From contig JAKDLG010000003.1 in NCBI GenBank assembly GCA_030452985.1, positions 1 to 64,000 on the forward strand: DNA of 64,000 nucleotides, read 5' to 3'. The translations under genes and the position numbers were made by a program. Below the pieces are notes generated by a model. It did no database searches. It had not been told where the DNA came from and saw only the letters and a program-made list of their open reading frames with translations. The DNA is from Humibacillus sp. (GTDB lineage: Bacteria > Actinomycetota > Actinomycetes > Actinomycetales > Dermatophilaceae). Within the stretch, counting starts at the first letter, position 1. Every line of letters begins with the position of its first letter. Positions 1-64,000 of the stretch are shown one piece after another.

Positions 1-495
1 CAGCCCCACCCGCACCGTGCCAACCTGTGCCGCACCAGGGCGCCGGCACATCAAAGCCACCTCGCACCAGGGGGCGGGAAGCGGGGTGAACTGGTGCGCC
101 CGAAGAACGACCTCGAACCTTTTGGGCACGGGAACCACTCATCGGGCGCACCAGCACCGCACCACCCCCGGACCCGCCCTCGTCTCTGCGCACCGACAGG
201 GACACCGAACGCCTCAGGGAGAGATCATGTCCATCACCCCTCAAGACGTCCACCACCTCATCGACCACAATCGCGACAACCCCGGGCCCCGGCAGCAGGA
301 TGTCAGTCGTATCGTCCGGGTACTCAACTCCCATCGCCACCCGACCACGCCGGCGACGTCCCTCGACGCCACCACCGACGCCGCCGCGAGTTCCTCATGG
401 GGGGTTGAGCGCCCGCCAGGCTGAGAGGGTGCCGGCCAGCGTCGCACACCACCGCGGCGCTCCCGGATGCCGGGTGGCGCGCAACGCGGCCCCTT

Positions 496-1944
496 TCAGC
501 CTCGCTCCGTCAACCGACCGTTCGCCGTTGACGAAGCACGTGAGCTGGCAAACACCGTTGAGCGCCAGAGGTCATGAGCTGCCTCAAGTTCGGCAAGCAC
601 GTCCGGCCGCTCCGCCGAGAGGTCGTGCTGCTCCCCTGGGTCGGCCACGAGGTCGTGGAGTCGCACCGCCGGGCCGGGGTCGGCGTGCTCGACCTGTCGC
701 AGCCCACGCACCCCGTCGCTGTCCTGGTCCACGCTCGTCAGCTTCCAGCGTCCTGAGCGCACCGCCCACTGGAAGCCGTTGTCCCAGTGCAGCTGCTCGT
801 GGCCCGCATACGTCTCACCGTGCAGGGCGCGGCGAAGGCTCATGCCGTCGCAGTGGGCATAGGCCGAGGCCGGGGCGCCGGCCAGGTCGAGCAGCGTCGG
901 GTAGAGGTCGGTGGAGGAGACAACGGCAGAGCACTGCTCACCGCCTTTGAGGTGGGCGCCGGCCTGACCACGGGGCCAACGCACGAGCAGGGGCACCCGG
1001 ATGCCGCCCTCCCACAGGGTGTACTTGGTTCCGCGCAGCGGCGCGTTCGACGCGAAGTTGCACGTCGACCCACCGTTGTCGGTGAGGTATACCACGACGG
1101 TGTCATCCGCGACGCGGGAGGAGTCGAGCTGGTCGAGCAGCCGGCCGATCTCGGCATCCATCAGCTCGAGCTGGGCGAGATAGTAGGCGCGGCCGTGGTC
1201 GAGCTCGGGCGCGATCTGGCCGTCGTACCAGTCGAGGTACTCGGGCTCCTCACCCTGGTAGTCGTCTCGCGCGGGGAGCCCGCGGCGGCGCAGCTCATCG
1301 GGCGGAAGCTGCCAGCAGAAGTTGTGCACGGCGTTGAAGGCGAGCATGAGGAAGAACGGCTCATCCCTCTCGGCACGGTCACTGACGAACTCACGGCTTC
1401 GGCGGCCGAGCTCGGTGGTGAGGAACTCTTCGCAGTCGACGGGTTCGTCGCCCTCGAGCATCGGCTGCACGGCGCTGGCCGACGAGCCGAACTCGCCGTA
1501 CTCCGCGACCGCAGCGTCACTGTGGCGCAGGTAGTTCAGGCGCCCCATCTGCTGGCCGGCGAGCCCATAGAAGGTGTTCTCGAAGCCGTGGTGCGGTGGC
1601 GTGGCCCGGTCGCCGACCTGCTCAGGGCCGTAATGCACCTTGCCGAGATAGGCAGTGCGGTAGCCGAGCTCACCGAACCGCTCGGCCAGCGACGGCAGGT
1701 GGTCGGGGAAGCGGCTGTCGGCGAACCACTGCGCTCCCCAGCGACCCTGGTGCTGCCCGCTGATCAAGGCCGACCGCGACGGGCTGCACACCGGCGCGGT
1801 GACGTAGGCCTGCTCGAACGACATGCCCTCCGCCGCCAACCGGTCAAGGCCCGGTGTGTTGACGTCATCGACGACGCCCAGGGCGCTGCGGTCGGCGTAG
1901 CCGTGGTCGTCGGACACGATGAGCACGATGTTCGGGCGGGACAC
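496..1944 (-). CDS. Sulfatase, type I Cys-type (arylsulfatase family)
   Basis: 482 aa; NIVLIVSDDHGYAD metal-binding N-terminus and CSPSRSALISG formylglycine motif; GTG start. Confidence 0.9.
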   Translation of the reverse strand: MSRPNIVLIVSDDHGYADRSALGVVDDVNTPGLDRLAAEGMSFEQAYVTAPVCSPSRSALISGQHQGRWGAQWFADSRFPDHLPSLAERFGELGYRTAYLGKVHYGPEQVGDRATPPHHGFENTFYGLAGQQMGRLNYLRHSDAAVAEYGEFGSSASAVQPMLEGDEPVDCEEFLTTELGRRSREFVSDRAERDEPFFLMLAFNAVHNFCWQLPPDELRRRGLPARDDYQGEEPEYLDWYDGQIAPELDHGRAYYLAQLELMDAEIGRLLDQLDSSRVADDTVVVYLTDNGGSTCNFASNAPLRGTKYTLWEGGIRVPLLVRWPRGQAGAHLKGGEQCSAVVSSTDLYPTLLDLAGAPASAYAHCDGMSLRRALHGETYAGHEQLHWDNGFQWAVRSGRWKLTSVDQDSDGVRGLRQVEHADPGPAVRLHDLVADPGEQHDLSAERPDVLAELEAAHDLWRSTVFASSRASSTANGRLTERG

Positions 1945-2002
1945 GGGGCACCTCCGGTGCGATGGTGAACGAACGGTCGGGGTCGATCAGGAACGGTCGG
2001 GG

Positions 2003-3430
2003 TCAGTAGGGAACCGCGAAGATCTCACGATGCACCTCGGGTGGGGCGCCGGCGGGCAGCACGAGCCGCTTGAGGAACCTCGTGTCGTCAGTGCTTCGGC
2101 ACCAGTGCAGCAGACGCGCCCGTAGATCCTCGAGCACCGCGTCGGACGCCGACTCCATGGCGAGGTTGCGCATCTCGCCCGGGTCGGTCTCGAGGTCGAA
2201 GAGCTGCTCGCGATACGCGCCCCAACCGAAGACGACGTACTTGTACTTCTCGGTGACCAACGCTCGCGCGGCGCGGCCGGGAGTCGGCCCGAACGCCGTC
2301 TCCACGACGACCTCACGGTGGCCGGGCCGGCCGTCGAGCAACTCCATCAGGTCGAGACCTTCGTCTGCGGGTTCGAGGTGTTCCTCCGCGCCCTGGCGCG
2401 GAGGAACACCTTGAACCGCAGCCTGACGGGCCTCGTCAGCGGCGACGGAGAGCGCGGTGGGCAGCAGGTCGAGGCCGACACTGACCAGGGCCGGGCTGGT
2501 GGCGACCGGCTCCGGGCGCCGGGGGTCACGCACGATGAGGGGTACCCGGCAGGTCTCCTCGAAGAGGGCCGTCTTCTGGTTCCACGCGTGCGAGGCGTCG
2601 CCGTCGCCGTGGTCGCTGGTGTAGACCACCACCGTGTCGTCGGCGAGACCGGCATCCTCGAGCGCGGCGAGCACGACCCCCACACCGGCATCCGCACGCT
2701 CGACGAGCCGTGCGTAGGCGTGCCGGTACCGCCGCCAGTCGTCGGGGCCGTAACCGGACGTGCCGTACATCGCTGCCGCCTCGCGCTGCTCGTGCCGCAG
2801 CGCCTCGGGCTCGTACGGCGTCGGCCCGTGGTTCGCGGGGAGTGGCGGCAGGTCGCGGGTCGGCGGCGACTCCCCCATCTCGCCGTAGGGCATCGGCTGG
2901 TGGCGGGCGTACTCGCAGATCGAGTGCGGGTCGTCGAACGAGACGACGAGCGCGAAGGGCGCCTCCACCGCCGAGCGCAACCGCAGCCAGGTCGTGGCGG
3001 CCTCGGCGAGCCCGCGGTCGCCGAACGGCGCCACGACCTCGAAGCCGTCCTCCGGCGCGGCCGAAGCCTGCAGGGCGTGCCACTTGCCGGCGTACGCAGT
3101 CTCGTAGCCAAGCTCGCGCAGGCGGTGACCGAGCGAACCAGGATCGCGGCCCGGCTCACGAGGGCCGTCAGCGGCATCCGCCACGCTGTTGCCGTTCACG
3201 CCGAGCTCATGCGGATGCCGCCCGGTGAGCATGCTGGCCCGAGAGGGGACGCACAGCGGGAAGGTCGTGTAGGCACGGGTGAACCGGGTGCCCCCGGCTG
3301 CGAGCGCGTCGAGGGCCGGGGTCGCGACGTGGGTCGCGCCTGCGCACGACAGCAGGTGCGCCGCGTGCTGGTCGGTCATCAGCAGCAGCAGGTTAGGTCG
3401 CCGAGCCGACGCGACGGCGCCGGCAGTCAC
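2003..3430 (-). CDS. Sulfatase, type I Cys-type
   Basis: 475 aa; NLLLLMTDQHAAH and CVPSRASMLTG motif; GTG start overlaps stop of upstream gene. Confidence 0.9.
   Translation of the reverse strand: MTAGAVASARRPNLLLLMTDQHAAHLLSCAGATHVATPALDALAAGGTRFTRAYTTFPLCVPSRASMLTGRHPHELGVNGNSVADAADGPREPGRDPGSLGHRLRELGYETAYAGKWHALQASAAPEDGFEVVAPFGDRGLAEAATTWLRLRSAVEAPFALVVSFDDPHSICEYARHQPMPYGEMGESPPTRDLPPLPANHGPTPYEPEALRHEQREAAAMYGTSGYGPDDWRRYRHAYARLVERADAGVGVVLAALEDAGLADDTVVVYTSDHGDGDASHAWNQKTALFEETCRVPLIVRDPRRPEPVATSPALVSVGLDLLPTALSVAADEARQAAVQGVPPRQGAEEHLEPADEGLDLMELLDGRPGHREVVVETAFGPTPGRAARALVTEKYKYVVFGWGAYREQLFDLETDPGEMRNLAMESASDAVLEDLRARLLHWCRSTDDTRFLKRLVLPAGAPPEVHREIFAVPY
2370..2417. repeat. Snapback palindrome inside sulfatase CDS
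   Basis: GGTTCgAGGTGTTCCTCCGCGCC-ct-GGCGCGGAGGAACACCTtGAACC; 16-bp perfect core arms, 22/23 pairs overall. Confidence 0.85.
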
Positions 3431-4827
3431 GCAGCACCGCGCAGCAGGCTCAGGCCTGCGAACGGGTCGCCGGTGCTTTCGAGCTGGTCGGCAAGCTCAG
3501 CGAGCAGTTGGGAGGTGAGGCCCGGATGCCGGGCGCTGACGTCGACGAGCTCGTACGGGTCGGCGACAAGGTCGACCAGACGCACCCGTAGGCCCGACTC
3601 CGGTCGGTGCTCGACGACGAGCTTGTGGGTGTCGGTGCGCAGACCGCGCACGTCGGGGTCGCCGTTCCCCCTCGCTGGCCCGAGGTAGAGGGCCGTTACG
3701 AGGCGTGGCGCGTCGTCGGCACCTAGCAGGGCAGCCGAGCAGTCGGCGCCCTGCACCTCGTCGGGGATGCGCTCGCTCAGACCCAGCATCCCCAGCAGGG
3801 TGGGGGCCACGTCGACCGAGCCGAGCAGCAGGTCGTCGACGCCGGTCGCAACGTGCCCCGGCCAGCGCACCACGAACGGAACACGGACCGACTCCTCGAA
3901 GGGCACGCTCTTGTACATCAGGTCGTGACTGCCCAGCTGCATGCCGTGGTCGGAGGTGAAGACCACCACGGTGTCATCGGCCAGCCCGAGCAGGTCGAGC
4001 TCGTGCAGCATCCGACCGACCTGCTCGTCGACTCCGGTGACGGCGGCGTAGTAGTGCCGGGCGATCTCGGCCGCCTGCCGACCAATCTCGCTGTCGAGGT
4101 CGACGTTGGGGCGGTTCAGCAGCTCGGCGGGCGACAGGTCTGCGTACGGAGGCAGGTAGCGGTCGGGCACCTCGTCGAAGGGCTGGTGCGGCGGGTTGAG
4201 CGAGACCATGAGAGCGAAGGGCCGGGGCGTGCTGTCGAGCGACCACGCCGCGACCCGGAGGAAGTCGATCGCCACGTCGGTCTCGTGCTCGGCAGACCAC
4301 TGCTGGACCTGGACCGGCGACTCCCGTCGGGCCTCGGTGCGCCAGTAGTGCGGCTGGAGGTGCTGGTCGCAGCAGCCGTGGGAGTACCAGAACGAGAAGC
4401 CGTGGCGCTCGGCCGGGGGCGTCCAGGCGTCCCAGATCTTTCCGTCGTCGCGGCGACCTTCCCCCGCCTCCTCGTCGGCGGCGGTGGGCGGCGTCAGGTG
4501 CCACTTGCCGATGTAGCCAAGACGGTAGCCCTCGTCGGCGAGCACATCACTCCAGCAGGAAGCATCGGGGCGGAGCCCGACCCCCCACGGTGCGGTCTCG
4601 GAGTTGACGTTGAACGGCACTCCGTTGCTCCACGGGTACTGCCCGGTCAGCAGCATCGCGCGAGCCGGGCTGCACACCGGGTAGGTGCTGACCGCGTGGG
4701 TCAGCACCCGGCCCTCGTGGGCTAGCCGGTCGAGGGCCGGGGTGTGGGTGGGGTCCTGCCCGAGAGCGCCGATGGCCGACGCCCGGAACTGGTCGGCAAC
4801 GACGACCAGCAGGTTCGGGTGGTTCAT
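3427..4827 (-). CDS. Sulfatase, type I Cys-type
   Basis: NLLVVVADQFRASAIG and CSPARAMLLTG; start placed at MNHPNLL, overlapping the permease stop. Confidence 0.9.
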   Translation of the reverse strand: MNHPNLLVVVADQFRASAIGALGQDPTHTPALDRLAHEGRVLTHAVSTYPVCSPARAMLLTGQYPWSNGVPFNVNSETAPWGVGLRPDASCWSDVLADEGYRLGYIGKWHLTPPTAADEEAGEGRRDDGKIWDAWTPPAERHGFSFWYSHGCCDQHLQPHYWRTEARRESPVQVQQWSAEHETDVAIDFLRVAAWSLDSTPRPFALMVSLNPPHQPFDEVPDRYLPPYADLSPAELLNRPNVDLDSEIGRQAAEIARHYYAAVTGVDEQVGRMLHELDLLGLADDTVVVFTSDHGMQLGSHDLMYKSVPFEESVRVPFVVRWPGHVATGVDDLLLGSVDVAPTLLGMLGLSERIPDEVQGADCSAALLGADDAPRLVTALYLGPARGNGDPDVRGLRTDTHKLVVEHRPESGLRVRLVDLVADPYELVDVSARHPGLTSQLLAELADQLESTGDPFAGLSLLRGAA

Positions 4828-5708
4828 TTGCCCATACCGAGGGTCAGCCCCTCCGACAGCTTGCGGCCGAGCCACAAGTAGACGGCGAGCAGAGGCAGGA
4901 TCACGATGCAGAGGCCGGCGAACAGGCCACCCCAGTCGGCGCCGCTGTAGGTCTGCTGCTGCACGAACGAGATCAGCGCGACGGGCAGGGTGTACTTGTC
5001 GGTCGACTGCAGCAGCGTAAGGGCGAGCAGCGTCTCGTTCCAGTGCGAGATCAGCTGCAGCACAAAGGCGGTGAGGATTCCGCCCTTGGCCACCGGCAGC
5101 ATGATCCGTACGAAGGTCCCGGCCGGCGAGGCGCCGTCGAGGGCGGCCGCCTCTTCGAGCTCGATCGGTAGCGAGCGGAAGAAGCCGGTGAGCAGGAACA
5201 CCGTGAACGGCATCGAGACCCCGATGTAGACGAGGTTGAGACCGATCAGGCTGTTGGTGAGGTTGACCTCGTTGAGCATCACGAACAGCGGGATGAGGAT
5301 GACCTGCACCGGCACCCCCAGCCCGAGGATGAAGAAGAGGGTGAGGTTGCGGTTGAGGCGAGACTCGTGACGGCTGAGGTAGTAGGCGGCCGGGGCGGCG
5401 AGGGCCACCGTCAGCACCGACGAGATCAGCGCCACTGACACGCTGTTGAAGGTGGCGGTCGCGAAGTCACTGACCTGCCACGCCGTGGTGAAGTTCTCGA
5501 ACGACCAGGACTCGGGTAGCCCGAACGGGGAGGAGAGGATCGACCTCGTATCGCGGAAAGCCTGGAAGATCACCCAGATCAGGCCGGCGACGTTGAAGGC
5601 GACGAACAGCCAGAGCAGCACGATGCCGATGGTGCGCCACACGCTCCCGCCACTGAGGGGAGTGCGGCGGCGCTTGAGGCGCGTCGGGACGCGGACGGAG
5701 AGAGACAT
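4824..5708 (-). CDS. Carbohydrate ABC transporter permease (MalG-like)
   Basis: Multi-TM; EEAAALDGASPAGTFVRIMLPVAKGG (EAA loop). Confidence 0.9.
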   Translation of the reverse strand: MSLSVRVPTRLKRRRTPLSGGSVWRTIGIVLLWLFVAFNVAGLIWVIFQAFRDTRSILSSPFGLPESWSFENFTTAWQVSDFATATFNSVSVALISSVLTVALAAPAAYYLSRHESRLNRNLTLFFILGLGVPVQVILIPLFVMLNEVNLTNSLIGLNLVYIGVSMPFTVFLLTGFFRSLPIELEEAAALDGASPAGTFVRIMLPVAKGGILTAFVLQLISHWNETLLALTLLQSTDKYTLPVALISFVQQQTYSGADWGGLFAGLCIVILPLLAVYLWLGRKLSEGLTLGMGK

Positions 5709-5719
5709 CGGGATTCCTC

Positions 5720-6703
5720 CTAGAACTCGATGACGTCGCGCCGCATGACGCGTCGGATGAGAACGACCAGGACGGTGACGAGGGCCAGCGAGATGATGGC
5801 GCTCGCGGTGGCCGCTCCGTAGGCGGGCAACGACTCGCCGGAGAAGGCGGTGGCGTAGGTATAGACGGCCGCCGTCCACGTCTGGGTGGGCGGGATGCCC
5901 GACCCGCTACTGCCGCCGAAGACCCAGACGATCTCGAAGATCTTCACCGACGAGATGGTCCAGAGCACGGCACAGACCCCGAAGACGTCCCACGTGAGCG
6001 GGAGGATGACGTACCGCAGTCGCTGCCATGCGTTGGCGCCCGCCATGGCGCAGTCCTCGTAGTAGTAGGGCGGAATGCGGTCGACACCGGCCATCAGGAT
6101 GGTCGTGTAGTAGCCCGTCGTCATAAAGGTCAGGGTGAGCATGATGAGCGGGAAGAGGTTGTCCTGCGCCAGCCACTGCGGCGGGTCCGTCACCCCCAGG
6201 GGTTTGAGCAGGGTGTTGACGAGACCACCTGGGTTGAACAGGAACCCGGCCAGCACCCCGTAGACGAGGGCGTTGATCAGGTGCGGGAAGAAGATGATCG
6301 AACGGGCGATCTTGCGACCGGCCATGTCCCTCAGCACCAACGTCATCGCGAAGGCCAGCACGAACATCACCACCCCCACGACGACCAGTAGCAGCAGGGT
6401 GTTCCACAGCGCCTGCTTGAACAGGTCGTCCTTGAACAAGGCGGTGTAGTTGCTGAACCCGACCCACGTCATCGGGCCCGAGCCGGCCCACTTGTTGAAG
6501 CTGATCCACACCGCGGCGCCGGTGGGGATGATGAACAGCACGAGATAGAAGAGCAGGGCCGGGCCGACGAACGGGATCATCAGCTTGCGGCGCTGCGCCA
6601 CCATGCTGCCGCCGCTGTCGCGACCCTTCTTGGCCTTCGGCGTACCGCTTGCTCCACCGGAGTCAACCGGGTCGACCGAGCGCTCAGGCGCCTTGAGGCT
6701 CAC
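5720..6703 (-). CDS. Sugar ABC transporter permease (MalF-like)
   Basis: Multi-TM; EDCAMAGANAWQRLRYVILPL EAA-type loop; adjacent to second permease and SBP. Confidence 0.9.
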   Translation of the reverse strand: MSLKAPERSVDPVDSGGASGTPKAKKGRDSGGSMVAQRRKLMIPFVGPALLFYLVLFIIPTGAAVWISFNKWAGSGPMTWVGFSNYTALFKDDLFKQALWNTLLLLVVVGVVMFVLAFAMTLVLRDMAGRKIARSIIFFPHLINALVYGVLAGFLFNPGGLVNTLLKPLGVTDPPQWLAQDNLFPLIMLTLTFMTTGYYTTILMAGVDRIPPYYYEDCAMAGANAWQRLRYVILPLTWDVFGVCAVLWTISSVKIFEIVWVFGGSSGSGIPPTQTWTAAVYTYATAFSGESLPAYGAATASAIISLALVTVLVVLIRRVMRRDVIEF

Positions 6704-8016
6704 TTGCCCTGCGCCTTCCAGTAGGCCGCCTGGTCCTTGACCATGGCGTCGACGAACTGCTGGGCGGTCATCTTGCCGAGGAAGAGCTGGTCGCTATTGG
6801 CCCAGAAGACCTTCTCGTTGTAGCCGGGGAAGGCCACCCCGTCGTTCTGCTGGTGGTACGAGCTCGCCGACTTGATGGTCTCTTGCACGCCTGCGAGCTC
6901 AGGCGAGATCGAAGCATCCTGACGAACAGGGATGCCCTTGGCCTGCGTGCCGTACAGGTCCTGGTACTTCTTGCCGAGGAAGAAGGCCGCGAACTTCTCA
7001 GCCGCCCCAGCGTTGGTGGCCTTCTTCGGCACCATGAAGCCCGAGAAGTCGACGCGCGCACTGTCGTGGCTGTCGTTCGTCGTGGGGAACGGGAACGACG
7101 CGATCTCGAAACCCTTCGCTCGGTAGGTGCTCGACTCGGTCGGCAGCCACGAGCCGTTGAACATCAGGGCGGCCTTGTTGACGGCCCACTGCTGCTGCTG
7201 GAGCGGGAACTTGCTCGCGTTGTATCCGCTGATGAGGAAACCGCCCTTGACGATCTGCTCCACGTCCTTGGCCGCGTCGAGCGCCACCGGCTGCTTCCAG
7301 GCCTGACCCGTCTTGTCCTCCGCCACCTTCATCAGGGCGCCGGGGCCGCCGTTGCGCACGATCAGCGTCGAGAGCCAGGCCGCGTTGTAGCCGGCGATGT
7401 CACCGTCGGCGGCGATCGGCGCTTCGTCACCCTTGGCCTTGATCTTGTTCAGCACCGTGATGAACTCGTCCCACGTCTTCGGCGGGTTGGCCTTGATCTC
7501 CGGGTACTTGGCGGCGTCGAACCACATGGCGTCCGACTGAATCTGGTAGGGCAGCATCCAGGGCTGACCGTCGGGCAGCTTGATGTTGATCGTCTTGAGG
7601 TACTTCTCCGGAACCAAGGAGGAGACCTTCTGGCCGTCGACGTCCATGTCGTAGGCCGCCTTCAGCCCGAGGGCCTGATTCGTGGCCACGAGCGCCGGGT
7701 AGGCCTTGACGTACGGCCCGTCGACGAGGTCGGGAACCGAGTTGGTGTTCAGGGCCGGCACCAGCTTCTGCAGGTTGGAGCGTCCCTGCCACTGGGCGTT
7801 GACCTTGATGCCGGTCTGCTTCTCGAAGTCGGTGATCGCAGCTGCGATCACCTTCTGCTGGGGCTCGCCGACCTTCCACATCGACCAGTAGGTGAACGAC
7901 TTTCCGTCGCCCTCCCCGCCCGAGGACGAGCTGGAACAGGCCGCCAGGCCGAGCGAGAAGGCGAGCGCGCCGGCCACGGCGATCGTGGTCTTGGATCGTG
8001 CTGAACGTGAAGTCAT
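6700..8016 (-). CDS. Extracellular solute-binding lipoprotein (sugar ABC transporter)
   Basis: Lipobox ALAFSLGLAAC; family 1 SBP-like sequence; RBS GAGGTGG before ATG at 8016. Confidence 0.9.
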   Translation of the reverse strand: MTSRSARSKTTIAVAGALAFSLGLAACSSSSSGGEGDGKSFTYWSMWKVGEPQQKVIAAAITDFEKQTGIKVNAQWQGRSNLQKLVPALNTNSVPDLVDGPYVKAYPALVATNQALGLKAAYDMDVDGQKVSSLVPEKYLKTINIKLPDGQPWMLPYQIQSDAMWFDAAKYPEIKANPPKTWDEFITVLNKIKAKGDEAPIAADGDIAGYNAAWLSTLIVRNGGPGALMKVAEDKTGQAWKQPVALDAAKDVEQIVKGGFLISGYNASKFPLQQQQWAVNKAALMFNGSWLPTESSTYRAKGFEIASFPFPTTNDSHDSARVDFSGFMVPKKATNAGAAEKFAAFFLGKKYQDLYGTQAKGIPVRQDASISPELAGVQETIKSASSYHQQNDGVAFPGYNEKVFWANSDQLFLGKMTAQQFVDAMVKDQAAYWKAQGK

Positions 8017-8580
8017 GGGAACCACCTCGAGTGCGAGTCGCGGCTTCAGGCCGCCGGGGATGGGTCAACTGTGGAAGCAGCACAAGAGAGTAATCAAGTT
8101 GTAATGCCGACTTATTCGCCGTCAATACGAGTCGTGGCTCTTCGAGCGCCACGCGTAGAGCACGGAGCCACCGGCGCTCGTGCTGGTTGGGCACGCCTGG
8201 GACGAGGCGTCTCCGGCGTTGCGGTACAGACATCGACCGGCGCCAGTCCGCACTGCACAAAGCAATCCGCCTCAGCCGAACACTCGGAATATCGAGGCTT
8301 CACCCCACGGAATCGCCCAAGGTCGTGCACAGGGAGTGCGGCGCAGTCCTTGATTCCTCTATCGCGGAGCCTGTGGCTATCGGGTTGCCCGTGATCGAGG
8401 ACCCGAGAACCGTCTGGGATCGGGGATATCCAGGCGACCGTGGTGACGTGGTGGCAGGGGCTGAAGGCGTTGGTGACTGACACGACGGTACGTTCTTCTT
8501 GGGTGGGGCGACTGCCATTGATCACGGCATTGCCGGGAATCCTGAGCGGTGGCACTTCAGGTTTCGGGCCGGCGCGTAGG

Positions 8581-9363
8581 TCAGGACTCGGACGACCAGA
8601 GGGCGCGGTAGTAGACGATCCTTGCCGAATCGGGTTCAACGCCGTAGACCTCGTAGAACAGGCCGTCCCAGCCCGCACCGTAGTTCCATTCGAGGCTCAT
8701 CGCGCCGACCGCGAGGTCGGCCCAGCGGTCACCGACCGCGAGATCGCCGACGTCGACGTTCGCGGCGAAGCGCCCATCAGCATCGATCAGCGTGTTCGGA
8801 GAACAGGCGTCGCCATGGACAAGCACTGGATTCGTGACCGAGGGCCGCGGGCCCAGTTCGGGCGGTGTCCGCGATACCCAAGACTCCCAATGCGACGGAG
8901 CGTCGGTGAACGGCAGCGCGTGGAGACGGCGGAGGCCTTCGGCGATGGCACGCACGGCCTGCTCGGGGTGCGACCGCCAGAAATCGCTCACGGCGGTGTC
9001 GGCGTCAAGCGCGGCAGTAAGCATCCACTGCCCGACACTGTCGTCGCCGGAGCCCAGCACAAGTGGGGCCGGATGCCGCCCCTCCAACCAACGCAGTCGC
9101 TGGATCTCCCGCCTGAGGTCGATGCCGGCGGCATGAGGGCTCCATTTAAGGTACCGATCTGCGAGCCGCCAGGTCTGGCCGCCGAGCTCGTTACGCCACA
9201 CCAGTTCGGGCACGACCGAGTCCGATGTAGTCCCTTTCCGAGACAAATCGTCGAGGATCGGGGCCGGAACCTCGTCCGGTTTCAGCGTTTGGAAGCGACG
9301 TGCCCACTCGTCGACGGTGCCACCGGGTGCGTCGGAACCGTGCCGGTCTTCCGCGTTCACCAT
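8581..9363 (-). CDS. Aminoglycoside phosphotransferase-like kinase
   Basis: LVHGDACSPNTLIDADGRFAANVDVGDLAVGDRWADLA matches the APH catalytic and metal-binding motifs. Confidence 0.75.
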   Translation of the reverse strand: MVNAEDRHGSDAPGGTVDEWARRFQTLKPDEVPAPILDDLSRKGTTSDSVVPELVWRNELGGQTWRLADRYLKWSPHAAGIDLRREIQRLRWLEGRHPAPLVLGSGDDSVGQWMLTAALDADTAVSDFWRSHPEQAVRAIAEGLRRLHALPFTDAPSHWESWVSRTPPELGPRPSVTNPVLVHGDACSPNTLIDADGRFAANVDVGDLAVGDRWADLAVGAMSLEWNYGAGWDGLFYEVYGVEPDSARIVYYRALWSSES

Positions 9364-9566
9364 CGATCGAGCTTCAGAAGTGACAGTGCGCCCGACGGAG
9401 CTCTGTCATCAGTCGAATTCACGCGATCACCATAGGCCAGAAGCGTTACGAGCCTCCGACGTCGCGTAGCCGGAGGTCATAGACATTGCGCGTTGGCAAG
9501 GGCCGTACGAGGATCGGGGGGTGAGACAGCGGCGTTGCACTGCCGCTCTCGCCTATCGTCGAACGC

Positions 9567-10375
9567 TTGGTTGATCAGGTCTTCTCACATCCTCGGCTGG
9601 CGGGCATCTATGACGCTCTTGATCCAGATCGCAGCGACTTGGAGGCGTACCTCGCAATTGCTGAGGACCTGGGCGCACGCCGGGTCTTGGACATCGGCTG
9701 CCGGACGGGGACGTTCGCCCTGCTCCTGGCAGACCGGGGAGTCGAGGTACCGACCACCGTGAATGGGAGGGGACTGTGCACGGTGCGCATGCCGCGTTGC
9801 GGCCGGGCGGATCCTTGGTGTTTGAAACCCGTGACCCTGTCCACCGCGGATGGCGCGAGTGGAGCCGTGCCGCTTCGTACAGGATCACCGAGATCCCCGG
9901 GGCGGGGAACGTCGAGAGCTCGGAAGAACGGATCGAGGTCGCCCTGCCGTTAGTCAGCTTCCGCTGGACGTGGGTGTTCTCCTCCGACGGGCAGGTCTTG
10001 ACGTCGGACTCGACGCTGCGCTTTCGCGGGCGGGATGAGATCGAGGCAGACCTCGCGGCCCAGGGGTATGTCGTGAGCGAGGTCCGCCAGGCACCGGACC
10101 GGCCGGGCAAGAGTTCGTCTTTCTCGCACGCCGACCCACCTGACGTACTCACCTCAGTCGGGGAGCCGATCCTCCAATGGCTGCGACGGCCTGAGCGCCA
10201 GCGGTCGGTTTCAGATCATGAGCGCGTGGCTCGCAGAGGCCCCCGGGGGTTTGTCGCCGGCGTCGGCACCATGGGATTCGCGGTGGATCCGCTGGCCGGA
10301 CTGGAACGAGCTCGGCCGGAACGGTTGAACGGATTCCGGCATCCGGGTAGGTATGCACCCCGGTTCGATCCCTGA
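9567..10375 (+). pseudogene. SAM-dependent methyltransferase, internally deleted and frameshifted
   Basis: N-part ...RRVLDIGCRTGTFALLLADRGVEV in one frame; C-part EWEGTVHGAHAALRPGGSLVFETRDP... in another; region between motif I and the post-motif segment missing. Confidence 0.7.
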
Positions 10376-10379
10376 CGAC

Positions 10380-11094
10380 GTGATTCACCCCTTGCGGCGC
10401 CTCGAGCTCGCGCGGGACGTCGCCGAGCGCGACACGGTCAACCATCGACTTCGTGTCGTCGGTGGGTCGCTGCGGCAGGCAGAGGCCGTACGCGAAACGC
10501 TACGCGACAAGCTGCCGCGCGAGCAGATCGACGTCGAACGCCTCCAGGGCCGGTCGGTTGCCCGGCTCTGGTCCGGCCTTCGTGGTTCGCGAGCTGAGGA
10601 TCTCGAGCGCGAGAGCGGCCGAGGCCGCCGCAGCCTACGAACAGGCCCACGAGGGCGTCGGCACGCTTCAGAATGAGGTCGACCGCCTCACTCGGCAGGC
10701 CGCCCAGCTGGAGCACGCAGATCGAAAGTACGAGCTGGCCCTCGAAGCCGTGGCGACGGCCACCCCGACGCCCTTTGCCGACACCACTGGCCCGGCGACC
10801 GACGCCGTCCGTGAGCTTGCTCGAATCCGCGAGACCTGCGAGATCGAGCGGACCACCACCGTGGCCCGCTCGGCGCTGCAGAGTCTCGTAGCGGCGCACG
10901 AGGTGCTACGCCGCGCCAACTCCTGGTCGACGTTCGACAACTTCCTCAGCGACATGAAGGTGTTCAACGAGATTCACCGATGCCGCGATGATGTCGCGCG
11001 CTCTGTCGCTGCCGTCGAGAAGGTGCTGGCCGTTCTCGACCAACGCCGTGTCGAGCTGTCGGCCGACGATGCCCCGGGCGAGCTGAACCGCTGA
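10380..11094 (+). pseudogene. Coiled-coil hypothetical protein, frameshifted near 10604
   Basis: LRRLELARDVAERDTVNHRLRVVGGSLRQAEAVRETLRDKLPREQIDVERLQGRS...AEDLERE in one frame continues as RAAEAAAAYEQAHEGVGTLQNEVDRL in the next frame. Confidence 0.55.
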
Positions 11095-11267
11095 ACCAAG
11101 GGGAGTGGCCGGTGCCGAGCGTCGAGCGCCGAGTCGCGGATGCCGTTCACCCGGTCGAACCGATAGCCTGCCCGACTTTGTGGTGAACCGCAGCGGCCCG
11201 ACGACCGACCGATTGGTGATCGATCAGCCGCGCATCGTGGGTGACACGAGCTAGGCAGGTGGGTGGC

Positions 11268-11909
11268 ATGTTCGACAGGTTCAACGACGATGCACGCGAG
11301 GCGCTGGTCTACGCCCAAGAAGAAGTGCGGTTGTTGGGTCATCACGAACTCGGGACAGAGCACCTACTGGTAGGCGTACTGCGCACCAGCGGAGAGCCGG
11401 CGCAAGCCGTGCTGCAGGTCTCACTCGAGCAGGTCCGTGACCGGCTGCTGGGGATCCGGCCGCCCAGCAAGGGATCGTCCTCAGGCCACATTCCTTTCAC
11501 GGCGAACGCCAAGAAGGCCATGGAACTCGCACTCCGGACGGCGCTGGAACTCGGGCAGGGTCGTGTCACCACGGCGCACCTGCTCGCCGGCCTGGTGAAA
11601 GTCGACGATCCCATAGTCTCCGAAGCGCTCGTCGGTCAGGGCGTCGACCCCGGCCAGGCATACCTCCGGGCGCGAACATGGGCCGCCAACGAGCCACAGG
11701 CAGTACGTGAACCTGGCGACGCGGCCACGCCGACACGTGGTTCGCAGCCGGTAACCGACCTGCAGCATCAGCGTGACGTCCTTGCCCGCGCACTTCGTCG
11801 ATACGGCCACCACGAGGAGGCCTGCCGGGCGCCCGATCCCGAATGTACATGCGGGTTCGAGGAGGCACTCGACCTTGCCAACAACGAGGATCCAGGCGCA
11901 CCCTCCTGA
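11268..11909 (+). CDS. Clp N-terminal (ClpC-like) repeat domain protein without ATPase domain
   Basis: MFDRFNDDAREALVYAQEEVRLLGHHELGTEHLLVGVL plus second repeat; Cys-rich C-terminus CRAPDPECTCGFEEAL. Confidence 0.85.
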   Translation: MFDRFNDDAREALVYAQEEVRLLGHHELGTEHLLVGVLRTSGEPAQAVLQVSLEQVRDRLLGIRPPSKGSSSGHIPFTANAKKAMELALRTALELGQGRVTTAHLLAGLVKVDDPIVSEALVGQGVDPGQAYLRARTWAANEPQAVREPGDAATPTRGSQPVTDLQHQRDVLARALRRYGHHEEACRAPDPECTCGFEEALDLANNEDPGAPS

Positions 11910-12067
11910 GGCGCGCAAGTCCTCGGACTCCCTTGTCCGGGGCCCTTGGCGAGCACGGAGGGACGTCCGGCGCGCGGAAGATCCGGTAAACATCCGACGC
12001 TGATGATTCCGCGTCGAGCGGCGCCGCATCGAGGGTCTGAAGGACGGCAGACCGAGGTCCTCGAATG

Positions 12068-12946
12068 CTATGGCTGGGTAATGCCGAGTCCTTCGAGTCC
12101 GCCACGGGCACGGTCGAGGCCGCTCTGATTCTCGAGCTGATCGTCGATCCCCACCAGGTTGTTGCCAGCCAAGCGCCATGCGAAGTAGGCGCCTTGGACC
12201 GCCCAACGGAATATCCGGAAGGAGTCCAGCAGCACCAACTCGTCCGGACCAAGCACGCCATGCTGCCCGTAGGCATCCAGGAAGGCGGAAGCGTCGCCCG
12301 GGCCACCGAGGTACATCACGGCCGAAGCCACGTCATACAGAACGGGCCCGTGTCGGGCTCCCGCCCAGTCGATGAGGCCGGTCACCCCGGTGCGCTCCTC
12401 GTGCACGAAGGCTTCCGGGGTCGGGTCGGTGTGCAGCATCGACCAGGTCAGCGTCAAGGGGTCTGTCTCGGCGCGGACCGCCTCGATGGCCTGGAGGAGC
12501 CAGGGGTGGGCCCGCACTCCAGGGAGTTGAGGTGAGAGCCAGTCGCTCATGAACGTGGACGCGTTGGCACCGGGCGCGGGGTGGCCCGCGAGATGGACCC
12601 GCGCCAGAGTGGAGCCCATCCAGCGCTGCTCCTGATCGGTCTCGCCGTCTAGCTCGAGGCCCGGCACGTGTTCAAGCAGCGCCAGCCCGTGGTCACTCAC
12701 CGCGAGCCTTCCATCGATGGTCGGCACTGGACGACCGGTGACGATGCCGCAGTCAGCGAGAGTCGCGGCCGCCTCGCAGCCTGCGATGAAATCAGCGATC
12801 TGAGATGAAGGGACCTGCTTGGCGACGTAGGTCGTTCTCCCATCCTCGACCAGCCACGTCTCGGAGTTCATACCGCCACCGAGCGGCTTCAGCTCCGCGC
12901 TGGGCAGACCCCAGAACCTGCACAGCGCCTCCACCACGTCCGTCAT
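12068..12946 (-). CDS. Phosphotransferase / aminoglycoside phosphotransferase family protein
   Basis: GGGMNSETWLV glycine loop, HTDPTPEAF catalytic-loop variant, GLIDWAGARHGPVLYDVASAVMYLG. Confidence 0.75.
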   Translation of the reverse strand: MTDVVEALCRFWGLPSAELKPLGGGMNSETWLVEDGRTTYVAKQVPSSQIADFIAGCEAAATLADCGIVTGRPVPTIDGRLAVSDHGLALLEHVPGLELDGETDQEQRWMGSTLARVHLAGHPAPGANASTFMSDWLSPQLPGVRAHPWLLQAIEAVRAETDPLTLTWSMLHTDPTPEAFVHEERTGVTGLIDWAGARHGPVLYDVASAVMYLGGPGDASAFLDAYGQHGVLGPDELVLLDSFRIFRWAVQGAYFAWRLAGNNLVGIDDQLENQSGLDRARGGLEGLGITQP

Positions 12947-13054
12947 GACGTCAACCTCTCACGCGGGCCGGACCATCACTCCCGCATCGGCGCCACCACC
13001 TCACGGATCGCGGCAACGGGGGGACTTCCGTGGATGCTTGGCCGGACCGAGCCT

Positions 13055-13588
13055 TCAGTGACGGGCCGCGTTCAGGTCTGCCATGGTCATGACGGAAACG
13101 GTGGAGAGGCCGATCTCGTGGAGGGTGTTGGCGTCCGGAACTGACCTGTCGATGGCGCAGACGACGGTGTGAACGGTCGCATCCAGCTCACGCAAGGCGA
13201 TCGCCGCGGTTCGTGCAGCGCCGCCGGTGGTGATGATGTCCTCGATCAAGGTGACGGTTCGTGCGGCAAAGGCTCCGCCCTCGGCCAGTCGGCAGGTGCC
13301 GTACGTCTTGGCCTGCTTCCTGACGAAGATGGACGGCAGCCCGGTCAGAGCGCTGACCACGGTGGCGATAGGGACGCCACCGAGCTCCAGCCCACCCAAG
13401 ACCTGGGTGTCCGCAGGGAGCAGGGGGACCATGTGCTCGGCGACGCGTCGGAGAAGCTGCGGGTCTCCTTCGAAGCGGTACTTGTCGAAGTACTGGTCAG
13501 TGATGGACCCACTCCGAAGCGTGAACTCTCCGGAGATCCGGCAGGTCGCGTCGATCGCAGCAGCGAGTTCAAGGATGTCGGCAGGCAC
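13055..13588 (-). CDS. pyrE: Orotate phosphoribosyltransferase
   Basis: PRTase motif VTLIEDIITTGGAARTA; LGGLELGGVPIATVVS; FVRKQAKTYGT. Confidence 0.8.
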   Translation of the reverse strand: MPADILELAAAIDATCRISGEFTLRSGSITDQYFDKYRFEGDPQLLRRVAEHMVPLLPADTQVLGGLELGGVPIATVVSALTGLPSIFVRKQAKTYGTCRLAEGGAFAARTVTLIEDIITTGGAARTAAIALRELDATVHTVVCAIDRSVPDANTLHEIGLSTVSVMTMADLNAARH

Positions 13589-13694
13589 GGCTACATGCTG
13601 CCATCGGGACAGGCCTCTGGTTGCGTCAACGTCTGGGGACCTGCCCGGTCGTGTCGCCGACGGGCCTTGTCGTGGGCATCTACTCGGACGGGGC

Positions 13695-14600
13695 TCAGTC
13701 CAGGGTGTCGAGACGCGCGACCTCTTCGGGCGTCAGCCGCAGCGAGGCGGCCGCGACGTTGTCCTCGAGGTGGGCAGGGTCGCCGGTGCCGGGGATCGCC
13801 AGCACGTGCGGCCCCTGAGCCAGTGACCAGGCCAGGCGGACCTGCGCGGGGCTAGCTCCGTGTGCCTCAGCAACCTCATTGACCGCGTCCTGGGTGGCTT
13901 GCTCAGCTGCCGGCCTACCCTCCTTGCCCTGACCGGCGATGGCAAAGAACGGGACGAACGCGATCCCCTGCTCCGCGCAGTGGTCAAGGACCTCGTTCGC
14001 GCCCGAGGCTCGGTAGCCGACGGCGTAACGGTTCTGCACGCAGACGATCTGGGTGACGGTCTGGGCGTCGCGGACCTGCTGAAGCGTCACGTTGGAGACA
14101 CCCACATGACGAATCAGGCCGTCCCTTGCCAGGTCGGACAGTGCCCCGACATGGTCTACCAGCGCTCGCTTCGGTCCGGAGTGGCGGTAGTTCACGACGT
14201 CGAGGTGGTCGCGGCCGAGCTCGCGGAGGTTCTGCTCGACCTGGCCGCGTAGCTGTTCCGGCGCAGCCCAGGTCATCCAGTCTCCCGACGGGTCGCGGCT
14301 CGGGCCGACCTTGGTGACGATGGTCAGGTCGTCGTCGTACGGGGCGAGAGCGGCGTGGATCAGCTGGTTGGACGAGAGCCACGGCGAGAAGTAGAACGCC
14401 GCGGTGTCGACATGGTTGACCCCCAGTTCAACGGCGCGGCGCAGCACTGCAATAGAAGTTTCGCGATCACGGCGCGCACCGAGGTCGAAGGCGGCTGTGC
14501 CGGTGAGTCGCATAGCGCCCAGGCCGAGTCGGTTGACGGTGCGGTCACCGAGCGTCCACGTGCCGTATGCGCGGGCGTCGAGAACAGGGGCCCAGGTCAT
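13695..14600 (-). CDS. Aldo/keto reductase
   Basis: RLGLGAMRLTG..., HVDTAAFY, HVGVSN, QNRYAVG. Confidence 0.9.
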   Translation of the reverse strand: MTWAPVLDARAYGTWTLGDRTVNRLGLGAMRLTGTAAFDLGARRDRETSIAVLRRAVELGVNHVDTAAFYFSPWLSSNQLIHAALAPYDDDLTIVTKVGPSRDPSGDWMTWAAPEQLRGQVEQNLRELGRDHLDVVNYRHSGPKRALVDHVGALSDLARDGLIRHVGVSNVTLQQVRDAQTVTQIVCVQNRYAVGYRASGANEVLDHCAEQGIAFVPFFAIAGQGKEGRPAAEQATQDAVNEVAEAHGASPAQVRLAWSLAQGPHVLAIPGTGDPAHLEDNVAAASLRLTPEEVARLDTLD

Positions 14601-14809
14601 CGGAGCACCCTCTCACGGACGGCGCCTCGACACCCGCGTCAGAGTGGGCGAAGTGAGCGCCCCTATAGACACCAGTCCCGGTCATGGATCGGCGGTCGAC
14701 CGGTACGTGCATAGCCATCCACAACGATGCATGACCGACCATTCAGCAACGTCCGCTGTTCGATGGATCCGTAAGATGCAGACCTGCACAACCCGTCGAT
14801 GCCCGGTGC

Positions 14810-15571
14810 TCAGGTCGCTCGAGGCCGGGGGACGATGTTGTCCATGCCCCCGTCGACGGCAAGGCACACCCCGTTGGTGGAACCGGAGCGCGGTGACGCG
14901 AGGTAGGCCACGGCGCCCGCCACCTCCTGCGCGCTGACAAGCCGGCCGTGGGGCTGTCGCGCGTTCAGGGCCGCGCGCTCGGCGGCGGGATCGTCAGCGC
15001 CTTCGAGCAGCCGGCTCACCCAGGGGGTGTCTGCGGTGCCGGGCGCCACGGCGTTGACCCGGATGCCGTCGGCGAGGTGGTCGACGGCCATGGCGCGGGT
15101 CAACGAGTGCACCGCACCTTTGGTCGCCGAGTAGAGGGCTCGCTGCGGCAGGCCCTGTGTCGCGGCGACCGACCCGGTGTTGACCACGGCCGCCGCCGAC
15201 GATACACGCAGCAGAGGCAGAGCGGCTCGGGTCACGCGCACGATCCCGAGCACGTTGACGTCCCAGACTCGGTGCCACTCGTCATCATCGTCGGAGGCCA
15301 CATCGCCCTGGGCACCGATCCCTGCGTTGTTGACCACGATGTCGATCCCTCCGAAGCGCTCGGCCACGGCGGCCACAGCGGCCGTCACCGAGGTGTCATC
15401 GCCGACGTCACACACCAGGGGCAGGACGAACTCGCTCTGGGCTACCGCTGCTGAATCGAGATCGAGAACGCCGACGAGCGCTCCCCGCGAGGTGAGCACG
15501 TCGACGACTGCGGCACCGATGCCGGAGGCGCCTCCGGTCACGATGGCGACGAGGCCCTGAAAGTCGTTCAT
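14810..15571 (-). CDS. Short-chain dehydrogenase/reductase
   Basis: VTGGASGIGAAV, NNAGIG, YSATKGAVHSLTRAMA; start trimmed to MNDFQGLVAIVTGG. Confidence 0.9.
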   Translation of the reverse strand: MNDFQGLVAIVTGGASGIGAAVVDVLTSRGALVGVLDLDSAAVAQSEFVLPLVCDVGDDTSVTAAVAAVAERFGGIDIVVNNAGIGAQGDVASDDDDEWHRVWDVNVLGIVRVTRAALPLLRVSSAAAVVNTGSVAATQGLPQRALYSATKGAVHSLTRAMAVDHLADGIRVNAVAPGTADTPWVSRLLEGADDPAAERAALNARQPHGRLVSAQEVAGAVAYLASPRSGSTNGVCLAVDGGMDNIVPRPRAT

Positions 15572-15666
15572 GGTGCTTCCTTTGCGAGATGGTCTGCCTG
15601 GTGAGGAGATGTCCGGGGAGAACTGACCAGGCTTCCGGTGCCGAAGCGGGGCAGGGTTGGGCTCTG

Positions 15667-16431
15667 CTAGGAAATGGTGCGGATGGTCCAGAAGTCGCTG
15701 GCCAGCCCGGTGGAGAGGAGGTAGGCGTAGGGCATGGTGGCGTAGCCGTGATGGCCCCAGCCGGCGCCCCAGGAGTTGCGGATGCGAAACCGTGCGATGG
15801 TGTCGTCGTAGCCGACAGCGACCACGCAGTGCCCACCGAGCACCTTCTCGCTGGGGCTTGGCATGGGGACCTTGCCGGTATTGGCCACCTGCGGGCTCTC
15901 GAAACTCTCGTAGACGGTGAACCCGAGGACGAAGGGGTATCCCGAGGCGAGACAGCCCCTCATCTGCGGCAACGTCTGCGCGACCTGGGCGTAGCCGATC
16001 GCCCGGTGCTGGGACGCGTCCTGGAAGCAGGCGTCCGAAGGCTTGGTCGCGAACAGGGCGACGTCGTAAGGCCACTCGGTTTCTGGGCAGGCCCCTTGGG
16101 CGTTCACCGTCTTGATGCCGTCGCGGATCATTGCGCCTGCGTCCTGGGCGACGGTGCCCTCGATGACCCGCTCGTTGTAGTAGATGAACAGCCGTGACGG
16201 GGTGCTCGTGTCGGCCAGCTTCTCCTTGAGCGCGTCGAACTGCAGTGCGCCGGCGATGCCATTGCCGGTGCAGCTGCCGAGCTGACCCTGGTCGTAGACC
16301 GGTGGGCAGCTGGCGGTGAGGTTGACCCGGGCCGGGAGCTTACCCAAAACCGCCGGCGGGGCGGCGTAGAGGTGGTCGCGCTGATCGGGCAGGTCCGGGA
16401 GCCAGCCGTAGCGGGCGATGGTGCGGGTCAT
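15667..16431 (-). CDS. C1 (papain-like) family cysteine peptidase
   Basis: DQGQLGSCTGNGIAGALQF (Gln/Cys), GGHCVVAVGYDD (His), RNSWGAGWGHHGYATMPY (Asn). Confidence 0.9.
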   Translation of the reverse strand: MTRTIARYGWLPDLPDQRDHLYAAPPAVLGKLPARVNLTASCPPVYDQGQLGSCTGNGIAGALQFDALKEKLADTSTPSRLFIYYNERVIEGTVAQDAGAMIRDGIKTVNAQGACPETEWPYDVALFATKPSDACFQDASQHRAIGYAQVAQTLPQMRGCLASGYPFVLGFTVYESFESPQVANTGKVPMPSPSEKVLGGHCVVAVGYDDTIARFRIRNSWGAGWGHHGYATMPYAYLLSTGLASDFWTIRTIS

Positions 16432-17091
16432 GAGTGTGGCGCCTCCTACGGCATGGCCCCGGACCGGGTGGCCTCACCAAGAGCACACGCGTCAAAGATC
16501 ACCTTCCTCCCCGTGGTGGCGTGTGTCGAGAACCCGTGGCCAGGGCTTGACGTGCCCCGCACCACCGGCCTGTGGACCGCACCGTTTGGGGTCGCGACAG
16601 GCACGGATGCGGTAGCCGCCCTCATCGACTGCCCCCAACCATCGGACCCTTCCTGAATAGGCCCTGTCGAGCCCAGCCGGAGGTACCGACTGGCCTTGGA
16701 GACCGCGCAGCCGATGGTCGTGGGTCCCGGTCCTGAAGCACGTGCGCGGTGCGGTCATGGCGCACACGCGCGTGCGGCAGTGGTTCTCCGTCTTGGTGTC
16801 CTGGTCGAACGCCGTCTGCACCGCGCGGGCGACCACCAGCTGCATCGAGGGTCACGAGACCTCGTCGGGGGCTATGCATCGATGTCACGATCGCGGGCAA
16901 GTGCCTTCCCGGGCGGGCCCGGAGCGTCGCCCCGGACGCGGTGGGCTGTCAGATGGTGAAGACGTGAGGGTGCCAAGGCTTAGCCCCGGTTACACGACCG
17001 CTTCAAGCCTACGACGAGGGCGGCGACTCGCCTTGACGCAACTCCTTTGGCATTGCGTCTTTATTCCTGTCTAAATGTTCGCCACAATGGG

Positions 17092-17114
17092 CGAGCAGTG
17101 ACGTTGCTCGTCAC
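17092..17114 (+). promoter_or_regulatory. Interleaved inverted repeats upstream of GntR gene (candidate operator)
   Basis: CGAGCA-gtgacgt-TGCTCG and GTGACG-ttgct-CGTCAC, 6-bp perfect arms. Confidence 0.5.
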
Positions 17115-17164
17115 CATTCACCCACTCCGCTGAGGCTCGCGGTTGGCCGGCTCGAGGAGGAACC

Positions 17165-18304
17165 ATGGCACGCAGCGCTTCCCGGCATCACGCCAGTGCC
17201 CGTGATGCCGCTGCTCGCGACCTGAAGTTCCAGGCTCTCGCGGGTGACCTGCGCCGCGGTATCCTCGCGGGCGACTGGGCACCCGGCAGCAAGCTGCCGA
17301 CCGAGAGCCAGCTCGCCAAGGACACCGGCCTGTCACTGACCACCGTCCGGCGTGCCTTCGACGAGCTGGTTCAGCAGGGGCTCGTCGACCGCCGGCAGGG
17401 CGCCGGCAGCTTCGTGCGGTCACGGGAGGTGCGAACCAGGGCGCCCCGGCGACGCGTGGGGGTTCTCGTGCCGAGCGCCCAGCAGTACTACCCTCGCGTG
17501 CTGGCCGGCATCGAAGAAGCCCTGTCGTCGGCGGGCGCCGGCATGCAGCTCTCGACCTACCACTACGACGAGGCCGAGGAGCATCGCGACCTGCAGTTTC
17601 TGCTCGAGAGTGACATCGACGGGTTGCTGGTCGTGCCCACGCTCGTCGGGCTGGCCGACCCCCAGGCGCGGGTCGACGAGCTCATGGCGTTGCCCGTGCC
17701 GACGGTTCTGGTCGAGCGACACGTCATCGACGGCGGCGCGGCCGACCGGTCCGAGTACGTGTGCTCCGACCACGCGGGGGGCGCCTACGACGCCGTGCGC
17801 CACCTGCACCGTCTCGACCACACCCGCATATCGCTCGTGGCCCGTAGCGCCAACCCGACCATCGAGTGGGTGACGATCGGGTTCGAGGCGGCCGTCTCAG
17901 ACCTCGGCCTCGAACGCCAGGAGCACCTGACCGCCCCCAAGCCGCAGTGGAGTGACGAGATGGCGAGCGACATGGTCGAACGACTCGTCGCCGCAGGCTC
18001 GACAGCGGCCCTCGTCTTCGGTGACCGCGAGGCGACGCTCATCGCCCGCGCCGTCGGGCAGCGCGGTCTGCAGGTGCCGGGAGACCTCGCGCTCGTCTCG
18101 TACGACGACGAGACCGCCGACCTGGCCGAGGTGCCCCTGACCGCGGTGGCGCCCCCGAAGTTCCGCGTCGGGCGGATGGCGGCCGAGGTGCTGCTACGCC
18201 GCCTCACCGAAGGCGACGCCTGCCCTATCCATCAGGTCAAGCTCAGGCCCCGAATCGTGATCCGAGCCTCATGCGGCGCCCGCACCGCTGACCTCGAGCT
18301 GTGA
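17165..18304 (+). CDS. GntR-type wHTH fused to LacI-type ligand-binding domain, transcriptional regulator
   Basis: LRRGILAGDWAPGSKLPTESQLAKDTGLSLTTVRRAFDEL; C-terminal VGVLVPSAQQYYPRVLAGIEEAL periplasmic-binding-like domain. Confidence 0.9.
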   Translation: MARSASRHHASARDAAARDLKFQALAGDLRRGILAGDWAPGSKLPTESQLAKDTGLSLTTVRRAFDELVQQGLVDRRQGAGSFVRSREVRTRAPRRRVGVLVPSAQQYYPRVLAGIEEALSSAGAGMQLSTYHYDEAEEHRDLQFLLESDIDGLLVVPTLVGLADPQARVDELMALPVPTVLVERHVIDGGAADRSEYVCSDHAGGAYDAVRHLHRLDHTRISLVARSANPTIEWVTIGFEAAVSDLGLERQEHLTAPKPQWSDEMASDMVERLVAAGSTAALVFGDREATLIARAVGQRGLQVPGDLALVSYDDETADLAEVPLTAVAPPKFRVGRMAAEVLLRRLTEGDACPIHQVKLRPRIVIRASCGARTADLEL

Positions 18305-18330
18305 CCGTGACCTCAACGAAAGAGAACCTC

Positions 18331-19338
18331 ATGCGCATCGGAATCATCGGAGCCGGCGCCGTCGCGCCCCTGCACGCACGAGCCGCCGGCCTGCTGACCG
18401 ACGTGCAGCTGACGGCGGTCTGCGACCTTCAACCCCATACCGCCGCCGAGGTGGCCGAGCCGGTCGGCGCAGCGGTCTTCACCGACTACCGTGACCTGCT
18501 CGCCAGCGGGACCACTGACGCGGTCATCGTCAACACCCCGCACTTCCTGCACCGCGAGATGGCCGTGGCCGCCGCCGAGGCCGGTCAGCAGGTGCTCGTC
18601 GAGAAGCCGATGGCGATCACTCTCGCCGACTGTGACGCCATGACGGATGCCGCGGAGCGGGCCGGCGTGGTGATGCGGGTCGGTCACATCCAGCACTACC
18701 TGCCGGAGAAGACCGCGCTGGCCCAGGCCGTCGCCCGGGGGGCCATCGGCGCCGTGCGCCTGATACACGACTACCGCACCACCGACTACCGCCCGGGCAC
18801 CCGCTCATCCTGGTTCCTCAGCCGTGAGCTCGCTGGGGGTGGCGCCATGATGAACATCGGGGCCCACTGCCTCGACCGCGTGGTCTGGCTCGGCGGATCC
18901 CCGGTGACGTCGGTCTCGGCGACGACGCTGAGCCGGTTCGGAGTGGCGGTCGAGACCGACGCCTCCGTGACGCTCCGGCTCGACAACGGGGTGGCGGCGA
19001 CCGTGACCGTCGTCTCCGACTCACCGCGACCTACCGACGAGATCACCCTCGTGGGTGACGAGGGTACCCTCGTGTCCAACCCGAGAGTCGGCGCGCTGCT
19101 GCGTCGCGACGGTACGTCGGAGGTGCTGCACGAGCCGTCGAGCGACGACATCCCGGAGGCGTTCCGGCTGCAGCTGGCCGACTTCGCGTCGGCGGTTGCG
19201 GGCGGCGCCTTCGCCGTCACGCCGGCGCACAGCCGCCACGTCGTCGAGCTGGTGCTGGCCACCTACGACTCGGCAGAGGCTGACGGGCGGGCGGTGCCGA
19301 TCGCGTCGACGCGGGCCACCGTCGACGCCGCCGTCTGA
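18331..19338 (+). CDS. Gfo/Idh/MocA family oxidoreductase
   Basis: MRIGIIGAGAVAPLHARAA, VLVEKPMAITLADCDAM. Confidence 0.9.
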   Translation: MRIGIIGAGAVAPLHARAAGLLTDVQLTAVCDLQPHTAAEVAEPVGAAVFTDYRDLLASGTTDAVIVNTPHFLHREMAVAAAEAGQQVLVEKPMAITLADCDAMTDAAERAGVVMRVGHIQHYLPEKTALAQAVARGAIGAVRLIHDYRTTDYRPGTRSSWFLSRELAGGGAMMNIGAHCLDRVVWLGGSPVTSVSATTLSRFGVAVETDASVTLRLDNGVAATVTVVSDSPRPTDEITLVGDEGTLVSNPRVGALLRRDGTSEVLHEPSSDDIPEAFRLQLADFASAVAGGAFAVTPAHSRHVVELVLATYDSAEADGRAVPIASTRATVDAAV

Positions 19339-19343
19339 GCCAC

Positions 19344-21305
19344 GTGTTGCCCCTGCCCGAACCCGACCGCGTCCGGTCGCCTCGATCCGGCTACACCCGG
19401 CTGCACTGGGAGGCCTGCGCCGACCACCTGCTCGCCGGCGCGGCCAAGCACACCTCACCCGCGGGAGCACGAGTTCGCTTCCCCGGCAACGGCCCCGCGG
19501 CTGCAACCGACGAGCTCGAAGGTTTCGCCCGCGCCTTCCTGCTCGGAGCGCTACGGCTCGCGGGAAGCCAGGGCGGGCAACCCGCCGGGCTGGTCGAGCG
19601 CTACCCCCAGGCGCTGGCTGCCGGCACCCGCCCCGGGGACGCCGAGGCCTGGCCCCGTATCGGGCACCACGACCAGGTGCTCGTCGAGGCAACCGCGGTG
19701 GCCCTGGGATTGCACTGGTCTCGGCCCTGGCTGTGGGACCACCTCCCCGACCGCACCCGCGCGCAGCTGGTCGACTGGCTCGCGGGCGCCCGCGCGTCGT
19801 GGTGCGCCGACAACAACCACGTGCTCTTCGGCGCCACCGTGCAGGCCTTTCTCGCCTCGGTCGGGGCCGACCACGACGCCGTTGCCATCGACGGCGCCCT
19901 CAACCGCATCGACGAGTGGTACGTCGGCGACGGCTGGTACAGCGACGGCCCGGGCCGCCGCTTCGACCACTACAACGGCTGGACCTTTCACCTCTATCCG
20001 TTCTTCATCGAGCAGCTGCTCGGTGGCCTGCCGGGCGACGCGGCCGGAACGAACCCCTCGTTCGATGTCTACCGCACCCGGTTGCGCACCTTCCTCGACG
20101 ACTACCAGCATCTCTTCGACGCCACGGGCAGCGCGGTGTTGCAGGGTCGCTCGCTCATCTACCGGTGGGGCATGGCGGCCCCGTTCTGGATGGGTGAGCT
20201 GCAGCGTGTCTCACCGCTGCCGCCCGGTCGCACCCGCCGACTGACCAGCGGGATGCTGCGGGGCTTCGTCGACGCCGGTGAGCTCGACGACGGGGTGCTC
20301 GGCCTCGGCTGGAAGCGACCAGCACCTGACCTGCTTCAGAGCTACAACGCCCCCGGTTCACCGCTGTGGGCGAGCAAGGGGTTTCTCGGGCTTCTGCTCG
20401 CGCAGCGGCATCCGGCCTGGGCCGACGTCGAGGCGCCGCTTCCGCTGGAAAGGCGCGACGTACTGCGACCCATGGGCGGCCCGCGGTGGCTCGCGGTCGG
20501 CCACCGCAACGACGGCATCGTGCGCCTGCTCAACCACGGTTCCGACGGCCACCCGCAGCGGCCTGACCCGCTGTACCGCCGCCTCGCCTACAGCAGCGCC
20601 ACCGTGCCCGTGCACCTCGATGGGCCCGACGGGCTCGATGACAACACGGTGACTGTCGGCAGGCGCGGGGCACCGAGCCGGCACCGGGGACTGCTCGCCG
20701 GGGCCGTGCACCGCGAGGGCGCGGTCAGCCGGTGGCGAATCGACGCGCAGGGTCGTGATGTGGTCGTCGACCTCGCCACCGTCGTCGTCGGGGCCGCCGA
20801 GGTTCGCGTCGCCCGTCTGCGCGGGGTGCTCGACCAGCCGGTGCGCTGCACGGGGTGGGCGGTCTCGGCCAACGTGCCCCTCGCAGCTGCCACCGGCCCC
20901 GGCTGCGCCGGCGCCACCCGCCCCGACGGTCTGGTGTCGGGCCTGGCGTGGGTCACGACAGCGGATGCGGCAGGCGACGACCGGGCCGACCCGCCGTTCC
21001 GGGCCGGCGTCGAGGCTCGGCCCTACCTTCATGCCCTCGGCGACCACGTCGGGCTGCCGTGGCTCGAGACGGATGCCGGGTTCGACGGTGCCGTGCAGCT
21101 CGCCTGGATGGTCCACCTCGGTCACGACTGGGACCCGACGCTCGCCGAGACAGTCGCGGTGGAGTGGTTGGCCGACGGCGTGCTCGTCGTGGTCGACGGC
21201 CACAGCCACCACTGCGGTTGGCTGCGTGACGACGTCTGGCGCGCCGACGCCGCCAACCAGGGGATCTTCCGCGTGGGGTCGAACGCTCTCGGCGGCGGGC
21301 AGTAG
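19344..21305 (+). CDS. DUF2264 domain-containing protein
   Basis: SGYTRLHWEACADHLL..., NNHVLFGATVQAFL, DGWYSDGPGRRFDHYNGWTFHLYPFF. Confidence 0.8.
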   Translation: MLPLPEPDRVRSPRSGYTRLHWEACADHLLAGAAKHTSPAGARVRFPGNGPAAATDELEGFARAFLLGALRLAGSQGGQPAGLVERYPQALAAGTRPGDAEAWPRIGHHDQVLVEATAVALGLHWSRPWLWDHLPDRTRAQLVDWLAGARASWCADNNHVLFGATVQAFLASVGADHDAVAIDGALNRIDEWYVGDGWYSDGPGRRFDHYNGWTFHLYPFFIEQLLGGLPGDAAGTNPSFDVYRTRLRTFLDDYQHLFDATGSAVLQGRSLIYRWGMAAPFWMGELQRVSPLPPGRTRRLTSGMLRGFVDAGELDDGVLGLGWKRPAPDLLQSYNAPGSPLWASKGFLGLLLAQRHPAWADVEAPLPLERRDVLRPMGGPRWLAVGHRNDGIVRLLNHGSDGHPQRPDPLYRRLAYSSATVPVHLDGPDGLDDNTVTVGRRGAPSRHRGLLAGAVHREGAVSRWRIDAQGRDVVVDLATVVVGAAEVRVARLRGVLDQPVRCTGWAVSANVPLAAATGPGCAGATRPDGLVSGLAWVTTADAAGDDRADPPFRAGVEARPYLHALGDHVGLPWLETDAGFDGAVQLAWMVHLGHDWDPTLAETVAVEWLADGVLVVVDGHSHHCGWLRDDVWRADAANQGIFRVGSNALGGGQ

Positions 21306-21317
21306 CCCTACTAGCCC
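21297..21317. terminator. Candidate bidirectional terminator between convergent genes
   Basis: GGGC-AGTAG-cc-CTACT-a-GCCC hairpin. Confidence 0.35.
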
Positions 21318-22123
21318 GTTGCCTCCGCGGCGTCTCTCGAGTCGCCCGCGTGCCCTGCGTCCCGCGGCCGACCCTGCTGCGTCAGCAGGGGTCCGAGCAG
21401 GTTGACGGGCAGCGGGATCACGGCCGTGGTGCTGCTGGCGCTGCTGATCTCGGTCAGGGTCTGCAGGTACCGCAGCTGCAGCGTGGACGGGTTGCGGCCC
21501 ATCACATCGGCTGCATCAGCCAGTCGGGCAGAGGCCTGGAACTCGCCCTCGGCGTTGATGACCTTCGCGCGACGCTCTCGTTCGGCCTCGGCCTGCCGGG
21601 CGATAGCGCGCTTCATGTTGTCGGGCACGTCGACGTCCTTGATCTCGACGATCAAGACCTTGACCCCCCACGGCTCGGTCTGTTGGTCGATGACCTTCTG
21701 CAGGTCTTCGTTGAGACGCTCCCGTTCGGCCAGCAGGGTGTCGAGCTCGGCCTTGCCCAACACGGCCCGCAGCGAGGTCTGCGCGATCTGGCTGGTGGCC
21801 GCGAAGTAGTCCTCCACCTCCACGATCGCCTTGTTGGCGTCGATCACCCGAAAGTAGGCCACGGCCGTCACCCGCACCGGCACGTTGTCGCGCGTGATGA
21901 CGTCCTGGGGCGGAACCTTCAGCGTGATGATGCGCAGGCTGACCCGTTCCATCTTGTCGACGACCGGGATCAGCAGCACCAGGCCCGCATTCTTGAGGTC
22001 GATGAGTCGGCCGAGCCGAAAGACGACACCGCGCTCGTACTCGCGCAGCACGCGAACCGATGAGCTCAGGGCCGCCAACACGATGACGGCGACGACGACA
22101 CCGACGATGGCTGTAATGCCCAT
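21311..22123 (-). CDS. Slipin / SPFH-band 7 membrane protein
   Basis: N-terminal [72 protein letters not shown]. Confidence 0.9.
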
Positions 22124-22130
22124 ATCGGCG

Positions 22131-22604
22131 TCACTCCCCTCGGGCGTAGAGCGGGCGCACCGACATCGTCAGCCCGTCCAGCGCATCGACGGCGACGGTC
22201 TCACCCGGCACCGGTCGTGAGTCGTGCCAGTCACCGGAGAGCACTGCGCGCCAGAGGGCACCGTCGGCCGTGACCTGACCCTCCTGCTGGTTCCAGGTGC
22301 TCACGGTGGCCACCGTGCCGATCAGGGCGGTCGGGCCCACCCGAGGCGCCTGCTTGCGGGCCTGCACCACCTTGCGCGCCATCAGCATGACGCCGAGCAG
22401 CCCCGCCACGGCAAGCAGCACCGCGACCGGGATCGTGACCACCGGGGGCGCGCCCGAACCCGACATGATCAACCCGATACCTGCAGCGAAGGCCAGCACG
22501 CCTGCCACCCCCAGCACGCCGCCGGTCGAGGCATGCGCCTCGATGACCACGACGGCCAGACCGACCAGCACCACGACCAAACCGAGAACTACCACGACGA
22601 TCAC
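22131..22604 (-). CDS. NfeD-like membrane protein
   Basis: TM segments followed by OB-like [30 protein letters not shown]; partner of slipin gene. Confidence 0.8.
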
Positions 22605-22800
22605 CTCATCCGGCCGGACAAGTCCATCGCGTGGGCCCCGGCACCAGCTGCCGCGAAACGAGGTCAGGAGGTCCGGCTACTCCTCAAGAATACTCCTCGG
22701 CATCGTCGGCCCGTGCGGGCAAGGGCGGGCAGCGGCTGGGTCATGCACCTTCCCACCACCAGCCGGCGGCCCGTATCCGATCCGCCGTCGTCGTGGGGGG

Positions 22801-23265
22801 TCAAGCCTCGTCCCGGTAGAGGTCTGAGTCCACGAACGGAACCACCACCACGGGGATTCGTGAGTACTTGGTGCAATGGTTGCTGGTCGAACCCACCACG
22901 ACACGTTTGAGGGCACCCTTGTGCTCGGTGCCGACGACCAGCAAGCCGGCGTCGGCAGACAGCTCCACCAACGCGTGACCGGGTCGTCCGCGCACGATCC
23001 TTCGCTCGATCGAGGGTGGGTCTTCGACCGCCTGCAAGGCGCGTTCGATCGCTCTGTCCTGCACCGCGGTCGCGGACTTCACCTGAGCGGCGCGCTCCTC
23101 GTCCAACAGGGGGAAGCCGCGAGCCGCGTAGGCGGTGTCCACCTCCCAGGCGGTCACGGCGCGGACCGTGGCGCCACGCACCTTCGCTTCTTCAAGCGCG
23201 AACTGCACCGCCGTCATCGACGACTTCGAGCCGTCCACGCCGACCGTGATGACCTGTCCCTCCAT
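22801..23265 (-). CDS. Universal stress protein family
   Basis: ITVGVDGSKSSMTAVQFALEEAKVRGATVRAVTAWE. Confidence 0.85.
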   Translation of the reverse strand: MEGQVITVGVDGSKSSMTAVQFALEEAKVRGATVRAVTAWEVDTAYAARGFPLLDEERAAQVKSATAVQDRAIERALQAVEDPPSIERRIVRGRPGHALVELSADAGLLVVGTEHKGALKRVVVGSTSNHCTKYSRIPVVVVPFVDSDLYRDEA

Positions 23266-23569
23266 CACATACCTCCCTCTCGTGTACCTCAACCCTGCCC
23301 ACCGTGGCAGGTCGCGTACAGGGTCTTTCGGCCTTCGGATAGCTGCTTTTTTCCTCCATGGTGGGCCTGATTACGTGGAAGCTCTATGTCACGGTTCTGC
23401 TGGGCTCATCGCGTACCTGGGAGTGTCCCCGAGTAGTCCACGGTGCTGACCGCCTCACGACATCTGGATGTCATCGTGCTGTCGACCTGCCTCAACGACG
23501 GTTGTCGCGAACGCAGCCGCACCTGCGGCGGCCGGGTCAGCCGGCGCGCCTGACTGCTACGTTGCTGGC

Positions 23570-24223
23570 GTGCTGGGAGCGTTGGTCCTCATCGTCCCGC
23601 TGGCGGTGGCGGGGGCCGTCAGCCCGGTCATGCTGACCGAGCAGACCCTGCTCCTTGCCCGTCGCGACGGCCGCCGCACCGGAACGCTCTACGCCGCGGG
23701 TGTCGTCATCACCCTGCTCGTGCTGGTGGTGGCGATGGTCGTGCTGGGTCGTGCCTTCCGGCTCCCGACCGAGCCGCGGCTCAGCGAGTCGCTCGACCTC
23801 GTCGTCGGCTCGGTGCTGCTCGGGCTCGCGGCTCTCGTGCTCGCGCTGGGCCGCCGCCGCCAGGTGCCGTCGACCGTCAGACGCACCCACCCGAGGGTGG
23901 CCCAGGCAGCCCTGCCGTTCGGCGTCTTCTCCATGGCCACGAACGTCACGACTCTCGCGTTGATGGTGCCGGCGGCCAAGGTGATCTCGAGCGCCGCTGT
24001 CGGCTTTCTCGGTCGTGCGGTGCTGGTCGCGGTGTTGGTGAGCATCGCGGCAGTACCCGCCTGGGGCCCGGTGGTGCTCACGATGGTCGCACCCGACGTA
24101 GGCGAGCGAGCCCTCGATGCCCTGCACCACCTCATCACCCGCTGGGGCCGGATGGTGCTCGTGCTGGCCAGCGCCGGTGCCGGGCTCTTCTTCGTCACCC
24201 GCGCTGTCCGGTTGTTGGGCTGA
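23570..24223 (+). CDS. GAP (Sap, sulfolipid-1-addressing)-family membrane protein
   Basis: Multi-TM VLIVPLAVAGAVSPVMLTEQTLLLARRDGRRTGTLYAAGV; GTG start. Confidence 0.6.
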   Translation: MLGALVLIVPLAVAGAVSPVMLTEQTLLLARRDGRRTGTLYAAGVVITLLVLVVAMVVLGRAFRLPTEPRLSESLDLVVGSVLLGLAALVLALGRRRQVPSTVRRTHPRVAQAALPFGVFSMATNVTTLALMVPAAKVISSAAVGFLGRAVLVAVLVSIAAVPAWGPVVLTMVAPDVGERALDALHHLITRWGRMVLVLASAGAGLFFVTRAVRLLG

Positions 24224-24254
24224 TCGCTCTTCGGTCGAGAGTGTCGACTCGTTT

Positions 24255-24268
24255 GGCAAGCGCTTACC
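24255..24268 (+). promoter_or_regulatory. LacI-type operator candidate
   Basis: GGCAAGCGCTTACC near-perfect palindrome 40 bp upstream of sugar isomerase start. Confidence 0.6.
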
Positions 24269-24307
24269 ATGGGGGCACCACGAACGACTCGGAACGGAAG
24301 TGTGTCG

Positions 24308-25114
24308 ATGCTGCTTGCCCTGTCCACCCTCGGCTGCCCGGAACTGTCGCTCGCTGAAGCCGCCGCTCTCGCTGGTGGTCAGGGGTACTCGGGGCTCGAG
24401 CTGCGTTCCGGGCCCGACGCCACGGTCAGCACCTCGGCACCGGGTGCTGACCGGCGCCGCTGGCGCCGTGCCCTCGACGACGCCGGCGTGCAGGCTCTCT
24501 CGATCGCCTCCTACGTGAAGCTGTGCAACGTCGCGATCGACGACGACGCGGTGGTCGAGGCGGGACGGGCCGAGGTGCGCCTGGCCCACGACCTCGGGGC
24601 GCCCTGGGTGCGCGTGTTTCCCGGCGGCACGCGAGGGGTGCCGGCGACCGCCGCCGTCGAGCAGCGCGCCGCCCGGCGGCTGGCCGCGATCGTCGCGGCC
24701 AGTGAGGGTCTCGGCGTGCAGGTGGCCCTCGAGACCCACGACAGCCACCCCACCGCCGTCGATGTGCTGCGGCTGCTGGCCGCAGACGGTTGTGAGCAGG
24801 TCAGCGTCATCTGGGATGCGCTACACACCTGGCTGGGCCGGGAGGGCCCCGATGACACCGCGCGGTTGCTCGAGGGCCGGCTTGCCTACCTTCAGGTCAA
24901 GGACGTCGCTTCGTCCGACGACCTGGCCCCCCTCCCCCTCGGCGAAGGGGTGCTGCCGCTGTACCAGTGCCTCGCGCTGGTGCGGGACCGGAACCTGACC
25001 GACTGGGTGTCGTGGGAGTACGAGCGGGCCTGGCACCCGGAGGCGCCGTCGCTCACCGAGCTGGGCGAAGCCGGATGCCGCTGGGTGACGAGCGCGCTCA
25101 CGCCCCCTGCGTAG
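24308..25114 (+). CDS. Sugar phosphate isomerase/epimerase (xylose isomerase-like TIM barrel)
   Basis: LSTLGCPELSLAEAAALAGGQGYSGLELR, VQVALETHDSHPTAVDVLRLL, WDALHTW, YLQVKDV. Confidence 0.85.
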   Translation: MLLALSTLGCPELSLAEAAALAGGQGYSGLELRSGPDATVSTSAPGADRRRWRRALDDAGVQALSIASYVKLCNVAIDDDAVVEAGRAEVRLAHDLGAPWVRVFPGGTRGVPATAAVEQRAARRLAAIVAASEGLGVQVALETHDSHPTAVDVLRLLAADGCEQVSVIWDALHTWLGREGPDDTARLLEGRLAYLQVKDVASSDDLAPLPLGEGVLPLYQCLALVRDRNLTDWVSWEYERAWHPEAPSLTELGEAGCRWVTSALTPPA

Positions 25115-25134
25115 CCAGGTACCCGCGACTCCCG

Positions 25135-25182
25135 GGTTCGAGGCATCTGGCCGCGCTCAGGCGCGGTGGACGACCTCGAACC
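25135..25182. terminator. Nested hairpin between convergent genes (candidate bidirectional terminator)
   Basis: Outer GGTTCGAGG/CCTCGAACC and inner CCGCGC-tcag-GCGCGG. Confidence 0.4.
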
Positions 25183-25203
25183 GGGGGCAGGTCGGGGCTT
25201 CGG

Positions 25204-25746
25204 TCAGAGGGTGATCCAGTAGCGGCAGTTGTCGCTGGGCGCGATGTCCAACACCCCACCCTGGCCCTCGATGACGCGGGCCGAGCCCACGTTGTCGGGG
25301 TCACAGGTGATCAGCACCCGGTCGAGGCCCACCTCCCGTGCGCGGTCGAGTGCCAGCCCGAGGGCGCGGGAGGCGTGCCCTCGGCGACGCCGAGAAGGCC
25401 GGATCGAGTAGCCGATGTGGCCGCCCAACGTGCGGAGGAACTCGGTGTCGATCGAGTGCCGCACCGCCATGAAGCCGATCAGGCCGCGCTCGGTTGGATC
25501 ATCTGCGTCCTCTCCGCCCTCGACGATCCAGTAGTAGTCACAGTGCACGTGGCCCTCGGGCAGCGTGCTGGTCGGGTCGGCCTCGGTTCGGCAGATCTCG
25601 AGGAGGGCATCGAAGGTGGCCCGGTCTGCCCCGAAGTGCTCGATCTGCCAGTCGCCAGACCCGTCGCGACGGTCGTCTCCGAACTCGCGAACGCAGTCCG
25701 CCCACGTGTCGAACAGGTCAGCAGCCGGCAGGGCGAGGTCAGTCAT
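25204..25746 (-). CDS. GNAT family N-acetyltransferase
   Basis: GHIGYSIRPSRRRRGHASRALGLALDRAREVGLDRVLITCDPDNVGSARVIE. Confidence 0.85.
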   Translation of the reverse strand: MTDLALPAADLFDTWADCVREFGDDRRDGSGDWQIEHFGADRATFDALLEICRTEADPTSTLPEGHVHCDYYWIVEGGEDADDPTERGLIGFMAVRHSIDTEFLRTLGGHIGYSIRPSRRRRGHASRALGLALDRAREVGLDRVLITCDPDNVGSARVIEGQGGVLDIAPSDNCRYWITL

Positions 25747-25860
25747 CCCCCGATCCAACCAGCGTCTGCACGTGTGCCGATGGCTGACCCTCCACGGCAT
25801 CCGCCATCTTCAGGAAATCGCTTCGTAGCCTGGTGTGCTACGCCTTGCTACGATTAGGTG

Positions 25861-26109
25861 ATGACCAGGACCATCCCCCAGCGCGTGCTCCGCAACGACA
25901 ACGCCAAGGTGATCGACGCGGTGACCGCCGGTGAGACGTTCATCGTGACCAGAGCTGGTGAACCCGTCGCCGAGATCCGGCCGATCCGCTCCGGCCGGCG
26001 GACCTTCATCACCCGTGACGAGGTCGCAACCCTGGCGGCATCCGCTGTGCGCATCGACCGAGACCAGTTTCGTGCTGACCTCGACCAGCTGATCGACCAG
26101 ACGCTGTGA
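25861..26109 (+). CDS. Phd/VapB-like antitoxin
   Basis: 83 aa, RNDNAKVIDAVTAGETFIVTRAGEPVAEIRPI; 4-bp overlap with PIN toxin gene. Confidence 0.8.
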   Translation: MTRTIPQRVLRNDNAKVIDAVTAGETFIVTRAGEPVAEIRPIRSGRRTFITRDEVATLAASAVRIDRDQFRADLDQLIDQTL

Positions 26110-26501
26110 CGTCGGGGCTGCTCGACACGTCGGTCGTCATCGACTGGCACGACCCGTTGGTGGTCGCGGCCCTGCCTGACGAGATGGCCATCTCGGCAAT
26201 CACCGCTGCCGAGCTGGCCGCTGGGCCGCTCCTGGCCACCACGTCGGCCGAACGAGCCCGGCGGCAGGTGCGGTTGCAGGAGGTTGAAGCGAAGTTGGAG
26301 CCGATCCCCTTCGATACCAGCGCGGTTCGCAGCTATGGCCTCGTCGTCGCAGCCATTGTCGGTGAGGGCCGCCACCCGCGAAGCCGACTGGCCGACCTGT
26401 TGATCGCAGCGACCGCCCATGCCAACGGGCTCGACCTCTATACCCGCAACGCCGACGACTTCTCAGGCCTCCACGACCTGGTGCACGTCATCGCCCTCTG
26501 A
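26106..26501 (+). CDS. PIN-domain toxin (VapC-like)
   Basis: GLLDTSVVIDW, AELAAG, RLADLLIAATAHANGLDLYTRNADDF. Confidence 0.85.
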   Translation: MTSGLLDTSVVIDWHDPLVVAALPDEMAISAITAAELAAGPLLATTSAERARRQVRLQEVEAKLEPIPFDTSAVRSYGLVVAAIVGEGRHPRSRLADLLIAATAHANGLDLYTRNADDFSGLHDLVHVIAL

Positions 26502-26577
26502 TCCGAGATCGCCCTCCGAACACCTGGGGTGGCGGCCCGCGTGGGGCCAGCGGTGGCGTAGCCCCTGCGGTGAGCCG

Positions 26578-27177
26578 CTACTCCGACCGATAGGGATGGT
26601 CGCCGAGGCGAAGGATGGCGTCGGCTGCCGCGACCGTGGCGTCATCGACCAGGGGCGGGATCGGCCCGCCGAGGTACGGCCTGACGAGGCCGTACGGAGC
26701 CACCACCGTCGCCATCCGAACGCAGTGAAGGTGGCGCTCGGTGACTCGGCTGTATCTCCGCCTCGTCACGTCGGCCAGGAGAGCGATCACCGTGTCGTTC
26801 ATCGTGGCGACGACGTCGAGAAGCTCGTCAGGGCACTCATCGAGCAGCCGATCCTGACGGAACAACGTGAGACTGGTGGCCTCGTCCTGGTGGGCTCGGC
26901 AGAACTGCGGGATGTGTCGCGCCATGGCGATCAGTGCCTCGTGTGGATCGGGGATGAGGGCCAGGGGGGCGAGACCCGCCTGAAAACGCTCCACGCTGCG
27001 CATCCAGAGGCGCACCATCAAGGCGTCGCGGGAGGAGAAGCGGTGGTAGATCGACCCAACCGGCCCCTGGAGCTGGTGGGCGATGTCGGCGACGCTGACT
27101 CGTGGCCCCTCGTTGACGACGCCGGCGAGCGCCGCGTCGAGGATGTCGTCATGGGTGAACCGAGCGGGACGAGGCAC
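26578..27177 (-). CDS. TetR family regulator
   Basis: DDILDAALAGVVNEGPRVSVADIAHQLQGPVGSIYHRFSSRDALMVRLW; GTG start trimmed. Confidence 0.85.
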   Translation of the reverse strand: MPRPARFTHDDILDAALAGVVNEGPRVSVADIAHQLQGPVGSIYHRFSSRDALMVRLWMRSVERFQAGLAPLALIPDPHEALIAMARHIPQFCRAHQDEATSLTLFRQDRLLDECPDELLDVVATMNDTVIALLADVTRRRYSRVTERHLHCVRMATVVAPYGLVRPYLGGPIPPLVDDATVAAADAILRLGDHPYRSE

Positions 27178-27201
27178 CTGCGCATTGTAGTGAAGCCGAT
27201 C

Positions 27202-27217
27202 TAGAATCCTCATTCTA
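27202..27217. promoter_or_regulatory. TetR operator candidate
   Basis: Perfect inverted repeat TAGAAT-cctc-ATTCTA in divergent intergenic region. Confidence 0.6.
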
Positions 27218-27240
27218 TTATGCGGTACGGTTCGGTGATG

Positions 27241-28443
27241 ATGACGACGCTGGCCGAGGCACTGCCCCGATCTCGATTCTCCGAACGGCACGCGCTCGAC
27301 ATCGAAGCCTCACCTGATCAGGTCTGGTCGGCGCTGACGGCCCTGCGATGGAGCGACCTGCGGCTCACCACCCCCTTGATGCTGTTGCGCGGCATGGGAC
27401 GCACCCCCACGGCGCGCGGGCGGCGGGTGCTGGGCCGAGGGCCGGTCGTTCCGCTGCACCTGCATGCTCCCTGGTACGCCGCGACCGGGGCCATCGGGCG
27501 GCCGTGGCAGCTGCGGCCCGAGCGTGGCCCTTCGGTGACGAACCTGCAGGGCATCGCCGACTTCGCCGAGCCGGGCTGGCTCAAGTACGGGATGGACTTC
27601 GCCCTCGAAGAGCTGCCCTCCGGGGGCACGCGGGTCGCCACCACCACGTTGTGCGAACCGACCGACGAGTCTGCTCTACGCCGGTTCCGCCCCTACTGGC
27701 TGCTGATCCGGCCGTTCAGCGGGCTGATTCGCCGCGATCTGCTGCACACGATCGCGCGCCGAGCCCGGCCCGCGGTTCACAACGACGTGGCCCCCGGCCA
27801 ACGGGTGCTGATCGGCCCGGCCCCTCGCTTCGGCCTGCCGCAGTACCTGTGCACGCCGTTCGCGCTGCCGGTGGAACCGGTGATCACGGTCACGGGTCGG
27901 GCCGGTCGTGCGACAACGCTGACGCGCCAAGACCTGGGCGCCCTGCCCGCGACCACGAAGGCGCTCGACCTGCACTGCGTGATGACGTGGAGCGTCGAGG
28001 GCACCCGGTGGAGCGGGTGGAGTTTCGCCGACCTGTGGTCTCAGCTTCTGGCGCCCCACGCCGACGCGACCACCACCGGCGTGGTCTTCACCGGGCTCGA
28101 CGGCGCCATGGCCAGCATCCCGCTGGCCCTGCTGCTTCGCGACGACGTCATGCTCGCGCACACCCGCGATGGCGAGCCACTCGGCCGCGCCCACGGGGCG
28201 CCGTACCGACTCGTCGTGCCGCAGCTCTACGGCTACAAGAACATCAAGCACGTATGCCGAATCGACCTGGTCGACCACCATGTGTGCAGCCCGCACGAGC
28301 CGTGGATCATGCACCGTCTCGGGCGAGTTGCTCCCGAGGAACGCCACGGGCTCGGCCTGAACCGGCTGGCACGGCTCGCCCACGGCCTGTCCCGACGCCG
28401 AACCCTGCGCAGCTACGGCCTGAGCGACCCTCGCTTCCGCTAA
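27241..28443 (+). CDS. SRPBCC-like N-terminal domain fused to molybdopterin-binding oxidoreductase domain (sulfite oxidase-like)
   Basis: N-term ALDIEASPDQVWSALTALRWSD...; C-term LDLHCVMTWSVEGTRWSGWSFADLW...YKNIKHVCRIDLV, sulfite-oxidase-like Cys and Moco region. Confidence 0.65.
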   Translation: MTTLAEALPRSRFSERHALDIEASPDQVWSALTALRWSDLRLTTPLMLLRGMGRTPTARGRRVLGRGPVVPLHLHAPWYAATGAIGRPWQLRPERGPSVTNLQGIADFAEPGWLKYGMDFALEELPSGGTRVATTTLCEPTDESALRRFRPYWLLIRPFSGLIRRDLLHTIARRARPAVHNDVAPGQRVLIGPAPRFGLPQYLCTPFALPVEPVITVTGRAGRATTLTRQDLGALPATTKALDLHCVMTWSVEGTRWSGWSFADLWSQLLAPHADATTTGVVFTGLDGAMASIPLALLLRDDVMLAHTRDGEPLGRAHGAPYRLVVPQLYGYKNIKHVCRIDLVDHHVCSPHEPWIMHRLGRVAPEERHGLGLNRLARLAHGLSRRRTLRSYGLSDPRFR

Positions 28444-28447
28444 TCGA

Positions 28448-28463
28448 GCGTGCGAACGCACGC
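28448..28463. terminator. Hairpin between convergent genes
   Basis: GCGTGCG-aa-CGCACGC perfect 7-bp arms. Confidence 0.4.
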
Positions 28464-28473
28464 AGCGCACGCC

Positions 28474-29946
28474 TCAACGTGGCGTCGGCGCCCCTGCGAC
28501 CGCATCCCACAGTGGGCCCTGGAACGCGTCAGGCTCACCGGCCCGCTCAGCCTGGCCCGTGCCGATGACGGGCAGCTGCTCCCCGTCTCGTTCGGGAACG
28601 ACGTGCCGGGCGAACCAGGTCGCCAGGTCGTCAGCGAGCCCGCGTCGCACCTCTTGCGCGGCTGGGTCATCGACGAGGTTGACCCGCTCCCCCGGGTCGG
28701 CGGCCAGGTGGTACAGCTCGTGCGGGCCGTCGGGCCAGCGGTGCACGAACTTCCAGTCGCGACTGCGGATCATCCGGGCCGGACCGTACTCGTCGAACAC
28801 CACCACCCGCTCGGCACCCCCCGCCGCGGGCACCTCCGCGTCGGCACCGGCATCCGTCGGGGTGAGCAGCAACGGCGCGAACGAGCGGCCGGGGCCGGTC
28901 TGCATCGGCGACGGGTCGAGACCGACGAGCTCGAGCAGGGTGGCCGCCAGGTCGTAGGCCGAGAGCAGCTCGGTGCGCACAACTCCGGCTGCGACGCGAC
29001 CCGGTTGGCTCACGATGGCCGGCACCTTGACCGAGCTGTCGTAGAGGTTGAGCGGCCAGGTGCCGTTGCCCTTGCCCCAGATGCCGTGGTGCCCGGCGTT
29101 GAAGCCGTTGTCGCTGCTGAAGACGATGACCGTGCTTTCGCGCAGGCCGAGCCGCTCGAGCTCGGCCACGACCCGCCCGAGGGCCGCGTCCATCGCCGTC
29201 ACTGCCGCGAAGTAGCCGACCAGCGCGGCTCGCGTGTCGGGCTCGCCGCCGAGGGGCGAGCCGTTCGCCATTGTGGCCCACGGATGCCGCTCGCCCTGGG
29301 GACACGACGCGAAGGTGCAGTCGTCGTAGAGGGCCTCCACCTCGGGCGGGTGCTGTCCAGCCCACGGGCTGTGCGGCGCGGTGAAGTTCAGGCTGAGAAA
29401 GAACGGGTCGGGCTGGTCGGGCTGCGCCGCCTCGCGCACGAACCCGACCGCGTCGTCGGCGAGGGCGTCGGTCAGGTAGCCGGGCGTCGCCTCCCGGATG
29501 CCGTCGCGGTACATCGGCGCGTCGTGGTAGGCGCTGCCACCGGCCTCGTGGGAGTACCAGTGCACGAACCCCGCGCGGGGGCGGTCGTTGGCGCCGAGGT
29601 GCCACTTGCCCGAGAGCCCCAGCCGGTAGCCGTGCTCGGCCAGCACGTCGGTGACGAGCGTCTGGCCCGCGAGGTAGTCGGTCGCGGTGGCGCCCACGTG
29701 GGTGCCGCGCAGGTAGTCGTGCACACCGTGCGCCGAGGGGACCTGCCCGGTCAGCAGGCTGGCGCGAGCAGGGGAGCACACGGGTGAGGCGCAGAAGAAG
29801 CTCTCCAGCCGGGTGCCCTCGGCGGCCAGGCGGTCGAGCACCGGGGTCTGGATCTCGTCGTTGCCCGCGCACCCCATCGCCCACGGCCCTTGGTCGTCGG
29901 TGAGCACGAACAGGATGTTGGGTCGGTTTGGGTCATCGCTGGCCAC
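28474..29946 (-). CDS. Sulfatase, type I Cys-type
   Basis: NILFVLTDDQGPWAMG and CSPARASLLTG motif. Confidence 0.9.
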   Translation of the reverse strand: MASDDPNRPNILFVLTDDQGPWAMGCAGNDEIQTPVLDRLAAEGTRLESFFCASPVCSPARASLLTGQVPSAHGVHDYLRGTHVGATATDYLAGQTLVTDVLAEHGYRLGLSGKWHLGANDRPRAGFVHWYSHEAGGSAYHDAPMYRDGIREATPGYLTDALADDAVGFVREAAQPDQPDPFFLSLNFTAPHSPWAGQHPPEVEALYDDCTFASCPQGERHPWATMANGSPLGGEPDTRAALVGYFAAVTAMDAALGRVVAELERLGLRESTVIVFSSDNGFNAGHHGIWGKGNGTWPLNLYDSSVKVPAIVSQPGRVAAGVVRTELLSAYDLAATLLELVGLDPSPMQTGPGRSFAPLLLTPTDAGADAEVPAAGGAERVVVFDEYGPARMIRSRDWKFVHRWPDGPHELYHLAADPGERVNLVDDPAAQEVRRGLADDLATWFARHVVPERDGEQLPVIGTGQAERAGEPDAFQGPLWDAVAGAPTPR

Positions 29947-29982
29947 TAGGGCACTCCTCTCGGGGCGGGCGCCGGCCGATGC

Positions 29983-29996
29983 GGAAAGCGCTTACC
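29983..29996 (-). promoter_or_regulatory. LacI-type operator candidate
   Basis: GGAAAGCGCTTACC (reverse GGTAAGCGCTTTCC), 37 bp upstream of sulfatase start; near-identical to the site at 24255. Confidence 0.6.
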
Positions 29997-30172
29997 GAAC
30001 ACCTTAGCGCTGCTCTTGTCCCGCGCCTAGCCTCTTTCCTGCCCAGCGCCAGCGCCCCAGCCGCGTCCTACTCAGCGAACCACCGCACGATGAGAGCCGG
30101 ACTGACGGCCCTTGCGGTTCTGTGGCTTCGGGTGGGCGCCGGACATTCGCCCGAATCTATAACCAACGTGTA

Positions 30173-30201
30173 TTGACAGAAACTTCTGTACGGTCCAATC
30201 T
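30173..30201 (+). promoter_or_regulatory. Promoter with embedded operator upstream of Kelch gene
   Basis: TTGACA -35 consensus overlapping perfect inverted repeat ACAGAA-ac-TTCTGT; weak -10-like CAATCT. Confidence 0.4.
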
Positions 30202-30280
30202 AAGAGTCATACCTACTAGTGTTAGAGACGACACGGCGTCCGGTCCGAGTCGCCACTGACCGGACCGGAGGGCTCACACC

Positions 30281-31843
30281 ATGTTCCACTCCCACCCATC
30301 CACCGCTCAGCGAGGCAGCCCGGCCGGCGGTCACCGACCGCACCCGGCGCGTGCTCTCATCCGTCGAGCCAGCGTGCTCGTGGCCTCCGGCGCCATGGTC
30401 GCGACCGCCCTCGTTGCCACCTCGCCCGCTGGGGCGAGCGGCGCAGAACCTACCGGCGCGACTCTGCTCGCTGCCGCCACTGCGAGCCCGACCACCGGGT
30501 GGGCCCGTACCTCGCCGATGACCACCGCACGTGTTGACCACGCGGCCACTCGGCTCGCCGACGGGCGGGTACTGGTCGCCGGCGGGGTCAACACAGGAGC
30601 CGCCCTGTCCAGCAGCGAGCTGTACAACCCGGCCACCGGCACCTGGCAGGCCGCTGCCGACATGCCTATCGCCGTGACGAAAGCCGCCGCCGTGACCCTG
30701 CCCGACGGCACCGTGCTCGTCGCGGGGGGCGCGGGCACCGCCACCGAGCTGTACAACCCGACCACCAATGTCTGGACCACGGGGCCGCGGATGCCGGCCG
30801 CCAACTACAGCGCCACCTTCGCCGCGACCCTCCCCAACGATCACGTTTTCGTGCTGGGCGATGCAGCCGCCGACTACAACCCGGGCACCCACACCTGGAC
30901 GGCCCTGGCGGCGCCGCCCGCCATGACCAGATCGTCGAACAATGACACGGCGATGGTGGCCAACGGTGACGTCGTGACCCTCAGGGCCATGAAGTACGAC
31001 TGCTGCATGCCAGGCTCGCCCATCACGGGGCCGTCCGTGTACCACTGGGCCACCAACACCTGGGCAACCCTGCCCGTCCCACCGGTGAATCCCGGCGATC
31101 AGGGCGTTGACCTCGCGGCCCTGCCCAACGGCAACGTCATGCTCGCCGGCGGCATCATGAACTATCTCTGGTTCCCCGCTTACGCCACCACGGTGGAGGA
31201 GGTCAACCCGACCACCGGCAAGTGGACCGTCGATGCAGACGTGACGTTCGGTGACGAGCTCATCTCACTCCCGAACGGCTCGATCCTGGCCACCGGCATC
31301 ACCAACGACTACCTCTACAGCCCGACGAACCGCACCTGGACCGAGATGCCCGGGCGAAACGGAGCCATCGGCACGTTCACCGCGCTGGCTGACGGCTCGG
31401 TCCTGTCCACCGGCGGGTACACCTATAACGGCCCCACCCCCACCGGCCCGGTAACCCGGGCCGACATCTTCACCCCGCCGTCCACGTCCACGCCCCCACC
31501 GGCGACCCACCACATCGGAGACCTGGACAATGCCACCACCGCCGCTTCGTCGCTCAAGAAGTGGCAACCGAAGGTGACCGCCACGGTGCTGGACTCAAGC
31601 GGGGAAACCGTCTCAGGGGCAACCGTCAGTGGAACCTTCAGCCACCACAAGGGGACGCTGACCTGCGTCACCGCGGTCAATGGCACCTGCACGCTGGGCA
31701 ACTTCTCCCTCAGCCGGTCCACCACCTCGACGACGTTCAGGGTGACCGACGTGACCAAGGCCTCGTCGAAGTACTCGGCGACCGCCAACAGCGACCCCGA
31801 TGGCGACAGCAACGGAACCACCATCACCATCAAGCGCGCATGA
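30281..31843 (+). CDS. Secreted Kelch-repeat protein with C-terminal Ig-like domain
   Basis: Signal-like N-terminus; repeated LADGRVLVAGG...ELYNPATGTW motifs; C-terminal WQPKVTATVLDSSGETVSGATVSGTFS. Confidence 0.8.
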   Translation: MFHSHPSTAQRGSPAGGHRPHPARALIRRASVLVASGAMVATALVATSPAGASGAEPTGATLLAAATASPTTGWARTSPMTTARVDHAATRLADGRVLVAGGVNTGAALSSSELYNPATGTWQAAADMPIAVTKAAAVTLPDGTVLVAGGAGTATELYNPTTNVWTTGPRMPAANYSATFAATLPNDHVFVLGDAAADYNPGTHTWTALAAPPAMTRSSNNDTAMVANGDVVTLRAMKYDCCMPGSPITGPSVYHWATNTWATLPVPPVNPGDQGVDLAALPNGNVMLAGGIMNYLWFPAYATTVEEVNPTTGKWTVDADVTFGDELISLPNGSILATGITNDYLYSPTNRTWTEMPGRNGAIGTFTALADGSVLSTGGYTYNGPTPTGPVTRADIFTPPSTSTPPPATHHIGDLDNATTAASSLKKWQPKVTATVLDSSGETVSGATVSGTFSHHKGTLTCVTAVNGTCTLGNFSLSRSTTSTTFRVTDVTKASSKYSATANSDPDGDSNGTTITIKRA

Positions 31844-32020
31844 GCCGCACGCACCGCTGACTCGACGGGCGTCGTGGCCGACGAGGAGCCGACCGCGGCG
31901 ACCCGCGCTCGAGGAGTACCCGGCTCACGGCAGGGTAGCGAGCTCCACCCACGAATCGTGGGCAACCTGCGCCACCTAGACTGCCGTGGAAGGCGCATTC
32001 CCGAACGACGAGGAGACACC

Positions 32021-33040
32021 GTGGTGCAGGCCGGTGCAGCAGTGACGCTGAGTGATGTGGCCCGCGAGGCGGGCGTCTCGGTCGCCACCGCGTCGCGAGC
32101 CCTCAACGGCAGCACCCGCACGGTGCGGGCCGACCTCGCGGAGAGAGTGGCTGCGGCGGCGAAGCTGCTCGACTACGCCCCCAACGCGCAGGCCCAGGCC
32201 ATGGCCAAGGGGGCCACGACCGTGGTCGGGCTCATCGTGCACGACATCGCCGACCCCTACTTCTCGGCGATCGCGTCGGGTGTCTCGCGCGCGGCCGACG
32301 ATGCTGGCCTGCTCGTCATGCTGAGCGCCACCCTGGGCCGGCCCGAGCAGGAGGTGCGCTACCTGAGGGCGCTGCGAGCGCAGCGGGGCCGGGCCGCCAT
32401 CATCGTCGGCAGCCGGCGCACCGAACGCGACGGCGCTCTCGACGCCGAGATCACGGCGTTCGAACAGGCCGGTGGCCGCGTGGTGGCCATCAGCCAGGCC
32501 CGCCTGCCGGTCGACACGCTCGTCATCGAGAACCGGGCCGGCGCCACGACCCTGGCCCGCGAGCTCACCGCCTTGGGCTACTCCCGGTTCGGCGTGCTGG
32601 CCGGGCCGGCTGACCTCGTCACGGCGCGCGACCGGCATCGCGGCTTCGAGCAGGGCGTCGGCGAGGCGGGCTACGAGCCACCCGTAGCGGTGCACGGCGA
32701 CTTCACCCGTGACGGCGGCTACCGGGCCATGACCGAGCTGCTCGACAGCACAATCGAACTCGACTGCGTCTTCGCCGTGAACGACGTGATGGCCATGGGG
32801 GCGATCGCGGCCTGTCGAGACCGCGGCATCCGCCTGCCTGATGACCTCGCCCTGGCGGGCTTCGACGACATCGCCACGCTGCGCGACGTCAGCCCGTCAC
32901 TGACGACCGTGCGCCTGCCGCTCACCGAGCTGGGCGAGCAGGCCATGAACCTCGTCGCCGAGGCGCCCGCCGGCTCCCCCCGCCGGCGCCGGGTCAAGGG
33001 CACGGTCGTGCTACGCGAGTCGACCCCACCTCGCCGCTGA
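32021..33040 (+). CDS. LacI family transcriptional regulator
   Basis: VTLSDVAREAGVSVATASRALNGS...TRTVRADLAERV; periplasmic-binding-like C-terminus. Confidence 0.95.
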   Translation: MVQAGAAVTLSDVAREAGVSVATASRALNGSTRTVRADLAERVAAAAKLLDYAPNAQAQAMAKGATTVVGLIVHDIADPYFSAIASGVSRAADDAGLLVMLSATLGRPEQEVRYLRALRAQRGRAAIIVGSRRTERDGALDAEITAFEQAGGRVVAISQARLPVDTLVIENRAGATTLARELTALGYSRFGVLAGPADLVTARDRHRGFEQGVGEAGYEPPVAVHGDFTRDGGYRAMTELLDSTIELDCVFAVNDVMAMGAIAACRDRGIRLPDDLALAGFDDIATLRDVSPSLTTVRLPLTELGEQAMNLVAEAPAGSPRRRRVKGTVVLRESTPPRR

Positions 33041-33123
33041 CGCCACTCCCGACCGAGATGACGTAGCGAGCCGCCGGCACCCCCGCCCGCAGCGTGGAGT
33101 CGTAGGTTGTCATTGGTAAGCGG

Positions 33124-33927
33124 GTGAAAGAGAGGCAGCAGATGGGCACGCTGGAAGGCAAGGTCGCGGTGGTCACCGGGGCGAGTCGCGGTCTCGGCGA
33201 GGCGATGGTCACCGGGTTCGCGCAGCAGGGGGCCTCGGTCGTGCTGGCCGCCCGCACCGTCGCCGACCTGGATCGGGTGGCGGCGCGCTGCCGGGACGCG
33301 GGGGCCGCCCAGGTCGAGGTGGTTCCCACCGACGTCACCGACGAGGACGCGGTCGCTGCTCTGGTAGCCACGGCCCTGGGCCGGCTCGGTCGGCTTGACG
33401 TCTTCGTGGCCAACGCGGGGATCGCGGTGCCGTCGATCACCGACCAGCGGATGACGACCTTGGAGACCTATGAGCTCGACGTCGTTCAGCGGTTGCTCGC
33501 GGTGAACACGGTCGGAATGTGGCTGTGCCTGAAGGCCGCCCTTCCGTTGATGCCTGCCGGGGGCAGCTTCATCGCGATCGGCTCCGAGCTCGGCCGGATG
33601 GTGGGGGCCGGCGCCGGCGTGTACGCGGTGACCAAGGCGAGCGTCGACCTGCTGGTGCGGATCGCGGCCGCCGAGTCGATGGAGCGGGGTGTTCGCGTCA
33701 ACTGCCTGTCCCCGGGTGGGATGGCCGACACGTACCTGTTCGGGCCGAACAAGATGCCCGACTACATCAAGGCGCACGCCCCCTGGTCGGAGCCGGAGGT
33801 CATCGTGCCGGCCGCCGTCTGGCTTGCCTCCGACGACTCGACCGGAGTGACCGGCAAACGCCTGGCGGGCACCGTGTTCAACACGACTCCGCTGAACGAG
33901 CTGCGCGCCGGCCTGCAGGACGCGTGA
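33124..33927 (+). CDS. Short-chain dehydrogenase/reductase
   Basis: VAVVTGASRGLGEAM, VANAGIA, YAVTKASVDLL. Confidence 0.9.
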   Translation: MKERQQMGTLEGKVAVVTGASRGLGEAMVTGFAQQGASVVLAARTVADLDRVAARCRDAGAAQVEVVPTDVTDEDAVAALVATALGRLGRLDVFVANAGIAVPSITDQRMTTLETYELDVVQRLLAVNTVGMWLCLKAALPLMPAGGSFIAIGSELGRMVGAGAGVYAVTKASVDLLVRIAAAESMERGVRVNCLSPGGMADTYLFGPNKMPDYIKAHAPWSEPEVIVPAAVWLASDDSTGVTGKRLAGTVFNTTPLNELRAGLQDA

Positions 33928-33975
33928 CCTCGTGCGGCCCCGGTGTGACCTCTTGCCGACCCATAGCCTCAAGGG

Positions 33976-35604
33976 GTGAACGCCACAGCGGGTGACGAGG
34001 AGACCGTGCCGTCAGGGGGGCCTTCGGAGGGCGGTAACCCGTGGGCCGCGTTGTGGGTGCTGGCCATCGGGCTGGGGATGATCGTGCTGGACGGCACCAT
34101 CGTCGGGGTCGCCCTTCCGACGATCGTGACCGGGCTCAGCCTGAACATCACCGACGCCCAGTGGGTCAACAGCATCTACTCCGTCGTCTTCGCGGCCCTG
34201 TTGCTGTCAGTCGGCCGGATCGGTGACCGGCTGGGGCGCAAGCGGATCTTCATGGCCGGCACCGCGATCTTCGTGGTCGGCTCGATCCTGGCGGCGTTGT
34301 CGGACTCCAGCTCGGCGCTGATCTGGGCGCGTGTGGTGCAGGGCGTCGGCGGGGCGATGGTGCTCCCCTCGACCCTCTCGACGGTCAACGCCACCTTCCG
34401 GGGCAGCGCCCGAGCCGCAGCCTTCGGCATTTGGGGTGCCGTGATGTCGGGGGCGGCGGCCCTCGGCCCGCTGCTCGGCGGCTGGCTCAGCGGCTACGCC
34501 TGGCAGGCGATCTTCTGGGTCAACGTGCCCATCGGGGTGGCCGTGACCGTCGCGACCCTGGTGCTGGTCCCGGAGACCTCCGACAAGATCACCGCCCGCG
34601 GTCTGGACGTCGACGGCTTCCTGCTCTCGTCCATCGGCCTGGGCGCGTTGGTGTTCGCGATCATCGAGGGCCCCGACATGAGCTGGGTCACCCCCACCCG
34701 TGAGATCTCGCTGCTGGGCTTCACCTGGCCCACGGATGCGGCGCTGTCGCCGGTACCGATCGCGTTCGCCGTGGCCGTTGTCGCGATCGGGCTGTTCATC
34801 GTTTGGGAGCGACACCGGGCCAAGGTTGCACGGTCTGCCCTGCTCGACCTGACCCTGTTCCGGTTGTCGCGGTTCAGCTGGGGCAACGTGACCGCCGGCT
34901 GTGTGGCCGTCGGCGAGTTCACCCTGGTGTTCGTGTTGCCGCTCTACCTGATCTCAGCCCGCGGGCTGAACGAGATCCAGGCCGGCGTGGTGCTCGCGGC
35001 GATGGCGGTGGGGGCGTTCGTCGCCGGCGCGCAGGCTCGTCATCTCGCGGCTCGTTTCGACAGCCCCCGAGTGGTGCTGATCGGTCTCGTTTTGGAGGTG
35101 GGTGGCGTGGCCGTGATGGCGTTGCTGCTCGACCCGTCGATCTCGGTGTGGCTGATGAGCATCCCGCTGGTGGTCTACGGTCTCGGGCTCGGCCTCGCGT
35201 CAGCGCAGCTGACCTCGCTGGTGCTGGCCGACGTGCCGGTCGCCCAGTCTGGACAGGGGTCAGCGACGCAAAGCACGGTGCGGCAGGTGGGGTCGGCGAT
35301 AGGCTCGGCAGTCGCCGGTGCCCTGCTCTCCATGGGCTTGGGTCTCTACCTGAGCACGGGCACGCCGTACGACCAGGCGGTACGCAACTCGGCCGGCGGC
35401 GCGCTGCAAGGGCTACGAGCCCAGGGTGGACAGGACACCCTGGTCGCCCAGCTCAGCGACCAGTTCGCCGACGGGGCCCGGCTCGCGCTGTTCGGCTCGG
35501 TCATCTTCCTGCTGCTGGGCCTGGCGGGCGCCGCCCAGCTGCTCCGGGCCTCCCGGGTGCTCGAGCGCCTCGATACTTCAGCGGTCCCGTCGACCGAACC
35601 CTGA
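33976..35604 (+). CDS. MFS drug efflux transporter (DHA2/EmrB-QacA type)
   Basis: 14-TM-like; MIVLDGTIVGVALPTIVTGL, GRIGDRLGRKRIF, WVRVVQGVGGAMVLPS-like motif. Confidence 0.9.
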   Translation: MNATAGDEETVPSGGPSEGGNPWAALWVLAIGLGMIVLDGTIVGVALPTIVTGLSLNITDAQWVNSIYSVVFAALLLSVGRIGDRLGRKRIFMAGTAIFVVGSILAALSDSSSALIWARVVQGVGGAMVLPSTLSTVNATFRGSARAAAFGIWGAVMSGAAALGPLLGGWLSGYAWQAIFWVNVPIGVAVTVATLVLVPETSDKITARGLDVDGFLLSSIGLGALVFAIIEGPDMSWVTPTREISLLGFTWPTDAALSPVPIAFAVAVVAIGLFIVWERHRAKVARSALLDLTLFRLSRFSWGNVTAGCVAVGEFTLVFVLPLYLISARGLNEIQAGVVLAAMAVGAFVAGAQARHLAARFDSPRVVLIGLVLEVGGVAVMALLLDPSISVWLMSIPLVVYGLGLGLASAQLTSLVLADVPVAQSGQGSATQSTVRQVGSAIGSAVAGALLSMGLGLYLSTGTPYDQAVRNSAGGALQGLRAQGGQDTLVAQLSDQFADGARLALFGSVIFLLLGLAGAAQLLRASRVLERLDTSAVPSTEP

Positions 35605-35654
35605 CTTTCGATTGTCTCTTGCACGATGCTGAACAAGCGTTTAACATACTGAAC

Positions 35655-36353
35655 ATGAGTTCGGTAGTCGATGACGGAGACCTCACCGCTCGGGCCGGCA
35701 TCCGCAACGCCGCGTTGCGCCTCTTCGCCGAGCGGGGCCACGACGCGGTGACCGTGCGCGAGATCGCCACCGCGGCCGGGGTCTCCCCCGCCCTGGTGGT
35801 GCACCACTTCGGCAGCAAAGACGGCTTGCGCGCGGCGGTCGACACCCACGCAATCGACGCGTTCGACCGGGTGTTCGCCGAGCTCGACGACCACGACGTC
35901 GCCGAGATGCTGACCGGTGGCGAGGCCACGACGTCGGTGGCCGAGGCGTTCTCGCGGATGCTGCCGCCCGGCTCTCCCCTGCCGGCCTACCTGCGCCGGC
36001 TGCTGCTGACCAACGACCCGGCCGGGGCCGCCATCTTCGGCCGCTGGTTCGGCGCCACCCGTCGGTTGCTCGACGCCATGGTCACCCTCGGTGCCGCCCG
36101 TCCCAGCGATGACCCCGACGTGCTTGCCGCGTTCCTGCTGGTCAACGACCTCGCGGTGATTCTGCTGCGCAACCAGATCGCCACCGCCATCGGCGACGAC
36201 CCGCTGACGCCGGCCGGTCTCGACCGGTGGGCGAAGCAGGCCACCGCCGTCTATCTGGAGGGCGCCTTCGCAGCCCCTCCGGCGCAGCCGCCCGAAGCGG
36301 CGCTCAACAAACCGAACGCACCGATTGAACCGCCAGAGGAGGCACCGTCATGA
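35655..36353 (+). CDS. TetR family regulator
   Basis: RAGIRNAALRLFAERGHDAVTVREIATAAGVSPALVVHHFGSKDGLRAAVD; true start inside the 516-aa track ORF. Confidence 0.9.
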   Translation: MSSVVDDGDLTARAGIRNAALRLFAERGHDAVTVREIATAAGVSPALVVHHFGSKDGLRAAVDTHAIDAFDRVFAELDDHDVAEMLTGGEATTSVAEAFSRMLPPGSPLPAYLRRLLLTNDPAGAAIFGRWFGATRRLLDAMVTLGAARPSDDPDVLAAFLLVNDLAVILLRNQIATAIGDDPLTPAGLDRWAKQATAVYLEGAFAAPPAQPPEAALNKPNAPIEPPEEAPS

Positions 36354-37315
36354 ACGCCACCGTTCCCGTCATCCGCATCGAGGCGCTCACCAAGGTGTTC
36401 GGCAGCGTGCGGGCCCTCGACGGGCTCGACCTGCTTGTTCAGCCCGGTGAGGTGCACGGCTTTCTCGGTCCCAACGGGGCCGGCAAGTCGACGACCATCC
36501 GTGTGCTGCTCGGCCTGATGAGTGCCACCTCCGGCCGGGTCGAGCTGTTCGGCGGCGACCCCTGGCACGACGCGCCGCACCTGCATGCACGCCTGGCCTA
36601 CGTCGCCGGTGACGTCGCCCTCTGGCCGGGGCTGACCGGCGGGCAGTGCCTCGACGTGCTGGGCGCCACGCACGCGCGAGTCGACGAGCAGCGACGCGCC
36701 GACCTCGTCGACCGGTTCGACCTCGACCCGACCAAGCGGGTGCGCGACTACTCCAAGGGCAACCGCCAGAAGGTGGCGCTCATCGCCGCCCTGGCCGCCG
36801 AGGCCGAGCTGCTGGTGCTCGACGAACCCACCTCGGGCCTCGACCCGCTCATGGAGGCGGCCTTCCAGCAGTGCGTGCGCGAGCGCCGAGACGACGGCGT
36901 CACGGTGCTGCTGTCGAGCCACATCATGGGTGAGGTGGAGGCGCTGGCCGACCGGGTGAGCATCATCCGGCGAGGCCGCACCGTCACCAGCGGAACCCTC
37001 GCCGACCTGCGGCGGCACACCCGCACGACGGTGCACGCCGTCACCGTCGGCGATCCCGTCGGGCTCGCCGACAGCGCCGGTGTTGCCGACCATCAGAGCG
37101 AGCAACGGGGCGAGCTGGTCGACTCCCGGTTCACCATCGACGCCGACGACCTGGATGCCGTCATCGGCACCCTGCACGAGAGCGGCATCCACACGCTCAC
37201 GGTCACGCCGCCGAGCCTCGATGCCCTGTTCCTGCAGAACTACGGCGACCAGAGCGACGACGACGCCCTCGCAGACGCCGAGGCTCGCGACGAGCGACTG
37301 GCGGCCTCGCGATGA
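36350..37315 (+). CDS. ABC transporter ATP-binding protein
   Basis: Walker A GPNGAGKSTT; Walker B LLVLDEPTSGLDPL. Confidence 0.95.
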   Translation: MNATVPVIRIEALTKVFGSVRALDGLDLLVQPGEVHGFLGPNGAGKSTTIRVLLGLMSATSGRVELFGGDPWHDAPHLHARLAYVAGDVALWPGLTGGQCLDVLGATHARVDEQRRADLVDRFDLDPTKRVRDYSKGNRQKVALIAALAAEAELLVLDEPTSGLDPLMEAAFQQCVRERRDDGVTVLLSSHIMGEVEALADRVSIIRRGRTVTSGTLADLRRHTRTTVHAVTVGDPVGLADSAGVADHQSEQRGELVDSRFTIDADDLDAVIGTLHESGIHTLTVTPPSLDALFLQNYGDQSDDDALADAEARDERLAASR

Positions 37316-38964
37316 GCACGGATGCCGGCACCCGCCCGCAACGGGCGACCCTCCCGAGCGCGCGGCCCCACGTTACGAACAGCCAGTCGGGCGGCCTGGC
37401 CACCATGCTGCGCATCATCGGGCGGGTCCAGCGGCGCAGCGCCCTCGTGTGGGTGGTCGTGCTGGCCGCCAGCATGGTCGGCACCGCCGCCGGCATCGCC
37501 GGGCTCTACGACACCCCGGCCAAGATTCACAGCTACGCTGCGGCGGTCACGGCGGGCAACGCGCTGGCCGCGATCAACGGCAAGGTCGAGGGCATCGACT
37601 CCCTCGGTGGCGTGATCCAAGACGAGTTCGGTTTCATGGCAGCGTTTCTCATGCCGTTGCTCGGCATCAGCCTGGTTACTCGCGCCACCCGCCGCGAGGA
37701 GGAGTCGGGGCGGCTCGAGCTGCTGCTCGGAGGCCGCATCGCCCGGCACGAGCCGGTGCTGGCGGCGCTGATCTGGGCGAGCGCCACCATCGGCGTGACT
37801 GCAGTGCTCTTCGCGCTCGGGCTGGCCGTCTACGGGGTGCCGGTCGCCGGGGCCGTGCTCTACGCCCTCTCCCTCGGCGCCCTGGCTGTTGTCTTTGCGG
37901 CGCTCGCGGCCCTGATGGCTCAGCTCACCCGGCACGCTCGGGGCGTCTACACCGGAGCCTTGGTCGTGCTGGCCGCCGCGTACGTGTTGCGCGGGGTGGG
38001 CGACGTGAGCGGTACGTGGATCACCTGGCTCTCCCCGCTCGGCTGGGCCGAGAAGACGGCCCCGTTCGGTGACCAGCGGTGGTGGGCGCTCGCCATCCCC
38101 CTCGTGGTCGGGGCCCTGCTCGCTGGCGTCGCGCTGCGACTCGCCTCCCGCCGAGACCTGGGCAGCGCCTTGGTCACCGGCGGCGCCGGGCCCGCGCGGG
38201 CCTCGGGGTGGCTGCGGCATCCGGTGGGCTTGGCCGTGCGGATCCACCGACCGGGCGCGTTGGGCTGGCTCGCCGGCGGCGCAGTGTTCATGGCTATGAT
38301 GGGCGCCCTCGCCCGGCAGCTCGCCGACGCGATGGCGGGCAACCCCGCGCTCGCCACGGCCCTGGGCGTCGGCGCGACCCGCCCAATAGATGGGGTTGTC
38401 GCCACCTCGCAGCTGTTCCTGGCCGTCATCGCCACTGGGTATGCCGTGCAGGCCGTCGGCACGTTGCGGGCCGAGGAGGCGCAGGGCCGGCTCGAGACCC
38501 GGCTCGGCGGAACCCTGTCGCGGGCGCACTGGTTGGGCGCGCACACGGTCGTGGTGCTCGGGGGGCTGCTGCTGATCGTGGTCGGCTCCTCACTGGTGCT
38601 GGGCCTGACCACGGCCCTGTCGCTCGGCGACGGCGCCGAGATCGGTCGCTCGATGGATGCCGGGCTGGCCTACCTGCCCGCCGAGGCCATACTGGCCGGG
38701 TTGGCGTTGGCCCTCTACGGGCTGCGGCCTCGCTGGTTCGGCGTCGCCTGGGCCGGCTACGCGGTCGTCGCGTTCATCGCCTTTCTCGGCCCGGGGCTGA
38801 ACTTCCGCCAGTGGGTGCTCGACCTGGCCCCGACGACACACGTGGGCAACCCCCCGGTGGGCGCCACCCCGGTCATGGCCCTTGCCGTGATGACCGCGGT
38901 GGCAGTCGTTCTCGTCGCAGTCGCCTTCGTCACCTTCCGCCGGCGCGGAATCCCGCAGGGCTAG
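37312..38964 (+). CDS. ABC exporter permease (tetronasin-like type)
   Basis: 550 aa, about 12 TM; RREEESGRLELLLGGRIARHEPVLAALIWA; second half RAEEAQGRLETRLGGTLSRAHWLGAH. Confidence 0.8.
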   Translation: MSTDAGTRPQRATLPSARPHVTNSQSGGLATMLRIIGRVQRRSALVWVVVLAASMVGTAAGIAGLYDTPAKIHSYAAAVTAGNALAAINGKVEGIDSLGGVIQDEFGFMAAFLMPLLGISLVTRATRREEESGRLELLLGGRIARHEPVLAALIWASATIGVTAVLFALGLAVYGVPVAGAVLYALSLGALAVVFAALAALMAQLTRHARGVYTGALVVLAAAYVLRGVGDVSGTWITWLSPLGWAEKTAPFGDQRWWALAIPLVVGALLAGVALRLASRRDLGSALVTGGAGPARASGWLRHPVGLAVRIHRPGALGWLAGGAVFMAMMGALARQLADAMAGNPALATALGVGATRPIDGVVATSQLFLAVIATGYAVQAVGTLRAEEAQGRLETRLGGTLSRAHWLGAHTVVVLGGLLLIVVGSSLVLGLTTALSLGDGAEIGRSMDAGLAYLPAEAILAGLALALYGLRPRWFGVAWAGYAVVAFIAFLGPGLNFRQWVLDLAPTTHVGNPPVGATPVMALAVMTAVAVVLVAVAFVTFRRRGIPQG

Positions 38965-39011
38965 AACCCGGTTCGAGGTAATGCGCGACCACTGAGGGTT
39001 GCAGGCTGGAC

Positions 39012-40067
39012 CTACCCGACATGCGGTCGTTGTCCGTGCGGGAGCCGCGTCATGACCATGTCGTGCAGGGCGTCGGCGGTGAAGCCGAGGTCGCGCAGGA
39101 TGTGCGCTGCCCGGCTCTCTTCGGTGTGCATCAGGCCCAACAGCAGATGCTCCGTACCAACCCAGTCGTGCCCCAGGTCAGACGAGGCGCGAAGGGCTGC
39201 AGCGATCGCCGTCTTGCTGTCGGGTGAGAACGCGATGTGCCCCTCACGCTTCTCCTTCCCGGCCGGAGGCATCGTCTTATCGATCGCGTCGCGGACGGCC
39301 TGCTCCGACTGGGCCTTCGCCATCAGCACTGCGTAGGCGAGGCCTCGCGGCTCGCCCAGGAGGCCCAGCAGCAGGTGGGCGCTGCCGATGAGGTCGTGCC
39401 GATGTTCCCGGGCGGCCTCTTGAGACAGCACGATGCTGTGCCGGCTCAGGTCGGTGAAGCGCTCGAACGCGTTCTCCGACCGGCGCGGCTTGGCACCGTC
39501 GCGAGGTTCCCCGAGAGCGCCGCTGATCTCGTCCCACGACGCGCCGCCCAGCTTGGCCTGGCCGACGAAGTGGTCGACGAGCTGGTCTCCAAGGTCGGTA
39601 AGCGCCTGGGCACGGTGTCGGGCCGCGCTGATCCGGGCCAGATCGTCGGCGTCAGGCAGTTCCGCGTGCAGGCCGGTGATCAGGTCGGCAATGCGGCGGT
39701 CTGGTGCAGTCGACGGGTTCATGGTGTTGTCCTGTTCTCTGAGAAGGGCAACGAGTGAAGCGATGACCTTGCGGGCCGAAGCTCGGTCGGTCTCGACCTG
39801 ACGCCAGTACGACAGCACCTCGTCGGCGGCCGCCCCCGGGGTGGAGGCGTCGATGATCGACGCAATGCGTGGCAGCGGCACCCCTGCTGTGCGAAGCCGG
39901 GCCACGAGTCGTGCCCGATCCACCTGCTCCGGGGCGTAGTAGCGGTAGCCGTTGCCTTGGTCTACCTCGGCCGGCGCCAGCAGCGCCAGCTCGTCGTACA
40001 GGCGCAGCGCCCTGGCCGTCAGCCCGCTCGCCTTTGCGAACTCGCCAATAGTCAACACGCGGTCCAT
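39012..40067 (-). CDS. MerR-type HTH fused to Clp N-terminal domain repeats
   Basis: LTIGEFAKASGLTARALRLYDELALLAPAEVDQGNGYRYYAPEQVDRARLVARLR; C-term SRHSIVLSQEAAREHRHDLIGSAHLLLGLLGEP...DWVGTEHLLLGLMHTEES. Confidence 0.85.
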   Translation of the reverse strand: MDRVLTIGEFAKASGLTARALRLYDELALLAPAEVDQGNGYRYYAPEQVDRARLVARLRTAGVPLPRIASIIDASTPGAAADEVLSYWRQVETDRASARKVIASLVALLREQDNTMNPSTAPDRRIADLITGLHAELPDADDLARISAARHRAQALTDLGDQLVDHFVGQAKLGGASWDEISGALGEPRDGAKPRRSENAFERFTDLSRHSIVLSQEAAREHRHDLIGSAHLLLGLLGEPRGLAYAVLMAKAQSEQAVRDAIDKTMPPAGKEKREGHIAFSPDSKTAIAAALRASSDLGHDWVGTEHLLLGLMHTEESRAAHILRDLGFTADALHDMVMTRLPHGQRPHVG

Positions 40068-40194
40068 CCTCTCGCTGTGGGCGCCGGCTGCGCCTGGACT
40101 CGACTCTCAGGGTTGCCCCAGGGGGAAGGTCAAGCACTCAAGGCCGGTGAACGGGCGATGCCCCGAAAGGGGCGGGCGACCAGCCCTAGTCGCC

Positions 40195-40450
40195 GTCGGT
40201 GTACTTGGCGCGGTTGACGATCTTCGGGTCAGGGGCGAAGACGACGTCGTGGTCCTTGCCCTCGTAGTCGAACTGGTCCAGAAAGGCGCGTACTTCTTGT
40301 CGGTGCGCTCGAACATGGCCTCCTTCGCAGCCGTGTGGCCTCCCAGCGGTCGAGGTTCTCCAGGTCCATCGGTGAAAGCTTCCAGCGCCGAACGGGGTCG
40401 ATCTGGCGAATGGCGAACCGCGTGCGCTGCTCGTCTTGGGTCACCGAGAA
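40195..40450 (-). pseudogene. Polyphosphate kinase 2-like C-terminal remnant
   Basis: TQDEQRTRFAIRQIDPVRRWKLSPMDLENLDRWEA then frameshift to AKEAMFERTDKKYAP..., PPK2-type RxxDPxRxWKLSPMDL motif; no N-terminal half. Confidence 0.6.
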
Positions 40451-40451
40451 C

Positions 40452-40865
40452 CTAGTGGGGGACCAGCGCCTCAATCCGACACGCCGGTCCGCTAGCCGCA
40501 GCCAGCCTGAGGTCGGTGGTGACCAGCACCGCGTCGAGCGCTTCGGCAAGCGCGTCGTACGTCGCGTCCCAGCCGCGGACTGTGTTCCGCAGCTGCCAAC
40601 TGCGGTGCAGCAGCAGCCGGTGACCGTAGCGTTCACCGGGCCAAAGCCGCATGTCCTCGACTGCCTGAGTGGCCGCAGTGGCGTCCAGCCGTCCGAGCAG
40701 GTGCTCGCGCCGGATGACATCGAGTACATCAACGTCACCGACATGCGGAGCAACGTGGTCGCGGTCTTCAGCCAGTCTTTGGCGGACCACCTCGGCGTTG
40801 CGGCCACCGGTCAACACCTCGATCAGACACGAGGCGTCAACGACGAGAATCGGGCCAGGCGCCAC
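40452..40865 (-). CDS. PIN-domain toxin (VapC-like)
   Basis: ILVVDASCLIEVLTG...WDATYDALAEALDAVLVTTDLRLA; GTG start overlapping antitoxin. Confidence 0.75.
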   Translation of the reverse strand: MAPGPILVVDASCLIEVLTGGRNAEVVRQRLAEDRDHVAPHVGDVDVLDVIRREHLLGRLDATAATQAVEDMRLWPGERYGHRLLLHRSWQLRNTVRGWDATYDALAEALDAVLVTTDLRLAAASGPACRIEALVPH

Positions 40866-41082
40866 GGTGGTCGTCAAGCGCGTCAAGAACCTGAGCCCGA
40901 TCCAGGTCCGAAGAGCGCTGCCGGGTGCGATCCAACCACTGCTCGGCGCTCGGTCGGCACGCCAGACGCGTGGCCTCGGCGCGGAGCAGCTCTGGAACAC
41001 TCACCCCGTGCTCAGCCGCTCGCCTGGCGAGGCCCGCGTAGACCTCGTCGTCCAGGTCGCGGATCCGCACACTCTTGGACAT
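40837..41082 (-). CDS. Ribbon-helix-helix/FitA-VapB-like antitoxin
   Basis: SKSVRIRDLDDEVYAGLARRAAEHGVSVPELLRAEATRLA. Confidence 0.75.
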   Translation of the reverse strand: MSKSVRIRDLDDEVYAGLARRAAEHGVSVPELLRAEATRLACRPSAEQWLDRTRQRSSDLDRAQVLDALDDHRGAWPDSRR

Positions 41083-41103
41083 AGATGCACGCTAGCGCGC
41101 GAG

Positions 41104-41143
41104 GCGCACCACAGGATGCGTGAGCGCACCAAGAGATGCACAA
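41104..41143. promoter_or_regulatory. 20-bp tandem repeat upstream of VapBC module (operator candidate)
   Basis: GCGCACCACAGGATGCGTGA / GCGCACCAAGAGATGCACAA. Confidence 0.45.
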
Positions 41144-41198
41144 GTCAGTCTCGCGGGACATCCTGACGCCGCCGTGACGTCATGGCAATTCAGGCTAG

Positions 41199-41220
41199 TG
41201 ATATCATCAGAGTGATATCA
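41199..41220. promoter_or_regulatory. Twin TGATATCA palindromes upstream of second VapBC module
   Basis: TGATATCA at 41199-41206 and 41213-41220, 14 bp centre to centre. Confidence 0.55.
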
Positions 41221-41232
41221 GAGGCGGTGATC

Positions 41233-41460
41233 ATGGAACAGATCCTCATTCGCAACCTTCCCGCGGGGACCAAGGCTGCGCTTCGCGCGCGGGCTGAGCA
41301 ACGTAACCGCTCGGTCGAGGCGGAGGCGCGCGACGTTCTCACCAGGGCTCTGGAGGGTGAGCCCGTCACCATCGTTGACCTCCTGGGCACCGACGAAGGT
41401 GCCGACATCGAGTTCGAGCCCGAGCGCCTCGGCCTGACGGCTCGGTCAGCGCCCTTGTGA
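41233..41460 (+). CDS. FitA/VapB-like antitoxin
   Basis: [43 protein letters not shown]. Confidence 0.85.
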
Positions 41461-41885
41461 AGTACCTGTTGGACACCGACGTGGTGTCCGCACTGCGGGT
41501 CCGAGGGCGCAACCCGCCCGTCGAGGGGTGGGCGGCGTCGGTTCCCGTTGGTGACCAGTTCGTCTCAGCATTCACGGTCGCAGAGCTCGAGCGCGGGGTG
41601 ATAGCCAAAGAGCGATCCGACGCTGAGCAGGGAGCGGTGCTGCGACGCTGGTTCGAGCAGAACGTCTTGCCCACGTTCGCTGACCGGGTGCTGCCGTTCG
41701 ACCTGTCGGCGGCCAGGATTCTGGCGGCCTACCGTGTTCCCGAGCACTCCCCGTTCGACGTCGCCCTCATCGCCGCTGTCGCGGAGTCCGCAGGGATGGC
41801 CGTCGTGACGCGGAACATCAAGCACTTCCAACCCCTCGGCGTCCCATGCCTCAGTCCATGGGATACCACCGCGCCCAGGGCCTGA
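41457..41885 (+). CDS. PIN-domain toxin (FitB/VapC-like)
   Basis: [51 protein letters not shown]. Confidence 0.85.
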
Positions 41886-42008
41886 CCCGCACTCACGAGG
41901 GCTGGGCGTACCGACCGGCTGCAACCCAAAGCGCGCGAGTGAGGCTCGGGAATTGTAGACGTCATCCCGGATGCCGCTGAAGGTCGGCCCCCCCCCCCGA
42001 CAGCATCG

Positions 42009-42329
42009 CTAAGAACGGGCCAGGTCACGAAGCCGCGATTCCCAGAGGCGACGGCAACGCTGAGGCAGGTGGAGACCAGGCCAAACCCGTCGCAGCAGCT
42101 CCGCGTTGAGCAGTGCCTCTTGCTGCTGCGTGGTCCCCTCACGCACCAGGCCCCCGTAAGCCTTCGCGACCCCATCGGGGGTGGACACGTCGGCAGTCGG
42201 TTCTGGGCCCCAGTGAACGGTGATCGGCAGCACGAGCACACCCTCACCGGGCCCGTCGAGGGCCTCGAGGCTGGAGGGGGTGTCGTAGGGGATGCCGTCC
42301 TGGTAGAGCACTCGTGCAGTCACCGTCAC
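42009..42329 (-). CDS. Hypothetical protein
   Basis: 106-aa ORF between annotated genes; no family recognised. Confidence 0.35.
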   Translation of the reverse strand: MTVTARVLYQDGIPYDTPSSLEALDGPGEGVLVLPITVHWGPEPTADVSTPDGVAKAYGGLVREGTTQQQEALLNAELLRRVWPGLHLPQRCRRLWESRLRDLARS

Positions 42330-42383
42330 CCCTCCTCTACTGATCCGATCACCTGTCCTTGAAGCGAATCTTCTTGATGGTGG

Positions 42384-43196
42384 TCAGGCGAGGTGCACCA
42401 TGACGCCGGCGGCTCGCAGCCGGTCGAGCTCACCGGCATCCGCCGCGTGCGTCGTGACGAGGTCGGTGACCTTCTTGGCGGCGCAGATCGAGGTAAGCGC
42501 CCGGGCGCCGATCTTCGCCCCGGCCGCGACGCAGATCGAGGTGCGGGCCCGTTCCATCATGGTGCGCACGATCAGTGCTTCGTCGTCGTGGGTGCACATG
42601 GCGCCCTCGGCCGCGGTGAGCCCGTCGACGCCGAAGACGGCGACGTCGAACCAGAGCTGCTCCATCGTGGTCATCGCGATGGCGCCGCTGACCTCGTACG
42701 ACTCGGGGCGGGCGAGGCCGCCGAGGGAGATGCACCGCACGTGCGGGCGCAGCACGACCTCGGTGGCGATGTTGAGGGCGTTGGTGACGATCGTGAGCGG
42801 CTCGCTCTTGGGGTCGCGTTCGGTGGCGGTGATCGCCCGGGCCGTGGCCGTGGTCGTGGTGCCACCGTTGAAGGCGATGACCTGAGCGTGTTCGACGAGG
42901 GATGCCGCGAGCGCCCCGATGCGCGTGTGGTCATCGTCGGCCGCGGCGCTGCGGTAGCGGTAGGGCAGCTCGTAGGCGACCGACGTCGCGACGATGCCGC
43001 CGTGGTTGCGGGTCGCGAGCTGGCGGTGGGCGAGCTCGTGGAAGTCGCGGCGCACCGTGGCCTCGCTGACGCCGAGCAGCTCGGCGCCCTCGGCGACGGA
43101 GAGCCGACCCCGGGTGGCCAGCTGGTCGAGCATCACCGACCAGCGCGCCGAGCGGGTGCGTGGCGAGGGGGCGGGCGCGGCTTGAGGCGGGGTCAC
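42384..43196 (-). CDS. DeoR family transcriptional regulator
   Basis: RSVMLDQLATRGRLSVAEGAELLGVSEATVRRDFHELA; DeoR sensor domain. Confidence 0.9.
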   Translation of the reverse strand: MTPPQAAPAPSPRTRSARWSVMLDQLATRGRLSVAEGAELLGVSEATVRRDFHELAHRQLATRNHGGIVATSVAYELPYRYRSAAADDDHTRIGALAASLVEHAQVIAFNGGTTTTATARAITATERDPKSEPLTIVTNALNIATEVVLRPHVRCISLGGLARPESYEVSGAIAMTTMEQLWFDVAVFGVDGLTAAEGAMCTHDDEALIVRTMMERARTSICVAAGAKIGARALTSICAAKKVTDLVTTHAADAGELDRLRAAGVMVHLA

Positions 43197-43296
43197 GGCC
43201 CCGAGTCTAGGGTGCAGTTCGCGCAGTGGACATTCGCATCTCTGCTCATTTAGACTGTCAATCAATCAGTACCAATCACCACGCTGACGGAGGACC

Positions 43297-44226
43297 ATGA
43301 GCACCGACCAGACCACCGACCCGACATCCACGCCGTCCAGCCACCTCGAGCGTGAGCTGTTCAGCCAGCCCGACGCCTGGGCCCAGGCCGTCGGGCGCCT
43401 GGCCGAGGTGAGCGGCATCCTGCCTCAGGCCGGCGAGCGCGTCGCGGTCATCGGCTGCGGCACGTCGTTGTTCATGGCCCAGGCCTACGCCGAGCGCCGG
43501 GAGTCGCTGGGGCAGGGCGTCACCGACGCGTTCGCCGCCTCGGAGCACCACCTCGAGCGCGGCTACGACCGGGCCGTCGTGATCTGCCGGTCGGGCACCA
43601 CGTCGGAGATCATCGCGGTGATCCACCGGCTCAAGGCGCTGGGGATCAACCACACCAGCATCGTGGCGACGGCCGGCACCCCGGTGGCCGACGAGAGCGA
43701 CCACACGATTCTGCTGTCGGAGGCCGACGAGGAGTCGGTCGTGCAGACCCGCTTCGCGACCACCAACCTTGCCCTGCTGCTCGCCTCGCTCGGCGACGAC
43801 CTCGCCCCGGCGATCGCCGACGCCCGCGCCGTGCTCGCCGAGAGCGTCGACGACGCCGTGGGCGTGATGCGCGACGTCGAGCAGGTGACCTTTCTCGGCA
43901 CCGGCTGGACCGTGGGCCTGGCCAACGAGGCCGCCCTCAAGCTGCGCGAGACGGCCCAGTTCTGGGCCGAGAGCTACCCCGCCACGGAGTACCGCCACGG
44001 GCCGATCAGCATTGCGACGACCGGCCGCGCCGTGTGGGCCTTCGGCGCGGTTCCGGGCGGTCTGGCCGAGCAGGTTGCCGCGACCGGCGCCCACTTCGAG
44101 CACCGCGACCTCCACCCGCTCGCCGAGCTGGTGCGGGTGCACCGCCTCTGCCTGCTGCGCGCCGAGCTGGCGGGCCTTGAGCCCGACGCCCCGCGCCACC
44201 TGACCCGGAGCATCGTGCTGGCCTGA
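43297..44226 (+). CDS. SIS-domain sugar isomerase (GlmS-C/AgaS-like)
   Basis: VAVIGCGTSLFMAQAYAE, ICRSGTTSEIIAVIHRLK, ALKLRETAQFWAESYPATEYRHGPIS. Confidence 0.85.
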   Translation: MSTDQTTDPTSTPSSHLERELFSQPDAWAQAVGRLAEVSGILPQAGERVAVIGCGTSLFMAQAYAERRESLGQGVTDAFAASEHHLERGYDRAVVICRSGTTSEIIAVIHRLKALGINHTSIVATAGTPVADESDHTILLSEADEESVVQTRFATTNLALLLASLGDDLAPAIADARAVLAESVDDAVGVMRDVEQVTFLGTGWTVGLANEAALKLRETAQFWAESYPATEYRHGPISIATTGRAVWAFGAVPGGLAEQVAATGAHFEHRDLHPLAELVRVHRLCLLRAELAGLEPDAPRHLTRSIVLA

Positions 44227-44260
44227 CGCCTTTTGGGGGCGGGAGTCGCGGGCCGAGCGG

Positions 44261-44866
44261 TCAGGCCGGCGGCACCGTCAGGGTCATCACGCAGTTCTTC
44301 AGCCCCTTGGATCGGCCGAAGGTGAAGCCGGCCTGCTCGTACATCCGGCGGGTGCCGTTGTAGAGGAACGACGACGACATCTTCTTGCCGTCCGGCTGTT
44401 TCGTCATGTCGTGCGGGTAGCCCTCGACCACTCCGCCACCCGCCTGGGCGATCAGGTCGAGGGCGCCTTTGAGGGCCAGGGCCGCCAGGCCGTGCCGACG
44501 GTAGCGCCGGTCGACAAAGATGCAGGTGACGCGGTAGTCGGGCGCGCTTGCCTGGGTCGCCTCGTACTCCTTGCGGTGGTGGATGTTGGGCAGCTCGTCG
44601 GGTGGCCCGAACTCTGCCCAGGCCACGGCCTCGTCGCCGTCGAACACGAGCGCGGCGTGTGCGCAGCCGTTCTCGACGAGGTTGCACTTGAGGTCGCGGT
44701 TGCTCTCGTAGGTGCGGTCTTTGTCGCGCGACAGTGAGTGGAAATAGGTACACCAGCAGCCACCGAAGATGCCGTTGTGCCGCTCAACCAGCTCGGCGAA
44801 GGCGGGCCAGGTGTCGGCAGACAGCGGCCGAATGGTCAGGTCGTCGGTCGAGGTCACGGCTGGCAT
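44261..44866 (-). CDS. GNAT family N-acetyltransferase
   Basis: VTCIFVDRRYRRHGLAALALKGALDLIAQAGGGVVEGYP...FLYNGTRRMYEQAGF. Confidence 0.8.
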   Translation of the reverse strand: MPAVTSTDDLTIRPLSADTWPAFAELVERHNGIFGGCWCTYFHSLSRDKDRTYESNRDLKCNLVENGCAHAALVFDGDEAVAWAEFGPPDELPNIHHRKEYEATQASAPDYRVTCIFVDRRYRRHGLAALALKGALDLIAQAGGGVVEGYPHDMTKQPDGKKMSSSFLYNGTRRMYEQAGFTFGRSKGLKNCVMTLTVPPA

Positions 44867-45140
44867 ACCGACAGGCTAGAACCGATTGCGGACGATCGCG
44901 GCCCGGGAAGCTTCGGCGTCAACCGGTGCGGAGGCACGCTGGCTTGAGCCTGTGCTGCGCCGCAAGGTCGACCGCTGTATGTCTCAGCCGGAGCGCGACG
45001 GGTGTCTGTATGTCGAACCCACCCGAACCCAGGAGGACAACTTGGCCCGTCTACAGCCGTTGCCGATTACCGGCGTCTTCCGCGTGATGGTGAAACGCTA
45101 AAGCCAGAAGCTGCTCGGAGAGGTGCCCGAACCATTGGGG

Positions 45141-46133
45141 GGTGTACTTTCACAACCAGCCCGTGCTGAAGGATGGTGGCAACCGGTGGAGGCAGCGGAG
45201 ATGCTGAGGAGTCGTTCGTACGCTTCGGCGGTGCGCAATTCGAGGAGTTTAGTGAGGGCTCGTTGATCTCGTCGGCGATGGCGTCGAGGTAGGGCTGGTG
45301 GTCGGTGATGTCCGTTGGCTTAGGCAGGTACCGGCGGATGAGGAGGATACGGTTCTCGTTGCTGCCTCGTTCCCAGGGCGAGTGGGGCGGGAAGTAGAAC
45401 GGCATCTTCGTGGCCGATGTGGGCGTGCTGGCCCATCTCCGAGCCGTGGTCGCAGGTGATCGAGCGGCGGAACATCGCTGTCAACGCGGTCGTGGCCTCG
45501 ATGACCGCGTCGGCGAGGCCGTCGCTGGGCTTGCCCAGCGGCAACGCGAGGATGCACGTGAAGCCAGTGACCCGCTCGACCAGGATCGCGGCCGTGCTGG
45601 AACTGGTCCGCCAGCCCTTGCTGATGATGAGGTCGCCTTCTGAGTCGACGGGGACCTTCCGGCCCAGGACGTCCTCGGGTCGGTCTTCGCTGCTGACCAT
45701 CCCCACGACCGGGCCGCTCTGACACTGCCCCAACGGTTTTCGCGGCCCGCGCCGGGTCCGGCCGGAGTCAAGGCGGATCCCCAGCTCTTTCAGGTGCCCG
45801 GGCATGGCGTACACGTAGGAATAGACCGCTTCATGAGACACGGCCCGAGCCTGCCCGTCCGGGGACCCGGGCGCCACTTCCAACCGGTCCGCCGCGCCGC
45901 CCGGCAGTCCGCGTGGACCACCGGTACCCCCTGGTCAGCGTGCTGTTGCGGCGGACCTCTCTCGAGATCACCGACAGCGCCCGGCCCAGGTCGGTCGCGA
46001 TCGCCCGGATGGACCAGCCCGCCTTCAACCCTGCAGAGATCTCCCAACGGTCAACGGCCGTCAACATCATTCGCGCCGCCACTTTCGTCCTGCCTCACCT
46101 CGCCTAAATGACCGAGGCCGTTGCTACGACACC
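45141..46133 (-). pseudogene. Degenerate IS30-family insertion sequence (fragmented transposase)
   Basis: HTH EISAGLKAGWSIRAIATDLGRALSVISREVRRN, core DLIISKGWRTSSSTAAILVERVTGFTCILALPLGK, ITCDHGSEMGQHAHI, YFPPHSPWERGSNENRILLIRRYLPKPTDIT spread over three frames; element limits tentative. Confidence 0.75.
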
Positions 46134-46757
46134 GCCAAGACCTTCCTGCGGTCAGAGCAAGGCCAGAAGTCGGGGTGCCCCAAGAGAACCCGAAGTCGTT
46201 TGCGCACATGGCCGTCGCGGCTCAGGCGGGCTGCTCGCGGTGCCACGGCTTCGCATACTTCCACGCCCACAACGAGAGGCGAGACTAGCAAGGTGCCGGT
46301 AAAACCAACCTCGGAGGTGTTCACCCGACTCGAGCGGGGGCGTCATGGCGAACGCCGAGGCGATGACCACCACACCGCCGACTGTCAGCGACAAACAACG
46401 CGTTCGCCTGCTGGGCCAGCTCTGGGAGCGAGCGATGGTCGAGCTCACCACCGAGGTCGGCCTGGCCAACCTCTACGCCCACTCCAACGTCTCCATTGGC
46501 ATCGAGTCCCGGGCCCATGATTCCGTCTGCCAGCCCGACTCGGCCCGGTCACAGGTGGCATAGCCGCCGTGACAGAGTTCTTCAACTCCACCGCACACTT
46601 CTTCCGACCGCACGATGCGCAGGCTCCAGCAGGGCGTCTCACCCCAAGCGTTGACGAAGCTCTTGCCGACAAAGTTATTGCCCAACGCGACGCCAACCTG
46701 AGCGCCGCAGTGACAACCGCGCCCCCGGGGCTAGCGCTGCCCAGGGGGAAGCCGCTA

Positions 46758-46790
46758 CCTTCGAAGCCTTCGAAGGTAGCTTCGAAGGCC
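46758..46790. repeat. Overlapping TTCGAA-centred inverted repeats
   Basis: ACCTTCGAA-gcc-TTCGAAGGT followed by GCTTCGAAGGC. Confidence 0.6.
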
Positions 46791-46853
46791 GAACCTTCAA
46801 ACTTTTGATGACTTGATGATTGAAGTGATCTCATTGACCGTTGGGGAAAAATC

Positions 46854-47708
46854 GTGACTATCAGCAGCGTTACCAGCGTAGAATTTAATGAGTGGCTGCC
46901 ACCCTCTTCGATTGTGCTATTGATGCTAGGCGCCCTTCTTCTACTCGCGATAGCAGTCGGTCTCGCCGTACAACGAAGGCAACGCAGTCGAGCACAGAAC
47001 AGGCCAATAGCGGAACGTGAGAAGATACGACTGATTATAATGCTTACTTTGAGAAAACGGCACAAACGATTCGCAGGAAAATTGCAAACCAAGAGCATCC
47101 AAGAGGCTAAAAAGATCGGCCTGCAGATAAGCGCTGGCGACTTCGAAGATGCAATCGAGTTCCTTGACGGGAAGGGTCTCATAAAAGAACAGACGTCAGA
47201 ATGGATTCCGCAGTCGCTCAGGATGAATCGAGTTATTCGCCTAACCGCCGCCGGGGCTGACGAAGTTGACCGTGGCTTTCAAGATCAAGATCGACCCACC
47301 GAACATCTTATGGCTCACAAAATTCTAGTCACAGGCACAGGAGCAATCGTGAACTATACCCAAGGCGACAATAGCCCGATCATCAGCAATTCACCCAACT
47401 CAGCCGCAGGAAAGCACATCTCGTATAATGGGCCTGAGTGCTCGATAGACACGGCCGAAGTAGCGAAATTCGTCCAAGAGTACCGTACTCTACTCAGGGC
47501 CATGGAAGTTAACGCGGGTGTGAGTCAAAAGGTAGCCGCACAGTTACAAGTGATCGACGCTGAGGTTCAAAGCGACAAAATGGATGAAGCCGAAGTTCGC
47601 AGAGCAGGTAAGAGCGCCATCGATTTCGCAGGAAAGGTCGGCATTGGGGTTGCTTCGAAGGCTGCCTTCGAAGCTTTGGCGAGTACTTGGCATCATTTCT
47701 TCAACTAA
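46854..47708 (+). CDS. Hypothetical membrane-anchored protein with wHTH-like middle
   Basis: 284 aa, N-terminal TM (SIVLLMLGALLLLAIAVGLAV), EREKIRLIIMLTLRKRH..., GTGAIVNYTQGDNSPIISNS linker, helical C-term; AT-rich relative to flanks. Confidence 0.7.
   Translation: MTISSVTSVEFNEWLPPSSIVLLMLGALLLLAIAVGLAVQRRQRSRAQNRPIAEREKIRLIIMLTLRKRHKRFAGKLQTKSIQEAKKIGLQISAGDFEDAIEFLDGKGLIKEQTSEWIPQSLRMNRVIRLTAAGADEVDRGFQDQDRPTEHLMAHKILVTGTGAIVNYTQGDNSPIISNSPNSAAGKHISYNGPECSIDTAEVAKFVQEYRTLLRAMEVNAGVSQKVAAQLQVIDAEVQSDKMDEAEVRRAGKSAIDFAGKVGIGVASKAAFEALASTWHHFFN
47652..47674. repeat. Perfect 11-bp inverted repeat sharing the TTCGAA core
   Basis: GCTTCGAAGGC-t-GCCTTCGAAGC. Confidence 0.7.
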
Positions 47709-47869
47709 ACATGTATATGCGGCTTGTGTCATCCCGAGCTAAGGTGGCTCTTCAAACTTAACCGGGCAGGTGCGTGGGCCGCGTCGTTGACTTGAGGGGC
47801 CCGTGACCTCGGTGATCATGGCTGTTGTCTACGCAGTCTTGGTCACGAAGGTGAGGTCACGGGCGTGGT

Positions 47870-48190
47870 TTAGCCTACGCAATTACAGGAAGAACAGGTC
47901 ATCAGCGAGGACGCCACGAAGTTCCTCGGCCTGGACGGGTTCGCCCTGATCCGGGTCCAGCTCGAACCGGACGGCGCCCGGGTGGTGCATGTGGTCACCG
48001 CCGACGAGAGCGCCGCAGCCTGCCCGTCCTGTGGGGTCATCTCGACCGCGCGGAAGAGCTCGGCGACCACCCACCCGAGGGACGTGGCCTACGGGCCGGA
48101 CCCGGTCCGGTTGGTGTGGCACAAGAGCCGGTGGCGATGTCGTGAGTCGCTCTGTGAGCGGGGGTCGTTCACCGAGTCGCTGCCGCAGGG
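47870..48190 (+). pseudogene. Truncated ISL3-family transposase (N-terminal zinc-finger region)
   Basis: FLGLDGFALIRVQLEPDGARVVHVVTADESAAACPSCGVISTARKSSATTHPRDVAYGPDPVRLVWHKSRWRCRESLCERGSFTESLPQ; no catalytic domain follows. Confidence 0.65.
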
Positions 48191-48396
48191 CCCGACCCGG
48201 TGCAACCCGGCCAACCAACGACGGCGGATACGGTGGCTCTGCACCCGCCAAAACCGGCGGGTGTCAGCCAGGGAAAACCGCGTTGCCCGGTTAAGTTCGA
48301 GAGCCGCCGGTTTTCAGGGGGCACCTATGAACCGGGTCTATTCCACCCTTGGATCTGGGCCGGCGACCGCCCGCTATCGTGGGCATGCGCACGATG

Positions 48397-49320
48397 CTAC
48401 GCCGCGATCGCCGCTAGGAGCCGTGTGCGGTAGTGGCGCATCCAAGGCTCGCCAAAGTCCAGCGTCTCCAGGCAGGTTTTAACAACTGTATCGGCCCGAA
48501 CGTTCCGCTCTGGCGCCGCCAAGTTGGGATCGCATCGCACTAGGTGCCAAACATAGTGCATTACCCACTTCCCACGCACCAACCGCTCAGGCTTGCCGCA
48601 ACTGAGAGTTTCGGCGGCCTTATCAATCACGGCCTCAAAAGTCTCCGCAAGTCCAGTCTTCGCAACCGCTGCGCCGATTTTCAGGCGAAGTTCATCCGCA
48701 GCCTCTTTCCGCAAGGGGCCGTAACCTTCCGAATTGATACGCGAGTGCTTGGAGTGTTTTACTTCGCACCCGACGCCACACAGATCGGCAGCAATGCCGA
48801 AACTGATCCATTCGAACCAGAGTGACGCGAGCTCTCCGGCCAAATCCGCGCCTGATCTTAAAGCTAAAGCGCATTCTCTGACGGGAAGGGAATAGGCGGA
48901 AGACGCCGCCCTAACAACATCGCCATTGATGAGGATTTCCGCCTCAGCATCCATAGCATTGGTGTAGATTACGTGTGGACTTACTACTTCTCGACCTGCA
49001 AGAGAGTCATAATCTCGATCTAGCCCCATAACTATGTTCCGCGAGCCTGCCGTTGGCGATTGCCGTAACTTCTCGACCTCATCCAAGGCGCGAAATACTG
49101 CTAGTACGTGGTCCTTGCCGCCGGCCACAACCCCATTCACTTCAATCGTTTCCGCCAAACGGACCACCACTCCCATCACCTGCACCTCAGGCAGGCTATT
49201 TGCACATCGCTCAAAAAATGGGCCATCGTGATTTGATCCTTCAACGATTATCCATAAGGCATGCTTTGACAACTTCACCCTGGCAGCAAACGCAAGAACA
49301 TTGCGTCGCAATTTCGTCAT
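48397..49320 (-). CDS. DUF4435/TOPRIM-like protein, AriB-like effector of a PARIS-like system
   Basis: ALWIIVEGSNHDGPFFERC (VEG) and RNIVMGLDRDYDSL (DxD); ATG start overlaps stop of AAA gene (ATGA). Confidence 0.6.
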   Translation of the reverse strand: MTKLRRNVLAFAARVKLSKHALWIIVEGSNHDGPFFERCANSLPEVQVMGVVVRLAETIEVNGVVAGGKDHVLAVFRALDEVEKLRQSPTAGSRNIVMGLDRDYDSLAGREVVSPHVIYTNAMDAEAEILINGDVVRAASSAYSLPVRECALALRSGADLAGELASLWFEWISFGIAADLCGVGCEVKHSKHSRINSEGYGPLRKEAADELRLKIGAAVAKTGLAETFEAVIDKAAETLSCGKPERLVRGKWVMHYVWHLVRCDPNLAAPERNVRADTVVKTCLETLDFGEPWMRHYRTRLLAAIAA

Positions 49321-50519
49321 AGTTCGAACACGAAGTCGTCGTTGATTTCGGCCATGATTTCCGGTGAATGAGTCGCTAATAGTAGCTGGCATGCGGGATT
49401 AACCGTCTTCATGGACTTGACAAGTACTTGCTGCCAATCAACGTGCATGCTCAATTCGGGCTCATCGATCATGACCGTATCTTCTTCAGCGGCTAGCACC
49501 TCCAACATCAAGCGGAGAAGTTGCTTCTCTCCCGATGAGAGCGATCGCAACGGAATGGTCGCGCCCTCCAGCTCAACGGAAAGGCCGGCTCGCCCCAGAG
49601 CGCTGGTTCCGAGTGAGAGCTTCTTTCCTCCTGAGTAAAGTGACTCGACCACTTTCTGGAACTCGGTCTGCGGATTAAGCGCCTCTGAGACGTCGGCCGT
49701 AACTTCTTGGATTGTCCGCACTACGCCACGCAAGTCGGATTCATTACCATACCGCCTAAGGAATTCCGGCTTGCCGAATCGAAGAGAGATTCGCTGTTCC
49801 CGAAGAAAATTCTCAACGAGCACGTAGGCCTGCTCCGCGGACACCTCTGGCGCGCCACCGGCGCTGATACCCGCGCCCGCGCCTCCCCCGAACAGGATCG
49901 CAAGGATGGCTGCCAAGCCTTGTTGCTGAATGGCTCGAATGCGACCGAGCGCCTCGTTGTTGTAAGCCTGCCAACGCTGTCGTACCTGATGAGCGAAATC
50001 TGTATCCAAGAAGTCATCGTCGATGGTTCCTTGAATACGTCCAGGTCGGTTGGAGATTTGCGTAAGCCGCGATATGGGCATATATGAGTGCCTGTACGGG
50101 GCGTCCTTACGACTGCTCCGGCTTGGCAGTCGTCCCGGCACTAGCGGCTTGGAAAGTTGTCCCTCGAGTAAGATTGTGTCCCAGGCCTTTTGCTCCCGGA
50201 CCTCTTGCCACATCCCCTCACCCATCGGCTCCAATTGCATGCCGTCTTCATCATCAGCGGCGATCGACTCTTTGTCTAGCGTCCGTCGAAGTTTCGCCCC
50301 AAACTGACTGCTCCAGAATATCACCTCCGCAGACTCGAAAGGAACGTACTTTAAAGCATCCACGTCATTACGCATTGCAGCATGCAGAATCTTTAACAGG
50401 GAAGTCTTTCCAGATCCGTTCAACCCCCAGAAGATGTTGACTTGCCGGTCGAGCGTCCGACTGACGTCAGCGCTCCTCCCTGCAAGCCCCGTTACCCTAA
50501 AATACTCGATATAGGCCAA
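49317..50519 (-). CDS. AAA/ABC-type ATPase, AriA-like sensor of a PARIS-like system
   Basis: Walker A WGLNGSGKTSLLK, signature LSSGEKQLLRL, Walker B TVMIDEPELSMH, ATHSPEI; TTG start at 50519 preceded by AAGGAAGGG. Confidence 0.7.
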   Translation of the reverse strand: MAYIEYFRVTGLAGRSADVSRTLDRQVNIFWGLNGSGKTSLLKILHAAMRNDVDALKYVPFESAEVIFWSSQFGAKLRRTLDKESIAADDEDGMQLEPMGEGMWQEVREQKAWDTILLEGQLSKPLVPGRLPSRSSRKDAPYRHSYMPISRLTQISNRPGRIQGTIDDDFLDTDFAHQVRQRWQAYNNEALGRIRAIQQQGLAAILAILFGGGAGAGISAGGAPEVSAEQAYVLVENFLREQRISLRFGKPEFLRRYGNESDLRGVVRTIQEVTADVSEALNPQTEFQKVVESLYSGGKKLSLGTSALGRAGLSVELEGATIPLRSLSSGEKQLLRLMLEVLAAEEDTVMIDEPELSMHVDWQQVLVKSMKTVNPACQLLLATHSPEIMAEINDDFVFEL

Positions 50520-50820
50520 AGCAGATACCCTTCCTTGCGACTTACTCGACCCTACGACATGCGGTGGGCTCAGGGCGCCTGCCGCCGGTCCACTCACGCC
50601 CACTCTGTCCGAAAGGACGCATGTTGGTGGGAGCCCGCGTAGTGACCGGGCGCGCTGCGCGCATCCCCAGGACGCACCTCGCCCTGCTCGCCATACCTCG
50701 CGTACGCCGGCCGTCAGCACCGTCGCCCTGAACTCTGGCAGCGGGATCAGCCAACGTGCGAGCTTCGTTCGTCATCGAACCGGTGCAGCGGCGCGCCCGT
50801 CGAAATGAAAGCGGTAGCGG

Positions 50821-51423
50821 TTAGCGGGTCAGGCTGACGAGCAGCTGCGGCCTCGGTAGGCCTGCCAGGTCGTCGAACTCCTCGGCGATGCGGTCGACGA
50901 GGGGCTGGAGAAAGAGGCGCCCGAGCTGTCGCACCATGATTGTCACGACTTGCTCGCCGACGGTTTGCCGCGTCGAGGCCAAACCCGCAGAGCGCAGGTC
51001 GTGCACCTGCTGGGCGGTCAGCTCGGTGAGGCGGCTCACCAGGTCTTTGCGGTCACCACCGCCGTGCAGAATCGCGCGCCGGAGGTAGTCAACAACCGCC
51101 GGATTATCGGCGAGCATCTCCGCGACGGCGACGTCACGCGCCGCGACTAGTTCGGCCGCCGGGCGGTCGGCCACGGGTACTGACGCGATCGCCTCGGCGA
51201 ACAGGTCGACGACCTCAAGCTCGACCGCGTCGCACAGCGCCTCCTTCGTGCCGTAGTGGTGCACGATCAGGCCGACCGTGACGCCGGCCGAGGCGGCGAC
51301 GGTGCGCAAAGAGGTTGCGCCCACGCCGTGCTCGGCGAAAAGGTGCAGGGCCTCCCGGCGGATGCGCGCCTTCGCAGTGAGGTCATCGGAGCGGGCCCGG
51401 GGCCCAGCCGCCCGCTCTGTCAT
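50821..51423 (-). CDS. TetR family regulator
   Basis: KARIRREALHLFAEHGVGATSLRTVAASAGVTVGLIVHHYGTKEALCDAVE. Confidence 0.9.
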   Translation of the reverse strand: MTERAAGPRARSDDLTAKARIRREALHLFAEHGVGATSLRTVAASAGVTVGLIVHHYGTKEALCDAVELEVVDLFAEAIASVPVADRPAAELVAARDVAVAEMLADNPAVVDYLRRAILHGGGDRKDLVSRLTELTAQQVHDLRSAGLASTRQTVGEQVVTIMVRQLGRLFLQPLVDRIAEEFDDLAGLPRPQLLVSLTR

Positions 51424-51466
51424 GTCGACCTCACCTTCTCCTGTCCCGCCAGTTTCAGCAAAGTAT

Positions 51467-51500
51467 TGCACGCACGTATAAAAGACTGTACACATGTATA
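51467..51500. promoter_or_regulatory. Direct operator repeats for TetR, 20-bp phased
   Basis: TGCACGCACGTATA (51467-51480) and TGTACACATGTATA (51487-51500), 11/14 identical. Confidence 0.6.
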
Positions 51501-51527
51501 GGAAGTGCTCGCCGACGAGGAGGCTCA

Positions 51528-52454
51528 ATGACGACGCGGTCAAACGATCCGCTGGCCGGTGTCACGGTGGTCTCCGTCGCCGTCAACCTGCCCGGCCCGG
51601 TTGCGGCAGCGCGACTCGCGTCGATGGGGGCAACGGTCATCAAGGTGGAGCCGCCGACCGGCGACCCCCTGCGCAGCGTGGTGCCGAGCTGGTACGACGA
51701 GCTCGCCAGCGGTCAGGAGGTCGTCAGCCTCGACCTCAAAGACGCGGCCGATCGCGCGCAGTTCGAGATCCGGCTGGCCGGCGCCGACGTGCTGCTGACC
51801 TCGATGCGCCCGTCGGCCTCGGCGCGGCTGCGACTGGCCGAAAGTGCCCTGCGGCACGGGCTCGTGCTCGTCGAGATCGTCGGTTACGACGGCGACCGCG
51901 CCGAAGAGGCCGGTCACGACCTCACCTACCAGGCGGTGCACGGCACCGTGCTTCCGCCGACGATGCCGCTCGTTCCCCTCGTCGACCTGCTCGGCGCCGA
52001 GCGCGCCGTGAGCGCCGTGCTCGCCGGCCTGCGCCAACGCGACCACAGCGAGCCGGGCAAACCAGGCCAGCAAAACGACCCAGCACCGCACCTGACGGTC
52101 GTGCTCGACGACGTGGCCCAGCACGCGGCATCCGCCGTGCGGCACGGCCTCACCGGACCGAACGACGTGCTCGGCGGGGCCTCCCCCGTCTACGGGCTCT
52201 ACCCGACCGCCGACGGCCACGTCGCGGTCGGCGCCGTCGAGCCGCACTTCGCCGCCCGCCTCGGCCACGTCGTGGGAACGACCCGCGACGAGCTGACGGC
52301 CCGCTTCGCGACCGACACCAGCGACCACTGGGAGGCGGTCGGCCGCAAGCACGACATCCCCATCGTGGCCGTACACGACCCCCGCACGCTGCGGGCGACC
52401 AGCCCCGCCGCCACCTCGAAGCCCCAGCCCGCAGCCACCCCGACCCACTCCTGA
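51528..52454 (+). CDS. CaiB/BaiF CoA-transferase family protein
   Basis: LAGVTVVSVAVNLPGPVAAARLASMGATVIKVEPPTGDPLR; VYGLYPTADGHVAVGAVEPHF. Confidence 0.85.
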   Translation: MTTRSNDPLAGVTVVSVAVNLPGPVAAARLASMGATVIKVEPPTGDPLRSVVPSWYDELASGQEVVSLDLKDAADRAQFEIRLAGADVLLTSMRPSASARLRLAESALRHGLVLVEIVGYDGDRAEEAGHDLTYQAVHGTVLPPTMPLVPLVDLLGAERAVSAVLAGLRQRDHSEPGKPGQQNDPAPHLTVVLDDVAQHAASAVRHGLTGPNDVLGGASPVYGLYPTADGHVAVGAVEPHFAARLGHVVGTTRDELTARFATDTSDHWEAVGRKHDIPIVAVHDPRTLRATSPAATSKPQPAATPTHS

Positions 52455-52475
52455 CCGCAGCCCTATGGAGGCGCC

Positions 52476-53991
52476 ATGCCCAGTCTCGCCGAGGTTCTCG
52501 CCCGCTCTGCCCGACGCACCCCCGACCGGGTCGCCGTGCAGTTCGGCCCCGAGACGCTGACGTACGCGGCGCTCGACGAGCGCGTCAACCGGCTCGCGCG
52601 TGAACTCGCAGCCCGCGGTCTCGGCAAGGGCGACCGGATGCTGCTCGTCGCTGGCAACAGCGACGCCTTCGTCGTGGCCCTCTACGCCGGCCTGCGGCTC
52701 GGCGCGATCGTCGTGCCCGTCAACCCGCGGTCGGCCGCCCCCGAGATCGACTACTTCGTCACCGACTCGGGGGCGAAACTGCTGCTGTTCGGCCCCGAAC
52801 TCGCCACCAACATCCAGGCCTGGCACGACCTGCCCGACCGGGCCGGCGACCTTCCTGCCCTTGTGCTCGGTGCGGCATCCAGCTTCGACGACGTGCTCGC
52901 CGCCTCGCTGAACCAGTCGGCCGACCCTGTCGAGGTGGAGGTCAGGGAGGACGACGACGCGCTCATCATCTATACGTCAGGCACGACAGGGCGACCCAAG
53001 GGCGCCCTGTTCGACCAGCACCGTGTGCTCTGGGTGGGCATCAACACCGCCTTTGGCCTCGGCCTGCGCGAGGGGGAGCGGATGCTGCACGTCGCCCCGC
53101 TCTACCACTCCGCGGCCCTCAACATGCTGCTCATCGGCGGCATGAGCTACGGCGCCACGCACGTCATCCTGCCCGCCTTCGACCCCGAGAAGGTGCTCGA
53201 GACGCTCGAGCGCGAACACATCACGATGTTCTTCGGTGTGCCGACGATGTACACCTTTCTGCTGCGCAGCCCCTCCATCGGCACCCGCGACCTGTCGAGC
53301 CTGCGGGTCTGCATGTACGGCGCGGCCCCGATGCCGGCCACCACCGCCCAGGCCATCGTCGCCGCGCTGCCGGGGGCCACCGTCATCCAGGCCTGCGGGC
53401 AGACGGAGGCCGGCCCCGGCGGCATCCTGTTGCAGCACGACGAGGTGCTGGCCCAGCCGAGTGCGAGCGGCCGCACCGCGGTGCCCAACACGGAGGTGCG
53501 CATCGTCGATCTCGACGACCACGACGTGTCTCCGGGCGGGGTCGGCGAGATGATCGTGCGCGGCGAGACCGTGATGAAGGGCTACTGGGGCAAGCCAGAG
53601 GCGACCGCCGAGACCATGCGCGACGGGTGGCTGCACACGGGTGACCTCGCCCTCATCGACGCCGACGGCTACATCACGATCGTCGACCGCATGAAGGACA
53701 TGATCATCACCGGCGGCCGCAACGTGTACTCCGCCGAGGTCGAGCGCGCCCTCACAGGGCACCCTGCGGTCGGCGACATCGCCATCATCGGGCGCCCGTC
53801 AGACGACTACGGCGAGACGGTCGTCGCCGTCGTGACCCCACGCGACGGGGCCACGCTCACGCTCGATGAGCTGCGCGAGTTCGGCAAGCCGCTGCTCAGC
53901 CCCCACAAGCTGCCCCGAGACCTCGTGCTCGCCGAGATACCCCGCAACCCGTCGGGCAAGATTCTCAAGCACCGCGTGCGGGCGGCCATCG
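52476..53991 (+). CDS. AMP-dependent acyl-CoA synthetase/ligase (3' end uncertain)
   Basis: IIYTSGTTGRPKGALFDQ, GWLHTGDLALIDADGYITIVDRMKDMIITGGRNVYSAEVE, NPSGKILKHRVRAAIGG; no in-frame stop until 54725. Confidence 0.85.
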
Positions 53992-54816
53992 GTGGCTGCG
54001 ATCGACAGCACCGACACCGCCGCCAGCGACAAGGACTCGGCCCCGCCGGTCGCGGCCCCCAGCACCCTGCGGGTCACCCAGGCGAACGGCATCCTCACTC
54101 TCGAGCTGGCTCGCCCCGAGCGCCGCAACGCCCTCAACCCGCGGCTGCGCGAGGAGCTCTGTGCCGCCCTCGCGGCCGCCGCGACCGACGAGACGACCAG
54201 GGTCGTCGTGCTCACCGGCGCCGGGGGCCACTTCTGCGCGGGCGCCGACCTGCTCGACCTCGACGTCGACGGGCTGGCCGACGAGATGGCGGCCCTCGGC
54301 GGCATGATTCTCGTGCTGCGGGCGCTGCCGCAGCCGGTCATCGCCAAGGTGAGCGGCCACGCGGCCGGGGCCGGCGCCAACCTGGCGCTGGCCTGCGACC
54401 TCGTCATCGCCGACGAGAGCGCCCGGTTCACCCAGATCTTCGCCCGCGTCGGACTCTCGCCCGACCTCGGCGGCAGCTGGATCCTCCCCCGCCTCGTCGG
54501 CCCCCAGAAGGCCCGCGAGCTCGCCCTGCTCGGCGACGAGGTCGACGGGCGCACGGCCGCGCAGATCGGCCTGGTCATGCGCTGCGTTCCGAACGACGAG
54601 CTCGACGCCACCGTCGGCGAGCTGGCCGCGCGCCTGGCCGGCTACTCCCCCCAGGCGCAGGCCCGCACCAAGCACCTGCTCGACGACGCGTGGACCACCA
54701 CGCTCGCCGAGGCCCTCGAGCGTGAGACCGCCGCCCAGGTGGCCAACGCCGCGACCCCCGAGTTTCACCAAGCCCTCACCCGATTTCGTACCCGTCACCA
54801 AGGAGACCGAGCATGA
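53992..54816 (+). CDS. Enoyl-CoA hydratase/isomerase
   Basis: GILTLELARPERRNALNPRLREEL, GAGGHFCAGADLLDL, GHAAGAGANLALACDLVIADESARF; GTG start in overlapping frame. Confidence 0.85.
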   Translation: MAAIDSTDTAASDKDSAPPVAAPSTLRVTQANGILTLELARPERRNALNPRLREELCAALAAAATDETTRVVVLTGAGGHFCAGADLLDLDVDGLADEMAALGGMILVLRALPQPVIAKVSGHAAGAGANLALACDLVIADESARFTQIFARVGLSPDLGGSWILPRLVGPQKARELALLGDEVDGRTAAQIGLVMRCVPNDELDATVGELAARLAGYSPQAQARTKHLLDDAWTTTLAEALERETAAQVANAATPEFHQALTRFRTRHQGDRA

Positions 54817-55988
54817 CCCGTGAAGCCGTCATCGTCGACGCCGTTCGCACCCCCGTCGGGCGGCGCGGCGGCCAACTGCGCGACTGGCACCCCGTCGACC
54901 TGCTCGCCCACACCCTCACCCATCTCGTGGAGCGCACCGGGGTCGACGCCGAGCGCCTCGACGACGTGGTCGTCGGGTGCGCCATCCAGCGCGGCGAGCA
55001 GTCGGGCAACGTCGCCCGCAACGCCCTGCTCGGCGCCGGCCTGCCGATCGGCCTGCCGGGCACAACGCTCGACCGCCAGTGCGGGTCGGGCCAGCAGGCC
55101 GTGCACTTCGCCGCCCAGGCCATCAAGTCGGACGAGTACGACTTCGCCATCGGGGCCGGCGTCGAGTCGATGAGCCGGGTCGACCTCGGCCCGCTCTTCA
55201 CCCCCGGCGGTCAGCAGGGCGAGTGGTACGGCGAGCGCGTGCTGGCCCGGTTCGACGGCAACCTGCCCGCGCAGGGCCCGTCGGTCGAGCTCGTCGCGAA
55301 GAAGTGGGGCTTCACCCGCGAGCAGCTCGACGTGTTCAGCCTGCGCAGCCACCGGCTCGCGGCAGCCGCAACGGATGCCGGCCACTTCGCCTCTGCCCTG
55401 GTGCCCCTCGACGGCACGACCAAGTCGGGCGAGACCGTGGCGATGACCCGCGACGAGGGCATCCGCCCCGACGTCGACCCCGCGCGCGTGGCATCCCTGC
55501 AGCCGGTGTTCGCCGCCGACGGCGTGATCACCGCCGCCAACGCGTCGCAGGTCAGCGACGGCGCCGCGGCCCTGCTCGTGGCCGAACGCGCTGCAGCGGA
55601 GGCCGCTGGGCTGCGACCGCGGGCCCGCATCGTCTCGATGGCGGTCGCCGCCGACGACCCGGTGCTCCAGTTCACCGCGGTGCTGCCGGCCACCCAGAAG
55701 GCGCTGACGCAGGCGGGCTTGACCATCGGTGACATCGACCTCGTCGAGGTCAACGAGGCCTTCGCACCGGTGCCGCTGATGTGGCGCGAGGAGTTCGGCT
55801 ACCCCGAAGACCAGCTCAACGTGAACGGCGGCTCCATCGCCATCGGGCACCCGCTCGGCTCGACGGGCGCCCGCCTGCTCACCCAGCTGCTGAACGAGCT
55901 CGAGCGGCGCGAGGCCCGCTACGGGCTGCTGACCATCTGCGAGGGCGGCGGCATGGCCAACGCCACCATCATCGAACGAATCGCCTGA
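54813..55988 (+). CDS. Acetyl-CoA acetyltransferase (thiolase)
   Basis: [53 protein letters not shown]. Confidence 0.95.
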
Positions 55989-55999
55989 GGAGCCACCCC

Positions 56000-56743
56000 G
56001 TGCAGATCAGCAACCGCACCTTTCTCGTGACCGGAGGCGCCTCCGGCCTGGGCGGCGCCACCGCGGCCGCCCTGCTCGAGCGAGGGGCCCATGTCGTGGT
56101 CGCCGACCGCGCTGGCAGTGCGCCCGAAGGCGCCGTGTTCGTGACGACCGACGTCACCGATGCCGACGCCGTCACCCATGCCGTCGAAGTGGCAGGCCAG
56201 CAGCCGGGCCCACTCTCGGGAGTCGTCAACTGCGCGGGCATCGGAGTCGCGCAGAAGGTGCTCGGCAAGACCGGGCCGCACGACCTCGGCGCCTTTCTCA
56301 AGGTGCTCGAGGTGAACCTGGCCGGCACCTTCAACGTCATCCGGCTCGCCTCTGACGCGATGAAGGACGCCGAGGCGGTGCCCGACGGCGAACGTGGGGT
56401 GATCATCAACACTGCGTCGGCCGCGGCCTTCGACGGCCAGATCGGGCAGGCCGCCTACGCCGCCTCCAAGGGCGGCATCGTCGCCATGACGCTCCCGATC
56501 GCGCGTGAACTCGCGCGCTACGGCATCCGGGTCGCGACGATCGCCCCGGGCCTGTTCCTCACCCCGATGATGGGCGAGCTGCCCGACGCGGCCCGCGCGT
56601 CGTTGGGCCAGCAGGTGCCGTTCCCACCCCGCCTCGGTGACCCGAGCGAGTTCGCCGCCTTGGCGGTGCACATCATCGAGAACCAGATGATCAACGGCGA
56701 GGTCATCCGCCTCGACGGTGCCCTGCGCATGGCCGCCCGCTGA
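56000..56743 (+). CDS. SDR, 3-hydroxyacyl-CoA dehydrogenase type II-like
   Basis: [64 protein letters not shown]. Confidence 0.85.
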
Positions 56744-56754
56744 AAGGATCTGAC

Positions 56755-58449
56755 ATGACAACGAACTCGACCAAGGCTCCGATCGTCACCGGGTACCCAT
56801 CGACCATGGGTGACGACGTGCAGCTCAACACGACCACCCTCATCCGGCACGCGGCTCGCACCTATCCCGAGCGCGAGATCGTCTACCGGCTGCCCGACGG
56901 TGGCTGGGACCGCTACACCTACGGCGCCGCCTACGAGCGAATCATCCGCGGCGCCAACGCCCTACGCGGCATCGGGGTCGAGCCGGGGGCCCGGGTCGGC
57001 ATTCTCGACTGGAACAGCCGCCGCCACTTCGAGCTCTACTGGGCCATTCCCGGGCTTGCCGCCGTCATGGTGCAGCTCAACCTGCGCCTCGGCCCCGACG
57101 ACCTGTGCTTCGTCATCGACGACAGCGCCACCTCGGTCATCTGCGTCGACGAGAGCCTGCTCCCGCTCGCGGAGGCCGTCGCGCCACGACTGCCCGGAGT
57201 GCAGGCGTGGGTCATCATGAGCGACAAGCCGCTGTCAGAGATCACGACCAGCCTGCCGAACGTGCACCACTACGAAGACCTCGTCGCCGCGGCCAGCGCG
57301 CACATCACCTGGCCCGAGGTCGACGAACGCTCGGCCTACTCCGCCTGTTACACGACGGGCACGACCGGCCGGCCCAAGGGCGTCTACTACAGTCACCGCG
57401 CCATCGTGCTGCACTCCTACGCCATCGCGACGAACATCGGCATGGTGCTGGGCGACTGCACGATGCTCATCACCCCGATGTTCCACGGCCAGGCCTGGGG
57501 GCTGCCCCAGGCGGCGACCCTGATGGCCAACAAGATCGTGCTGCCGGGCCGGTACGTGGCCGAAGACACCATGCCGCTGACCGACGCGATCATCGCCGAG
57601 GGCGTCACCGTCACCAACGGAGCCCCGGTCATCTTCCTGCCGATGCTGCACTACCTCGAGACGCTCGAGCACAAGCCCGACCTCAGCCGGCTGCGCATGA
57701 TGTCGGGCGCGACCGAGCCGCCGCTGACGATGATGCGCGGGTTCCACGACCTGACCGGCGCCGAGGTCGTGCACGCCTATGGAGCCACCGAGACCACCCC
57801 GCTCGTGACGATGAACCGGTTCAAGCCCAGCGTGCTCGAGCGGCTGAGCGGCGACGAGCTGTTCGAGCTCAAGCGCAAGCAGGGCCTGCCGGTGTCGGGC
57901 GTCGACATCCGCCTCATCGACGGCCTGGGCAACGACGTGCAGCACGACGGGGTGAGCCAGGGCGAGATCTGCGTGCGCGGCCCGTGGGTGACCGCCAGCT
58001 ACCACAACATGCCTGACGACGACCTCGCCGGCCGGTTCCACGACGGCTACTGGCGCAGCGGCGACGTCGGCACCATCGACCCCGACGGCTACCTCAAGGT
58101 CACCGACCGGCTCAAAGACGTCATCAAGAGCGGCGGCGAGTGGATCTCGTCGATCGACATGGAGAACCTGCTGCTCAGCCACCCCGACATTGCCGAGGGC
58201 GCCGTCGTGGGCCTGGCCCACCCGAAGTGGCAGGAGCGCCCCTTCGTGCTGGTCGTGCCGAAGCCGGGCCGGGAGGTCACGCTGGAGGCCGTGCGCACCC
58301 ACCTGTCGAGCGCCTTCGCCGTGTGGCAGCTGCCCGACGCCATCGAGATCGTCACCGAGATCCCCCGCACCAGTGTCGGCAAGTTCGACAAGCGCCGCAT
58401 CCGCGCCGCGCACGCCGACATCTACGGCGGGGAGTCGAGCAGTGAGTGA
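56755..58449 (+). CDS. Fatty-acyl-CoA synthetase/ligase (AMP-binding)
   Basis: CYTTGTTGRPKGVYYSHRAIVLHSYA; GYWRSGDVGTIDPDGYLKVTDRLKDVIKSGGEWISSIDMENLL. Confidence 0.9.
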   Translation: MTTNSTKAPIVTGYPSTMGDDVQLNTTTLIRHAARTYPEREIVYRLPDGGWDRYTYGAAYERIIRGANALRGIGVEPGARVGILDWNSRRHFELYWAIPGLAAVMVQLNLRLGPDDLCFVIDDSATSVICVDESLLPLAEAVAPRLPGVQAWVIMSDKPLSEITTSLPNVHHYEDLVAAASAHITWPEVDERSAYSACYTTGTTGRPKGVYYSHRAIVLHSYAIATNIGMVLGDCTMLITPMFHGQAWGLPQAATLMANKIVLPGRYVAEDTMPLTDAIIAEGVTVTNGAPVIFLPMLHYLETLEHKPDLSRLRMMSGATEPPLTMMRGFHDLTGAEVVHAYGATETTPLVTMNRFKPSVLERLSGDELFELKRKQGLPVSGVDIRLIDGLGNDVQHDGVSQGEICVRGPWVTASYHNMPDDDLAGRFHDGYWRSGDVGTIDPDGYLKVTDRLKDVIKSGGEWISSIDMENLLLSHPDIAEGAVVGLAHPKWQERPFVLVVPKPGREVTLEAVRTHLSSAFAVWQLPDAIEIVTEIPRTSVGKFDKRRIRAAHADIYGGESSSE

Positions 58450-59217
58450 ACCCATCGTCACCGTCGAGCGCCACGGCGCCGCGGCCCTGCTCACGCTCGA
58501 CCGGCCGGCCGCCCTCAACGCGCTCAGCCGCGAGCTCGTCACGCAGCTCGCCGACCGGCTCGACGAGGCGGCCGCCGACTCCTCGGTGCGGGTGGTCGTG
58601 CTGACCGGGTCGGCCAAGGCGTTCTGCGCCGGGGCCGACATCGCCGAGATCGAGCACATGGCCGGCGCCTCGCCCCTCGACCGGATGCCGTTCGACCGGC
58701 TCTTCGACACCGTGGCCACCCTGTCGGTGCCGACCATCGCCGCCGTGCGCGGGCTGGCCTTCGGCGGTGGCTGCGAGCTGGTGCTCGCCTGCGACACGGC
58801 CGTGGCGGGCCGATCGGCCCGCTTCGCCGTGCCCGAGGTGAAGCTCGGGGTGATTCCCGGTGCCGGCGGCACCCAGCGGCTCGTGCACGCCATCGGCAAG
58901 GCGAAGGCGATGCGGATGCTGCTCACCGGGGCGCCCGTCGACGCGCAGTGGGCCTACGAGGCGGGCCTGGTCGCCGACCTCGTCGACGACGACGACGTAC
59001 TGCCCCGGGCCGTGGAGATCGCCACCCAGATCACGCCCAACGCCCCCGCGCCGTGGCGTACGCCGCTGACGCCGCCCGGCACGCACCCGAGGTGTCGCTG
59101 GCCCAGGGGCTGGCCCACGAACGGCGCAACTTTCTCTTGGCGCTCGCCACCGACGATGCCCGCGAGGGTGTCGCCGCCTTCACCGACCGCCGCGAACCGA
59201 CCTTCACCGGCAGATAG
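58442..59217 (+). pseudogene. Enoyl-CoA hydratase with single-base frameshift near 59048
   Basis: LTLDRPAALNALSRELV, GSAKAFCAGADIAEIEH, GGGCELVLACD in one frame; C-terminus AVAYAADAARHAPEVSLAQGLAHERRNFLLALATDDAREGVAAFTDRREPTFTGR in the next frame. Confidence 0.8.
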
Positions 59218-59227
59218 GACCACCCCC

Positions 59228-60379
59228 ATGATCTTGGACGACTACCGCTCACCCTGGATGACCGAAGACCTCGACGACCTGCAGCACCTGGCCAAGACCT
59301 TCATCGACAAGGAGGTCGCGCCGAACCAGGGCCGGTGGGCGCAGCAGCACATGGTCGACCGCGACTTCTGGCGCGCTGCCGGGTCGGTCGGGCTGCTGTG
59401 CCTCAGCATCCCCGAGGAGTACGGCGGCGGGGGCGGCACCTTCGCCCACGAGTCGGTCGTGGCCATCGAGCAGGGGCTGGCCGCCGACGACGCCTGGGCC
59501 AACACCGTGCACAGCACGATCGTGGCCCACTACGTCAACGCGTTCGGCACACACGAGCAGAAGCAGCGCTGGCTGCCCGGCATGGCGAGCGGCGACTTCG
59601 TCGGCGCCATCGCGATGACCGAGCCGTCGACCGGGTCAGACCTCCAGAAGATCCGCACTCGCGCCGTCAAGGATGGCGACCACTACGTCATCAACGGCTC
59701 GAAGACGTTCATCTCCAACGGAACCCACTGCGACCTGCTCATCATCGTGGCCCGCACCAGCGACGAGCCGGGCTCGAAGGGGCTGTCGCTCATCGTCGCC
59801 GAGACGAACGGCCTGGCGGGGTTCCAGCGAGGACGGGTGCTCGAGAAGATCGGCATGCACGGGCAGGACACCCGCGAGCTGGCCTTCGTCGACATGCGGG
59901 TGCCGGCCGCCAACCTGCTCGGCGTCGAGGGCGGCGGCTTCGTGCAGCTCATGCAGCAGCTGCCCCAGGAGCGGCTCATCATCGCGGTGGGCGCCGCCGC
60001 GGTGGCCGAGGCCGCGGTGCGGCACGCCATCGCCTACGCCAAGGAGCGCGAGGCCTTCGGCCAGGACCTGCTCTCGTTCCAGAACACCCGCTTCGTGCTC
60101 GCCGAGTGCGCGGCTGACGCGCTCGCCGCCCGCACCCTCGTCGACAGCCTCATCATCCGGCACATCGCCGGCGAGCTCGACGCTGCCGGAGCCTCGCTCG
60201 CGAAGTTCTGGTGCACCGACATCCAGACCAAGGTCGTCGACCGGTGCCTGCAGATCTTTGGCGGCTACGGCTACATGATGGAGTACCCCATCGCCCGGAT
60301 GTACGCGGCGGCCCGGGTGCAGAAGATCTACGGCGGCACGAACGAGATCATGAAGGAACTGGTGGCGAGATCCCTGTGA
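59228..60379 (+). CDS. Acyl-CoA dehydrogenase
   Basis: AIAMTEPSTGSDLQKIRTRA, RVQKIYGGTNEIMKELVARSL. Confidence 0.95.
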   Translation: MILDDYRSPWMTEDLDDLQHLAKTFIDKEVAPNQGRWAQQHMVDRDFWRAAGSVGLLCLSIPEEYGGGGGTFAHESVVAIEQGLAADDAWANTVHSTIVAHYVNAFGTHEQKQRWLPGMASGDFVGAIAMTEPSTGSDLQKIRTRAVKDGDHYVINGSKTFISNGTHCDLLIIVARTSDEPGSKGLSLIVAETNGLAGFQRGRVLEKIGMHGQDTRELAFVDMRVPAANLLGVEGGGFVQLMQQLPQERLIIAVGAAAVAEAAVRHAIAYAKEREAFGQDLLSFQNTRFVLAECAADALAARTLVDSLIIRHIAGELDAAGASLAKFWCTDIQTKVVDRCLQIFGGYGYMMEYPIARMYAAARVQKIYGGTNEIMKELVARSL

Positions 60380-60864
60380 GTGCGGCGAGCGCAGGCCAGG
60401 GCGCGGCGGCATCCGTGCGACTACCCGCTGAAGAGATGCCCTTCGACGAAGAGATCGTCTGCGGGTCGTATGCCGTGTCGGAGCAGGAGATCATCGAGTT
60501 CGGCACGCAGTGGGACCCGCAGTACTTCCACGTCGACCCTGAGGCTGCAGCGCACAGCACCTTCGGCGGCGTGATCGCGAGCGGCCTTCACACGACCTCG
60601 ATCTTTCAGCGGCTTGCCGTGCAGGCCATCTACACCCGCTACGACGTGATCGCGGGGCGAGAGATTCGCTCACTGCGCTTTCTGCGACCGGTGCGCGGGG
60701 GCGACGTGCTCACTGCCAGTGTTCTGCTGCACTCGGTCGAGCCGGCCCGTCGCGGCCGGTGCCTCGTCACCATCATGGGCACCCTGCGCAACCAGGAGGG
60801 TGTGCCGGTGCTCACCCTCGAGGTCGACTCCCTCGTGAGATCGCAAACCCTCTCCGATGGATAG
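60376..60864 (+). CDS. MaoC-like (R-specific) hydratase
   Basis: FGTQWDPQYFHVDPEAAAHSTFGGVIASGLHTTSI; GTG start overlapping upstream stop. Confidence 0.85.
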   Translation: MSAASAGQGAAASVRLPAEEMPFDEEIVCGSYAVSEQEIIEFGTQWDPQYFHVDPEAAAHSTFGGVIASGLHTTSIFQRLAVQAIYTRYDVIAGREIRSLRFLRPVRGGDVLTASVLLHSVEPARRGRCLVTIMGTLRNQEGVPVLTLEVDSLVRSQTLSDG

Positions 60865-60867
60865 CGA

Positions 60868-61400
60868 TCAAGAGTCGGGGATGGCCGCTTCGGCCTCGAA
60901 CCGGACGTCAGCAAGGTTGGTGAACATCTCGAGCGCATCAGCACCGTAGGCATCGAGTGTCACCTGTACGGCCGTATCGGCATCGACCCCAAGCACGGTC
61001 GCGATAGCAATGATGTCTGTGCGGTCACGTGCTCGTCCAGCGGCCAGCTTCATCGCGAGAAGGTGGTGCAAAGACGCGAGCTCGACCTTGAGGCCGGCTG
61101 TCTCTGGCGGGTCGAGGGCTCCCGTCGGCAGCGGCGGGACGAACGGGCGAGCGGCCCCGTTCAGCCAGTTGTCGGGCAAGCCCAGTTCGTGCGCCATCTC
61201 GGCCACGACCTGCGCTACCCGGTCGTCGCTCGAGATGGCGTCGATGTCTTGCGTTCGCCGACCCGAATCAGGAAGGCGCGCAGTGAGATCGCGGCTCCCC
61301 CGACCACGTAGACCGCGGCGGCCACGTCAGCGTCGGCCAGGCGGCGGCCCAGCTCATCGAGCAGCTCCCGGATCATGCCAGCATCGAGATCGAAGCTCAC
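60868..61400 (-). pseudogene. Nucleotidyltransferase-like protein (DUF6036-like), frameshifted near 61277
   Basis: N-part VSFDLDAGMIRELLDELGRRLADADVAAAVYVVGGAAISLRAF; other frame DSGRRTQDIDAISSDDRVAQVVAEMAHELGLPDNWLNGAARPFVPPLP...HHLLAMKLAAGRARDRTDIIAIATVLG. Confidence 0.65.
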
Positions 61401-61960
61401 GCGGTGACCAGCTCGCGAGTGTTGATCCTGATGCCGAACCGGGCGAGCCCCTCGTGCACCGGACGGTCGGCGCGCACAGGAAGCGGCTCCCAGGAGTCGT
61501 GCAGCGGGGTGGGGTCTGCAAGCCACCGTGGAACCGGACGACCCTGGTGCGTGTGGGTGCTGTCACGCAGCGTTACGTAGGTGAGCACCTTCCACGGTCC
61601 TGTGAGTCGACGAGCGGCAGAGCCTGTCGCCCAGATTGCCTGGCGTGCGGTGCTGCTCAGAGCCAAGGACTGGTCTCGACCCTGTAGGAGCAGCGTTAAC
61701 GCAGCGATGGGGTCGGTGTCGGCGTGCTCCGCCACGGCCTCCACCACGTCAGCAGCGCGCATCCACGTTCGTCGTGCCGCCTGGTCCGCGGCATCCTCAA
61801 GATCGAGCAACACCGTGGCGCTCGGGACGATACGGCCAGCGAGGTAGTCGCCGAGCCGCGAGGGGGTCTTGCCGATGGCGTAGGCCGCCTGGCTGCGGTT
61901 GAAGCCGGCCTCGTCTATCAGCGACTCGAGACGATTTCGAAGGCGGTCTGAGGTGCTCAT
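61397..61960 (-). CDS. HTH-domain protein, putative antitoxin/regulator of the nucleotidyltransferase module
   Basis: LIDEAGFNRSQAAYAIGKTPSRLGDYLAGRIVPSATVLLDLE; stop/start overlap with downstream gene. Confidence 0.65.
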   Translation of the reverse strand: MSTSDRLRNRLESLIDEAGFNRSQAAYAIGKTPSRLGDYLAGRIVPSATVLLDLEDAADQAARRTWMRAADVVEAVAEHADTDPIAALTLLLQGRDQSLALSSTARQAIWATGSAARRLTGPWKVLTYVTLRDSTHTHQGRPVPRWLADPTPLHDSWEPLPVRADRPVHEGLARFGIRINTRELVTA

Positions 61961-61961
61961 T

Positions 61962-61994
61962 CGTCAAATCTACCCGAATATGGGTATGTTGACG
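61962..61994. promoter_or_regulatory. Double inverted repeat operator at start of HTH gene
   Basis: CGTCAA-atc-TACCC-gaatat-GGGTA-tg-TTGACG. Confidence 0.6.
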
Positions 61995-62025
61995 CGGCTT
62001 CAGCACCCGACGCTCGTTGAGCACC

Positions 62026-62703
62026 TCAGCGCCTGGCCCACTGCGACTCGTGGTTCTCGGTGACGACATCCCACGCCGTGATCGGGCTGCGGCGGACGGT
62101 GTGGGCCAGCGTGACGAAGGCCGCCACGTAGAGCGCTCCCGCCACGACGGCGGCAATCGGTGAGATGGCGGCGCCGACGAACTCGAGCACGATGAACGCG
62201 GCCAGCGCCGGGGCCACCCAGCGCGGCCCCAGCCCCACTCGCCAGATGCCCGTCGTCATCACGATGAGCCCGAGCACCGTGCCGAGCAGGCCCAGGAGCG
62301 AGAAGATGCCCGCCGGGCTCGAGCTGAAGGCGTCCAGGACGGCGGCGTGGGTCGAACGGTGGGTCTGGTCGGCCGCCATCTGCACGGTCAGCAGAACACT
62401 GCCTCCGTGCACGGTGTGCCCGAAGGCGCCCAGCACCATCAGGGTCGCGCCCAGGTTGGACCTGACCGGCGCTTCCTGACGGAGCAGGTGGGCCAGGCCC
62501 AGGGCGGCGGGGATCATCGCCAGCTGGGCGAGCAGGTAGGCGATGGCCGCGAGCCAGGCCCGGCTTCCCGCGTCGGACATGGCCTCGAGCACTCCCGCAC
62601 CGGAGAAGGGCACCCCCAGACCCATGCTCACGGCCATCAGGATGGCCGTCAGGGCCAGCCCGGCGCTGGCAACCGTTCGTCGATAGGTGGCTGCGTTCTT
62701 CAT
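62026..62703 (-). CDS. Hypothetical integral membrane protein
   Basis: About 6-7 hydrophobic segments; no family recognised. Confidence 0.6.
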   Translation of the reverse strand: MKNAATYRRTVASAGLALTAILMAVSMGLGVPFSGAGVLEAMSDAGSRAWLAAIAYLLAQLAMIPAALGLAHLLRQEAPVRSNLGATLMVLGAFGHTVHGGSVLLTVQMAADQTHRSTHAAVLDAFSSSPAGIFSLLGLLGTVLGLIVMTTGIWRVGLGPRWVAPALAAFIVLEFVGAAISPIAAVVAGALYVAAFVTLAHTVRRSPITAWDVVTENHESQWARR

Positions 62704-62872
62704 GGCGATATCCCCTCTCACTCGGTCGCTCATCGACCGCTGACTCGAGGCTAGGAAGCCGAGTTCGTCGTCATCATCGGTCGGGAGGCTCGAGCACCGT
62801 CATCCTCGGGATGACAGCGGAGTCACCCTGAGAGGGAAGACAGTTCAGGGCGGAGCGCCTACGGTTCGGGTC

Positions 62873-64000
62873 ATGCACACCTTGCGCGGCGCGGACCAGC
62901 GTGTTGCTCTCGACGCCACGCTGGCGGTCGTCCTCGCCGCCCTCGGGGTAGCCGAGGTCGTGGTGCCCTTCACCACCGTGACCGGTAGCGGTTCAATGGG
63001 CCTGGCGCTGGGCCTGGTGCTGATCAGCTGCCTCCCGTTGGTGCTACGGGCGCGGTACCCGTTGCCGGTGCTGCTGCTCTGCACCGTTCCGTGGGCGGTG
63101 ACGACCTTCGTCACCGACGTGCCGGTGCTGCTCTGGGGCGGGCTGGTGCCGATGGCGCTCGCCACCTACTCGGTGGCCCGGCACGGTCGCGGCCGACACG
63201 CGCCGATCGGCTCGGCCGTCGCAGTCACAGCCCTGGGCCTCATGGCAATCGGCAACGAGGCCCTTCAGTCGTTCGGACAGCTGTTCTTCCCGGCCCTGGT
63301 GCTGCTCGCCGCCTGGGTCACCGGTCATTCGATCGAGCGCAAGCATCGTGTCGCCGTCTCGAGCATCGCCAGGGCCGACGGGGTGGAGGCGCGCAGCCGC
63401 GAGGACACCCTGCTGGCCATCGCGGAGGAGCGGTCGCGAATCGCCCGCGAGCTGCATGACGTGGTCGCCCACGCCGTCACGGCGATGGTGGTGCAGGCGG
63501 GCGCGGCCGCGCAGGTCGTCGAAGAGAATCCCGACTACGCCCGCGGCGCCCTCAACCAGATCAGGGACACCGGTGCCCACGCGCTCGATGAGATGCGCCG
63601 TGTCGTGAGCGCACTTCGGGAAACGGACGAGCAACCGTCGCTGGCCCCGCAGCCCGGAGTGGCAGACCTGCCGGCGCTGGTGGCCGCATCGGGCACGACC
63701 ACCACGCGGGTGCGCCTCGTCGTCGCAGGAAGCCCACCACCCGTGTCGGCGGGTCTGGGTCTGGCGGCCTACCGGATCGTTCAGGAGTCGCTCACCAACG
63801 CCCACCGGCATGCCGGGGCCACCGAGGTGGTCGTCTCGCTCGCTTACGAGCCCGAGGGGATGGTGATCGAGGTGCGCGACGACGGGGTGGGCCAGGCGGT
63901 GGGCACGTCGGTGGGCAGGTCGGGGCACGGGCTGATCGGGATGCGCGAGCGAGTGGCCGTGCACGGGGGCCGGATCGATTTCTCGTCGGGCGACGGCTTC
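62873..64000 (+). CDS. Two-component sensor histidine kinase (HisKA_3/NarL type), 3' truncated by window end
   Basis: ERSRIARELHDVVAHAVTAMVVQA, YRIVQESLTNAHRHAGATEVVV, GHGLIGMRERVAVHGG; missing from ORF track because no stop inside window. Confidence 0.9.
   Translation, partial: MHTLRGADQRVALDATLAVVLAALGVAEVVVPFTTVTGSGSMGLALGLVLISCLPLVLRARYPLPVLLLCTVPWAVTTFVTDVPVLLWGGLVPMALATYSVARHGRGRHAPIGSAVAVTALGLMAIGNEALQSFGQLFFPALVLLAAWVTGHSIERKHRVAVSSIARADGVEARSREDTLLAIAEERSRIARELHDVVAHAVTAMVVQAGAAAQVVEENPDYARGALNQIRDTGAHALDEMRRVVSALRETDEQPSLAPQPGVADLPALVAASGTTTTRVRLVVAGSPPPVSAGLGLAAYRIVQESLTNAHRHAGATEVVVSLAYEPEGMVIEVRDDGVGQAVGTSVGRSGHGLIGMRERVAVHGGRIDFSSGDGF

What the first reader, a model, noticed from the sequence alone, without database searches (positions are those of the whole stretch)
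48397..50519. PARIS-like anti-phage pair (AAA ATPase + DUF4435/TOPRIM-like effector) in an IS-littered island
Sequence shows a minus-strand two-gene unit with a 4-bp ATGA overlap. The first gene encodes an ABC/AAA15-type ATPase (GLNGSGKTSLLK; LSSGEKQLLRL; VMIDEPELSMH). The second has the VEG...DxD signature expected of a TOPRIM-like DUF4435 protein. AAA15 followed by DUF4435 is the known architecture of PARIS (AriA/AriB). Context supports mobile defence DNA: lower GC, adjacent truncated ISL3 and IS30 transposases. An actinobacterial version could have a different trigger or target than the characterised enterobacterial ones.
Basis: partly seen in the sequence, partly recalled or inferred. Interest (0 to 1): 0.75.

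Follow-up and report, generated by a model that had tools for sequence, protein, structure and literature searches.

The report
Divergent actinobacterial PARIS-type phage-defence pair
Two overlapping bacterial genes encode an ATP-driven sensor and a nuclease-like partner that look like a distant actinobacterial branch of the known PARIS anti-phage system, too diverged in the second gene for standard detection rules to catch.

Summary
Window 48397-50519 (minus strand) carries two intact genes joined by a 4-bp ATGA overlap. The ATPase is an AriA-type ABC ATPase: best PADLOC model AriA 3.3e-34, best PDB relative E. coli AriA 4.6e-16. The partner fails the Pfam DUF4435 cut-off (12 of 27 bits), so the published PARIS detection rule misses it. 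A profile of seven actinobacterial homologues nevertheless matches twelve DUF4435-type proteins encoded next to AriA-like ATPases (hhalign 98.4%, E 7.6e-15, score 107.7; best of 40 column shuffles 16.4). It does not match OLD TOPRIM (score 20.8). The TOPRIM residues E27, D101-x-D103 and E126 are kept. All seven loci keep both genes and the 4-bp overlap at effector identities of only 22-35%, and most lie beside recombinase, transposase or mobile-element genes.

Best reading: a diverged actinobacterial PARIS-type (AriAB) abortive-infection module, with an ATPase that senses a phage protein and releases a TOPRIM nuclease. Trigger and target are not shown. The C-terminal half of the effector has no significant match to AriB, so substrate specificity may differ. 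Confidence is high for homology, moderate for tRNA cleavage. This is a new variant of a known kind.

The parts
49317..50519 (-). AriA-like ABC/AAA15-21 ATPase (putative sensor), 400 aa, TTG start
   Evidence: AAA_21 71.4 bits, AAA_15 64.8 bits; PADLOC AriA PDLC04164 3.3e-34; PDB AriA 8ux9_B 4.6e-16; Walker A, signature, Walker B and H-loop residues invariant in the six-member alignment
48397..49320 (-). AriB/DUF4435-like TOPRIM protein (putative effector nuclease), 307 aa
   Evidence: hhalign of the 7-member family against 12 AriB-type partners: 98.4%, E 7.6e-15; E27, G67-G68-K69, D101, D103, E126, G250 invariant in seven members
49317..49320 (-). ATGA stop/start overlap coupling the two genes
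   Evidence: sequence; 4-bp overlap in all seven loci
47746..48306 (+). ISL3-type remnant with both inverted-repeat ends, internally deleted, just beyond the effector stop
   Evidence: inverted repeat pair I6; Zn_ribbon_ISL3
45067..46111 (-). broken IS30-like transposase at the left side of the low-GC island
   Evidence: fragmented frames; HTH_38 5.6e-12; IS30 assignment from sequence and general knowledge

Best explanation
A two-gene PARIS-type (AriAB-like) anti-phage module of a diverged actinobacterial branch. Homology, gene pairing, catalytic motifs and mobile context are shown here. The mechanism is inferred from E. coli PARIS: the ABC ATPase oligomerises and holds the TOPRIM partner inactive; a phage protein binds the ATPase and releases the partner; the partner dimerises and cuts RNA (most likely host tRNA) through the metal site E27/D101/D103 (with E126), halting translation before the phage matures.
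For: ATPase: AriA is the best family in PADLOC and the best solved relative, and the tree groups it with AriA-like ATPases and separates it from OLD ATPases. Partner: profile match to the partners of AriA-like ATPases at E 7.6e-15, against shuffles with a best score of 16.4 and a weak match to OLD TOPRIM. The prototype-type AriB group matches the same twelve-member set about as strongly (2.3e-12), and a 48% relative of E. coli AriB also fails the Pfam DUF4435 model, so the Pfam miss is not disqualifying. Catalytic residues line up with those of AriB. The pair with a 4-bp overlap is kept in seven genomes, mostly beside integrase, resolvase, FtsK-type transfer or transposase genes. Of 13 plasmid or phage relatives of the ATPase whose downstream gene could be read, 12 carry a DUF4435/AriB-like protein there. 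Mechanism of E. coli AriA/AriB: PMC9122126, PMC12409363.
Against: The effector is under the Pfam threshold and weak in PADLOC. Its direct profile match to the B185-type AriB group is weak (E 0.003, 10%). Homology is significant only over residues 1-145; the C-terminal half gives nothing beyond an RGK/RGH motif. AlphaFold models gave no Foldseek match. The AriA-like set was collected by similarity to the window ATPase, and the one Septu PtuA included falls unresolved inside that group. No functional data.
Confidence: 0.82

Rival explanations
1. A sister system to PARIS: same sensor logic (AriA-like ABC ATPase plus TOPRIM nuclease), but with a different effector target (another RNA, or DNA), set by the unrelated-looking C-terminal half. 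This overlaps with the best explanation and differs from it only in target and trigger.
For: C-terminal half does not match AriB; effector evolves faster than the ATPase (22-35% against 42-49% identity); one-residue longer loop between VEG and the following Asp.
Against: AriB proteins themselves differ greatly outside the TOPRIM core, so divergence there is expected; the (R/K)GK motif is shared with DUF4435 proteins in the alignment.
Confidence: 0.3
2. An OLD/Gabija-like or RloAB-like ATPase-TOPRIM nuclease pair that attacks DNA.
For: All are ABC ATPases with TOPRIM-type nucleases; an RloB-like protein appears among sub-threshold fold hits.
Against: Tree separates the ATPase from OLD ATPases (99/98); effector against OLD TOPRIM only score 20.8, 0.7%; no RloB Pfam match.
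Confidence: 0.08
3. A decayed or neutral remnant in an IS-littered island.
For: Flanking IS copies are broken; single copy, patchy distribution.
Against: Both frames are full length, the family-invariant motifs are intact and the overlap is kept.
Confidence: 0.06

Closest known systems
PARIS (AriA/AriB, E. coli B185)
   Same: AriA-like ABC ATPase followed by a TOPRIM DUF4435-like gene, compact two-gene cassette, mobile context, conserved E...DxD/E residues
   Different: effector only a remote homologue (hhalign E 0.003 to the B185-type group), GGK in place of the NNRxK stretch near K60/K64, DRD in place of DRE, one-residue longer loop after VEG, shorter ATPase (400 against 464 aa), unrelated-looking effector C-terminus
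DUF4435-type AriB partners (E. coli P2-like phage vB_EcoM-813R9, Nostoc plasmid and others)
   Same: VEG..D, GG(K), DxD, the Glu of the YsxEN motif, RGH/RGK landmarks; profile E 7.6e-15
   Different: window clade fails the Pfam DUF4435 model and has a distinct C-terminal half
OLD / Gabija GajA
   Same: ABC ATPase plus TOPRIM logic
   Different: fused single protein, separate ATPase clade, TOPRIM profile does not match significantly
Septu PtuA
   Same: related ABC ATPase (PADLOC 1.8e-22)
   Different: partner is an HNH nuclease (PtuB) rather than TOPRIM; AriA models score higher

Membership tests
PARIS (AriAB) | AAA_15/AAA_21 ABC ATPase above Pfam cut-off | tested here: met
   64.8 bits (cut-off 32.1) and 71.4 bits (cut-off 27)
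PARIS (AriAB) | Adjacent DUF4435 gene at or above 27 bits (published detection rule, PMC9122126) | tested here: not met
   12 bits. This is a search threshold rather than a biological feature; a 48% relative of prototype AriB also misses it
PARIS (AriAB) | Partner homologous to AriB/DUF4435 by profile comparison | tested here: met
   98.4%, E 7.6e-15; controls at or below score 20.8
PARIS (AriAB) | TOPRIM catalytic residues (Glu, DxD) | tested here: met
   E27, D101, D103 invariant in seven members and aligned with AriB
PARIS (AriAB) | ATPase falls with AriA rather than OLD | tested here: met
   separation from Septu PtuA unresolved (one long row)
PARIS (AriAB) | tRNA-gripping lysines K60/K64 of AriB | tested here: inconclusive
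   segment aligned ambiguously; one invariant Lys69 in GGK
PARIS (AriAB) | TOPRIM fold of the effector | tested here: inconclusive
   homologue model pLDDT 80 with alternating strands and helices, but no Foldseek match; window model pLDDT 57
PARIS (AriAB) | Triggered by a phage anti-restriction or other protein; tRNA cleavage; AriA hexamer holding AriB | not testable with these tools
   needs experiment
OLD/Gabija | OLD-like TOPRIM (PF20469) | tested here: not met
   no match anywhere in this genome; profile score 20.8
Septu (PtuAB) | HNH nuclease partner | tested here: not met
   partner has no HNH family match and matches AriB instead

The most novel reading that the evidence does not exclude
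The clade is a separate ABC-ATPase/TOPRIM immune system of Actinobacteria with its own phage trigger and its own RNA target, read by a C-terminal domain not seen in characterised AriB.
Probability: 0.3. Interest if true: 0.6.

Novelty: new variant of a known kind. Interest (0 to 1): 0.42.

Why it matters
PARIS was counted in about 5% of genomes with a DUF4435 threshold (PMC9122126). This clade shows that diverged AriB branches slip under that threshold, so the system is probably more widespread than counted. It also gives a natural test of whether trigger and tRNA specificity change between bacterial phyla.

Tried and rejected
Direct phmmer of the effector against PDB, and a 4-member profile: no relevant hit. 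tblastn of the effector in plasmids and phages, and IMG/VR scans: nothing. AlphaFold of the window effector from five sequences: pLDDT 57, meaningless fold matches. A homologue folded better (pLDDT 80) but Foldseek against PDB and viral models found nothing significant. Matching C-terminal halves: no signal beyond RGK/RGH. Viral scan for B185-type AriB: none. OLD-like, Septu-like and decayed-remnant readings were considered and ranked low. A target-site duplication around the ISL3 remnant was not seen by eye. No Rfam match in 44-52 kb. Promoter and terminator scans gave no more than shuffles.

Full report
Observation. The two minus-strand genes are real and intact: a 400-aa ATPase at 49317-50519 that starts at TTG behind a GGAAGG site, and a 307-aa partner at 48397-49320, joined by an ATGA overlap. 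The open frame is longer than in any of 200 shuffles, and GC is 0.55 against 0.68 for the window. To the left are an internally deleted ISL3-type element with both inverted repeats and a broken IS30-like transposase. To the right begins an ordinary catabolic cluster: TetR regulator, CoA-transferase III, AMP-binding ligase and enoyl-CoA hydratase.

ATPase. Pfam gives AAA_21 at 71.4 bits and AAA_15 at 64.8 bits. AriA is the best PADLOC model (3.3e-34, ahead of PtuA at 1.8e-22), and E. coli AriA is the best solved relative (4.6e-16). Of the plasmid and phage relatives fetched, 13 had a readable downstream gene; 12 carry a DUF4435/AriB-like gene there and one carries an HNH gene. In trees the window clade (100/99) groups with these AriA-like ATPases and is separated from OLD-type ATPases (97/96 and 99/98). 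The AriA-like set was collected by similarity to the query, and a single Septu PtuA row is unresolved inside it, so the boundary with Septu is less firm than the boundary with OLD.

Partner. Single-sequence searches are nearly blind: DUF4435 12 bits against a cut-off of 27, PADLOC AriB E 0.018, NCBIfam none, PDB none. Homologues were found in a same-order genome (G269), Dermabacter, Pedococcus, Brachybacterium and two Streptomyces-family genomes. Their alignment keeps E27, G28, D32, G67-G68-K69, D101, D103, E126 and G250. Against twelve AriB-type partners of AriA-like ATPases the profile comparison gives 98.4%, E 7.6e-15, score 107.7 over residues 1-145 or so. Forty column shuffles reach at most 16.4 and the reversed profile 13.6; OLD TOPRIM gives 20.8. 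The B185-type AriB group (the E. coli fragment shown, plus Pseudoalteromonas and Planktothrix) matches the same twelve-member set at 2.3e-12 but the window clade only at 0.003: both look like outlying branches of one family. The Pseudoalteromonas protein, 48% identical to the E. coli AriB fragment, also has no Pfam DUF4435 hit, so the Pfam threshold is not a fair test of membership.

Conservation and context. All seven loci keep ATPase then effector with a 4-bp overlap, although effectors are only 22-35% identical to the window protein. Neighbours include a tyrosine integrase and Prim-Pol (Streptomyces MH60), an FtsK/SpoIIIE-type gene of the kind used in transfer (Pedococcus), resolvases (Brachybacterium, G269) and an IS481-like transposase (the second Streptomyces-family genome, G1302). 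This is the usual company of defence genes. The distribution is sparse: two hits in 397 genomes sampled from the phylum and four in 396 from the order, each count including the window's own genome.

Mechanism. In E. coli the AriA hexamer sequesters AriB; phage proteins such as Ocr bind AriA and release AriB, which dimerises and cuts tRNA-Lys(UUU) and others in the anticodon stem (PMC9122126, PMC12409363). The same logic is the best inference here: the ATPase residues and the TOPRIM metal-site residues are all present. Not shown: complex formation, trigger, nuclease activity, target, or defence. The C-terminal half of the effector has no detectable match beyond an RGK/RGH motif, the VEG-to-Asp loop is one residue longer, and the lysines that grip tRNA in AriB have no clear equivalent. 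Target specificity could therefore differ.

Structure. The window protein folded poorly (pLDDT 57). The Streptomyces homologue folded at pLDDT 80 with strands and helices alternating as expected of a TOPRIM core, but Foldseek returned no significant match. Structure is neutral evidence.

Verdict. What it works like (PARIS) is better supported than strict functional membership, which needs the experiments listed.

Noticed in passing
window 46854-47708 (+): A 284-aa protein with an N-terminal membrane helix and a GDNSPIISNS stretch, GC 0.50, in the same low-GC island; only a weak PADLOC candidate match (PDC-M14B, E 0.0025). Possibly another defence or mobile gene.
   Followed up: partly
window 47746-48306: ISL3-type element of about 560 bp with both inverted repeats (TCAAACTTAACCGGGCA) and only the zinc-ribbon start of a transposase: an internally deleted remnant.
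   Followed up: partly
L009 634-2265: A single 543-aa protein with an ABC ATPase part and a DUF4435 match over the Pfam cut-off in a same-order genome: likely a fused AriAB, so ordinary PARIS also occurs in this order.
   Followed up: no
L021 2817-3686 (E. coli plasmid pDS26_129): Protein annotated 'hypothetical' downstream of an AriA-like ATPase, with VEG..D and DxD but no Pfam DUF4435 or PADLOC AriB hit: another diverged AriB-like branch.
   Followed up: partly
L046 and L047: Actinobacterial gene with a Cys-rich HNH-like start and a PtuA-like ABC ATPase fused in one frame of about 700 aa: perhaps a fused Septu-like protein.
   Followed up: no
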